Below, piece after piece: positions 1 through 42,057 of a DNA stretch of 42,057 nucleotides. The DNA is from Rhodococcus aetherivorans (GTDB lineage: Bacteria; Actinomycetota; Actinomycetes; Mycobacteriales; Mycobacteriaceae), in assembly GCF_011058165.1 (NCBI RefSeq), contig NZ_JAALEG010000055.1, positions 1-42,057 of the forward strand. Direction: 5' to 3'. Made by a program: the position numbers and the translations under genes. Each line of letters starts with the position of its first letter. Position 1 is the stretch's first letter. The notes beneath the pieces were generated by a model. That model was not told where the DNA came from. It saw nothing but the letters and a program-made list of their open reading frames with translations, and did not search any database.

Positions 1-348
1 GTGCTGGCGGTGCCGGGGCCTGTGACGTCGGCGGCGTCGCAGGGCTGTCATCGGATGATCCGGGAGCAGGAGGCGCGGCTGGTGGGCACCGCGCGCGAAG
101 TCGTCGAGGAGATCGGCCCGATGGGCGTGAGCGACGACGGCGACGGGCGGTGGGCGCGTGCGCTCGACGGGCTCTCGGGCGACATGGCGTCCGTGTACGA
201 GGCCCTGCCGGCGGTGGGGGCGGTGTCGGTGCAGCAGCTGTCGGAGGCGTCGGGGCTGCTCGTGGAGCGGGTGCGGGCGGCGTTGCCGCTGCTCGAGCTG
301 GAGGGACACGTGCAGCGGGAGGGGGCCGGCTGGGCGCGCAGCGTGTGA
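1..348 (+). CDS. dprA: DNA-processing protein DprA, C-terminal part (5' end outside window)
   Basis: This is the last 115 residues of DprA, the protein that loads RecA onto incoming single-stranded DNA during transformation. The beginning, AVPGPVTSAASQGCHRMI, is the end of the Rossmann-like DprA core, with the VPG and SxGCHxLI-type motifs. It is followed by a helix-rich linker and a C-terminal winged-helix domain (about residues 60-115, with VYEALPAVGAVSVQQLSEAS and LPLLELEGHVQR typical of the DprA tail). The gene enters from outside the window, so the GTG at base 1 is not a real start. It ends at TGA 346-348. Gene order dprA-siderophore protein-xerC is as remembered for mycobacteria. Confidence 0.9.
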   Translation: MLAVPGPVTSAASQGCHRMIREQEARLVGTAREVVEEIGPMGVSDDGDGRWARALDGLSGDMASVYEALPAVGAVSVQQLSEASGLLVERVRAALPLLELEGHVQREGAGWARSV

Positions 349-351
349 CGG

Positions 352-576
352 TCAGGACTGCTCGTGCCCGCGCAGCTCCTCGGCCTTGGACAGGATCGGC
401 TTGTAGTACCTGTCGCCGAGTACCTTCGTCACCTGGGCCGCGAGCTCGGTCTCTCCGGTCTGGAGCAGGACGTACTCGAGTTCGGCCAGCTGTGCGCCGA
501 TCGTTTCGCGCCGCCGGTCCGTGTCCTCGAGGGCGCCGACCAGGCTGGTCAGGTACTGCGACGTGACGGTGTTCAT
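352..576 (-). CDS. Small hypothetical protein, 74 aa
   Basis: I do not recognise this family. It encodes a short, charged, probably all-helical protein beginning MNTVTSQYLTSLVGALED, with a heptad-like run (RRETIGAQLAELEYVL) that could form a coiled coil, and ending KAEELRGHEQS. There is no signal peptide or membrane segment. The stop is three bases from the dprA stop, so the two genes converge. ATG 576 has a weak GCGAGAA upstream; ATG 588 is four codons earlier and equally possible. The open frame continues further upstream to 912, but that part runs antisense to the siderophore-interacting gene and its promoter, so I leave it out. It might be a small regulator or a genus-specific protein; function unknown. 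Confidence 0.55.
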   Translation of the reverse strand: MNTVTSQYLTSLVGALEDTDRRRETIGAQLAELEYVLLQTGETELAAQVTKVLGDRYYKPILSKAEELRGHEQS

Positions 577-688
577 CGTTTCTCGCATACCGCAACGATG
601 GCGGAATTCCGTCGCGATTTCGGCGGATCGGGCGATCCCGGTGGTGCCACGGCGAGGCGGTGCTGTGGCTGCGGCCGGACCGCACGCG

Positions 689-694
689 TAGGCT
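689..694 (+). promoter_or_regulatory. Candidate -10 element (TAGGCT) of the siderophore-interacting gene
   Basis: TAGGCT fits the actinobacterial TANNNT -10 pattern and lies 7 bases upstream of the iron box at 702-720. Transcription would therefore start inside or next to the operator, a typical arrangement for repression by IdeR/DtxR. No convincing -35 was identified. Confidence 0.4.
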
Positions 695-701
695 GCCCTG
701 G

Positions 702-720
702 TTAGGTAAGCCTGAGCAAA
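702..720 (+). promoter_or_regulatory. IdeR/DtxR-type iron box
   Basis: The 19 bases TTAGGTAAGCCTGAGCAAA match the IdeR/DtxR consensus TTAGGTTAGSCTAACCTAA at 15 of 19 positions (mismatches at 7, 13, 15 and 17). The box ends four bases before the GGAGG ribosome binding site of a siderophore-interacting reductase. Iron-loaded IdeR would be expected to repress this gene. Position and target agree, so I regard it as a real operator, although binding is an inference. Confidence 0.75.
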
Positions 721-733
721 TATGGAGGTGGGC

Positions 734-1516
734 GTGGCCCCGAAGACCCCGCGATCGACGACCCTGACGGTGACGGGCAGCGAACGCCTGACCCCGCACC
801 TGGTGCGGGTCCACTTCGGCGGTCCCGGATTCGACGAGTTCGAACCCGGCCCGTACACCGACTCGTACGTCAAACTCGAACTGGAGGCGGGCGGCGGGAC
901 GGTCCTGCGCACCTACACGGTGCGAGCAGTGAACCCGCGGTCCAGGCAGATCGCGATCGACTTCGTCGTCCACGGCGATCACGGTGTCGCCGGACCCTGG
1001 GCGGCATCCGTCCGGCCGGGGCAGACCGTCGTGGTCCGCGGGCCGGGCGGCGCCTACCGGCCCGATCCGGAGGCCGACTGGCACCTGCTCGCCGGTGACG
1101 ACACCGCGATACCGGCCGTCGCTGCGGCGCTCGAGGCGCTGGCGCCGGACGCAGTGGGCCGGGTGTTCCTCGAGGTCACCGACGCCGCCGACGCGATCGA
1201 CCTCGCGGCGCCCCCCGGCGTCGAGGTCACCTGGCTGCACCGCGGCTCCGGTGCCGGGGCCGTCGGGCCGGACCTCTCCGGCGCGAACGCGCCGCTCGTC
1301 GCCGCGGTGACCGGCGCCGAGTGGCTTCCGGGAGATCCGCACGTGTTCATCCACGGCGAGGCGGAGACCGTCATGCACCACCTGCGGCCGTACATCCGCA
1401 AGACCCGCGGGGTTCCGGCGGCACGCGCGTCGATCTCCGGGTACTGGCGGCGCGGCCGCAGCGAGGAGGGCTTCCGGGAGTGGAAGCGCGAACTCGCGAC
1501 GGTCGAGGCGCGGTGA
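734..1516 (+). CDS. viuB: Siderophore-interacting protein (FAD-dependent ferric-siderophore reductase, ViuB-like)
   Basis: A 260-residue cytosolic flavoprotein of the SIP family, which releases iron from imported ferric siderophores by reduction. The FAD-binding beta-barrel comes first, with the flavin motif RTYTVR (about residue 57) and a GPW segment after FVVHGDHG. The NAD(P)H-binding SIP domain follows, with WHLLAGDDTAIPAV, and the family's C-terminal SISGYWRRGRSEEGFREWK. I chose GTG 734 because GGAGG lies at 724-728; ATG 722 would put the RBS inside the gene. An iron box sits directly upstream. The neighbour on the opposite strand is a Bcr/CflA-type exporter whose stop is seven bases away, so both may belong to siderophore handling. 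The Mtb counterpart I recall is Rv2895c. Confidence 0.88.
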   Translation: MAPKTPRSTTLTVTGSERLTPHLVRVHFGGPGFDEFEPGPYTDSYVKLELEAGGGTVLRTYTVRAVNPRSRQIAIDFVVHGDHGVAGPWAASVRPGQTVVVRGPGGAYRPDPEADWHLLAGDDTAIPAVAAALEALAPDAVGRVFLEVTDAADAIDLAAPPGVEVTWLHRGSGAGAVGPDLSGANAPLVAAVTGAEWLPGDPHVFIHGEAETVMHHLRPYIRKTRGVPAARASISGYWRRGRSEEGFREWKRELATVEAR

Positions 1517-1522
1517 CGGTGC

Positions 1523-2707
1523 TCAGGCGCGCTCGCGGGTGAGGGTGAGCAGCGCGGTCATGGAGAGCGCGGCCGAGATCGCTATCGCCAGCGCCATCGG
1601 CAGCGCGGTGTCCTCCCCGCCGAGCCCGACCAGCGGCGACACCAGGGCGGCCAGGCCGAACTGGGACGCGCCCATGACCGCGGAACCGGTGCCCGCGGCC
1701 TTCGGTACCTGCCCCTGCGCCAGCGCCGTCGCGTTGCCCATGACGAAGCCCAGGCTGGAGACGACGAGGAACAGCAGCGGCAGCACCAACCAGCGGTTCG
1801 TGTCGGCCACCAGGACGGCGAGCACCAGCAGCACCCCGGCGGTCAGCATCTGGGTCACGCCGTAGCGCAACAGGTCCCGCACCTCGAAGCGGCCGATGAG
1901 CCGGGTGTTGACGATGTTGCCTGCGACGAGGCCCACCGAGTTGGCGGCGAAGATCAGGGAGAACTGTCCCGGCGTCATGCCCAGGACCTCCTGGACCACG
2001 AACGGTGACGCGGAGATGTACGAGAACATCGCGCCGAAGCCGAGCGCGAACGTCGCGGCATAGCCCACGAACCGTCGGTTGCCGATCACCGTGCCGAAGT
2101 TGCGGGCGAGCATCGCCAGGCCCCCGCTGTGGCGTCGCTCGGGCGGCAGGGTCTCCGGGACGACCGTGAGCACCGCGACGATCATCAGCACGGCCAGGCC
2201 CGTCAGGACCCAGAAGATGCCGCGCCAGCCGATGGGCCCCAGGAGGACGCCGCCCAGCAGGGGCGCGACGATCGGTGCCACACCGCCGATGATCATCATG
2301 ACGCTGAACAGGCGGGCGGCCTCGTTGCCGCGGGCGCGGTCCGCGATCACCGCGCGCGCCAGCACGATTCCTGTGCCGCCGCTGAAGCCCTGGATCAACC
2401 GGGCCGCGATGAGCACCTCCACCGTCGGTGCCGTCGCGCACAGGGCGCTGCTCAGGGCCAGGACGACGGTGCCCGCCAGCAGCAGGCGGCGCCGGCCCCA
2501 CCCGTCGGAGAGCGGGCCCACGATCAGCTGCCCGACACCCAGGCCGGCCATGAACGTGGTGAGAGTGAGCTGGATACCGACCGTGCTGGTGCCGAGGCTC
2601 TCCGACATGACCGGCAGTCCGGGCAGATACATGTCGGTGGCCAGAGGCGCGGTGGCGGAGAGCAATGCCAGTCCGAACAGCATCGGCAACGGAATCGTTT
2701 TACTCAC
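1523..2707 (-). CDS. MFS exporter, Bcr/CflA drug-resistance subfamily
   Basis: A 394-residue integral membrane protein with 12 predicted membrane segments. The N-terminal TM1 with ATDMYLPGLPVM is characteristic of Bcr/CflA (DHA1) transporters. The motif-A loop between TM2 and TM3 is present as GPLSDGWGRRRLLLAG, and motif C-like GIVLARAVIADRARG follows TM4. Such proteins expel bicyclomycin, chloramphenicol, cysteine or siderophores by proton antiport. It converges on the siderophore-interacting gene, which makes siderophore or metallophore export plausible but unproven. The start is GTG 2707, with AAGG on the coding strand as the likely RBS; that sequence lies within AAGGTTAG, a perfect half of an iron box (2711-2719 on the plus strand). 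Confidence 0.85.
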   Translation of the reverse strand: MSKTIPLPMLFGLALLSATAPLATDMYLPGLPVMSESLGTSTVGIQLTLTTFMAGLGVGQLIVGPLSDGWGRRRLLLAGTVVLALSSALCATAPTVEVLIAARLIQGFSGGTGIVLARAVIADRARGNEAARLFSVMMIIGGVAPIVAPLLGGVLLGPIGWRGIFWVLTGLAVLMIVAVLTVVPETLPPERRHSGGLAMLARNFGTVIGNRRFVGYAATFALGFGAMFSYISASPFVVQEVLGMTPGQFSLIFAANSVGLVAGNIVNTRLIGRFEVRDLLRYGVTQMLTAGVLLVLAVLVADTNRWLVLPLLFLVVSSLGFVMGNATALAQGQVPKAAGTGSAVMGASQFGLAALVSPLVGLGGEDTALPMALAIAISAALSMTALLTLTRERA

Positions 2708-2780
2708 GAACTAACCTTAGTGTGCCCTCGGTCGGCGTGTTCGGTTGCGTGGGCGGTGCCCACGGCGCACGGTGACGGCC

Positions 2781-3707
2781 ATGGACACCGCGCTGCCGCC
2801 GCCCCTCGCCGTGCACCTCGAGGAGTTCGTCGAGCACCTCGACCTGCAGGGCGGCCGGTCGGCCCACACGATCCGCGCGTACACCACCGACATCCGCACC
2901 CTCCTCGCTCACCTCGAGGCCGGCCACCCGGATGCGCGGATCGCCGACCTCACTCTCGAGGTGCTCCGCTCCTGGCTCGCCGGCCAGGTGACGAGTGGCG
3001 CCGCCCGCACGACCCTGGCGCGGCGCACCTCGTCCGCCCGCACCTTCTGCGCGTGGCTGGCTCGCACGGGCCGGCTCGACCACGATCCCGCGGCGCGGCT
3101 GGCATCGGCCCGCACCCATCGCACTCTCCCGCCGGTGCTGCGTGCCGACCAGGCCTGTGAGGTGATGACCGCTGCGGAAGCCGGTGCGCGCGAGATGGAG
3201 CCGGTGGCACTGCGGGATCGGCTCGTGCTGGAACTGCTGTATGCGACGGGTATCCGGGTCGGTGAGCTGTGCGGACTCGACGTCGACGACGTCGACACCG
3301 AGCGCAGGGCGCTGCGCGTGGTCGGCAAGGGCAACAGGGAACGGACCGTGCCGTACGGGGCGCCCGCGGCCGCCGCGCTCGACGCGTGGCTGCGCACCGG
3401 GCGGCCCGCCCTCGCGCGCCCGGATTCGGGGCCCGCCCTGCTGCTCGGCAAACGCGGCGGTCGGCTGGGCCCGCGCCAGGTCCGTACCGTGGTCCACGAG
3501 ACCGTGGCCGCCGTCCCCGGCGCGCCGGATCTCGCGCCGCACGGGCTGCGGCACAGCGCCGCAACACACCTGCTCGAGGGGGGCGCCGACCTGCGGGTGG
3601 TGCAGGAGCTGCTGGGGCACTCGAGCCTGGCGACGACCCAGCTCTACACCCATGTCTCGGTAGCACGGCTGCGTGCGGCACACGAACAGGCGCATCCGCG
3701 GGCGTGA
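2781..3707 (+). CDS. xerC: Tyrosine recombinase XerC
   Basis: A 308-residue site-specific recombinase that, with XerD, resolves chromosome dimers at dif. An N-terminal SAM-like core-binding domain (residues 1-95, [22 protein letters not shown]) precedes the catalytic domain. Catalytic residues are visible: Arg159 in [11 protein letters not shown], the beta-hairpin Lys in [24 protein letters not shown] (His and Arg), [16 protein letters not shown], and the Tyr nucleophile at residue 289. I chose ATG 2781; an upstream in-frame GTG at 2745 would add 12 basic residues with no family support. The position between the siderophore gene and the rpsB region matches mycobacterial xerC, which argues against a phage integrase. 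Confidence 0.92.
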
Positions 3708-3781
3708 CCTGTACGCGGCGACGGCCGCGGCGCGGTTTGGTACGGTCGCCGCCGCATCTGCTGTGCAATCCGGGGGGATAA

Positions 3782-5323
3782 GTGGCATACGACGAGTCGA
3801 CGCACGCTCTGCCGGCCTGGCTTCGGGACGAGCCGGCGCCCGACCCGGCGCCGACCGGTCGCCGGGGCAGGCGACGGGGGAGTGACCGGACGGTCGGGGG
3901 GCCCGTCGAGGCCGAGCCGCCCGTGCAGCCGCCGGCGGCTGCCGAGCCCGTTCGCCTCCCGGCTCCGGTGCCGTCGATTCCGTTCGGCATGCCACCACGA
4001 CGCCGTCCCGACTCCGTGCCCGAATCGCCGGTCGTCGAACCCGCGATTCCCGAACCCGCGATTCCCGAGCCGGCGACGACCGAGCCGGCGACGACCGATC
4101 CGGCGGCGACGGAACCGGTGGTCGCCGAACCACCGGTAGCCGAAGCCGCGGTCACCGGGCCGGTAGCCGCCGAGGGTCCGGAAGAGGCCGTGCCGCCGAG
4201 TGATCCGGCGGGGCGTCGCCCCGCCGAGCCCGTGCCGGCTTCGCCGGAGTCCGGCTCGGAACCCGACGAGGTGCACCCGCGAATGTCGGAAGATGATGCG
4301 GGGCAGCGTTGTTCGACCATATCCGCGTCGTCCCGAGGGGTCTCGTCGGAGCTCGACGCGTCGGAGCCGCGGCCGTCGAACCTGGACCTGACCTCCGGTG
4401 CGCTCGTCCGGCGGTCCCGTCGCACCCCGGTGACCGGCTGGCGGCGCGGCGTGCACCGGCTCACCGGGGGAATCCTCGCGCCCGGCGAATCGGCCGACGA
4501 GGCACACAGGCGCGAGCTCGTCGACCGGGTCCGGCAGCCGATCAGCGGCGACTACCGGATCGCCGTGCTCTCCCTCAAGGGCGGTGTCGGAAAGACGACG
4601 ACCACCGTCGGGCTCGGCGCCACGTTCGCCTCGTTGCGGGGCGACTGCGTGATCGCGGTGGACGCGAATCCCGACTTCGGCACGCTCGCACAGCGGGTGC
4701 CGCAGCAGACCGAGTCCACGGTGCGCGACCTGCTCGCCGCGGCCCCGCGGATCTCCCGCTACTCCGATGTCCGCGCGCACACTTCTCAGGCACCGAGCCG
4801 CCTCGAGGTGCTTGCGAGTGAACGCGACCCGGCCGTGTCGGAGGCGTTCAGCGAGGACGACTACCGCCGGGTCGTGGACATCCTGCGGGTGTACTACAAC
4901 GTCGTCCTCACCGATTGCGGCACGGGCATCATGCATTCGGCCATGCGTGGTGTGCTCGCCCTCGCCCACGCCCTTGTGCTGGTCGCGTCCCCGGCGATCG
5001 ACGGCGCCCGGAGCGCCGCGGCGACCCTCGACTGGCTGCAGCACCACGGGTTCGGGGCGCTCGTCGAACGCACCGTCGTGGTGATCAGCGCCGCCCGGCC
5101 CGGGGCCACCAACATCGACATGGAGGCTGTGACGGGCCACTTCCTCGCGCGGTGCCGGGCCGTGCAGGTGGTGCCGTTCGACGAGCACCTCGCCGAGGGG
5201 GCCGAGATCGACCTCGGCCTGCTCCGCCCGGCCACCCGCCGGGCCTTCCTCGAGCTCGCCGCCATGGTCGCCGACGACTTCGCGACGGTGTCGGGGCGTC
5301 ACGCCGCCGGCCGTCGCGCGTAG
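3782..5323 (+). CDS. ParA/MinD-like ATPase with proline-rich N-terminal region (EspI-like architecture)
   Basis: A 513-residue protein in two parts. Residues 1-210 are low-complexity, rich in Pro, Glu and Ala, with a run of pentapeptides of the type EPAIP/EPATT (residues 86-125). Residues 255-505 form a ParA/MinD ATPase. It has the deviant Walker A motif LKGGVGKTTTT (about residues 265-275), the A' motif VDANPDFGTLAQ, and a Walker B region VVLTDCGTGI. The architecture resembles EspI (Rv3876) of ESX-1 and related actinobacterial ATPases that help position or regulate secretion, polar growth or partitioning machinery; the specific role is unknown. GTG 3782 is preceded by GGGGGGA. The stop codon TAG 5321-5323 lies inside the first copy of the 38-bp repeat, so the last residues (GRRA) are repeat-encoded. 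I do not recall an equivalent at this place in M. tuberculosis. Confidence 0.8.
   Translation: MAYDESTHALPAWLRDEPAPDPAPTGRRGRRRGSDRTVGGPVEAEPPVQPPAAAEPVRLPAPVPSIPFGMPPRRRPDSVPESPVVEPAIPEPAIPEPATTEPATTDPAATEPVVAEPPVAEAAVTGPVAAEGPEEAVPPSDPAGRRPAEPVPASPESGSEPDEVHPRMSEDDAGQRCSTISASSRGVSSELDASEPRPSNLDLTSGALVRRSRRTPVTGWRRGVHRLTGGILAPGESADEAHRRELVDRVRQPISGDYRIAVLSLKGGVGKTTTTVGLGATFASLRGDCVIAVDANPDFGTLAQRVPQQTESTVRDLLAAAPRISRYSDVRAHTSQAPSRLEVLASERDPAVSEAFSEDDYRRVVDILRVYYNVVLTDCGTGIMHSAMRGVLALAHALVLVASPAIDGARSAAATLDWLQHHGFGALVERTVVVISAARPGATNIDMEAVTGHFLARCRAVQVVPFDEHLAEGAEIDLGLLRPATRRAFLELAAMVADDFATVSGRHAAGRRA
4037..4156 (+). repeat. In-frame 15-bp repeats encoding EPxxx pentapeptides
   Basis: Eight consecutive 15-bp units inside the ParA-like gene. 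Units 1 and 2 (4037-4051, 4052-4066) are identical and encode EPAIP. Units 3 and 4 (4067-4081, 4082-4096) are identical and encode EPATT. The rest are degenerate (DPAAT, EPVVA, EPPVA, EAAVT). Identical neighbouring pairs point to recent tandem duplication, so the number of units may differ between strains. Confidence 0.9.
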
Positions 5324-5525
5324 CGGAGCGGAGCGGCGACCGGATGGGCCGTCGCGCGTAGCGGAGCGGAGCGGCGACCGGATGGGCCGTCGCGCGTAGC
5401 GGAGCGGAGCCGCGACCTGATGGTCCGTCGCGCGTAGCGGAGCGGAGCCGCGACCTGATGGTCCGTCGCGCGTAGCGGAGCGGAGCCGCGACCTGATCGG
5501 CCGTCGCGCGTAGCGGAGCCGCGGC
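5311..5525 (+). repeat. Array of 38-bp direct tandem repeats (5 full copies plus a partial)
   Basis: Copies start at 5311, 5349, 5387, 5425, 5463 and 5501, exactly 38 bp apart; the last is shortened. Each starts CCGTCGCGCGTAGCGGAGCG. Copies 1-2 continue with GGCGACCGGATGGG and copies 3-5 with CCGCGACCTGAT, so variants sit next to their own kind. In copies 3-5 GTCGCG and CGCGAC form a 6-bp inverted repeat around a 16-base loop. The array begins inside the last codons of the ParA-like gene and provides its stop, and ends where the convergent M23 gene should stop. There are no unique spacers, so it is not a CRISPR. Confidence 0.95.
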
Positions 5526-6013
5526 CTACGGGAAACCGGCTGGAGACGGATCACCGACCGCACGAGCGGCAGAGGGTCGAGGTAGTCGTCGCGGTCCCGG
5601 CGCAGACCCCAGTGCAGGCAGGCCGGGGCGCGGCAGCCCTCGTGGCCCGGTTCGAGGGTGCCGAGCGGATCACCCCGTTCCACGCGCCGGCCGGCCGTCA
5701 CCGTCGCGGTCACCGGCTCGTAGGTGGTGCGCAGCCCGCCGGCGTGCGCCACCGAGACGACGGGTTTGCCGGCGACGGTCCCGGCGAACACCACCACCCC
5801 GGCGCCGGCGGCGAGCACCGGCTGACCGGGCCGGCCGGTGAGGTCGGCGCCGCGGTGTCCGGGAAGCCAGTCGTGCTCGGGACCGTCGAAGGGGCGGGCC
5901 AAGGTCGGCCGTGGATGCAGCGGCCAGCCGAACTCGCGCGGGGCGGCCGCGGCGGGAACCGAACCCGCGAGCGCGGTGAGCGCGGTCAGGACGGCGATCC
6001 CGGCGATCTTCAT
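5526..6013 (-). CDS. Secreted M23-family peptidase (LytM-like); 3' end irregular
   Basis: An exported cell-wall peptidase of about 160 residues, with a signal peptide [17 protein letters not shown] ending at PAAAA. The M23 domain follows: HRGADL supplies the Zn-binding HxxxD, and the second motif reads CLHWG, with Cys in place of the first His of the usual HxH. Two nearby Cys (EGCRAPAC) could form a disulfide. The family normally stops soon after [14 protein letters not shown]. Here no in-frame stop follows: the frame runs through the whole 38-bp array and antisense across the ParA-like gene to 3644. A TAG at 5528-5526 is off frame by two bases. I place the end there provisionally and suspect a frameshift, a lost stop or a sequencing error. 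The counterpart I recall is Rv2891, next to rpsB. Confidence 0.7.
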
Positions 6014-6334
6014 CCGCCCAGCGTGCCGGGCGGCGCCGGCGTGCGACAGGGCCTCGTCGACATTGTGGACAACCACCCGATCCATCCACAGATCGGCCGA
6101 ACCGGCCTGCTGATCAGGCAGTTGTGGTTCCCGCGGGGCAAGGCCGTACACTGTTCGAGCGGTCTGTGTTCGCAGATCGACTTCGCGCGTCCGCGCGCTG
6201 ATCGCCGCCCGGTGTGCCGGGCGCCATCGGAAAATGGCCGTCGGCCGGTCCCGCAAGGGTCCGACGGGCATGCGGACGCCAGGGCGGGGATCACCCGATC
6301 TCCCGCGGCAACCGAACCGAAAGAGAGAACAGCC
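6014..6334. other. Intergenic region between the M23 peptidase and rpsB, with a candidate rpsB promoter
   Basis: 321 bases without a convincing gene, between divergently transcribed genes. A possible sigma-A-type promoter for rpsB is TTGTGG (6122-6127) and TACACT (6147-6152), with a 19-base spacer, slightly longer than ideal. This would leave a leader of about 180 bases. Long leaders of r-protein genes can hold autoregulatory structures, but I could not identify one by eye. Confidence 0.4.
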
Positions 6335-7207
6335 ATGGCTGTCGTAACAATGAAGCAGCTGCTCGACAGCGGCGCCCACTTCGGCCACCAGACCCGTCGC
6401 TGGAACCCGAAGATGAAGCGGTTCATCTTCACCGACCGCAACGGCATCTACATCATCGACCTGCAGCAGACCCTGACGTACATCGACAAGGCGTACGAGT
6501 TCATCAAGGAGACGGTCGCCCACGGTGGCACCGTGCTGTTCGTCGGCACCAAGAAGCAGGCGCAGGAGTCCATCGCGGAAGAGGCCACCCGGGTCGGGAT
6601 GCCCTACGTGAACCAGCGCTGGCTCGGCGGCATGCTCACCAACTTCTCCACCGTCCACAAGCGCCTGCAGCGCCTGAAGGAGCTGGAGTCGATGGAGCAG
6701 ACCGGTGGCTTCGAGGGTCGCACCAAGAAGGAAATTCTCATGCTCACGCGTGAGAAGACCAAGCTCGAGCGCACCCTCGGCGGCATCCGCGACATGGCCA
6801 AGGTGCCGTCGGCGATCTGGGTCGTCGACACCAACAAGGAGCACATCGCCGTCGGCGAGGCCCGCAAGCTGAACATCCCGGTCGTTGCGATCCTCGACAC
6901 CAACTGCGATCCCGACGTCGTCGACTACCCGATCCCGGGCAACGACGACGCGATCCGGTCGGCCGCGCTGCTGACCAAGGTCGTCGCCTCCGCCGTCGCC
7001 GAGGGCGTGCAGGCCCGTGCCGGCCAGAGCGCCGACAAGGACGCCAAGCCGGAGTCCGGCGCCGGCGAGCCGCTCGCCGAGTGGGAGCAGGAGCTGCTCG
7101 CGCAGGCCACCCCCGCCGCCGAGGCCGAGGCTCCGGCCGCCGAGGCCGAGGCCCCCGCCGCCGACGCGGCGCCCTCCGCCGACGCGGCGCCCTCCGCCGA
7201 AGCCTGA
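6335..7207 (+). CDS. rpsB: 30S ribosomal protein S2
   Basis: A 290-residue ribosomal protein S2. It begins [20 protein letters not shown], with the S2 signatures [23 protein letters not shown] and the C-terminal [14 protein letters not shown]. It binds the head-body junction of the 30S subunit. ATG 6335 is preceded by AAGAGAGAA. After the S2 fold (about residue 240) there is an Ala/Glu/Pro-rich tail built from two short DNA duplications (7118-7159 and 7163-7198), as in other high-GC actinobacteria. It is followed by tsf with a stem-loop between them, the conserved rpsB-tsf pair. Confidence 0.97.
7118..7198 (+). repeat. Two adjacent tandem duplications in the rpsB C-terminal tail
   Basis: A 21-bp unit at 7118-7138 recurs at 7139-7159 with two differences, encoding AEAEAPA twice. 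An 18-bp unit at 7163-7180 (GACGCGGCGCCCTCCGCC) is repeated exactly at 7181-7198, encoding DAAPSA twice. Both keep the frame. Confidence 0.92.
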
Positions 7208-7217
7208 TCCGATGCGC

Positions 7218-7255
7218 GGCCCCGACCGGTAGATCCTGAGATCATGGTCGGGGCC
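7218..7255 (+). terminator. Stem-loop between rpsB and tsf
   Basis: GGCCCCGACC (7218-7227) pairs perfectly with GGTCGGGGCC (7246-7255). The loop holds a further GATC/GATC pairing. No U-run follows. It could attenuate transcription into tsf or stabilise the rpsB transcript. Confidence 0.6.
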
Positions 7256-7260
7256 GTCGC

Positions 7261-7309
7261 ACGCGACCGCGCCGCATCAGTGCACACGCACGCGACCGAG
7301 CCGCATCAG
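7261..7309 (+). repeat. 20-bp direct repeat upstream of tsf
   Basis: ACGCGACCGCGCCGCATCAG at 7261-7280 recurs at 7290-7309 with one mismatch, 29 bases apart, just upstream of the tsf ribosome binding site AGGAGG (7351-7356). No function is evident. Confidence 0.8.
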
Positions 7310-7366
7310 AGGAAACTCCCGCGCGAGCACCCATCGCGCACAACAGACACAGGAGGCTCGCTTCCC

Positions 7367-8191
7367 ATGGCGAACTACACCGCCGCCGACGTCAAGCGTC
7401 TGCGTGAGCTCACCGGCTCCGGAATGCTGGCGTGCAAGAACGCGCTCGCCGACAACGACGGCGACTTCGACAAGGCCGTCGAGCAGCTGCGCATCAAGGG
7501 CGCCAAGGACGTGGGCAAGCGCGCCGAGCGCTCCACCGCCGAGGGCCTGGTCGCCGCGAAGAACGGCGTGCTCATCGAGCTCAACTCCGAGACCGACTTC
7601 GTCGCCAAGAACGACGAGTTCCAGGCTCTCGCCGAGAAGATCGTCACCGCTGCGGCCGAGGCCAAGCCCGCCGACCTCGAGGCCCTCAAGGCTGTCGAGG
7701 TGGACGGCAAGACCGTCGACACCCTGGTGCAGGAGCTCTCCGCCAAGATCGGCGAGAAGCTCGAACTGCGCCGCCTCGCCGTGTTCGACGGCCCCGTCGC
7801 CGTGTACCTGCACAAGCGTGCGTCCGACCTGCCGCCGGCCGTCGGCGTGCTCGTCGAGTACTCCGGTGAGGGCGACGCCGCCGCCGATGCCGCCCGCGCC
7901 GCCGCGATGCAGGTCGCCGCGCTGAAGGCGAAGTACCTCACCCGCGACGAGGTCCCGGCCGACACGGTCGAGAACGAGCGCCGCATCGCGGAGGAGACCG
8001 CCAAGAACGAGGGCAAGCCGGAGGCCGCCCTGCCGAAGATCGTCGAGGGCCGTCTCAACGGCTTCTTCAAGGACGTCGTGCTGCTCGAGCAGGCCTCGGT
8101 GACGGACTCGAAGAAGACCGTCAAGGCGCTGCTCGACGAGGCCGGCGCCACCGTCTCGCGCTTCGTGCGTTTCGAGGTCGGCGCCAGCTAG
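7367..8191 (+). CDS. tsf: Elongation factor Ts
   Basis: A 274-residue guanine-nucleotide exchange factor for EF-Tu. The N-terminal UBA-like domain [20 protein letters not shown] is followed by the EF-Ts signature [15 protein letters not shown] and the two-lobed core, with [10 protein letters not shown]. Family length for actinobacteria is about 270-275. ATG 7367 follows a strong AGGAGG at 7351-7356. It forms the usual pair with rpsB and is followed by a strong hairpin. Confidence 0.97.
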
Positions 8192-8202
8192 ATCTCTCGA
8201 TT

Positions 8203-8238
8203 CCTCGACCCCGTCGGCGCTCGCCGGCGGGGTCGAGG
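8203..8238 (+). terminator. Terminator hairpin after tsf
   Basis: CCTCGACCCCG (8203-8213) pairs with CGGGGTCGAGG (8228-8238), and the stem continues inward through a T-G wobble into CGGCG/CGCCG, giving an almost loopless structure. There is no U-tract, as is common for actinobacterial terminators. Confidence 0.75.
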
Positions 8239-8353
8239 CGCGTCGGCGGCTCGATATCCGGGCCGATCGGACACTCGCGCCCCCGTCTCGGTTCCACGGG
8301 GTCGGATGAGGCAGGATGAAAGGGCCGATCCACCGCTCGATCCGAGGAGAACC

Positions 8354-9082
8354 ATGTCCGAACACGCCCAGGAACGTCCCGGTTTCCGTCGGGTGCTGCT
8401 CAAGCTCGGCGGGGAGATGTTCGGCGGGGGCAAGGTCGGTCTCGACCCGGACGTGGTGACGACCGTGGCCGAGGAGATCGCCGAGGTCGTCCGCTCCGGG
8501 GTGGAGGTGGCTGTGGTCATCGGCGGCGGCAACTTCTTCCGCGGCGCGGAACTGCAGCAGCGCGGCCTCGACCGCGCCCGCTCCGACTACATGGGCATGC
8601 TCGGCACGGTGATGAACTCTCTTGCGCTGCAGGACTTCCTGGAGAAGCAGGGCGTGGACACCCGGGTCCAGACCGCCATCACGATGGGGCAGGTCGCCGA
8701 GCCGTACCTGCCGCTGCGGGCCCGCCGGCACCTCGAGAAGGGCCGCGTGGTGATCTTCGGCGCCGGCATGGGCATGCCCTACTTCTCCACCGACACCACG
8801 GCCGCGCAGCGCGCCCTCGAGATCGGCGCCGAGGTGGTCCTGATGGCCAAGGCCGTCGACGGTGTCTACTCGGCCGATCCGCGGATCGACCCCGACGCGA
8901 CCCTGTTCACCGAGATCACCCACCGCGAGGTCATCGAGAAGGGGCTCAAGGTGGCGGACGCGACCGCGTTCAGCCTCTGCATGGACAACGACATGCCGAT
9001 CATGGTCTTCAACCTGCTCACCGAGGGGAATATCGCTCGGGCCGTCGCCGGTGAGAAGATCGGAACACTCGTACGGTCATGA
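8354..9082 (+). CDS. pyrH: UMP kinase
   Basis: A 242-residue hexameric UMP kinase that phosphorylates UMP to UDP with ATP in pyrimidine synthesis. The amino-acid-kinase fold is visible: [11 protein letters not shown] (phosphate-binding N-terminus), [11 protein letters not shown], the UMP-site [27 protein letters not shown], and [17 protein letters not shown] 8354 follows GAGGAGA (8344-8350). It heads a tight run with frr (28 bases on) and cdsA (2 bases after frr), the classical pyrH-frr-cdsA order. Confidence 0.97.
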
Positions 9083-9110
9083 ACGGACAACGGAACATGG
9101 AGGAACTGCC

Positions 9111-9668
9111 GTGATCGATGAAGCTCTCTTCGAGGCCGAGGAGAAGATGGAGAAGGCCGTCACGGTGGCCAAGGACGATCTCGGATCCATCCGCACCGGC
9201 CGCGCGAATCCCGGCATGTTCTCCAGGATCGTCGTCGACTACTACGGCGCGCCCACCCCGGTCACGCAGATGGCCAGCATCAACGTCCCCGAGGCGCGCA
9301 TGGTGGTCGTCAAGCCCTACGAGGCATCGCAGCTCGGTCCGATCGAGACCGCGATCCGCAACTCCGACCTGGGCGTCAATCCGACCAACGACGGGTCCCT
9401 GATCCGCATCTCCATCCCGCAGCTCACCGAGGAACGCCGCCGCGAGCTGGTCAAGCAGGCCAAGGCCAAGGGCGAGGACGCCAAGGTGTCCGTGCGCAAC
9501 GTGCGACGCAAGGCGATGGAGGAGCTGCACCGCATCCAGAAGGACGGCGAGGCCGGCGAGGACGACGTCACCCGCGCGGAGAAGGAACTCGACAAGACCA
9601 CGGCGAAGTACGTGGCGCAGATCGACGAACTGGTCAAGCACAAGGAAGCCGAGTTGCTGGAGGTTTAA
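9111..9668 (+). CDS. frr: Ribosome recycling factor
   Basis: A 185-residue ribosome recycling factor, which with EF-G splits post-termination ribosomes. The family opening [16 protein letters not shown], the conserved [20 protein letters not shown], and the C-terminal helix with [19 protein letters not shown] and [12 protein letters not shown] are all present. Length is exactly typical. GTG 9111 is preceded by GGAGGAA. It sits between pyrH and cdsA and is surely co-transcribed. Confidence 0.97.
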
Positions 9669-9670
9669 CC

Positions 9671-10633
9671 GTGGGTACAGCCGCCGGGTCGTCCGACCCG
9701 CAGCTCCCCTTGGGCGTCACCGACGCCGACTCGGCGGCCGAGGCCGCGAAGGCGGACCCCGAGGTCCCGCCGGTGCGGCCCGATGCCACCCCCACCGCGG
9801 AGCCGGCGAAGAAGTCCTCCCGGGCGGGCCGGAACCTGCCCGCGGCCGTGGGCGTCGGCGCCGGTCTCGGCGCCCTCGTCATCGTGGTGCTCGCATTCGC
9901 CCCCAAGGCGTGGCTCGTCGTCGTCGCGGTGGCCATCGCGATCGCCACGTGGGAGGTCACCAAGCGCCTGCGTGAGGCGGACGTCCTGGTTCCCCGGATC
10001 CCGCTCCTGGTCGGGGGGCAGGCGATGATCTGGCTCGGTTGGCCCTACGGCACCACCGGTGTGCTCGGCGCCTTCGCCGGCACCACGGTCGTGTCGATGC
10101 TGTGGCGGTTGTTCGACCGTGGACTGCGCGGCCGGCCCCGCAACTACCTGCGCGACACCGCGGTCACCGTCTTCACCGCGGCGTGGGTGCCGTTCCTCGC
10201 GTCGTTCGCGACGCTGATGGTCCTCGACGACAACGGCGCCGCACGCGTGTTCTGCCTGATGATCGTGTGCGTCGCGTCCGACGTCGGCGGGTATGCGGCG
10301 GGGGTGCTGTTCGGCAAGCACCCGATGGCGCCCGCGATCAGCCCGAAGAAGTCCTGGGAGGGCTTCGGTGGCTCGGTCCTCGCCTGCACCGTCGCCGGAA
10401 TCCTCACGGTGACCCTGCTGCTCGACGCCGCCTGGTGGATCGGTGCGCTCCTCGGCGTCGTCCTCGCGGCCACGGCCACGGCGAGCGACCTGATCGAGTC
10501 GCAGGTCAAGCGGGACCTCGGCATCAAGGACATGGGCACCCTGCTGCCCGGCCACGGCGGCATCATGGACCGGCTGGACTCGATCCTGCCGTCCGCGTTC
10601 GTCACCTGGCTCGTCCTCGGCGCCTTCGTCTAG
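9671..10633 (+). CDS. cdsA: Phosphatidate cytidylyltransferase
   Basis: A 320-residue membrane enzyme that makes CDP-diacylglycerol from phosphatidic acid and CTP, feeding all phospholipid and phosphatidylinositol synthesis. The first 60 residues are polar and Pro/Ala-rich, as in other actinobacterial CdsA. Several membrane segments follow. The CDP-alcohol signature spans residues 276-303, with SDLIESQVKRDLGIKDMG, then PGHGGIMDRLDS. GTG 9671 lies two bases after the frr stop, indicating translational coupling. Confidence 0.95.
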   Translation: MGTAAGSSDPQLPLGVTDADSAAEAAKADPEVPPVRPDATPTAEPAKKSSRAGRNLPAAVGVGAGLGALVIVVLAFAPKAWLVVVAVAIAIATWEVTKRLREADVLVPRIPLLVGGQAMIWLGWPYGTTGVLGAFAGTTVVSMLWRLFDRGLRGRPRNYLRDTAVTVFTAAWVPFLASFATLMVLDDNGAARVFCLMIVCVASDVGGYAAGVLFGKHPMAPAISPKKSWEGFGGSVLACTVAGILTVTLLLDAAWWIGALLGVVLAATATASDLIESQVKRDLGIKDMGTLLPGHGGIMDRLDSILPSAFVTWLVLGAFV

Positions 10634-10637
10634 GCCG

Positions 10638-11369
10638 GTGGCGAGGAGACAGCGGTCCGACGTGCACGGGGTGGTCCCCAGCCCCAACATCTGGCACTGG
10701 CCGGAGGTCTACGAGGAAGAGAACCGCGCCCAGGACGTTCACGGCGTCGTGTACGCGGCGCTGCGCGAGGCGTGCGACTGGGCCGGTCGCGACGTCCTCG
10801 ACGTGGGCTGCGGCACCGGCTTCCACCTGCCGATGTTCGCGGCCACCGCGCGCACCGTGACCGGCATCGAACCGCACCCGCCGCTGGTGGAGCTGGCCCG
10901 CCGACGTGTGCGGGACCAGCCGGGCGTCCGGGTGGAGGCCGGTTCGGCCGAGCAGTTGCCGCTTCCGGACGGCACCGTCGACGTCGTGCACGCGCGCACC
11001 GCCTACTTCTTCGGGCCCGGGTGCGGGGCGGGCATCGCCGAGGCCATGCGCGTGCTGCGGCCCGGCGGCGCGCTCGCGATCGTCGATCTCGACGCGACCG
11101 CCCATCCGTACGGCGAATGGATGCGCGCGGACCTGCCGCACTACGACCCGGCGGTGGTGGAGGCGTTCTTCGCCGCCCAGGGCTTCGACCTGCGCCGGGT
11201 CGACACCGAATGGCGCTTCCCGGACCGTGCGACCCTCGAGCGCGTACTCGGCATCGAGTTCGGCCCGCGCGTCGCCGAGCGAGCGGTGCACGGCACCCCG
11301 GGCACCACCCTCACGGTGCGCTACCGGCTGCATGTGCGCCGCAAGCCCCGGGGCCTGGAGATCCCCTGA
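10638..11369 (+). CDS. Class I SAM-dependent methyltransferase
   Basis: A 243-residue methyltransferase of unknown substrate. Motif I is VLDVGCGTGFHLPMFA (about residues 53-68), followed by the acidic GIEPHPPLVELARRR and the motif II/III region LPLPDGTVDVVHARTAYFFG and LRPGGALAIVDLD. The C-terminal part carries an additional substrate domain. GTG 10638 lies four bases after the cdsA stop; GTG 10662 is an alternative with GAGGAG 13 bases upstream. Its tight linkage to cdsA suggests co-expression but does not prove a lipid substrate. Confidence 0.82.
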   Translation: MARRQRSDVHGVVPSPNIWHWPEVYEEENRAQDVHGVVYAALREACDWAGRDVLDVGCGTGFHLPMFAATARTVTGIEPHPPLVELARRRVRDQPGVRVEAGSAEQLPLPDGTVDVVHARTAYFFGPGCGAGIAEAMRVLRPGGALAIVDLDATAHPYGEWMRADLPHYDPAVVEAFFAAQGFDLRRVDTEWRFPDRATLERVLGIEFGPRVAERAVHGTPGTTLTVRYRLHVRRKPRGLEIP

Positions 11370-11391
11370 GCGTGCGGCGCGTGCCGCGGAC

Positions 11392-12255
11392 CTAGCGGTG
11401 GTGGTGGGTGCCGCGGATGCGGAACACCCGCGCCAGTTCGCTGATCCTCTTCGCCTTGGCCAGGCGGGGCAGGTCGCTGCCGTCGCGCACCCCGCGGCCG
11501 TCCTCGCCGAGCGTGTCGATCACCTCATGTGCCCAGCCGACCTCGTCGGAGCTGGGGCTGAGGGCGGCGTTGACGAACGGTGCCCGGGCCGGAGTCATGC
11601 ACAGCTTCCCGGTCATTCCCATCGACGCGGTCAGCTTCGCCTCCCGCTCGAGGACCTCGGGGTCGTCGGTCAGCGACGGCCCGTCGACGGGACCGGGCAG
11701 GCGGGCCGCCCGGCTCGACACCACCAGGCGGGAACGCGGGTAGGCCATGGCGAGGGGGGAGTCGTCCATCCCGGTGTCGCGGCGGAAGTCGCCGCTGCCG
11801 AACGCCAGCCGGAACGTACCGTCGGCGCGGGCGATCTCGGGTGTGGCCTCGAGGCCCACCGCCGATTCGATGAGCACGAGGATGCGGGTGCCGGCCGGCA
11901 GCTGAGCGGCCGTGGCGTCGACCTGCTGGCCGCTCTCGGTCTTGGCGAGCATCACGCCCTGCAGGCCGGGCACCCCGGCGAGCGCGGCGAGATCGTCGGC
12001 CCAGTGCACAGTGGTGGCGTCGTTGATCCGCACCCAGGCACGGCCACCACCGCGCAACCATTCGACGACGTCATCGCGCGCGGCGGCCTTACCGGCCGCC
12101 GGTACGGCGTCCTCGAGGTCGAGGATCACGGCGTCGGCCGGGGACGCGGCGGCCGCGGCGAACCGCTCCGGGGCGTTGCCCGGAACGAGCAGCCAGGATC
12201 GGGCGAGCTCGGGTGCGACGGTGGCGGAGGCGGGGGCATCCAGGTGGGCGGTCAC
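11392..12255 (-). CDS. HpcH/HpaI aldolase/citrate lyase family protein (CitE-like)
   Basis: A 287-residue TIM-barrel protein of the CitE/malyl-CoA lyase group. Motifs: RSWLLVPGNAPERFAAAA near the N-terminus, AVILDLEDAVP (metal-binding acidic residues), WVRIND, GVMLAKTESG and LVLIESAVGLE (metal-ligand Glu), and FGSGDFRRDTG. Members cleave or make C-C bonds of acyl-CoA esters such as malyl- or citramalyl-CoA; the substrate cannot be told here. GTG 12255 has GAGGAG seven bases upstream; an ATG 28 codons further up lacks family support. It converges on the methyltransferase gene. Confidence 0.85.
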   Translation of the reverse strand: MTAHLDAPASATVAPELARSWLLVPGNAPERFAAAAASPADAVILDLEDAVPAAGKAAARDDVVEWLRGGGRAWVRINDATTVHWADDLAALAGVPGLQGVMLAKTESGQQVDATAAQLPAGTRILVLIESAVGLEATPEIARADGTFRLAFGSGDFRRDTGMDDSPLAMAYPRSRLVVSSRAARLPGPVDGPSLTDDPEVLEREAKLTASMGMTGKLCMTPARAPFVNAALSPSSDEVGWAHEVIDTLGEDGRGVRDGSDLPRLAKAKRISELARVFRIRGTHHHR

Positions 12256-12360
12256 GTCAGGCTCCTCGGGTGAAGGTCTTGTCTCCAGGGTGCCCTGTTG
12301 TCGCCGCCTTGGGGAAATTGGGTGCGTTGTGTTCGTCACCCGCCGCGGGGCGGCGCGGTG

Positions 12361-12729
12361 TTACCGCCGCTTCGCGGCGCGTTTGATCTGCAGGATCCGC
12401 ACACCGCCCGCCAGTGCCATGACGAGGGCCCCGGCGATGGCCGACAGGAGCAGGCTCACCCCGAGCGGCAGGGTGAACTCCCACACGAACATTTCCATGG
12501 TGACCGGGTCGAGGTTCTGCAGGATGAACACGAGCAGCAGGATCAGCACCAGAACACCGATGACCAGGCCGGTCCACGTGGAGGCCGCCCGGCTGCGGTC
12601 GAGGGGAATCTCCGGTGCCGGGCGGACGTTGGACTCGGGCGTGGCCTTCGTCGCCCCCTGAGGCTCGAGCTGACCCCGGACCGGAAGGTCCGGTGGCGGT
12701 TCGGGGAGATCCGCAGGGCGTTCGGTCAT
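12361..12729 (-). CDS. LapA/DUF1049-like membrane protein, 122 aa
   Basis: A small membrane protein with a disordered Pro-rich head (residues 1-50, MTERPADLPEPPPDLP) and two membrane segments, TGLVIGVLVLILLLVFILQN and LGVSLLLSAIAGALVMALAG, joined by NLDPVTMEMFVWEFTLPL. The Q-N-x-x-x-V pattern after TM1 and the second helix fit the LapA_dom (DUF1049) family. It ends with a basic KRAAKRR. It is divergent from rlmN, 87 bases away. The function in actinobacteria is not known. Confidence 0.75.
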   Translation of the reverse strand: MTERPADLPEPPPDLPVRGQLEPQGATKATPESNVRPAPEIPLDRSRAASTWTGLVIGVLVLILLLVFILQNLDPVTMEMFVWEFTLPLGVSLLLSAIAGALVMALAGGVRILQIKRAAKRR

Positions 12730-12802
12730 GGCTCGATCATCTCGCTCCGGCCGCCGGTGCACACCGCATTCGGCGAGGAAAACCGGCGTTGCCGCCCTGA
12801 TG

Positions 12803-12808
12803 GATAAT
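12803..12808 (+). promoter_or_regulatory. Candidate -10 (GATAAT) for a leaderless rlmN transcript
   Basis: GATAAT ends 8 bases before the rlmN ATG at 12817 and no Shine-Dalgarno sequence lies between. A transcript starting at or next to the A of ATG is plausible. Confidence 0.45.
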
Positions 12809-12816
12809 GGTTCATT

Positions 12817-13926
12817 ATGCCCTCCTCTCTTCCCCTGGTTTTCGACGCGCCCAAACGCGGCATGCCGCCGCGCCACCTCGCCGATCTCGATGCCGAGCAG
12901 CGCCGCGAGGCCGTGCGCGAACTCGGCCTGCCGGCCTTCCGCGCCGATCAGTTGGCCCGGCACTACTACGGGCGCCTCGAAGCCGATCCGGAGAAGATGA
13001 CGGATCTGCCGGCGAAGGTGCGCGAGCAGGTCGGGGCCGCGTTCTTTCCCGCGTTGCTGACCCCGGTCAAGCACGTGGCCTGCGACGGCGGCGAGACCCG
13101 CAAGACGCTGTGGCGCGCCGGGGACGGCACCCTCCTGGAGAGCGTGCTCATGCGCTACCCCGACCGTGCCACGCTGTGCATCTCGAGCCAGGCCGGCTGC
13201 GGTATGGCCTGCCCGTTCTGCGCGACGGGCCAGGGCGGTTTGAACCGGAACCTGTCGACCGCCGAGATCGTCGACCAGGTGCGCGCCGCCGCCGCGGCCC
13301 TGCGCGACGGTGACGTCGCCGGGGGACCGGGCCGGCTGTCCAACGTGGTGTTCATGGGCATGGGGGAGCCGCTGGCGAACTACAAGCGTGTGGTGGCCGC
13401 CGTGCGGCGCATCACCGCGCCGCCCCCGGAGGGACTGGGCCTGTCGCAGCGGTCGGTCACCGTCTCCACCGTCGGCCTCGCTCCGGCCATCCGCCGGCTG
13501 GCCGACGAGGGTCTGAGCGTGACGCTCGCCGTGTCGCTGCACACCCCGGACGACGAACTGCGCGACACGCTGGTGCCGGTCAACAACCGCTGGCCCGTCG
13601 CCGAGGTGCTCGACGCCGCGCGCTACTACGCCGACCGGACCGGTCGCCGCGTCTCCGTCGAGTACGCCCTGATCCGCGACGTCAACGACCAGCCGTGGCG
13701 GGCGGACATGCTGGGCAAGAAGCTGCACAAGGCGCTCGGCCCGCTGGTGCACGTGAACCTGATCCCGCTCAATCCGACGCCGGGCAGCGAATGGGACGCC
13801 AGCCCGAAGCCGGTCGAGCGCGAATTCGTCCGTCGCGTCCAGGCGCAGGGGGTCTCGTGCACCGTGCGGGACACCCGGGGGCAGGAGATCGCGGCCGCGT
13901 GCGGTCAGCTCGCCGCCGAGAACTGA
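12817..13926 (+). CDS. rlmN: Dual-specificity 23S rRNA/tRNA methyltransferase RlmN
   Basis: A 369-residue radical-SAM enzyme that methylates C2 of A2503 in 23S rRNA and A37 in some tRNAs. The iron-sulfur cluster motif is [11 protein letters not shown] (CxxxCxxC, about residues 128-135). Also present are [15 protein letters not shown] (SAM-binding GEP), [12 protein letters not shown], and the C-terminal catalytic Cys in [21 protein letters not shown]. The Mtb equivalent I recall is Rv2880c, also just beyond cdsA. A strong bidirectional terminator follows. Confidence 0.96.
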
Positions 13927-13944
13927 GCGCCACCCCCCGGGACG

Positions 13945-13981
13945 CGAAGGGCCCGTCCGGACGAACCGGGCGGGCCCTTCG
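13945..13981. terminator. Bidirectional terminator between rlmN and the DUF2631 gene
   Basis: CGAAGGGCCCG (13945-13955) pairs perfectly with CGGGCCCTTCG (13971-13981), with a short CCGG/CCGG pairing in the loop. It lies between two convergent genes and serves either direction. Confidence 0.8.
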
Positions 13982-14001
13982 ACGCTGCTGCGGGGGTGCG
14001 G

Positions 14002-14247
14002 CTACCGCCGGCGCCGCCGCTGGACGATGTCGCGCACCAGGATGGCGACCAGCGCCGCGGCGAAGCCGATCAGGAACCAGTTCTCGACGTTGCCGTTGTG
14101 GTTGCCGATGATCATCGCCAGCAGGAACAGTGCGACGAGCCAGCCCATGACGCGGAACAGGCGGGGGGCTTCGCCACTCCAACCCCACTCCGCCGACGGC
14201 ACCTCGGCCGTGTCGACGCCAGTGGTCTTCAACTCGGTACCGGCCAC
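14002..14247 (-). CDS. DUF2631 membrane protein, 81 aa
   Basis: A short actinobacterial membrane protein of the DUF2631 type. The head [20 protein letters not shown] is followed by two membrane segments ([15 protein letters not shown] and [19 protein letters not shown]) separated by the polar HNGNVEN, and it ends in RRRRR. GTG 14247 has AGGAGG seven bases upstream; the open frame extends 17 codons further without an RBS. It is divergent from dxr, where the family commonly sits. Function unknown. Confidence 0.78.
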
Positions 14248-14377
14248 CGCTTGTCCTCCTGCTCGCAAAGATCTTCGCTGTTGGGCCAATCGTGACATAC
14301 GACCGTCCGTCGTACGAAGTGGGGGCGCTCTCGCGCGCGCCGGACGGGTGATTCAGCATCCCCTCAGGACGGTCGGG

Positions 14378-14383
14378 GACAAT
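14378..14383 (+). promoter_or_regulatory. Candidate -10 (GACAAT) for dxr
   Basis: GACAAT ends six bases before the dxr GTG at 14390, compatible with a leaderless transcript. The match to TANNNT is imperfect at the first base. Confidence 0.35.
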
Positions 14384-14389
14384 GTCGGC

Positions 14390-15553
14390 GTGGTCGACTC
14401 GCAACCCAGCTCCCGCACCCGTGTCCTGCTGCTCGGCAGCACCGGCTCCATCGGCACCCAGGCCCTCGAGGTGATCGCCGCCAACCCCGACCGGTTCGAG
14501 GTGGTCGGTCTCGCCGCCGGTGGCGGCAACATCGATCTGCTCGCCGCGCAGATCCGCGTCACCGGTGTCGCCGAGGTGGCCGTCGCGAACGCGCAGGCCG
14601 CCGCGCGGCTCGACGTCCCGGGTCTGCAGGTGCGCAGCGGGCCCGACGCGGTCACGCGGCTGGTGCGCGACGTCGAGGCCGACGTGGTGCTCAACGCCCT
14701 CGTCGGGTCCCTCGGCCTGGAGCCGACGCTGGCCGCACTGGCGACGGGCGCGCGCCTGGCGCTGGCCAACAAGGAATCGCTCGTCGCCGGCGGCGCGCTG
14801 GTCACCGCGGCCGCGGCCCCGGGCCAGATCGTGCCCGTCGACTCGGAGCACTCGGCGCTGGCCCAGTGCCTGCGCGGCGGCAGCCCCGACGAGGTGGCCC
14901 GGCTCGTGCTCACGGCCTCGGGCGGGCCGTTCCGCGGTTGGCCGGCCGAGCGGCTCGAGTCGGTCACCCCCGAGCAGGCCGGCGCCCATCCCACCTGGTC
15001 GATGGGCCCGATGAACACCCTGAACTCGGCGACGCTGGTGAACAAGGGCCTGGAGCTGATCGAGACGCACCTGCTGTTCGGCATCGGTTACGACCGGATC
15101 GACGTCACCGTGCACCCGCAGTCGATCGTGCACTCGATGGTCACCTTCACCGACGGCTCCACCCTGGCCCAGGCGTCACCGCCGTCGATGAAGCTGCCCA
15201 TCGCACTCGCGCTGGGCTGGCCGCACCGGATCGCGGACGCGGCGCCGGCCCTCGACTTCGCGACCGCCTCGACCTGGGAGTTCGAACCGGTGGCGCACGA
15301 GGTGTTCCCCGCGATCGAACTGGCGCGGGCCGCCGGGGTGGGCGGCGGATGCCTGACCGCGGTGTACAACGCCGCCAACGAGGTGGCCGCGGAGGCCTTC
15401 CTCGCCGGCGCCCTGCCGTTCCCGGGGATCGTGCGCACGGTGGCGGCGGTCCTGTCCGACGCCGACGACTGGTCCGCGGCACCCGCTACCGTGGAAGATG
15501 TGCTCGCCGCCGACGGCTGGGCTCGGGACCGAGCCCGCGCGCTCGTGAAGTAG
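14390..15553 (+). CDS. dxr: 1-deoxy-D-xylulose 5-phosphate reductoisomerase
   Basis: A 387-residue enzyme of the MEP isoprenoid pathway that turns DXP into MEP with NADPH; it is the fosmidomycin target. The NADPH motif is [15 protein letters not shown]. The metal site is [14 protein letters not shown] (Asp and Glu of DSEH), with [12 protein letters not shown] before it and the flexible-loop/active-site region [18 protein letters not shown] after it. GTG 14390 gives the family length. It is followed at 15 bases by rip1 and then ispG, as in mycobacteria. Confidence 0.97.
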
Positions 15554-15568
15554 GAGGACCGGCCACCG

Positions 15569-16786
15569 ATGATGTTCGTTCTGGGCGTCGTGCTGTTCGC
15601 CCTCGGCATCGCCGTATCCATCGCCCTGCACGAGGCCGGGCACATGTGGACCGCGCAGCGCCTCGGGATGAAGGTGCGGCGCTATTACATCGGGTTCGGG
15701 CCGCGGCTGTACTCGTTCCGTCGCGGCGAGACCGAGTACGGCCTCAAGGCGATCCCTGCGGGCGGCTTCTGCGACATCGCGGGCATGACGGCGCTCGACG
15801 AACTGGCCCCCGACGAGCACGAGCGCGCCATGTACAAGCAGAAGGCGTGGAAGCGCGTCGTGGTGATGTCCGGCGGCATCGCGATGAACTTCGTCCTCGG
15901 CATGGTGCTGATCTTCGGGCTCGCCGTGGCGTGGGGTCTGCCCCGTCTGGGGGAGACCCCGGCGGAGATCGGGGAGCTCTCGTGCGTCGCACCGACTCAG
16001 GCCGGTGAGGCCGGGGGCTACGAGCTGGCGCCGTGCAGCGGGCCGGGTCCCGCCGCGGCCGCGGGCCTCGAGGTCGGGGACGTCGTGGTCTCCGTCGGCG
16101 GCACCGAGGTAGCGACGTTCGGGGACCTGGTCGAGGCCACCCGCGCCGCGACCGGGACGGTGGATTTCGTCGTCGAACGCGACGACCGCACGCTGACGAT
16201 CCCGGTGCCGGTCGAGTCCGCCCAGCGGTGGGTGCAGGATCCCGAGACGGGCGAGATCACCTCGGAGACCGTCAGCGCAATCGGCGTCGCTGCACCGCCG
16301 TCCGTCACCGAGTACACCGCGTTCACCGCGGTGGGTGGCACGCTGCGGTTCACCGGTGACATGTTCGTCCTGACCGCGCAGGCCCTCGCCGACCTGCCGA
16401 GCAAGGTGGGGGCGCTGTGGGAGTCGGTGACGGGCGGCGAACGCGATCCCGACACCCCGATCAGCGTCGTCGGCGCGTCCGTCATCGGCGGGCAGGTCGC
16501 CGAGCGGGGCATCTGGCAGATGTTCGTCCTGCTGCTCGCGCAGCTCAACTTCTTCCTGGGCATGTTCAACCTGCTCCCGCTGCTGCCGCTCGACGGCGGC
16601 CACATCGCCGTGGTCGCGTACGAGAAGGTCCGCAACTGGATCCGGGGGCTGCGCGGGCTGCCGGTCGGGGGTCCGGTCGACTACACGAAGCTGCTGCCCG
16701 TCACCTACGTGTTCGTCCTCATCGGCGGCGCGTTCATGCTGTTGACACTCACCGCGGACATCGTCAACCCCATCCAGCTGTTCTGA
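15569..16786 (+). CDS. rip1: Site-2 zinc metalloprotease, RseP/Rip1 family
   Basis: A 405-residue intramembrane protease that cuts anti-sigma factors and other membrane proteins. TM1 carries the zinc-binding HEAGH (about residues 21-25). A PDZ domain occupies about residues 155-225 (AAAGLEVGDVVVSVGG). The third membrane region holds NLLPLLPLDGGH, the NxxPxxxLDGG motif with the Asp ligand. Length equals that of Mtb Rip1 (Rv2869c as recalled), which controls several sigma factors and cell-envelope lipids. It is the middle gene of the dxr-rip1-ispG run. Confidence 0.94.
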   Translation: MMFVLGVVLFALGIAVSIALHEAGHMWTAQRLGMKVRRYYIGFGPRLYSFRRGETEYGLKAIPAGGFCDIAGMTALDELAPDEHERAMYKQKAWKRVVVMSGGIAMNFVLGMVLIFGLAVAWGLPRLGETPAEIGELSCVAPTQAGEAGGYELAPCSGPGPAAAAGLEVGDVVVSVGGTEVATFGDLVEATRAATGTVDFVVERDDRTLTIPVPVESAQRWVQDPETGEITSETVSAIGVAAPPSVTEYTAFTAVGGTLRFTGDMFVLTAQALADLPSKVGALWESVTGGERDPDTPISVVGASVIGGQVAERGIWQMFVLLLAQLNFFLGMFNLLPLLPLDGGHIAVVAYEKVRNWIRGLRGLPVGGPVDYTKLLPVTYVFVLIGGAFMLLTLTADIVNPIQLF

Positions 16787-16831
16787 CCCGCATCGCTAGA
16801 ATTGCCGCGTAGCTACGAAAGAAGGCGAAAC

Positions 16832-17986
16832 GTGACCAGCCCCGTCGGTTTGGGCATGCCCGAAGTCCCCGCCGTCCTTGCGCCCCGGCGCAAGACCCGT
16901 CAGCTGATGGTCGGCGACGTCGGCGTGGGCAGCGACCACCCGGTGTCGGTGCAGTCGATGTGCACCACCAAGACGCACGACATCAACGCGACGTTGCAGC
17001 AGATCGCCGAGCTCACCGCGTCCGGCTGCGACATCGTCCGCGTCGCGTGCCCGCGGCAGGAGGACGCCGACGCGCTCGCCGCGATCGCGAAGAAGAGCCA
17101 GATCCCGGTCATCGCGGACATCCACTTCCAGCCGCGCTACATCTTCGCCGCCATCGATGCCGGGTGCGCCGCCGTGCGCGTCAACCCCGGCAACATCAAG
17201 GAGTTCGACGGCCGCGTCAAGGAGGTCGCCAAGGCGGCCGGCGAGGCAGGCATCCCGATCCGTATCGGCGTCAATGCCGGCTCGCTGGATCCGCGCATCC
17301 TGAGCAAGTACGGCAAGGCCACGCCGGAAGCGCTCGTCGAGTCCGCGCTGTGGGAGGCGAGCCTGTTCGAGGAGCACGGCTTCGGCGACATCAAGATCTC
17401 GGTCAAGCACAACGACCCGGTCGTGATGGTCGAGGCCTACCGCCAGCTCGCCGCGCAGTGCGACTACCCGCTGCACCTGGGCGTGACCGAGGCCGGGCCC
17501 GCCTTCCAGGGCACGATCAAGTCGGCCGTCGCGTTCGGTGCGCTGCTGAGCGAGGGCATCGGCGACACCATCCGGGTGTCGCTGTCGGCGCCGCCGGCCG
17601 AGGAGATCAAGGTCGGCACCCAGATCCTGCAGTCGCTGAACCTGCGGCCCCGCAAGCTCGAGATCGTCTCGTGCCCGTCGTGCGGCCGGGCGCAGGTCGA
17701 CGTGTACACCTTGGCCAACGAGGTCACCGCCGGCCTCGAGGGCATGGAGGTGCCCCTGCGGGTCGCGGTCATGGGGTGCGTCGTCAACGGCCCCGGTGAG
17801 GCCCGCGAGGCCGACCTCGGTGTCGCCTCCGGCAACGGCAAGGGCCAGATCTTCGTCAAGGGCAAGGTCGTCAAGACCGTCCCCGAGGCCCAGATCGTCG
17901 AGACGCTGATCGAGGAGGCCATGCGCATCGCCGAGGAGATGGAGGGTGACGCCGGCACCGGAAACCCGGTGGTCTCCGTCGGCTGA
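16832..17986 (+). CDS. ispG: 4-hydroxy-3-methylbut-2-enyl diphosphate synthase (flavodoxin-type IspG)
   Basis: A 384-residue iron-sulfur enzyme converting MEcPP to HMBPP, the penultimate MEP-pathway step. TIM-barrel motifs are [52 protein letters not shown] and [13 protein letters not shown]. The cluster domain has [16 protein letters not shown] (two Cys) and [16 protein letters not shown] (third Cys, and the Glu of GEA). GTG 16832 follows GAAGG at 16821-16825; an upstream ATG at 16802 adds a basic stretch unlike the family. Confidence 0.96.
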
Positions 17987-18070
17987 ACCGGTTCGGCGGG
18001 CGCAGGACTCCCGCGCGGCCCCGGCTTCTGGCAGTCTGATTGCGTATCCGCAGTCGACAGGTGGTGGGAC

Positions 18071-18907
18071 GTGCTCAAGCTTCTGGGAGTCCGGTCTCTC
18101 GGTGGCCGTGACACCGCACACGTGTTGCGGGTGCTGGCCCGCGATCCGGTGGCGGCGTGCATGGTGGCCGGCCGGATCGAGGAGTACGGCCTCGATTCCC
18201 GCGCCGTCGGCGGCGACATGTGGAGCCGGGGCGGGCCCGACGACTCGTTGTGCTTCTCGGGGGCGAACCTCGTTCCGCTGCTCGGCGACCGCGACGATCT
18301 GCACGCCTTCGCGGACCGCGCCGCCCGCGGCCCCCGCCTGTGCTCGTCGCTCGTCGGCCGGGCCGAACTCGCGTTGCCGATGTGGGAGGTCCTCCAGCCG
18401 GAATGGGGTCCCGCGCGCGAGGTGCGGGCCGAGCAGCCGCTGCTGGTACTCGACCGGGAACCGTGCGTCGTCCCCGACCCGCTGGTGCGCCGCGTGCGGC
18501 CGGAGGAGATCGACGCCTACATGCCGGCCGCGATCGCGATGTTCCGTGAGGAGGTCGGCGTCGACCCGTGCGCGGGCGACGGGGGCTCGGGCTACCGCCG
18601 CCGGGTGCAGAGCCTGATCGCCACCGGACGGGCGTGGGCCCGCTTCGAGCACGGCCGGGTCGTGTTCAAGGCCGAGATCGGCTCCCAGTCCTCGTCGGTG
18701 GGGCAGATCCAGGGCGTGTGGGTGGATCCCGGCAGGCGCGACGCCGGCCTCGGCTCGACCGGCACCGCGGCCGTCGCCGCCGCCGTCACCGCCGGCGGCC
18801 GGCTGCCGAGCCTGTACGTCAACAGCTTCAACCACCGGGCCCGCGCGGCCTACGCCCGCATCGGTTTCCGTCAGGTCGCGACGTTCTGCACCGTGCTGCT
18901 GGACTGA
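18071..18907 (+). CDS. GNAT-family N-acetyltransferase with N-terminal DUF4081
   Basis: A 278-residue cytosolic protein matching the Rv2867c type as recalled. The N-terminal half (LARDPVAACMVAGRIEEYGL, SLCFSGANLVPL) is the DUF4081 part, itself a degenerate GNAT fold. The C-terminal half is a GNAT domain, with the acetyl-CoA loop QIQGVWVDPGRRDAGLGSTG and the closing VNSFNHRARAAYARIGF. GTG 18071 is preceded by GGTGGTGGGA. It follows ispG by 84 bases and probably belongs to the same transcription unit. Substrate unknown. Confidence 0.85.
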   Translation: MLKLLGVRSLGGRDTAHVLRVLARDPVAACMVAGRIEEYGLDSRAVGGDMWSRGGPDDSLCFSGANLVPLLGDRDDLHAFADRAARGPRLCSSLVGRAELALPMWEVLQPEWGPAREVRAEQPLLVLDREPCVVPDPLVRRVRPEEIDAYMPAAIAMFREEVGVDPCAGDGGSGYRRRVQSLIATGRAWARFEHGRVVFKAEIGSQSSSVGQIQGVWVDPGRRDAGLGSTGTAAVAAAVTAGGRLPSLYVNSFNHRARAAYARIGFRQVATFCTVLLD

Positions 18908-18961
18908 GGGGCCGCTCCGCCCGGCCCGTGTCGCCTCCCCGATCCGCGTGGCCGCCGGTCC

Positions 18962-18967
18962 TACGAT
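18962..18967 (+). promoter_or_regulatory. Candidate -10 (TACGAT) of the penicillin-binding protein gene
   Basis: TACGAT ends seven bases before ATG 18975, the spacing expected of a leaderless transcript. This supports ATG 18975 over ATG 18966, which would overlap the element. Confidence 0.45.
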
Positions 18968-18974
18968 GACGGCG

Positions 18975-20816
18975 ATGAGAACTCGATCCGCCCGCGTCTC
19001 GGCCCCGCTCGTCCCGGCACCGCGTCGACTGCTGCGGCGCGGGGCGGTCCTGGTGGCCGCCGTCGCGCTGGCCGGCGGTGTCGTCGCGTGTACCCCGAAG
19101 CCGGCCGGACCCGAGCCCGCCGCACAGGAGTTCCTCACCGACTTCGCCGACCGGGACTTCGCTGCGGCCGCCGCCCTGACCGACCGTCCCGAGCCGGCCG
19201 AGGAGGCGCTGGCGGAGACGTGGGCCGGACTACAGGCGGAGACGCTGGCGGTGGACACCGACGGCGTGCGGATCGACGGGGACACCGCGACGGTCACCTA
19301 CGTCTACGAATGGGGCCTGCCCGGTGAGCGCGTGTGGCGGTACTCCGGCGAGATGAACATGGGCCGCAGCGGGAACGACTGGGTGGTCCGCTGGACCCGG
19401 TCGAACCTGCATCCCCAACTCGGCGATCGGCAGCGGATGCAGCTGCGGACCAATCCCGCCCCCCGCGCGCGCGTCAACGAGCATTCCGGCTCGGATGTGC
19501 TCGTTCCGGGCATCGTCTACGGTGTCGGTTTCGACGCCACGGCGGCCGGCGACGTCCGGGGTGCGGCGCGGGCGTTGTCGGCGGCGCTGACACAGTTCGA
19601 CCCGTCGCTGACCGCGCAGTCGATCGCCGAGACCGCGACCGCCGCCGAGGGCGCCCACTCGGTAGTGCGGCTGCGTGAGGAGGACTACGAACGCGTCGCC
19701 GGCACCCTCGCGGCGATTCCCGGCGTCACGATCACCGAGCAGGCCGACCTCGTCTCCACCGACCGCAGCTTCGCCCCCGATCTGGTCGGCCAGATCAAGA
19801 AGACCGTGATCGACGAGGTGGACGGTAAGGCCGGGTGGAGCGTGGTCGCCGTCAACCAGAACGGCGTCGACACCGGTGTGCTCACCGAGACCCCGCCCGA
19901 GCCGGCGCCGTCGTTCTCCATCAGCCTGGACCGTCCCATCCAGGTGGCGGCGCAGGCCGCCGTCGACGCCCGCGCGGAACAGGCGATGATGGTGGTGATC
20001 GAGGCGTCCACCGGCGCGGTCCTCGCCGTCGCCCAGAACAAGGCGGCCGACCGCGACGGACCGGTCGCGCTGGCGGGGCAGTACCCTCCCGGCTCCACCT
20101 TCAAGATCATCACCTCGGGCGCCGCCATCTCCAGCGGTCTCGCCACGCCCGGCACCATGGTGGCCTGCCCGGGACGGATCACGATCGGCGAGCGCAGCGT
20201 CCCCAACTACAACGAATTCTCGGTCGGCACCGTGCCGATGGCGACGGCGTTCGCGCGCTCGTGCAACACCTCGTTCGCCAAACTCGCCTCCGAGATGGCG
20301 CCCGACGCCCTCACCGTCGCGGCCGCGCAGTTCGGCATCGGACCCGAGTACGAGGTGGTGGGCATGCCCACGTTCTCCGGGTCGGTGCCGCCGGCCGAGG
20401 ACCTGGTCCAGCGCGCCGAGGACGGCTTCGGTCAGGGCAAGGTCGTCGTCAGCCCGCTCGGGATGGCCCTGGCCGCCGCGACCGTCGCGCACGGCAGCGC
20501 ACCCGTGCCCTACCTGTTGCAGGGACGCGAGACCGCCGTCACCGGCGACCGGCCGCCCGTCACCCCGGAGATGATCGACGGCCTGCGCGGCATGATGCGG
20601 CTGGTGATCACCAGCGGCACCGCCGACCGCATCCGCGATCAGGGCGAGGTGTACGGCAAGACGGGTGAGGCCGAGGTCGAGGGTGGCTCCCACGCGTGGT
20701 TCGTCGGCTACCGCGGCGACCTGGCCTTCGCCACGCTCGTCGTGCGCGGCGGCAGCTCCGACAACGCCGTCGCCGTCACCCGCGACATGTTCGCGGCCCT
20801 CCCGGAGGGGTACTGA
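18975..20816 (+). CDS. Lipoprotein penicillin-binding protein (class B transpeptidase with MecA-like N-terminal domain)
   Basis: A 613-residue exported transpeptidase that cross-links peptidoglycan. A basic, hydrophobic signal peptide ends in the lipobox LAGGVVAC, so the Cys at about residue 36 is probably lipidated. An NTF2-like MecA_N domain follows (residues 45-150), then a PBP dimerisation region, then the transpeptidase. Its active-site motifs are SxxK in PPGSTFKI, SxN in ARSCNTSFAK and KTG in YGKTGEAE. The Mtb counterpart I recall is Rv2864c. It lies 67 bases after the GNAT gene but has its own -10 candidate. Confidence 0.92.
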   Translation: MRTRSARVSAPLVPAPRRLLRRGAVLVAAVALAGGVVACTPKPAGPEPAAQEFLTDFADRDFAAAAALTDRPEPAEEALAETWAGLQAETLAVDTDGVRIDGDTATVTYVYEWGLPGERVWRYSGEMNMGRSGNDWVVRWTRSNLHPQLGDRQRMQLRTNPAPRARVNEHSGSDVLVPGIVYGVGFDATAAGDVRGAARALSAALTQFDPSLTAQSIAETATAAEGAHSVVRLREEDYERVAGTLAAIPGVTITEQADLVSTDRSFAPDLVGQIKKTVIDEVDGKAGWSVVAVNQNGVDTGVLTETPPEPAPSFSISLDRPIQVAAQAAVDARAEQAMMVVIEASTGAVLAVAQNKAADRDGPVALAGQYPPGSTFKIITSGAAISSGLATPGTMVACPGRITIGERSVPNYNEFSVGTVPMATAFARSCNTSFAKLASEMAPDALTVAAAQFGIGPEYEVVGMPTFSGSVPPAEDLVQRAEDGFGQGKVVVSPLGMALAAATVAHGSAPVPYLLQGRETAVTGDRPPVTPEMIDGLRGMMRLVITSGTADRIRDQGEVYGKTGEAEVEGGSHAWFVGYRGDLAFATLVVRGGSSDNAVAVTRDMFAALPEGY

Positions 20817-20844
20817 CCGGCCCGGGCGGGGGTTGCCGGCCGGC

Positions 20845-20870
20845 ACCCGGACGAGCCACCGGCCGGGTCG
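20845..20870. terminator. Candidate bidirectional terminator
   Basis: ACCCGG (20845-20850) pairs with CCGGGT (20865-20870), next to a 12-bp perfect palindrome TGCCGGCCGGCA (20834-20845). It lies between convergent genes. The stem is short, so confidence is limited. Confidence 0.4.
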
Positions 20871-20871
20871 C

Positions 20872-21732
20872 TCAGGGCAGCAGACCCAGGCGCCGCGCGG
20901 ACACCACCGCCTCGTGCCGGGTGTGGGCGTCGAGCTTGCCCATCGCGCTGCGCAGGTAGCTCTTGACCGTCTCCGGGCCGACCGACAGCCGGTCGGCGAT
21001 CTCGGCATTGGTGCATCCCAGTGCCACGTGCGCGAGCACGTCGGTCTCGCGCGGCGAGAGCACCACGTCGGTCGGTTGCGGGGCCGGGCCGCCGAGCGCC
21101 CCGGCCAGCCGGTCCGACAGCGCCCGCAGCTTGCGCTGCAGGCCGGCGTCCTCCACGGACTGGGCGAGGCCGCGCAGTTCCGCGTGCACGTCCCGGATCT
21201 GGGCCGCCGCGACCGGGTTCTCGGACGGCCGATCGAGGGAGCCGAGCAGCGCCAGCCGCCGGTCCACCTCGTCCCGGATGGCGATCTCGCTGCTGAGCCG
21301 GCGCGCCGCCTGCACGAACGCCCCCACCGCGCGATCGCCGAGCGGTGAGCACTCACGGATCGCGCCGTAGAGGACGGCGCGGGCCGCCCCTCCCACCATC
21401 ACCGGCACCGCGAGGATCGACCGCAGCCCCTCGCTGAGCACGGGCCGGTCGAAGTGGTGGGTGATCGACGACGACCGGCCGTAGTCGGGCACCGTCGCCG
21501 GCCGGGCCCGGTCCACCACGAGGCCACCCAGGCCCGCCCGCGGCGGCACCACGACCCCCTCGAGGCCGTTCGTGCGGGTGCCGAAGAACTCGGTCAGGTG
21601 CAGGTTCCCGTCGCGGACCTCCCCGGCGAACACGACGGGAATCAGTGCCTCCGCCGCGGTGCGGCGGAGCTCGCCGCGCAGTGCGTCGCTGTCACGGGGA
21701 CGAAGGAGAGGCGAGGTGCCGGCCGGCGCCAT
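20872..21732 (-). CDS. GAF-domain LuxR-type transcriptional regulator
   Basis: A 286-residue regulator. Residues 15-150 resemble a GAF sensor domain (AEALIPVVFAGEVRDG, GLGGLVVDRARPATVPDY, RSILAVPVMVGGAARAVLYG). A helical linker follows. Residues 222-286 are a LuxR/NarL helix-turn-helix: LSPRETDVLAHVALGCTNAE, then IADRLSVGPETVKSYLRSAM. It is divergent from an acyl-CoA synthetase gene with 106 bases between the starts, so it probably controls that gene and perhaps senses its substrate; this is inference from layout. It may act as an activator, as most LuxR-type proteins do. Confidence 0.85.
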   Translation of the reverse strand: MAPAGTSPLLRPRDSDALRGELRRTAAEALIPVVFAGEVRDGNLHLTEFFGTRTNGLEGVVVPPRAGLGGLVVDRARPATVPDYGRSSSITHHFDRPVLSEGLRSILAVPVMVGGAARAVLYGAIRECSPLGDRAVGAFVQAARRLSSEIAIRDEVDRRLALLGSLDRPSENPVAAAQIRDVHAELRGLAQSVEDAGLQRKLRALSDRLAGALGGPAPQPTDVVLSPRETDVLAHVALGCTNAEIADRLSVGPETVKSYLRSAMGKLDAHTRHEAVVSARRLGLLP

Positions 21733-21838
21733 CGGTCACCCCTTTCCGGGGGTATCGGGACGTACTTGTGACTTGGATCATAAAGGAATCGATCCTCGGG
21801 ACGTTCACCCCGGGGCGCTTCACGAGAGGACGGATTCG
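21733..21838. promoter_or_regulatory. Divergent promoter region of the LuxR regulator and acyl-CoA synthetase
   Basis: This 106-base spacer is locally AT-richer than its surroundings. GGATC (21775-21779) and GATCC (21791-21795) form an 11-base-spaced inverted repeat that could be an operator. No definite -35/-10 pair stands out. Confidence 0.3.
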
Positions 21839-23497
21839 ATGACCACCGAGACCACCGCGCGTGCGCATTCCGAGCAGGAGGCACGAGTGCGGGAACTGCT
21901 GGACCGCTACGACACCGCCGACGCGTGTGCCGCACAGCTGCTGTGCGACGGGCATCCCGCGGACGCCGTCGCGTTCACGGTGGTCGAGGCGGACCTGAGC
22001 GCGACCGATCTGACCTTCGGTTACCTGCGCGAGCAGTCCTCCCGCTTCGCCGCGGCCCTGGCCGACCTCGGCGTCGAGCCGGGCGACCACGTCGCCACCC
22101 TGATGGGCAAGTCCGCGGACCTGGTCGTGGCGCTGCTCGGCATCTGGCGCCGCGGTGCCGTGCACGTGCCGCTGTTCACCGCGTTCGCACCCCCGGCGAT
22201 CGGTTTCCGGCTGCAGGCCAGCGGCGCGAAGGTGGTGGTCTCGGACGCCGACCAGGTGGGCAAGCTCGCGCCCGGCGAGGACATCCCCGCCGACGCGCCC
22301 TGGCAGATCGTCGTCGCAGGTCACACCGAGGGCGGTGCCGCCGGCATCGGAGTGAGCTTCGCCGACCTGGTGGCCTCGCACGACGCGGACGATCCGCGCG
22401 GTGCCGCGGTCGCCGTCGGCGGGCACGGCGGACTCGTGCAGCTGTTCACCTCCGGCACCACCGGCACTCCGAAGGGCGTGCCCGTGCCGGTACGGGCGCT
22501 CGCGTCGTTCCACGCCTACCTGGACTTCGGCCTCGACGTGCGTGAGGACGACGTGTTCTGGAACGCCGCCGATCCCGGCTGGGCCTACGGGCTGTACTAC
22601 GCGCTGCTCGCGCCGCTGGCCGCCGGGGTGCGCAGCCTGCTGCTGCATGCCGGGTTCTCCGCCTCCCTCACCTGGCAGGTGATGGAGAAGTTCGGGGTCA
22701 CCAACTTCGCGGCCGCGCCCACCGTCTACCGCAGCCTGCGAGCGGACTCGGCGCCCGTGCCGGAGTCGATCTCGCTGCGCCGCGCGTCCTCGGCCGGCGA
22801 GCCGCTCACGCCCGACGTCGTGGCGTGGTCGGAGCAGACCCTCGGCGCGGTGGTGCGCGACCACTACGGGCAGACCGAGCACGGCATGTTCGTCGTCAAC
22901 GCGTGGGCCGACGGGCTGCGCGAGGAGGTGCGGCCCGGGTCGATGGGCAAGCCGCTGCCCGGTTGGTCCTGCGCCGTGCTGTCCGACGACTCCGACGAGA
23001 TCGCCGCCCCCGGCGTGCCCGGGCGCGTGGCGATCGACACCCACGCCAGCCCCCTGCTGTGGTTCACGGGTTACGTGGACGCCCCGGAGAAGACCGCGCA
23101 GCGGTTCACGGAGGACGGCCGCTGGTACCTCACCGGCGACGCCGGGCAGGTCGACGAGGACGGCTTCTTCTACTTCTCGGCCCGCGACGACGACGTGATC
23201 ATCATGGCGGGCTACCGGATCGGCCCGTTCGACGTCGAGAGCGTGCTGGTGATGCACGAGCACGTCGTCGAGGCCGCCGTCGTCGGCATGCCCGATCAGC
23301 TGCGCGGTGAGGTGCTCGAGGCGTTCGTGGTGCTGCGCGACGGTGTCGACGGCACCGACGAGCTCGAGGCGGAGCTGCAGCAGCTGGTCAAGCGCAAGTT
23401 CGCGGCGCACGCCTACCCGCGGACCGTGCACTTCGTGCCCCAGCTGCCGAAGACGCCCAGCGGCAAGATCCAGCGCTACATCCTGCGCCAGGGCTGA
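21839..23497 (+). CDS. AMP-dependent acyl-CoA synthetase (ACSM/acetyl-CoA-synthetase-like)
   Basis: A 552-residue adenylate-forming enzyme that activates a carboxylic acid with ATP and joins it to CoA. The core motifs are intact: P-loop LFTSGTTGTPKGVP, the A5 motif RDHYGQTEHGM, A7 YLTGDAG, the hinge region FYFSARDDDVIIMAGYRIGP, and the A10 lysine in LPKTPSGKIQRY. Overall style, with DPGWAYGLYY and the GYRIGP hinge, is nearer medium-chain or acetate/benzoate-type synthetases than long-chain FadD. ATG 21839 follows GAGAGGA. The divergent GAF-LuxR regulator suggests an inducible catabolic role. The exact acid is unknown. Confidence 0.87.
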   Translation: MTTETTARAHSEQEARVRELLDRYDTADACAAQLLCDGHPADAVAFTVVEADLSATDLTFGYLREQSSRFAAALADLGVEPGDHVATLMGKSADLVVALLGIWRRGAVHVPLFTAFAPPAIGFRLQASGAKVVVSDADQVGKLAPGEDIPADAPWQIVVAGHTEGGAAGIGVSFADLVASHDADDPRGAAVAVGGHGGLVQLFTSGTTGTPKGVPVPVRALASFHAYLDFGLDVREDDVFWNAADPGWAYGLYYALLAPLAAGVRSLLLHAGFSASLTWQVMEKFGVTNFAAAPTVYRSLRADSAPVPESISLRRASSAGEPLTPDVVAWSEQTLGAVVRDHYGQTEHGMFVVNAWADGLREEVRPGSMGKPLPGWSCAVLSDDSDEIAAPGVPGRVAIDTHASPLLWFTGYVDAPEKTAQRFTEDGRWYLTGDAGQVDEDGFFYFSARDDDVIIMAGYRIGPFDVESVLVMHEHVVEAAVVGMPDQLRGEVLEAFVVLRDGVDGTDELEAELQQLVKRKFAAHAYPRTVHFVPQLPKTPSGKIQRYILRQG

Positions 23498-23514
23498 GCC
23501 CCCGGGTGGGGGGC
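23498..23514 (+). terminator. Short GC hairpin after the acyl-CoA synthetase
   Basis: GCCCCC (23498-23503) pairs with GGGGGC (23509-23514), starting directly after the stop codon. Confidence 0.4.
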
Positions 23515-23556
23515 GGTGCGGCCGCCGGGCCGCGTCGCCCCCCGCTGCGCGGGGCC

Positions 23557-23562
23557 TATTCT
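23557..23562 (+). promoter_or_regulatory. Candidate -10 (TATTCT) for leaderless map
   Basis: TATTCT fits TANNNT and ends seven bases before the map ATG at 23570, with no RBS between. Confidence 0.5.
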
Positions 23563-23569
23563 GGTGGGC

Positions 23570-24427
23570 ATGCCTGTTCGCACCGCACTCGTCCCCGGAA
23601 CCGTCTCGCCTGTCCGTGCCGTCCCCAACGGGATCGAGCGACCGGAGTACGCGTGGAAGCCGACGGCGAAGGAAGGTCACGAGCCGTGGGTGCAGACCCC
23701 GGAGACCATCGAGAAGATGCGGGTCGCCGGCCGCATCGCCGCGCAGGCACTGGCCGAGGCGGGCAAGGCCGTCGCGCCGGGCGTGACCACCGACGAGCTG
23801 GACCGCATCGCCCACGAGTACATGTGCGACCACGGCGCGTACCCGTCCACGCTGGGCTACAAGGGCTTCGCCAAGTCGTGCTGCACGTCGCTGAACGAGG
23901 TGATCTGCCACGGCATTCCGGATTCGACGGTGATCGAGGACGGGGACATCGTCAACATCGACGTCACCGCCTACATCGGGGGAGTGCACGGCGACACCAA
24001 CGCCACGTTCCTGGCGGGGAACGTCTCCGAGGAGCACCGCCTGCTGGTCGAGCGGACCCGTGAGGCGACGATGCGGGCGATCAAGGCCGTCAAGCCGGGC
24101 CGGGCGCTCAACGTCGTCGGCCGGGTCATCGAGGCCTACGCGAACCGGTTCGGGTACGGGGTGGTGCGCGACTTCACCGGTCACGGCATCGGCGAGACGT
24201 TCCACAACGGGCTGGTGATCCTGCACTACGACCAGCCGTCCGTCGACACCGTGCTCGAACCGGGAATGGTGTTCACGATCGAGCCGATGATCAACCTCGG
24301 CACGGTGGACTACGAGATCTGGGACGACGGCTGGACCGTGGTCACCAAGGACCGCAAGTGGACCGCCCAGTTCGAGCACACCATCGTGGTCACCGACACC
24401 GGGGCGGAAATCCTCACGCTGCCGTGA
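23570..24427 (+). CDS. map: Methionine aminopeptidase, type I
   Basis: A 285-residue metalloprotease that removes the initiator Met. An N-terminal extension of about 40 residues ([20 protein letters not shown]) precedes the pita-bread fold, as in mycobacterial MapB (Rv2861c, 285 aa as recalled). Metal ligands are visible: Asp in [20 protein letters not shown] (two Asp), His in [14 protein letters not shown], Glu in [10 protein letters not shown], and Glu in [10 protein letters not shown]. The start is set by length and by the -10 candidate just upstream. Confidence 0.96.
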
Positions 24428-24461
24428 CTCGGCCGGGTGCCGGCGGCGGCGCCGTGTCGCG

Positions 24462-24467
24462 TACCGT
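24462..24467 (+). promoter_or_regulatory. Candidate -10 (TACCGT) for the downstream small hydrolase-like gene
   Basis: TACCGT fits TANNNT and ends eight bases before ATG 24476; no RBS is seen between. Confidence 0.4.
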
Positions 24468-24475
24468 GCTTCGGC

Positions 24476-25042
24476 ATGGAACCGACTGACGTGGCGATCC
24501 CGGCCGGCACCTTCACCGTTCGCATCGACGGCCCCGAGAGCCGGCACGCGGTGCTGTTGCTGCCCGGCGCCGGGGAATCCGCCGACGTCTACGACGCGGT
24601 GTGCGAGCGGCTGCACCATTCGGATCTACGCACGTTCGTGCCCGAGACCATCGAGGGTCTCGACGTCGCGGGCGTGCACGCCCTGCTCGACGCCCTGAAG
24701 CTGCCGTGGGTGCACCTCGTCGGCAGCGGCGCCGGGGCGGAGCTGGCGTGGGCCGTCGCGTCGGGCCGGTTCGGCCGGTTCGCCAGCCTCGTCGTCGCCG
24801 ACCGGGGCCATCCGGCGGTGCCGGACGCCGAGGGCGTCGTGCGGGACGCGAACGCCGCCCCCGCCGAGGTGCCCACCACCGTGCTCGTGGGCAGCGCGGC
24901 GCGGCGCGCGGAGGCCGACGCCTCGATGCGGTACGTCCTGTCGGAGTTCCGCGTCGTCGAGCTGAGCGGGGTGGGCAACATCCCGGCCGAGGCGCCGGCG
25001 GAGCTGGCCAGCGCGATCGCCCTGCGCACCGGCAGCTGGTAG
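24476..25042 (+). CDS. Alpha/beta-hydrolase-fold protein lacking catalytic residues
   Basis: A 188-residue single-domain protein with alpha/beta-hydrolase features: HAVLLLPGAGESADVYDAVC (oxyanion strand), LVGSGAGAELAWAVASGRFG (nucleophile elbow) and a late TTVLVGSAARR strand. In the elbow the usual G-x-S-x-G reads G-S-G-A-G, so Gly occupies the nucleophile place. The C-terminal loop, usually GHNIP-like, reads VGNIPAEAPAEL without the His. It therefore looks catalytically dead and may bind a ligand or partner. It lies between map and the convergent mtr. The total length is below the family's usual 250-300, and the lid domain is missing. Confidence 0.72.
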   Translation: MEPTDVAIPAGTFTVRIDGPESRHAVLLLPGAGESADVYDAVCERLHHSDLRTFVPETIEGLDVAGVHALLDALKLPWVHLVGSGAGAELAWAVASGRFGRFASLVVADRGHPAVPDAEGVVRDANAAPAEVPTTVLVGSAARRAEADASMRYVLSEFRVVELSGVGNIPAEAPAELASAIALRTGSW

Positions 25043-25063
25043 CAGCGGGCGGCTTCGCCGCCG

Positions 25064-25103
25064 GTGTGTCCTTCGGGAGGCCGGAACCGCCCGAAGGACG
25101 CAC
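25064..25103. terminator. Bidirectional terminator between the hydrolase-like gene and mtr
   Basis: GTCCTTCGGG (25068-25077) pairs perfectly with CCCGAAGGAC (25090-25099), and the stem extends four pairs outward including one wobble. A second small hairpin, GGCGGC-TTC-GCCGCC, lies at 25048-25062. Confidence 0.8.
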
Positions 25104-25108
25104 GCGGC

Positions 25109-26482
25109 CTACAGACCCAGCAGCGCGTTCTCGACCAGTTCCGGCAGGGCCGGGTGGATCCAGTACTGGCCGGTGGCCGTCTCCCGCGCGGTGAGACCGA
25201 AGCTCATCGCCTGGATCAGCGGCTGGATCACCGACGACGCCTGGGCGCCCAGGATGTGCGCGCCGAGCAGCTTGCCCGTGGCGCGGTCGGCGATCACCTT
25301 GCAGAAGCCCTCGGTGTCCTCCATCGCCCAGCCGTAGGCGACGTCGCCGTAGTACTGGATCTTCACCGCGACGTCGTAGCCCTGGGCGCGGGCCTGCTCC
25401 TCGGTCAGCCCGACCGTCGCGATCTGCGGGTCGGTGAACACCGCGGACGGCACGAAACGGTGGTCCGAGCGGCGCAGCGCGGAGGTGTCCCCGCCCCACG
25501 CGTCGTGGAGCAGGTTGTGCTGCACGACCCGGGCCTCGTGGTTCGCGACGTGCTTGAGCTGGTGCGACGACGAGACGTCACCGAGCGCGAAGACCCCGCG
25601 CGCGGTGGTCCGCTGGAACTCGTCCACGACGATCCGGCCGTCCTCGTGCAGCGCGATCCCGCCGGCGGCGGCGTCCAGTGCGTCCCCGTTGGGCGTGCGT
25701 CCCACCGCGACGAGCAGCGCGTCGCCGCTGACGGTGGTGCCGTCGGCCAGGTCCACCTCGACGCCGTCGCCGACGGCGCGGAAGGCGGTCGCGGGGTTGG
25801 ACAGGTGCACGTCCCACCGGTCGGTGGCCAGACCGGTGAAGTGCTCGGCGAGGTCGTGGTCGAGGTGCCGCAGCAGCCGACCGGTGCGGGCCAGCACCGA
25901 CACCCGGGTGCCGAGGGCGGAGAAGACGTGGGCGAACTCCATCGCGATGAACCCGGAGCCGAGGATCACGAGCGACTCGGGCAGCTTCGGCAGCCGCATG
26001 ATGTCGTCGTTGGTGTAGTAACGCACCCCGCCGTCGAGTACCTCCTGCGGGATCACGGGCCGCGCGCCCGCCGCGACGACGACCTGGTCGGCGGTGATGA
26101 TCTCCCCGGTGCCGGTGTCGAGGGTGCGCTCGCCGACGAACCGGGCGTGCCCGCGGTGGACGGTGACGTTCGCGCAGTCCTCCGTGCGGTAGCGCTCTCC
26201 GCCTGCCGCGATCGGGTCGATCCGGCCGAACACGCGGTCGACGATGTCGTTCCACCGGACCCCGTCGACCGTCGCGTCCACCCCGTACTTCGCGGCCTTG
26301 CGCACGGTCTGCGCGACCTCCGCCGCGTAGACGTACATCTTGGTGGGGATGCAGCCGACGTTGAGGCAGGTGCCGCCGAAGGTGCCCTGCTCGAGGATGG
26401 CCACCTTCTTGCCGTCGTATCGCTCGTCGACGATCGAGTTTCCGGATCCGGTGCCGATGATGGCCAGGTCGTAGTGGCTCAC
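25109..26482 (-). CDS. mtr: Mycothione reductase
   Basis: A 457-residue FAD/NADPH disulfide reductase that regenerates mycothiol from mycothione, the actinobacterial counterpart of glutathione reductase. FAD motif [18 protein letters not shown]; redox-active disulfide in [14 protein letters not shown]-binding [20 protein letters not shown]; second FAD motif [11 protein letters not shown]; dimer-interface catalytic His in [15 protein letters not shown]. The phrase [11 protein letters not shown] is typical of Mtr rather than lipoamide or glutathione reductases. GTG 26482 has GGGAGA upstream. It follows an alpha/beta-hydrolase by 31 bases, the same pair I recall as Rv2855-Rv2854. Confidence 0.94.
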
Positions 26483-26513
26483 TGTTCTCCCGTAGTCAGG
26501 TTCGCGCGGACGG

Positions 26514-27521
26514 TCACAGGGTTCTGCTGTGACCGTCCAACCAGTCCAGCCACAGATCCAATTCCCGGAATGCCACCTCGAGGACCTCCGGTGTGGAGAG
26601 GAACACATCGTGGCGGGCACCGGTGATCGGGACGATCGTCGTGCGGTCGCCCAGGCACCCGGCCCAGCGGGCGATCTGCTTGACGTCGAGGACCGCGTCG
26701 GCGGTGTCCACCGCGGGGTCGTACGCCGGGGCCCAGCGCGTGTCCTTCGACCGCAGGATCAGCGACGGGACCCCGACGTCGAGGCCGCGGTGCAGCCGCG
26801 CGTGGCCGCGACGGACCGCGCGGAGCCAGCCGAACGTGACGGGGAACCCGGCCAGCGGCTTCCAGTCCAGGTCGTACTCCCACTGGCCGTTGGCGTTCCT
26901 GTGCAGGCTCATCCCGTAGGTGTCCAGGCTCTGCCCCGGGATGACGGCTCGGCTGCGGACCCGGCCGACGGTGTCGACGGCGACGGTGCCGAGGCTGCGC
27001 AGGATCGAGGGCCCCTGCAGGTCGAACCACGGGCTGTTGAGGATCAGGCCCTGGATCCCGGCGCCGCCCGTGCCACCGGGCCGGCGGTTCAGCCGGTCGA
27101 GCCACAGCGGCAGGACCAGCCCGCCGGTGGAATGCGCCACGAGGAGGATGCCGCCGCCGACCTCGCTGCGGACGACCCGCAGCGCCTCCTCGAGCTCGGC
27201 GTCGTAGTAGGTCAGGTCGGTGACGAAGTGCGGCGTCTGCTCCGGTTGCCGGGAGCGGCCGCACTTGCGCAGGTCCAGGGCGAAGAAGCGGTACCCCTGG
27301 GCCGCGAAGTGCTCGGCGAGGTGCTGCTGGAAGAAGTAGTCGGTGAATCCGTGCACGTAGATCACGGCACGGTCCGGGGCGGACTCGCCGCCGGGGTAGA
27401 CGGACGGCTGATAGCGGACGAGGGTGGCGGTGACCTCGCCCTCGCCGTCCGGATCGGGGCCGAGAGGCAGCGTGAGCTGCTCGTATCCGTCGCCGAGGAT
27501 ATCGGGCATCCAAGTAGTCAC
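26514..27521 (-). CDS. Alpha/beta-hydrolase (lysophospholipase/serine aminopeptidase S33 type)
   Basis: A 335-residue hydrolase with an intact nucleophile elbow, [15 protein letters not shown] (AHSTG), [20 protein letters not shown] for the oxyanion region, [11 protein letters not shown], and a C-terminal [11 protein letters not shown] supplying the catalytic His. It likely cleaves an ester or monoacylglycerol; the substrate is unknown. GTG 27521 is chosen because TACAGT lies six bases upstream on the coding strand (leaderless pattern). It is the first gene of a probable operon with mtr. Confidence 0.85.
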
Positions 27522-27527
27522 GATCAC

Positions 27528-27533
27528 ACTGTA
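27528..27533 (-). promoter_or_regulatory. Candidate -10 (TACAGT) for the hydrolase-mtr operon
   Basis: On the minus strand TACAGT ends six bases before GTG 27521. About 18 bases further upstream lies ACGACA, a partial -35 match. Confidence 0.45.
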
Positions 27534-27755
27534 TTGGTCACTACGCGGACCTGTCGTGGGGGCACAATTGGGTGAAGACAAACGCCGGACAACGCGCGGG
27601 TAACCTGTTCGTCGCAGTCGGCGCGGCCGCGACGTCGCCGGGATCCGCGAGTGCAGCGAGACCCGGCCGACGAGCACGGACGTGCACGGGACACTCACGC
27701 GGAGCAGTGCGGAACGCAACGGCGCGTGCGAACAGACAAGGAAGTCGATCCTCCA

Positions 27756-29285
27756 GTGTCAGAGAACGTGGTAGAGGCCAAGACCGATGTAGTGCTCGTG
27801 GGTGCGGGCATCATGAGCGCGACGCTCGGCGCAATCCTGCGCCGGCTGCAGCCCGACTGGTCCATCACCGCCTTCGAGCGGCTCGACGCCGCCGCGGCGG
27901 AGAGCAGCGATCCCTGGAACAACGCAGGCACCGGTCACTCGGCGCTGTGCGAGCTGAACTACACGCCCGCCAAGCCGGGCGGTGGCGTGGACATCACCAA
28001 GGCGATCAACGTCAACGAGCAGTTCCAGGTCTCGCGCCAGTTCTGGGCGTTCGCGGTGGACAACGGCATCCTCACCGATCCCAAGAACTTCATCAATCCC
28101 GTTCCGCACGTCAGCTTCGTCCACGGCGCCGACAACGTGAAGTACCTGCGTGCCCGCTACGACGCGCTGGCCGGGCACCCGCTCTTCGCCGGCATGGAGT
28201 ACTCGGAGAGCCCCGAGTACTTCTCCGAGCGGTTGCCGCTGATGGCGCAGGGCCGTGACTTCTCCGAGCCCATCGCGCTGAACTGGACCCAGGACGGCAC
28301 CGACGTCGACTTCGGTGCCCTCACCAAGCAGCTGCTCAACAACGTCGCCGCGTCGGGCGGCACCGTGCACTTCGGCCACGACGTGACCGACCTGGACAAG
28401 CAGTCCGACGGCAGCTGGATCGTCAAGGTCCGCAACCGCCGCACCGGCCAGGCCCGCAAGGTGCATGCCCGGTTCGTGTTCGTCGGTGCCGGCGGCGGAG
28501 CGCTGCACCTGCTGCAGAAGTCGGGTATCGCGGAGGCCAAGGGCTTCGGCGGTTTCCCCGTCTCCGGCCAGTTCCTGCGCTGCACCAACCCGGAGCTGAT
28601 CGCCATGCACAGCGCGAAGGTGTACGGCAAGGCGGCCGTGGGTGCGCCACCGATGTCGGTCCCGCACCTCGACACCCGCGTGATCGGCGGCAAGCAGGGC
28701 CTGCTGTTCGGCCCGTACGCCGGCTGGTCCCCGAAGTTCCTCAAGAACGGCAAGCTCACCGACCTGCCCGGCTCGGTCAAGCCCAACAACCTGCTGTCGA
28801 TGATCGGCGTCGGCCTCACCGAGATGGGTCTGACCAAGTACCTGATCGGTGAGCTGATGCAGTCGCCGCGCGACCGCATCGGCACCCTCGGCGAGTTCGT
28901 GCCGCGGGCCCGCATGGCGGACTGGGAGCTCATCACCGCCGGTCAGCGGGTGCAGGTGATCCGCCGCAAGGGTGCGGGTGGAGTGCTCGAGTTCGGCACC
29001 GCCGTGGTCAATGCCGGCGACGGCACGATCGCCGGTCTGCTCGGCGCGTCCCCCGGCGCCTCGACCGCCGTTCCGGCGATGCTCGACGTCCTCGAGCGCT
29101 GCTTCCCCGACCGGTGGACGGCGTGGCAGGACACCCTCAAGGAGATGGTGCCGTCCCTCGGGGTCAAGCTCTCGGACGACACCGCGCTGTTCGACAAGGT
29201 CTGGCGCTGGGGCACCAAGTCCCTGCAGCTCGATGTCGCCTCCGCGGTGGAGGCCACCGCCCCGGCGGAGCCGGCGACGGTCTGA
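27756..29285 (+). CDS. mqo: Malate:quinone oxidoreductase
   Basis: A 509-residue FAD-dependent peripheral membrane enzyme that oxidises malate to oxaloacetate and passes electrons to menaquinone (TCA cycle). The N-terminal FAD motif is [20 protein letters not shown]. The family signatures [32 protein letters not shown] and [13 protein letters not shown] are followed by [12 protein letters not shown] and [24 protein letters not shown] 27756 gives the N-terminus expected for the family; its RBS AAGGAAG is about 12 bases upstream. The gene is monocistronic, with a strong hairpin after it. The Mtb counterpart recalled is Rv2852c. Confidence 0.96.
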
Positions 29286-29301
29286 CCGCCCGTCCTCCGA
29301 T

Positions 29302-29345
29302 GCGGCCTGCGAGGGTCTCGGCCGGGTCCGGCCCTCGCGGGCCGC
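29302..29345 (+). terminator. Strong terminator hairpin after mqo
   Basis: A 14-bp stem is formed by GCGGCCTGCGAGGG (29302-29315) and CCCTCGCGGGCCGC (29332-29345), with a single T-G wobble. Confidence 0.82.
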
Positions 29346-29420
29346 GCCGTCCGCCGGAACGCCGTGGCGCCCGCGCCCCGGCGGGATACCCTGATCCCAG
29401 TCGCTGAGAGGGGCGGGGCT

Positions 29421-31103
29421 GTGGGCACCGGTATGGAACGGATCTGGCTCGACAGCTACGCCGAGGGGGTGCCGTCGGACATCGCACCCCCCGAGCACTC
29501 GCTGGTCGACATGCTGGAGGCGTCGGTCGCTCGGTTCGGGCCACGTCCGGCGCTCGAGTTCTTCGGCGCGGAACTGACCTATTCGCAACTCGGCGACCGG
29601 GTGCACCGTGCCGCGGAGGGGCTGCGACGGCTCGGCGTGCGCCCCGGCGACCGGGTGGCGCTCGTCCTGCCGAACTGTCCGGAGCACGTGATCGCGTTCT
29701 ATGCGGTCCTGCGGATCGGCGGCGTGGTGGTCGAGCACAATCCGCTCTACACCGGCGAGGAGATGGCCCACCAGTTCGCGGACCACGGCGCCACGGTGGC
29801 GGTCGCCTGGGACAAGGTCTGTCCGCTGCTGCAGCGGATCGCCGGGGACACGGCCGTCGAGCACATCGTGGCGGTGAACATCACTCGTTCGATGCCGTGG
29901 TCCAAGCGGCTCGCGCTCACCCTCCCCGTCCCGAGAGCGCGCGCGTTGCGGGACGCGCTGACGGGGCCGGCGCCGGGGACGATTCCGTGGCAGCGGTTGC
30001 TGGCCGACGGACCCCTCGACCCGGAGCATCCGCGCCCCTCCGTCGGCGATCTGGCGGTCGTCCAGTACACGAGCGGCACCACCGGCACCCCGAAGGGCGC
30101 GATGCTCACGCACTCGAACCTCGGCGCCAACGCCGCGCAGGGCCGCGCCTGGGTGCCGGGGCTGGTCGACGGCGCAGAGGTCGTCTACGCGGTGCTGCCG
30201 ATGTTCCACGCCTACGGGCTCACCCTGTGTGTGACCTTCGCGATGAGCATCGGCGCCCGTCTGGTGCTGTTCCCCAAGTTCGACGTGGATCTGGTGCTCG
30301 CCGCCGCGAAGAAGCACCCACCCACGTTCATGCCCGCGGTGCCGCCGATCTACGAGCGCCTCGCCCGCGCGGCCCGGGAGCGGTCGGTGGATCTGACGTC
30401 GGCGCGCTGGTCGATTTCCGGGGCGATGCCCTTGCCGACGGAGACACTGGAACTGTGGGAGGCGGTCACCGGGGGCGTGCTGGTCGAGGGGTACGGGCTG
30501 ACCGAGACGTCGCCGGTCGCGGTCGGCAATCCCATCGGACTCGCCCGCCGGCCCGGTGCGGTCGGAGTTCCCTTCCCGAGCACCGAGATCCGGGTGGTCG
30601 ATCCGGCCGACCCTGAGCGCGACGTCGAACCCGGGCAGCGGGGAGAGCTGCTGATCCGCGGACCGCAGGTGTTCTCCGGATACTGGAACAAGCCCGAACA
30701 GACGGCGGAGGCGCTGCTCGACGGCGGCTGGTTCCGGACCGGTGACATCGTCCAGGTCGACCGCGACGGATTCGTCACGGTCGTGGACCGGATCAAGGAA
30801 CTGATCATCACCGGTGGCTTCAACGTCATGCCGTCCGAGGTCGAAGCGGCGCTGCGGCTGTTCCCGGGAGTAGTCGACGCCGCCGTGGTGGGTCTGCCGA
30901 CCCCTGACGGCAGCGAGGAGGTGGTGGCGGCGGTGCTGGTCTCGGGCGACGACTTCGACCCCGAGGCGGCGCGGGAGCACTGCCGTTCGCGCCTGGCCGC
31001 CTACAAGGTCCCGCGGCGTGTGGTGGTGGTGGACGACCTGCCGCGGTCCCTGATCGGGAAGGTGCTCCGCCGGCAGGTCCGCGAGTCCCTCCTCGTCGGC
31101 TGA
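29421..31103 (+). CDS. FadD-type acyl-CoA ligase
   Basis: A 560-residue long-chain-type fatty acid-CoA ligase (AMP-binding family). Motifs: VVQYTSGTTGTPKGAMLTHS (P-loop), LPMFHAYGLTLC, LVEGYGLTETSPVAVGNP (A5), GGWFRTGDI (A7), VDRIKELIITGGFNVMPSEV (hinge), and a final Lys in LPRSLIGKVLRRQVRE (A10). GTG 29421 has GAGAGGGG seven bases upstream; ATG 29433 is too far from it. It stands alone between mqo and cysG. It probably activates fatty acids for beta-oxidation or lipid assembly; chain length cannot be inferred. Confidence 0.88.
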   Translation: MGTGMERIWLDSYAEGVPSDIAPPEHSLVDMLEASVARFGPRPALEFFGAELTYSQLGDRVHRAAEGLRRLGVRPGDRVALVLPNCPEHVIAFYAVLRIGGVVVEHNPLYTGEEMAHQFADHGATVAVAWDKVCPLLQRIAGDTAVEHIVAVNITRSMPWSKRLALTLPVPRARALRDALTGPAPGTIPWQRLLADGPLDPEHPRPSVGDLAVVQYTSGTTGTPKGAMLTHSNLGANAAQGRAWVPGLVDGAEVVYAVLPMFHAYGLTLCVTFAMSIGARLVLFPKFDVDLVLAAAKKHPPTFMPAVPPIYERLARAARERSVDLTSARWSISGAMPLPTETLELWEAVTGGVLVEGYGLTETSPVAVGNPIGLARRPGAVGVPFPSTEIRVVDPADPERDVEPGQRGELLIRGPQVFSGYWNKPEQTAEALLDGGWFRTGDIVQVDRDGFVTVVDRIKELIITGGFNVMPSEVEAALRLFPGVVDAAVVGLPTPDGSEEVVAAVLVSGDDFDPEAAREHCRSRLAAYKVPRRVVVVDDLPRSLIGKVLRRQVRESLLVG

Positions 31104-31110
31104 GTCCTTC

Positions 31111-31141
31111 GGACGCCGTGCGTGCCGGGCCTGCGGCGTCC
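31111..31141 (+). terminator. Candidate terminator after the FadD-type ligase
   Basis: GGACGCCG (31111-31118) pairs perfectly with CGGCGTCC (31134-31141), eight bases after the stop codon. Confidence 0.55.
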
Positions 31142-31251
31142 CTCACGATGTTCGTACGGCGGATGGCGCCGCGATCGGCCCGGCCCGTAGTGTTTGTGCG
31201 TTCCCCGCAGCGTGATGCGCGTTGCACAGTGCCGAAAGATGGGAAGTGCCG

Positions 31252-32502
31252 GTGTCCAGTGCTGCCGATGACGAGACCAACTACCTGGTCGGGCTCAATT
31301 TGCGGGGCCGGCGAGTAGTGGTGGTCGGGGGCGGTACCGTCGCACAGCGACGGCTCGGTCTGCTCGTGGCCGCCGGTGCCCACGTGCACGTGATCACCCG
31401 TGCGGCGACGCCCGCGGTCGAGGGCATGGCCACCGCCGGGCAGGTCACCCTGGAACTGCGCGACTACCGTGACGGGGATCTCGACGGCGCCTGGTACGCC
31501 ATCGCCTGCACCGACGAACCGGACACCAACGCCGCGATCGTCGCCGAGGCCGAACGTCACCGCATCTTCTGCGTCCGGGCCGACAACGCCCGCCGCGGCA
31601 CGGCCGTCACCCCGGCCACCGCCCACTACGACGGGATGACCGTCGGTGTGCTGGCCGGCGGCGACCACCGCCGCTCCGCGGCCGTGCGCACCGCGATCCG
31701 CGAGGCCCTGCAGTCCGGTGCCGTCGTCGCCGACGCCGAGCCCGCCCGCCCCGGGGTCGCGCTGGTCGGTGGCGGCCCGGGCGATCCCGACCTGATCACG
31801 GTCCGCGGGCGGCGCCTGCTGGGTCGCGCCGACGTCGTCGTCGCCGACCGGCTGGCCCCGCCGGAACTGCTCGCCGAGCTCGGCCCGCACGTCGAGGTGA
31901 TCGACGCGGCCAAGATCCCCTACGGCCGGGCGATGGCGCAGGAGGCCATCAACCAGGCGCTGATCGACGGCGCCAAGGCCGGAAAGTTCGTCGTCCGGCT
32001 CAAGGGCGGCGACCCGTACGTGTTCGGCCGCGGCTACGAGGAACTCGAGGCGTGCGTCGCCGCCGGAGTGCCCGTGACCGTCGTCCCCGGCATCACCAGC
32101 GCCATCTCGGTGCCGTCCGCGGCCGGGATCCCCGTCACCCACCGCGGCGTCACTCACGAGTTCGTCGTGGTCAGCGGCCACGTGGCGCCCGACCACCCGG
32201 ATTCGCTCACCGACTGGGGTGCGCTCGCGCGCCTGCGCGGCACGCTCGTGCTGCTGATGGCGGTCGAGCGGATCGAGCAGTTCGCCGCCGCCCTGCTCGA
32301 GGGCGGCCGGCCCGCGCAGACCCCGGTCACCGTGATCCAGGAGGGCACGCTGCGCACCCAGCGGGTGCTGCGCGCCGACCTGAAGACCGTCGCCGCCCGC
32401 GTCCGGGAGGAGCAGATCCGCCCGCCGGCCATCATCGTGATCGGGCCGGTGGCCGGGTTCGACATCGGGCCGGTGGCCGGGGTCGCCCCGGGCGCTCGGT
32501 AA
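31252..32502 (+). CDS. cysG: Siroheme synthase CysG-like (uroporphyrinogen-III C-methyltransferase with precorrin-2 dehydrogenase domain)
   Basis: A 416-residue two-domain protein. Residues 1-155 carry the precorrin-2 dehydrogenase/ferrochelatase part, with NAD motif VVVVGGGTVAQRRLGLLVAA and FCVRADNARRG. Residues 165-400 are the SUMT methyltransferase: ALVGGGPGDPDLITVRGRRL, VVVADRLAPPELL, VVRLKGGDPYVFGRGYEEL, VVPGITSAISVPSAAGIPVT and HRGVTHEFVVVSGH. It makes siroheme for sulfite or nitrite reductase and may also feed precorrin-2 to B12 synthesis. GTG 31252 has GGGAAG five bases upstream. It directly precedes efpA, as in M. tuberculosis. The C-terminus carries a duplicated GPVAG. Confidence 0.93.
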   Translation: MSSAADDETNYLVGLNLRGRRVVVVGGGTVAQRRLGLLVAAGAHVHVITRAATPAVEGMATAGQVTLELRDYRDGDLDGAWYAIACTDEPDTNAAIVAEAERHRIFCVRADNARRGTAVTPATAHYDGMTVGVLAGGDHRRSAAVRTAIREALQSGAVVADAEPARPGVALVGGGPGDPDLITVRGRRLLGRADVVVADRLAPPELLAELGPHVEVIDAAKIPYGRAMAQEAINQALIDGAKAGKFVVRLKGGDPYVFGRGYEELEACVAAGVPVTVVPGITSAISVPSAAGIPVTHRGVTHEFVVVSGHVAPDHPDSLTDWGALARLRGTLVLLMAVERIEQFAAALLEGGRPAQTPVTVIQEGTLRTQRVLRADLKTVAARVREEQIRPPAIIVIGPVAGFDIGPVAGVAPGAR

Positions 32503-32505
32503 CGT
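32500..32505 (+). promoter_or_regulatory. Candidate -10 (TAACGT) for efpA
   Basis: TAACGT fits TANNNT, overlaps the cysG stop codon and ends eight bases before the efpA ATG at 32514. Confidence 0.4.
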
Positions 32506-32513
32506 TGATCCAC

Positions 32514-33995
32514 ATGGCCGAAACCTCCTCGCCCGTGAGCTACCCCGTCACCACGCGTGCGCTGGGCCTGGCGATCATCGTCCTCAGCGGTCTGCAGTTG
32601 ATGGTCGTGCTCGACGGCACGGTCGCCAATCTCGCGCTGGCGCCGCTGCAGGAGGACCTCGGTCTGAGTGACGCGGGCCGCAACTGGGTGCTCACGTCGT
32701 ACGCCCTGAGCTACGGGGGGCTGATGCTCCTCGGCGGACGTCTCGGCGACGCCTTCGGCCGCAAACGCATGTTCATCGCCGGCGTCGGCCTGTTCACCGT
32801 CGCGTCGCTGCTGTGCGGCCTCGCCGTCAACGAGGGCACCCTCGTCGCGGCCCGCGCGCTGCAGGGCGTCGGCGCCGCCGTGGCCTCGCCCACGGCCCTG
32901 GCGCTGGTCGCCACCACCTTCGCGCCCGGACCGGCACGCAACCAGGCGATCGCCATCTTCGCGGCCATGACGGGCGTCGGATCGATCGCGGGGCTGATCA
33001 TCGGCGGCGCCCTCACCGAGGTGTCCTGGCGCTGGATCTTCCTGATCAACGTGCCGATCGGGATGCTGATCGTGAGCCTGGCGGTGGTCGCGCTGCGCGA
33101 GACCGCGGCCGAGCGGCTGCCGCTGGACGTGCCGGGCGCGGTGCTCGCCACACTCGGCTGCACCGGTCTCGTCTTCGGGCTCACCGAGGGCCCGGAGATG
33201 GGGTGGACCAGTCCTGCGGTGGTCGGCGCGCTGATCACCGGTACCGCGCTGCTCGCGGTGTTCCTCGTCGTCGAGCGCCGCGCCGAGAACCCGCTGCTGC
33301 CGTTCGTGCTGTTCCGCAACGCGGACCGGGTCGCGACGTTCGTGTCCATCTTCTTCGCCGGTGCCGTCATGTTCAGCCTCGCCGCGTTCGTCGCCCTGTT
33401 CGTGCAGGACATCCTCGGCTATTCGCCGCTGCAGGCCGGCCTGGCGTTCGTGCCCTTCGCCTTCGGCCTGGGCGCCGCCGCGGCGGTCGCGTCGAAGCTG
33501 GCGGTGCGGGTGCGGCCCCGCTGGCTGGTCGTCACCGGGGCGCTGATCATGGCGGTCAGCCTCCTGTACGGCTCGACGATGTCGCACACCGTCGCCTACC
33601 TGCCGACGCTGTTCGTCCTGGTGCTCGTCGTCGGGTTCGGGGTGGGCCTGGCCGTGGTGCCGCTGCCGCTGTGCGCGATCGCCGGCGTCGGCTCGCACGA
33701 GATCGGCCCGCTCGCGGCGATCGCCCAGGTGGCGCAGACCCTCGGCGGCCCCATCGGCCTGGCCGTGATCGGCGCGATGGCCACGTCGCGGACCCTGTCG
33801 CTGGGCGGCACGTCCGGCGCCGTCGCCGACATGGATCCCGGCCAGCTCTACGCGCTGGGGGAGGGCTACCTCTTCGCCCTCGTCGGCTGTGCGGTGTGCG
33901 CCGTGATCGCGGGTGCCGCGGCGCTGTTCATCCGCTTCACCCCCGAGCAGGTGGCGCAGGCCCAGGTGGCGGAGAAGGCGGCGCAGGGCGCGTAG
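32514..33995 (+). CDS. efpA: MFS drug efflux transporter of the DHA2/EfpA type (14 TM)
   Basis: A 493-residue major-facilitator exporter with about 14 membrane segments. TM1 carries QLMVVLDGTVANLALAPLQ, the D-x-T-V-x-N-V-A-like motif of QacA/EfpA proteins. Motif A is LGGRLGDAFGRKRMFIAG, and motif C is GVGSIAGLIIGGALTEVSWR. In mycobacteria EfpA is linked to tolerance of drugs and possibly lipid export. Its position after cysG and before proS agrees with Mtb order (Rv2846c as recalled). ATG 32514 is 11 bases after the cysG stop. Confidence 0.9.
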   Translation: MAETSSPVSYPVTTRALGLAIIVLSGLQLMVVLDGTVANLALAPLQEDLGLSDAGRNWVLTSYALSYGGLMLLGGRLGDAFGRKRMFIAGVGLFTVASLLCGLAVNEGTLVAARALQGVGAAVASPTALALVATTFAPGPARNQAIAIFAAMTGVGSIAGLIIGGALTEVSWRWIFLINVPIGMLIVSLAVVALRETAAERLPLDVPGAVLATLGCTGLVFGLTEGPEMGWTSPAVVGALITGTALLAVFLVVERRAENPLLPFVLFRNADRVATFVSIFFAGAVMFSLAAFVALFVQDILGYSPLQAGLAFVPFAFGLGAAAAVASKLAVRVRPRWLVVTGALIMAVSLLYGSTMSHTVAYLPTLFVLVLVVGFGVGLAVVPLPLCAIAGVGSHEIGPLAAIAQVAQTLGGPIGLAVIGAMATSRTLSLGGTSGAVADMDPGQLYALGEGYLFALVGCAVCAVIAGAAALFIRFTPEQVAQAQVAEKAAQGA

Positions 33996-34055
33996 CCCCG
34001 TACCGGCCCTGCCGCCGAGGTGTGCCCGGCCCCAGCGGCGGGGTAGCCGACGGAC

Positions 34056-35207
34056 ATGTTGTCGACCATCACCGAGTGGATGCGGTTCCCGGCGACGTGG
34101 ACCGCACGCGCGGTACGCGTGCGCGGGCACGAGCGGTACGTCGCCGCGCAGGCGCTGAAGTCGGCCCTCGCGGCGGTCCTCGCGTGGCTCGTCGCCGCCG
34201 AGTGGCTGACGCTGCCGCAGGCCTTCCTCGCCCCCTACGTCGCGGTGTTCCTCGTCGAGACCACGGTGTTCAGGTCCCTCCGGCAGGCGGTGGTGCAGAT
34301 CGGAACGGTCGTCGCCGGCGTGCTGCTCGCGGCAACGGCGGAATGGCTGGTGCCGGGGCAGACGGCGGCGATCGGCGTCGTGGTGCTCGTCGGCTGGTTC
34401 GTCGGCCGCTGGCGGCGGTTCGGTTCGAACGGGATCTGGGTGGCGATCACCGCGTTGCTGGTGATCGCGACGGGCGCCGCCGGCAGCCCCGTGATGCTGG
34501 GGGAGCGGCTGCTCGAGACGGCGATCGGGGCAGCGTGCGGACTCGTGGTGACCGCGGTGCTGTTCCCGCCGGTCTACCCGGTCGGGGACGAACTCGGGGT
34601 ACTCGCCCGTGAGGCCCGATCCCTGCTGTGTGACATGGCCGCCGGGCTGGGCGACGAGGCGGGTCCGGGGCCCGGGGGCTGGGTGCGTCGCACGGGGGAG
34701 ATCGACCGGATGATGGACCGCGCGGCGGAGTCGTCGCAGTGGGCACGAGAGAGTGTGCGGCTCAATCCGCGCCCGATCGCGGCCCGGGTCCGGGATCAGG
34801 CCTCGGCCTCCGACGACGTCCTCGACCGGCTGTGGTACGCCGTGCCGGCGCTCCGCGAACTCGCCCGCGTGGCGGAGGCGGCGTCGGACGGCGTTCTCGA
34901 CGGGGCGGACGACGCGGCGCGCTGCTCGGTGCCTGCTCTCCTGACAGCCCTGGCCGAGCTCGTGGACCGGATCGGGGACGCCGCCGCCGACCCCGCCCGA
35001 TTCGCCGAACCCGTCCGATTCGACGAGGCCTGCGGCGAGTGCGCCGACCGGCTGGCCGAACTGCAGCGATCGGCCGCCGGGTCCGCCGACCCTCGGGTGG
35101 CGGCCGTGCTCGGTAGCTTCTGGCACCCGGCGCACCGGTTCCTCACCGCGGTGCAGGACACCCGGCGCGTGCCGCAGTCAGGTCAGGATCACCAGTTCGG
35201 TGGCTGA
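34056..35207 (+). CDS. FUSC/aromatic-acid-exporter-like membrane protein
   Basis: A 383-residue protein. The N-terminal third has about six membrane segments (ALKSALAAVLAWLVAAEW, APYVAVFLVETTVFRSLRQA, GVVVLVGWFVGRW, WVAITALLVIATGA, AACGLVVTAVLFPP). The soluble C-terminal part is helical and acidic. The order TM bundle, then VFLVETTVFRSLRQAVVQIG, resembles one half of FUSC/ArAE proteins that export aromatic acids. There is no equivalent that I recall at this place in Mtb. The start ATG 34056 has only a weak GACGGA. Its 3' end overlaps the convergent yaaA by 30 bases (35178-35207). Confidence 0.75.
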   Translation: MLSTITEWMRFPATWTARAVRVRGHERYVAAQALKSALAAVLAWLVAAEWLTLPQAFLAPYVAVFLVETTVFRSLRQAVVQIGTVVAGVLLAATAEWLVPGQTAAIGVVVLVGWFVGRWRRFGSNGIWVAITALLVIATGAAGSPVMLGERLLETAIGAACGLVVTAVLFPPVYPVGDELGVLAREARSLLCDMAAGLGDEAGPGPGGWVRRTGEIDRMMDRAAESSQWARESVRLNPRPIAARVRDQASASDDVLDRLWYAVPALRELARVAEAASDGVLDGADDAARCSVPALLTALAELVDRIGDAAADPARFAEPVRFDEACGECADRLAELQRSAAGSADPRVAAVLGSFWHPAHRFLTAVQDTRRVPQSGQDHQFGG

Positions 35208-35921
35208 CGCCACCTCGACCCGCAGGCCCGCCCGGGCCGCGACGCGGGCGGCACCGTCGACGTCGGCCGGCTCCGCGCGGGTCAGTACGAGCGCGCGGGC
35301 CAGCAGGCCCTTGTGGTGCTTGTTGAAGTGACTGACCACCTTGCGGCTGCCGTCGGGCTGCTCGGTGAGCACGGTCGCGGTGACCGCGCCGGGGACGGGC
35401 CCGAGCTGCCGGTACACCCCCGACCGCAGGTCCACCACGAGCTGCCCGGCGGCCTCGGCGGCCAGGGCGCCGCTCAGCTCCGGCCGCCACAGCGACGCGA
35501 GGGTCCCGACGCCGGGCAGCTTCGATCCGCCCGACAGGCGATAGGCCGGGATGGGATCGCCCGCGCGCACCGCGCCGAACAGGGCCGACCCGATCGCGAG
35601 TCGTCGGTGGGCCTTCTCCCGCTGCGCCCGGGTGAACGAGCCGGCGTCGAGGGCGTCGAACAGCACCCCGGTGTAGCGCGCGAGAGCCGGCCGGGTGGGC
35701 GAGACCCACAGCTTGGCGTTGCGTTCGATCTCGTCCGCCTGCGTGGGACCCAGGCCCAGGGCGAGGCTCGACGCCTCCGGATCCGCGGCCAGGTCGACGA
35801 GCGCCTGCACCAGCTCCTCGCGGGTCGCGGTCAGTTGCGGCATCGACAGCTCGCCCAGGTCGAGGGGCGCACCGTCGCCGCCGTCGGACTTGGTTTCGGA
35901 GGGAGGCAGAAGCACCAGCAC
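35178..35921 (-). CDS. yaaA: Peroxide stress protein YaaA (DUF328)
   Basis: A 247-residue protein of the YaaA/UPF0246 family, which binds DNA and lowers free iron during peroxide stress in E. coli. The N-terminal signature [16 protein letters not shown] is diagnostic; also [38 protein letters not shown] and the C-terminal [18 protein letters not shown] 35921 is supported by TACGGT eight bases upstream on the coding strand. It is divergent from proS, with only 53 bases between the two starts, and its 3' end overlaps the FUSC-like gene. Confidence 0.9.
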
Positions 35922-35929
35922 AAGCGGTA

Positions 35930-35935
35930 ACCGTA
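35930..35935 (-). promoter_or_regulatory. Candidate -10 (TACGGT) for yaaA
   Basis: On the minus strand TACGGT ends eight bases before GTG 35921, a leaderless arrangement facing away from proS. Confidence 0.45.
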
Positions 35936-35960
35936 CCGAGGTCGGTTCCGGGGCGGCAGG

Positions 35961-35966
35961 TAGGCT
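35961..35966 (+). promoter_or_regulatory. Candidate -10 (TAGGCT) for proS
   Basis: TAGGCT ends eight bases before GTG 35975 and supports that start over ATG 35987. No room remains for a T-box or other leader. Confidence 0.5.
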
Positions 35967-35974
35967 GCTCTCCC

Positions 35975-37708
35975 GTGATCACCCGCATGTCGCACCTGTT
36001 TCTCCGCACCCTCCGCGACGACCCGGCCGACGCCGAGGTCGCCAGCCACAAGCTGCTCGTGCGCGCCGGCTACGTCCGCCGCATCGCCCCGGGGGTGTAC
36101 TCGTGGCTGCCGCTGGGTCTGCGGGTACTGCGGCAGGTCGAGCGTGTCGTGCGCGAGGAGATGAACGCGATCGGTGGGCAGGAGATCTCGCTGCCGGCGC
36201 TGCTGCCGCGCGACCCCTACGAGACCACGAACCGGTGGACCGAGTACGGCGACGGGTTGTTCCGGCTCCAGGACCGCAAGGGCGCCGACTACCTGCTCGG
36301 CCCCACCCACGAGGAGATGTTCGCGCTCACCGTCAAGGGTGAATACAACTCGTACAAGGATTTTCCGGTCACCCTGTACCAGATCCAGACGAAGTACCGC
36401 GACGAGGAACGTCCCCGTGCCGGCATCCTCCGCGGCCGCGAGTTCGTGATGAAGGACTCCTACAGCTTCGACCTCACCGACGAGGGCCTGGCCGAGTCGT
36501 ACCGGGCGCATCGTGACGCCTACGAGCGGATCTTCGCCCGACTCGGCGTGAAGTACGTGATCGTCTCCGCGACGTCGGGCGCCATGGGCGGCAGCGCGTC
36601 GGAGGAATTTCTCGCCGAGAGCGACGCCGGCGAGGACACGTACGTGCGCTGCCTCGAGTCGGGCTACGCCGCGAACGTCGAGGCCGTCGAGACCCTGGCC
36701 CCCGAGCCGGTTCCGTTCGACGGGCTGCCCGAGGCGGTGGTGCACGACACCCCGGACACCCCGACCATCGACACTCTCGTCGAGTGGGCCAACGGTGCGC
36801 TCGACCGCCCGGTGACCGCCGCCGACACCCTCAAGAACATCCTCGTCAAGACGCGGCGACCCGGCGGGGAGTGGGAACTGCTCGGCATCGGCATCCCCGG
36901 CGACCGGGAGGTCGACGACAAGCGGCTCGGCGCGTCGCTCGAGCCGGCCGAGTACGAGCTGCTCACGGACGCCGACTTCGCGGCCAACCCGTTCCTCGTC
37001 AAGGGGTACATCGGTCCGAAAGCGTTGCTCGACAACGGAGTTCGTTACCTCGTCGATCCGCGCGTCGGAAACGGCACGTCGTGGATCACCGGCGCCGACG
37101 AGCCCGGCAGGCACGTCGTCGGACTCGTCGCCGGGCGCGACTTCACCCCGGACGGGACCATCGAGGCCGCCGAGGTGCGCGACGGTGACCCGTCCCCGGA
37201 CGGTGCGGGCCCGCTCGTGTCGGCGCGCGGCATCGAGATCGGCCACGTGTTCCAGCTCGGCCGCAAGTACACTGACGCCTTCGCCGTCGACGTGCTCGGC
37301 GAGAACGGCAAGCCGGTGCGCCCGACCATGGGTTCCTACGGCGTCGGTGTCTCCCGGCTCGTCGCCGTGATCGCCGAGCAGCAGCACGACGACAAGGGCC
37401 TGCGGTGGCCCGCCGAGGTCGCCCCGTTCGGGGTGCACCTGGTGATCGCGAACAAGGACGAGGCGGCCCGGGAGGGTGCCGAGAATCTGGCCGCCGAGCT
37501 CGACAAGGCGGGCGTCGAGGTGCTGCTCGACGATCGCAAGGCCTCGCCCGGCGTGAAGTTCAAGGACTCCGAGCTGCTCGGCGTGCCGCTGGTCGTCGTC
37601 GTCGGCCGCGGCTGGGCCGACGGCAAGGTCGAGCTGCGCGACCGGTTCAGCGGCGAGTCCCGCGAGGTGCCGGCCGATGCGGCCCTGAAGGAGATCCTCG
37701 GCGCGTAG
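35975..37708 (+). CDS. proS: Prolyl-tRNA synthetase (bacterial type)
   Basis: A 577-residue class II aminoacyl-tRNA synthetase that charges tRNA-Pro. Motif 1 region [20 protein letters not shown]; motif 2 in [20 protein letters not shown]; the YbaK-like editing insertion spans about residues 230-390; motif 3 is [17 protein letters not shown]; the anticodon-binding domain runs from about residue 480 ([16 protein letters not shown]). Length is typical for bacteria with the editing domain. A 102-base piece of its editing-domain coding sequence (36757-36858) reappears inverted at the end of the window. Confidence 0.97.
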
Positions 37709-37714
37709 TAGCAC

Positions 37715-37752
37715 CCCCGGTGGCCCTCGGGATCGCGTGCGGGCCACCGGGG
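37715..37752 (+). terminator. Terminator hairpin after proS
   Basis: CCCCGGTGGCCC (37715-37726) pairs perfectly over 12 bases with GGGCCACCGGGG (37741-37752), just downstream of the proS stop. It ends 15 bases before the next start. Confidence 0.8.
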
Positions 37753-37767
37753 CACCACACTGATGCC

Positions 37768-38424
37768 ATGGACGACTGGGAGCGCACCGACGCCTACCTG
37801 ACCGACACCCTGATCGGGGCCGACCCTCAGCTCGAGGACGCGCTCGCGGCGAACGCCGCGGCGGGCCTGCCGCCGATCGACGTCGCACCCGTGCAGGGCA
37901 AGTTCCTGCATCTGCTGGCGCGGATCCGCGGTGCGCGGCGCATCCTCGAGATCGGCACGCTCGGCGGGTACTCCACCATCTGGCTCGCGCGGGCCGTCGG
38001 CGACGACGGGCGCGTGGTCACCCTCGAGTACGAGCCCCGGCACGCCGGGGTCGCGCGCGCCAACCTCGATCGCGCCGGCGTGGGGGAGCGGGTCGACATC
38101 CGGGTGGGCGCCGCCCTCGACACCCTGCCGTCCCTCGAGGGCGGGGCCCCGTTCGACCTGGTGTTCGTCGATGCGGACAAGGAGAACAACCCGCACTACG
38201 TGCGGTGGGCGCTGCGGCTCGGCCGCCCCGGCACCGTCATCGTCGTCGACAACGTGATCCGCGGCGGTTCGGTCACCAACGCCGATCTCGACGACGAGCG
38301 GGTGCGCGGCGCCCGAGAGGTGCTGGAACTCATGGCCACCGACCCTCGGCTCGACGCGACCGCGCTGCAGACCGTCGGCGCAAAGGGCTGGGACGGCTTC
38401 GCGATAGCGGTCGTGACCGACTGA
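37768..38424 (+). CDS. SAM-dependent O-methyltransferase (family 3, COMT-like)
   Basis: A 218-residue class I methyltransferase of the caffeoyl-CoA/catechol O-methyltransferase-like group. The SAM-binding motif is RILEIGTLGGYSTIWLARAV, followed by VVTLEYEPRHAGVARANL, DLVFVDADKENNPHYVRWAL (metal-binding Asp of DADK) and VIVVDNVIRGGSV (second metal ligands D-N). These enzymes use Mg2+ and methylate catechol-like compounds; the substrate is unknown. It lies 59 bases after proS, beyond a hairpin, and ends convergent to the DUF4439 genes. Confidence 0.88.
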   Translation: MDDWERTDAYLTDTLIGADPQLEDALAANAAAGLPPIDVAPVQGKFLHLLARIRGARRILEIGTLGGYSTIWLARAVGDDGRVVTLEYEPRHAGVARANLDRAGVGERVDIRVGAALDTLPSLEGGAPFDLVFVDADKENNPHYVRWALRLGRPGTVIVVDNVIRGGSVTNADLDDERVRGAREVLELMATDPRLDATALQTVGAKGWDGFAIAVVTD

Positions 38425-38433
38425 GCACTTCGC

Positions 38434-38464
38434 CCGCGGCGGTCGGCGCGAGCGGATGCCGCGG
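38434..38464. terminator. Candidate terminator between the O-methyltransferase and DUF4439 genes
   Basis: CCGCGGC (38434-38440) pairs with GCCGCGG (38458-38464), between convergent genes. Confidence 0.5.
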
Positions 38465-38478
38465 CGTCCCGGTCGAGG

Positions 38479-38925
38479 TCAGGGCTGCCCGGGCAGCGCG
38501 ACGGACGGCGGGACGACCCCGAGGTTCGCGCGCCACCGGGCCGCCCGCATCGCGGACTCGGTGAGGGCCTCGATCGCCGCCCCGCGGGTGTGCTCGCTGC
38601 GTGCCCGCTCGACGACGGAGCGCCACGCCACCGCGACATCGGTCTCGATCTGCACCGCCAACTGTGCGGCGGAAACCGCGTCGGTCACCGGGAAGGGCGT
38701 CGTGTACCCGGCGGCCGCGGTGGGCGGGGTGACGGCGGCGGCCCGCAGCGCGTCCGTGGTGGCGTCGCGCCGGGCCCGGTGGGCGGCGGTGTCCGCCGAC
38801 ACCTCGGCCGCGCGGGCGGGATTGGAGAACGCGGCGACGATGCCGTAGCCGAACACCGCGGCGTACTCGGCGTTCAACGCGTCCACGAGGGCCTGCTGCT
38901 CGACGCCCAGCGACTGTGAACTCAC
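38479..38925 (-). CDS. DUF4439 ferritin-like protein
   Basis: A 148-residue, all-helical protein of the DUF4439 type (ferritin-like fold). Helix 1, QQALVDALNAEYAAVFGYG, carries the Glu-Tyr typical of the family; helix 2 holds TAAHRARRDATTDAL; later helices contain VQIETDVAVAWRSVVERA. There is no signal peptide, so it should be cytosolic. GTG 38925 overlaps the TGA of the upstream lipoprotein gene by four bases (GTGA, 38922-38925), so the two are translationally coupled. I associate this pair with Rv2844/Rv2843 of Mtb, between proS and rimP. Function unknown. Confidence 0.8.
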   Translation of the reverse strand: MSSQSLGVEQQALVDALNAEYAAVFGYGIVAAFSNPARAAEVSADTAAHRARRDATTDALRAAAVTPPTAAAGYTTPFPVTDAVSAAQLAVQIETDVAVAWRSVVERARSEHTRGAAIEALTESAMRAARWRANLGVVPPSVALPGQP

Positions 38926-39434
38926 GGCAGCAGCACCCCCTTGTGCACGGCGCACGCGGCGCTGATCGAGGCGAGCAGGCCCGCCCGGTAGCCCTGCAGG
39001 GTGCGGGCCAGGTCCGCGGCGGCCCGCTGGGAGCCGTTCAGTCGCTCGCGCAGCAGGTCGAGGGTGGGTGGATCCGCGGCCGGGGCCACGGTCGTCGTCG
39101 TGGTGGTCGACGCCGTGGTGGTCGACGCCGGGTCGGCCCCGGCGAGCCGGGCCACCTCGGCGTCGAGGACCTGGGCGTGGGTCGTGCGCTCGGCGCCGAC
39201 GGCATTCAGGGCGCCCGCCCGGTCGGGGAGCAGCGCGACGAGCAGACCGGCGGTCGCGGCGTCGACGCGCGCCCGCTCGGCCTGGGCGATCAGGGGATCG
39301 ACCTCCCCGGCGCCGTCGTCCGTGCCGGCGCCGCACCCGGCGACGGCGAGCGCACCGACGCCGCCGAGCGCGGCGCCGGACCAGCGCAGCACGGTGCGTC
39401 GGGACACGGGCGGTGAGGATGCGGGCGTCGGCAC
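38922..39434 (-). CDS. Putative Tat-exported lipoprotein, partner of the DUF4439 protein
   Basis: A 170-residue protein with a twin-arginine signal, [20 protein letters not shown], ending in the lipobox LAVAGC, so it is predicted to be Tat-exported and lipid-anchored. The mature part is helical ([34 protein letters not shown]), then a Thr-rich linker (about residues 104-116, a likely O-glycosylation site), then helices ending in [14 protein letters not shown] 39434 is the start; the upstream frame lacks a signal. It overlaps the DUF4439 gene by four bases and is divergent from rimP (164 bases). Function unknown. Confidence 0.75.
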
Positions 39435-39491
39435 CGCACCATCGTGCCAGCCCGGTCCGGGCGGATCCGACGGTGGTCGGGCCGCGGGGGG

Positions 39492-39524
39492 TTGGTCACG
39501 GGAGCGCCGGATGCGCGATACCCT
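39492..39524 (+). promoter_or_regulatory. Candidate promoter of the rimP-nusA-ylxR-infB operon
   Basis: TTGGTC (39492-39497) and GATACC/TACCCT (39517-39524) lie 75-107 bases upstream of rimP. The spacer is 19-21 bases, longer than ideal, so this is tentative. Confidence 0.3.
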
Positions 39525-39598
39525 TGAATACCTGCCGGTCCGCTCGTGCGCCGGCATGACGTCCGCTGCGATCACAACTGAACGAGGAGCCTGTCGCG

Positions 39599-40207
39599 AT
39601 GCCGGTGCCGCCCCCGGAGAGAATTGCCGAACTCGTCTCCGGCCCGATCGAGCGCGAGGGATACGACCTCGAGGACGTGGTGATCACGTCTGCGGGCAAG
39701 CACAGCACGGTGCGGCTGTTCGTCGACAGCGACGCCGGGTTGAACCTCGACGAGGCCGCCCGCCTGAGCACCCTGGTCTCCGAGGCGTTCGACGCCGTCT
39801 CCGATTTCGGCGAGTCGCCCTACGTGCTCGAGGTGACCAGCCCCGGCATCGGCCGCCCGCTCACCCGCGAGCGGCACTGGCGCCGGTCCCAGGCCCGCAA
39901 GGCCCGGATCGAACTGGACGACGAGACGATCGTCGGCCGCATCGGCGAGCTCGTCGGGGACGAGGTCCGGATCGTCGTTCCCGGCCGCAGTGGGCCCTCG
40001 GTGCGGGCGATCCCGCTCGCGGAGGTGCGCCGCGCCGTCGTCGAGGTGGAGTTCAACGCGCCGAATCCGCGCGAACTCGAGCTCGCGGGCGGCCTGCCGG
40101 ACGGCCGGGTGCGTGCCGGCGAGATCGCCGAGGGCGACGGCGACGACCCGGACGACGAGAGCGGCACGGACTACAACGGCACGGACGAAGTGAAGGTGGA
40201 CAAGTGA
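39599..40207 (+). CDS. rimP: Ribosome maturation factor RimP
   Basis: A 202-residue protein needed for 30S subunit assembly. The two-domain fold is seen: the N-terminal part ([39 protein letters not shown]) with the signature [20 protein letters not shown], then an SH3-like part ([20 protein letters not shown]). A highly acidic C-terminal tail ([11 protein letters not shown]) is common in actinobacteria. ATG 39599 has GAGGAG nine bases upstream. The stop overlaps the nusA start by four bases. Confidence 0.95.
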
Positions 40208-41232
40208 ATATCGACATCGCAGCCCTGAAGGTCCTCGAGGCCGACAAGAACATCCCGTTCGATGCGCTGATCGAGACGATCCAGACGGCCCTGCTCACGG
40301 CCTACCGGCATACCGACGGGCACCAGCCGCACGCGAGCGTCGACGTGGACCGCCGGACCGGTGCCGTGCGGGTGATGGCGCAGGAGTTCGACGCGGACGG
40401 CAACCTCGTCTCCGAGTGGGACGACACCCCGGAGGGCTTCGGTCGCATCGCGGCGACCACCGCCCGCCAGGTGATCATGCAGCGCATCCGCGATGCCGAG
40501 CACGAGCAGCGGTTCGGGGAGTTCGCGACGCACGAGGGCGAGGTCGTCGCCGGCGTGGTCCAGCGCGACACCCGCGCCAACGCCCGCGGCATGGTCGTGG
40601 TGAAGATCGGCGCCGAGACCACCGGCACCGAAGGGCTGATCCCGCCGGCCGAGCAGGTGCCCGGCGAGACGTACGAGCACGGCGACCGGATCCGGTGCTA
40701 CGTCGTCGGGGTGTCGCGGGGGCAGCGCGGCCCGCAGATCACCCTGTCGCGGACGCACCCCAACCTGGTGCGCAAGCTCTTCGCCCTCGAGGTGCCGGAG
40801 ATCGCGGACGGGTCGGTGGAGATCGTCGCCGTCGCGCGGGAGGCCGGCCATCGCTCCAAGATCGCCGTCCATTCGCGGGTGCCGGGACTGAACGCCAAGG
40901 GCGCGTGCATCGGCCCGATGGGGCAGCGGGTGCGCAACGTCATGCGCGAACTCGGTGACGAGAAGATCGACATCATCGACTTCGACGAGGATCCGGCGAA
41001 GTTCGTCGGTAACGCGCTGTCCCCCTCGAAGGTGGTATCCGTCACAGTCGTCGACCCCGACGCGCGCGCCGCGCGGGTCGTCGTTCCCGACTACCAGCTG
41101 TCCCTCGCGATCGGCAAGGAAGGGCAGAATGCCCGGCTGGCCGCGCGGCTGACCGGGTGGCGGATCGACATCCGCAGCGATGCCGCGGCCGGCGGTCCGG
41201 CGTCGGCGGGATCGCCCGCGACAGGCAGATAG
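40204..41232 (+). CDS. nusA: Transcription termination/antitermination factor NusA
   Basis: A 342-residue RNA-polymerase-binding factor. The N-terminal domain ([20 protein letters not shown]) is followed by an S1 domain (about residues 110-185, [20 protein letters not shown]) and two KH domains ([20 protein letters not shown], then [11 protein letters not shown] and [19 protein letters not shown]). The short form without C-terminal acidic repeats is usual in actinobacteria. GTG 40204 overlaps the rimP stop (GTGA), the standard coupling in this operon. Confidence 0.96.
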
Positions 41233-41265
41233 GCGTGGAATGCACGGTTCCGGCCCGATCAGCGG

Positions 41266-41271
41266 TAGAGT
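41266..41271 (+). promoter_or_regulatory. Candidate internal -10 (TAGAGT) before ylxR
   Basis: TAGAGT fits TANNNT and ends five bases before ATG 41277, suggesting an internal leaderless promoter within the operon. Confidence 0.35.
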
Positions 41272-41276
41272 GGTCG

Positions 41277-41597
41277 ATGGCTCAGCATGAGCTGCCCTCG
41301 GTCGACCGAGAGCGCACCGGTCCGGTGCGCACCTGTGTCGGGTGTCGGCAGCGGGTGCTGGCTGCCGATCTGCTGAGGGTTGTGGCGCGGGCGACGGAGC
41401 CGTCAGGCTTCGTGCTGGTGCCGGACCCGGGGCGGAGGATGCCCGGTCGGGGCGCGTGGATGCACCCCGATCCGGAATGCCTCGGTCAGGCGGAACGGCG
41501 TCGAGCATTCGGCAGAGCGCTGCGGGTGTCGGGAACAATCGACCCGTCTGCGCTTGTTCAGCTGGTCGGGGTCCGGAACGAGGAGGACTCGGCGTAG
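41277..41597 (+). CDS. ylxR: YlxR family RNA-binding protein (DUF448)
   Basis: A 106-residue protein of the YlxR family. The signature GPVRTCVGCRQRVLAADLLR, with the CxxCR pair, and GRRMPGRGAWMHPDPECL are present. YlxR is a small nucleic-acid-binding protein; in other bacteria it is encoded between nusA and infB and has been linked to control of rnpB and other genes. ATG 41277 is 44 bases after the nusA stop. Confidence 0.93.
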   Translation: MAQHELPSVDRERTGPVRTCVGCRQRVLAADLLRVVARATEPSGFVLVPDPGRRMPGRGAWMHPDPECLGQAERRRAFGRALRVSGTIDPSALVQLVGVRNEEDSA

Positions 41598-41700
41598 CGA
41601 TACGCGCCGGACCGGGGACACCAACTCTGAGAAGAACAGGTACAAGCACTCATGAGCACACCGTGAAGCACCAGCGATGAACGTCCATCGGAGATAACCC

Positions 41701-41731
41701 GAGGTCGTGCGGGCACCAGCCGCTCGACCTC
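41701..41731 (+). promoter_or_regulatory. Stem-loop just upstream of the infB ribosome binding site
   Basis: GAGGTCG (41701-41707) pairs with CGACCTC (41725-41731); after a T-T mismatch an inner GCGG/CCGC pair closes a seven-base loop. The SD GAGGAG (41738-41743) starts seven bases later. It could control infB translation or be an attenuator; the position is suggestive only. Confidence 0.45.
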
Positions 41732-41747
41732 ATCAGTGAGGAGAGCA

Positions 41748-41955
41748 GTGGCAGGCAAGGCCCGTGTACACGAGTTGGCCAAGGAACTCGGTGTCACCAG
41801 TAAGGAACTTCTCGCCCGTTTGAAGGAACAGGGCGAATTCGTGAAGTCGGCGTCCTCGACGGTCGAGCCGCCGGTCGCGCGTCGACTGCGCGAATCTTTC
41901 GCGAAGGCGAACGGCGACGGCGCAGCTCCGTCGGCGGCAGCCCCCAAGCCCGGGG
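41748..41955 (+). CDS. infB: Translation initiation factor IF-2, N-terminal fragment (truncated by contig chimera)
   Basis: The first 69 codons of IF-2, which brings initiator tRNA to the 30S subunit. [20 protein letters not shown] and [20 protein letters not shown] are the conserved IF2_N domain, followed by the start of the Ala/Pro/Lys-rich linker ([12 protein letters not shown]). GTG 41748 has GAGGAG upstream. From 41956 the sequence is inverted proS. The frame stays open through the junction to the window end, so automatic callers would add about 34 false residues. infB is essential, so real disruption is improbable. Confidence 0.9.
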
Positions 41956-42057
41956 CGCCGCGTCTTGACGAGGATGTTCTTGAGGGTGTCGGCGGCGGTC
42001 ACCGGGCGGTCGAGCGCACCGTTGGCCCACTCGACGAGAGTGTCGATGGTCGGGGTG
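41956..42057 (-). repeat. Inverted 102-bp copy of an internal proS segment (probable assembly or amplification chimera)
   Basis: These bases are an exact reverse complement of 36757-36858 inside proS: position 42057 corresponds to 36757 and 41956 to 36858. Identity stops at 41955/36859. On the minus strand it reads as the proS peptide [17 protein letters not shown]. It reaches the last base of the window, so the true length is unknown. Confidence 0.97.

Follow-up and report, generated by a model that had tools for sequence, protein, structure and literature searches.

The stretch of DNA analyzed here (the window, 42,057 nucleotides from Rhodococcus aetherivorans) carries a ParA/MinD-like ATPase gene at positions 3782 to 5323 of the plus strand (Pfam matches CbiA and AAA_31) and, facing it on the minus strand, an M23 peptidase gene, of which positions 5525 to 6013 were compared with relatives. 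Where the two genes meet lies a 38-bp tandem array at 5309 to 5519 (plus strand; 5.6 copies, 97% matches). With a TRF score of 373 it is the top-scoring TRF row in the window; the next best of the 16 rows scores 96. Copies 1 to 5 are 38 bp each. Copy 1 (5309 to 5346) and copy 2 (5347 to 5384) have the same sequence, copies 3 to 5 (5385 to 5498) form a second variant and differ pairwise by one to two bases, and the partial copy 6 (5499 to 5526) lacks five bases of the unit. The units run head to tail as direct repeats and their size is within the range of about 10 to 100 bp, as in minisatellites. An earlier note on this DNA had described a period-38 array of five full copies and one partial copy; TRF and the listing of copies bore this out, only its limits (5311-5525) being off by a few bases. 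It had also grouped the variants correctly (1-2 and 3-5, the copies not being all identical). The local duplication it proposed is supported by the copy comparison, in which the most similar copies are neighboring ones, and by locally derived arrays at the orthologous junction of other species. It is extremely unlikely that the array is a product of assembly with a wrong or collapsed copy number. The array spans 211 bp in a draft of 216 contigs (6.43 Mb), yet the variant copies stand in order within one contig and a similar array is found in genome G004, assembled into 3 contigs.

Copy 1 supplies the last codons of the ParA-like gene and its TAG stop (5321 to 5323, plus strand), where the open reading frame ends as the earlier note had read it. 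The M23 frame, starting with ATG at 6013 on the minus strand, shows no stop until 3644, past the start of the ParA-like gene on the opposite strand. It is thus open from 5524 down to 3644, across the array and the entire antisense of ParA. Within the array there are no stops on the minus strand in any frame, and the plus strand has them in all three. Our computation agreed with the note on the stop-free strand, but 66% of random 38-mers from sampled stretches of this genome, when repeated, are likewise stop-free on one strand, so this property is unremarkable at 72% G+C. The closest named relative of the M23 gene is that of R. ruber NBRC 15591 (91% identity). In nine other Rhodococcus the M23 gene ends 0 to 9 codons past a ...PV motif, exactly there in four. 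Neither R. ruber nor the window has a stop at this place; the R. ruber stop lies 60 bases past the query match. On the M23 strand, the three frames downstream of the array end at 3644, 5299 and 5085. With the usual M23 stop missing and each 38-bp copy shifting the reading frame, the number of copies sets the frame in which M23 leaves the array and, with it, the predicted C-terminus.

Folding and spread of the repeat unit

The unit contains the six-base inverted repeat GTCGCG/CGCGAC, whose pairing had been pointed out in the earlier note. Over 11 units, 59 of the 60 stem cells are paired, with one double change from T-A to C-G between two loci that may be a single event. This pairing, and the position between convergent genes, would suit a functional hairpin, i.e., a REP-like bidirectional terminator or mRNA 3' stabilizer that expanded at the junction. 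However, six stretches taken from the full unit and the partial copy on both strands gave fold z-scores between -0.85 and 0.65, no improvement on shuffled sequence. The window unit has a z of about +1 in a comparison of units from six genomes. The whole array folds worse than shuffles (z of +1.9 to +2.3): whether treated as RNA of either strand or as DNA of the plus strand, its fold was equaled or surpassed by at least 197 of 200 shuffles. Intrinsic terminators consist of a G+C hairpin followed by a T-run. The array resembles them in having an inverted repeat after a stop codon and differs in having no T-run and no stability above shuffles. Four terminator-like sites were found in 3500-7500, none of them within 5309-5530, and Rfam covariance models gave no match at E<=1 in 4900-6400. 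In the six genomes, the stop-covering units fold slightly better than shuffles (mean z -1.05, n = 16); the mean for 17 in-gene units is -0.44. The tendency is mild, and the window unit does not follow it. The hairpin/terminator reading was rejected, and with it the bidirectional terminator and the mRNA stabilizer suggested in the earlier note; a functional hairpin is in our judgment very improbable.

REP/REPIN elements have many dispersed extragenic copies, a stable palindromic hairpin and an associated RAYT transposase. Like REP, REPIN and BIME sequences, the array unit is short, has an inverted repeat and is found at gene ends; unlike them, it lacks a stable hairpin and is not dispersed. Of the ten occurrences of the core YCGCGCGWAGCGRAGC in the window genome, six belong to the ParA array and four to a single other array, on contig C206. 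The 17 other genomes of the genus have three occurrences between them, about equal to or below the reversed control. A 20-base core with at most one mismatch is present in 2 of 301 family genomes, the window genome and G006 (taken to be R. ruber). A profile of 11 units was searched against the 18 genus genomes, with 150 first-look candidates scored per genome. Good scores went only to copies in three known arrays, 10 of them in the window genome and 3 in G006. The remaining matches had E values of 0.009 or worse and numbered 12 in the window genome, 11 in G006 and 4 to 10 per genome elsewhere (16 genomes). A REP-like family, as the earlier note had proposed, was rejected on these pattern and profile searches. 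The note had named uniqueness of the unit as an outcome that would speak against its reading; the unit is nearly unique, the one exception found being a second array at the stop of another gene.

This second array (L187:7160-7298, on C206) has a 33-bp period and 4.2 copies, the first copy being 38 bp, and lies after an ABC-ATPase gene. TRF places its start on the last base of the TAG, and stop cover there was judged by eye. G006 has a 39-bp array of 3.8 copies at the same ABC-ATPase gene end. In both arrays the first copy encodes the end RRA-stop, as at ParA and in the same register. Among the 15 other genus genomes none has an array covering the ABC stop; in G017 a 20-bp repeat of two copies lies 25 bases beyond it. 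In 14 of these 15 the ABC gene ends in GRHRR or a near variant (GRHRR-stop, GRHRRG-stop, GRHRVHV-stop), without RRA. The core is common to two gene ends of one lineage. A single degraded copy of the unit, without the TAG, may be present at the R. ruber ParA end, which aligns with the ABC unit at a score of 34.5; this score is exceeded by 7 of 13280 overlapping windows of the G006 DNA examined, 3 of which are the ABC array itself.

These observations bring up a 3'-end element, small and either mobile or recombining: a sequence of about 30 bp with its own stop (RRA-stop) that would have been copied to a second gene end before R. ruber and the window species diverged, and would then have expanded at both ends. 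The shared core and register, the absence of RRA from most other ABC ends and the R. ruber alignment are in its favor. The left half of the unit encodes HRRA, which makes the ABC end a likely source. Against it, only two loci were found in 6.4 Mb (with 150 of 23991 first-look candidates scored), the shuffled R. ruber stretch reaches a score of 38 (maximum of 2000; mean 19.8, sd 3.5) and the window unit fits the R. ruber ParA stretch less well (25.0). In addition, the ABC gene of G007, with no array, ends in HRRRA-stop, so that such an end can arise alone. We regard this element as unlikely, much less so than the hairpin.

The ParA/M23 junction in other Rhodococcus genomes

ParA lies beside M23 in convergent orientation in 24 distinct Rhodococcus genomes, i.e., 16 of the 18 genus genomes (G001 and G012 were left out, ParA not being adjacent) and 8 further named ones. 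Loci L048 to L052 duplicate genus genomes and were counted once. In the named Rhodococcus loci L060, L064, L065 and L072, a convergent ParA match was absent from the stretch examined. Five of the 24 junctions carry arrays, and in all five the ParA stop is covered: the window (38 bp, 5.6 copies), G004 (24 bp, 4.6 copies), G015 (= L051; 25 bp, 3.4 copies), G011 (= L052; 23 bp, 2.4 copies) and R. koreensis (29 bp, 2.7 copies). A weak 12-bp repeat in G016 (score 43), 95 bases from the stop, was excluded from the count. The units differ between species: nine of the ten pairs are no closer than chance, with 10 to 87% of letter-shuffled controls reaching the same score, and the pair of G004 and R. 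koreensis is slightly above that level (3.4%). The G004 unit is the last eight codons of its own ParA gene (SGRHAGR-stop), stop included; G008 has this stretch once, differing at one base. The AEWR-stop end found once in R. opacus is the repeated part in R. koreensis. The window unit, unlike that of G004, has no match at the ParA end of the relatives compared. Without the window, arrays are present at 4 of 23 ParA/M23 junctions compared with 6 of 339 convergent junctions in the sampled genomes (P about 0.0007, for a junction that was picked because of the window array). In R. opacus (L053:3438-3441), convergent M23 and ParA genes appear to overlap in one CTAG stop.

Arrays with a period of at least 15 near the M23 end (from 60 bases short of where the M23 match ends to 300 bases past the M23 stop) were found in 16 of 80 named loci, some of them in other genera. 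The 62 loci outside Rhodococcus contain three strict extragenic arrays, one of them on a stop (L091), too few to serve as a control.

Placement of arrays in six genomes

The survey sample was 2.44 Mb from six Rhodococcus genomes, with gene calls by a simple purpose-made finder. The finder cut ParA at 4430 and missed M23 in the window, so some gene labels are wrong. Under a strict filter (period of at least 15, 2.3 copies, 85% match), 18 arrays have a period not divisible by three. None of these is inside a gene (14.3 expected for random placement) and 11 are on a stop (1.5 expected); five are in divergent gaps, one is in a convergent gap and one at an edge. Arrays with a period divisible by three number 64, of which 38 are inside genes and 5 on a stop (3.9 expected). 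Under looser limits (period of at least 12, score 50), 9 of the 18 window-genome arrays whose period is no multiple of three, and 2 of the 6 in G004, fall within genes; in the rows listed these have about two copies. The absence from genes thus holds only under the strict filter.

Among extragenic arrays with a period of at least 19, 12 of 25 cover a stop, or 10 of 20 once four stretches selected for a known array are removed, compared with a null of 10%. Coding bases were limited in this count to 30 or one period, whichever is less, and the filter dropped four stop-covering arrays (L204, two in L216, and L224). The C206 array was scored as not stop-covering because of its TRF start on the last base of the TAG. 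When placement was compared within the same junctions, stop cover was seen in 6 of 6 convergent cases (4.6 expected, P 0.12), in 4 of 7 co-directional cases (1.05 expected, P 0.008) and in 10 of 13 combined (5.6 expected, P 0.001). At convergent junctions the intergenic gaps are so short that stop cover is largely unavoidable, and compact gene ends and short gaps account for much of the overall excess. Arrays are about as frequent at divergent (5/346) as at convergent junctions (6/339; P 0.77), and co-directional junctions carry fewer (7/1350, P 0.03). Fail-safe stops in all frames as a selected trait were considered and rejected: 11 of 16 stop-covering periods are not divisible by three, which equals chance. 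At the 17 array-bearing gene ends, 13 genes were scanned and 9 had Pfam matches.

A few single arrays from the survey may be mentioned. Related 26-bp arrays lie on the stop of a 412-aa gene with no Pfam match in two genomes (L198:16920-17010 and L269:17486-17559), a pair that seems to have outlived a speciation. In the window genome, a 23-bp array of 7.3 copies lies on the stop of a DFP/flavoprotein gene (L171:7376-7541). The window itself has a 29-bp repeat of 2.3 copies at 7258-7323, in the gap between two co-directional genes, presumably rpsB and tsf.

Origin of the array and its place among known repeats

We conclude, with a probability of roughly 0.7, that the array is a locally generated, VNTR-like minisatellite that arose by tandem duplication across a stop codon. 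In this reading, replication slippage or unequal recombination probably produced a first tandem duplicate of a short stretch with the last ParA-like codons and the stop, and further copies were added later. Duplication over the stop would leave the upstream protein intact. With the stop retained in the first copy, such a duplication would be nearly cost-free, and arrays would persist at gene ends; we also infer that copy number changes between strains. The confinement of the unit to two loci, the differing arrays on the ParA stop (5 of 24 junctions), the G004 unit and the strict-filter counts (0 of 18 in genes, 11 of 18 on a stop) all argue for this origin. On the other side, the same core of about 30 bp stands at the unrelated ABC-ATPase stop, here and in G006, and a purely local origin at ParA gives no explanation for that second array. 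The lack of a match for the window unit among the ParA ends of relatives, the convergent cover largely forced by short gaps and the in-gene arrays under the looser filter also weigh against it. In our view, tolerance accounts for most of the placement pattern: duplication of a stop spares the protein, and an in-gene array with a period not divisible by three does not. A wider proposal, which we hold to be doubtful, is that Rhodococcus has a class of stop-seated minisatellites (mostly 23-31 bp) that arise by recurrent duplication of 3' ends, with hotspots such as ParA/M23. Their formation would be promoted at gene ends (by transcription end, head-on transcription or ribosome release) beyond what tolerance allows, and copy number would switch the C-terminus of a stop-less convergent neighbor.

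Bacterial minisatellites (VNTR) likewise have head-to-tail units of tens of bases and locus-specific sequence, between genes or at gene ends. Here, unlike in those, the unit spans a stop codon and the same junction has different arrays across species. For the TAACTGA direct repeats of Beggiatoaceae, it has been argued in print that stop-carrying repeats are confined to ORF ends, and 13 sets overlap the stop of the upstream gene (PMC4679880). The likeness lies in stop-carrying units over an upstream stop. Those repeats differ in that a single 7-base sequence recurs at a great many sites, mostly before start codons (PMC4679880), compared with 38 bases and two loci here. The MIRU of mycobacteria, which are related actinobacteria, also consist of short tandem units and lie at gene borders. 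MIRU are inserted at start codons with a coupled ORF (PMC12548453), whereas the present unit lies on a stop codon between convergent genes, at two loci. In a literature search, stop-codon-seated minisatellites were not reported as a class among the matches listed.

The array is an ordinary kind of repeat at an instructive location. The ParA/M23 junction offers a countable case of repeat birth, with several congeneric species carrying different arrays on the same stop. Ordinary comparative data would allow a test of where minisatellites originate and of whether gene ends favor their formation or simply tolerate them. Should strains differ in copy number, the arrays would provide typing loci for Rhodococcus.
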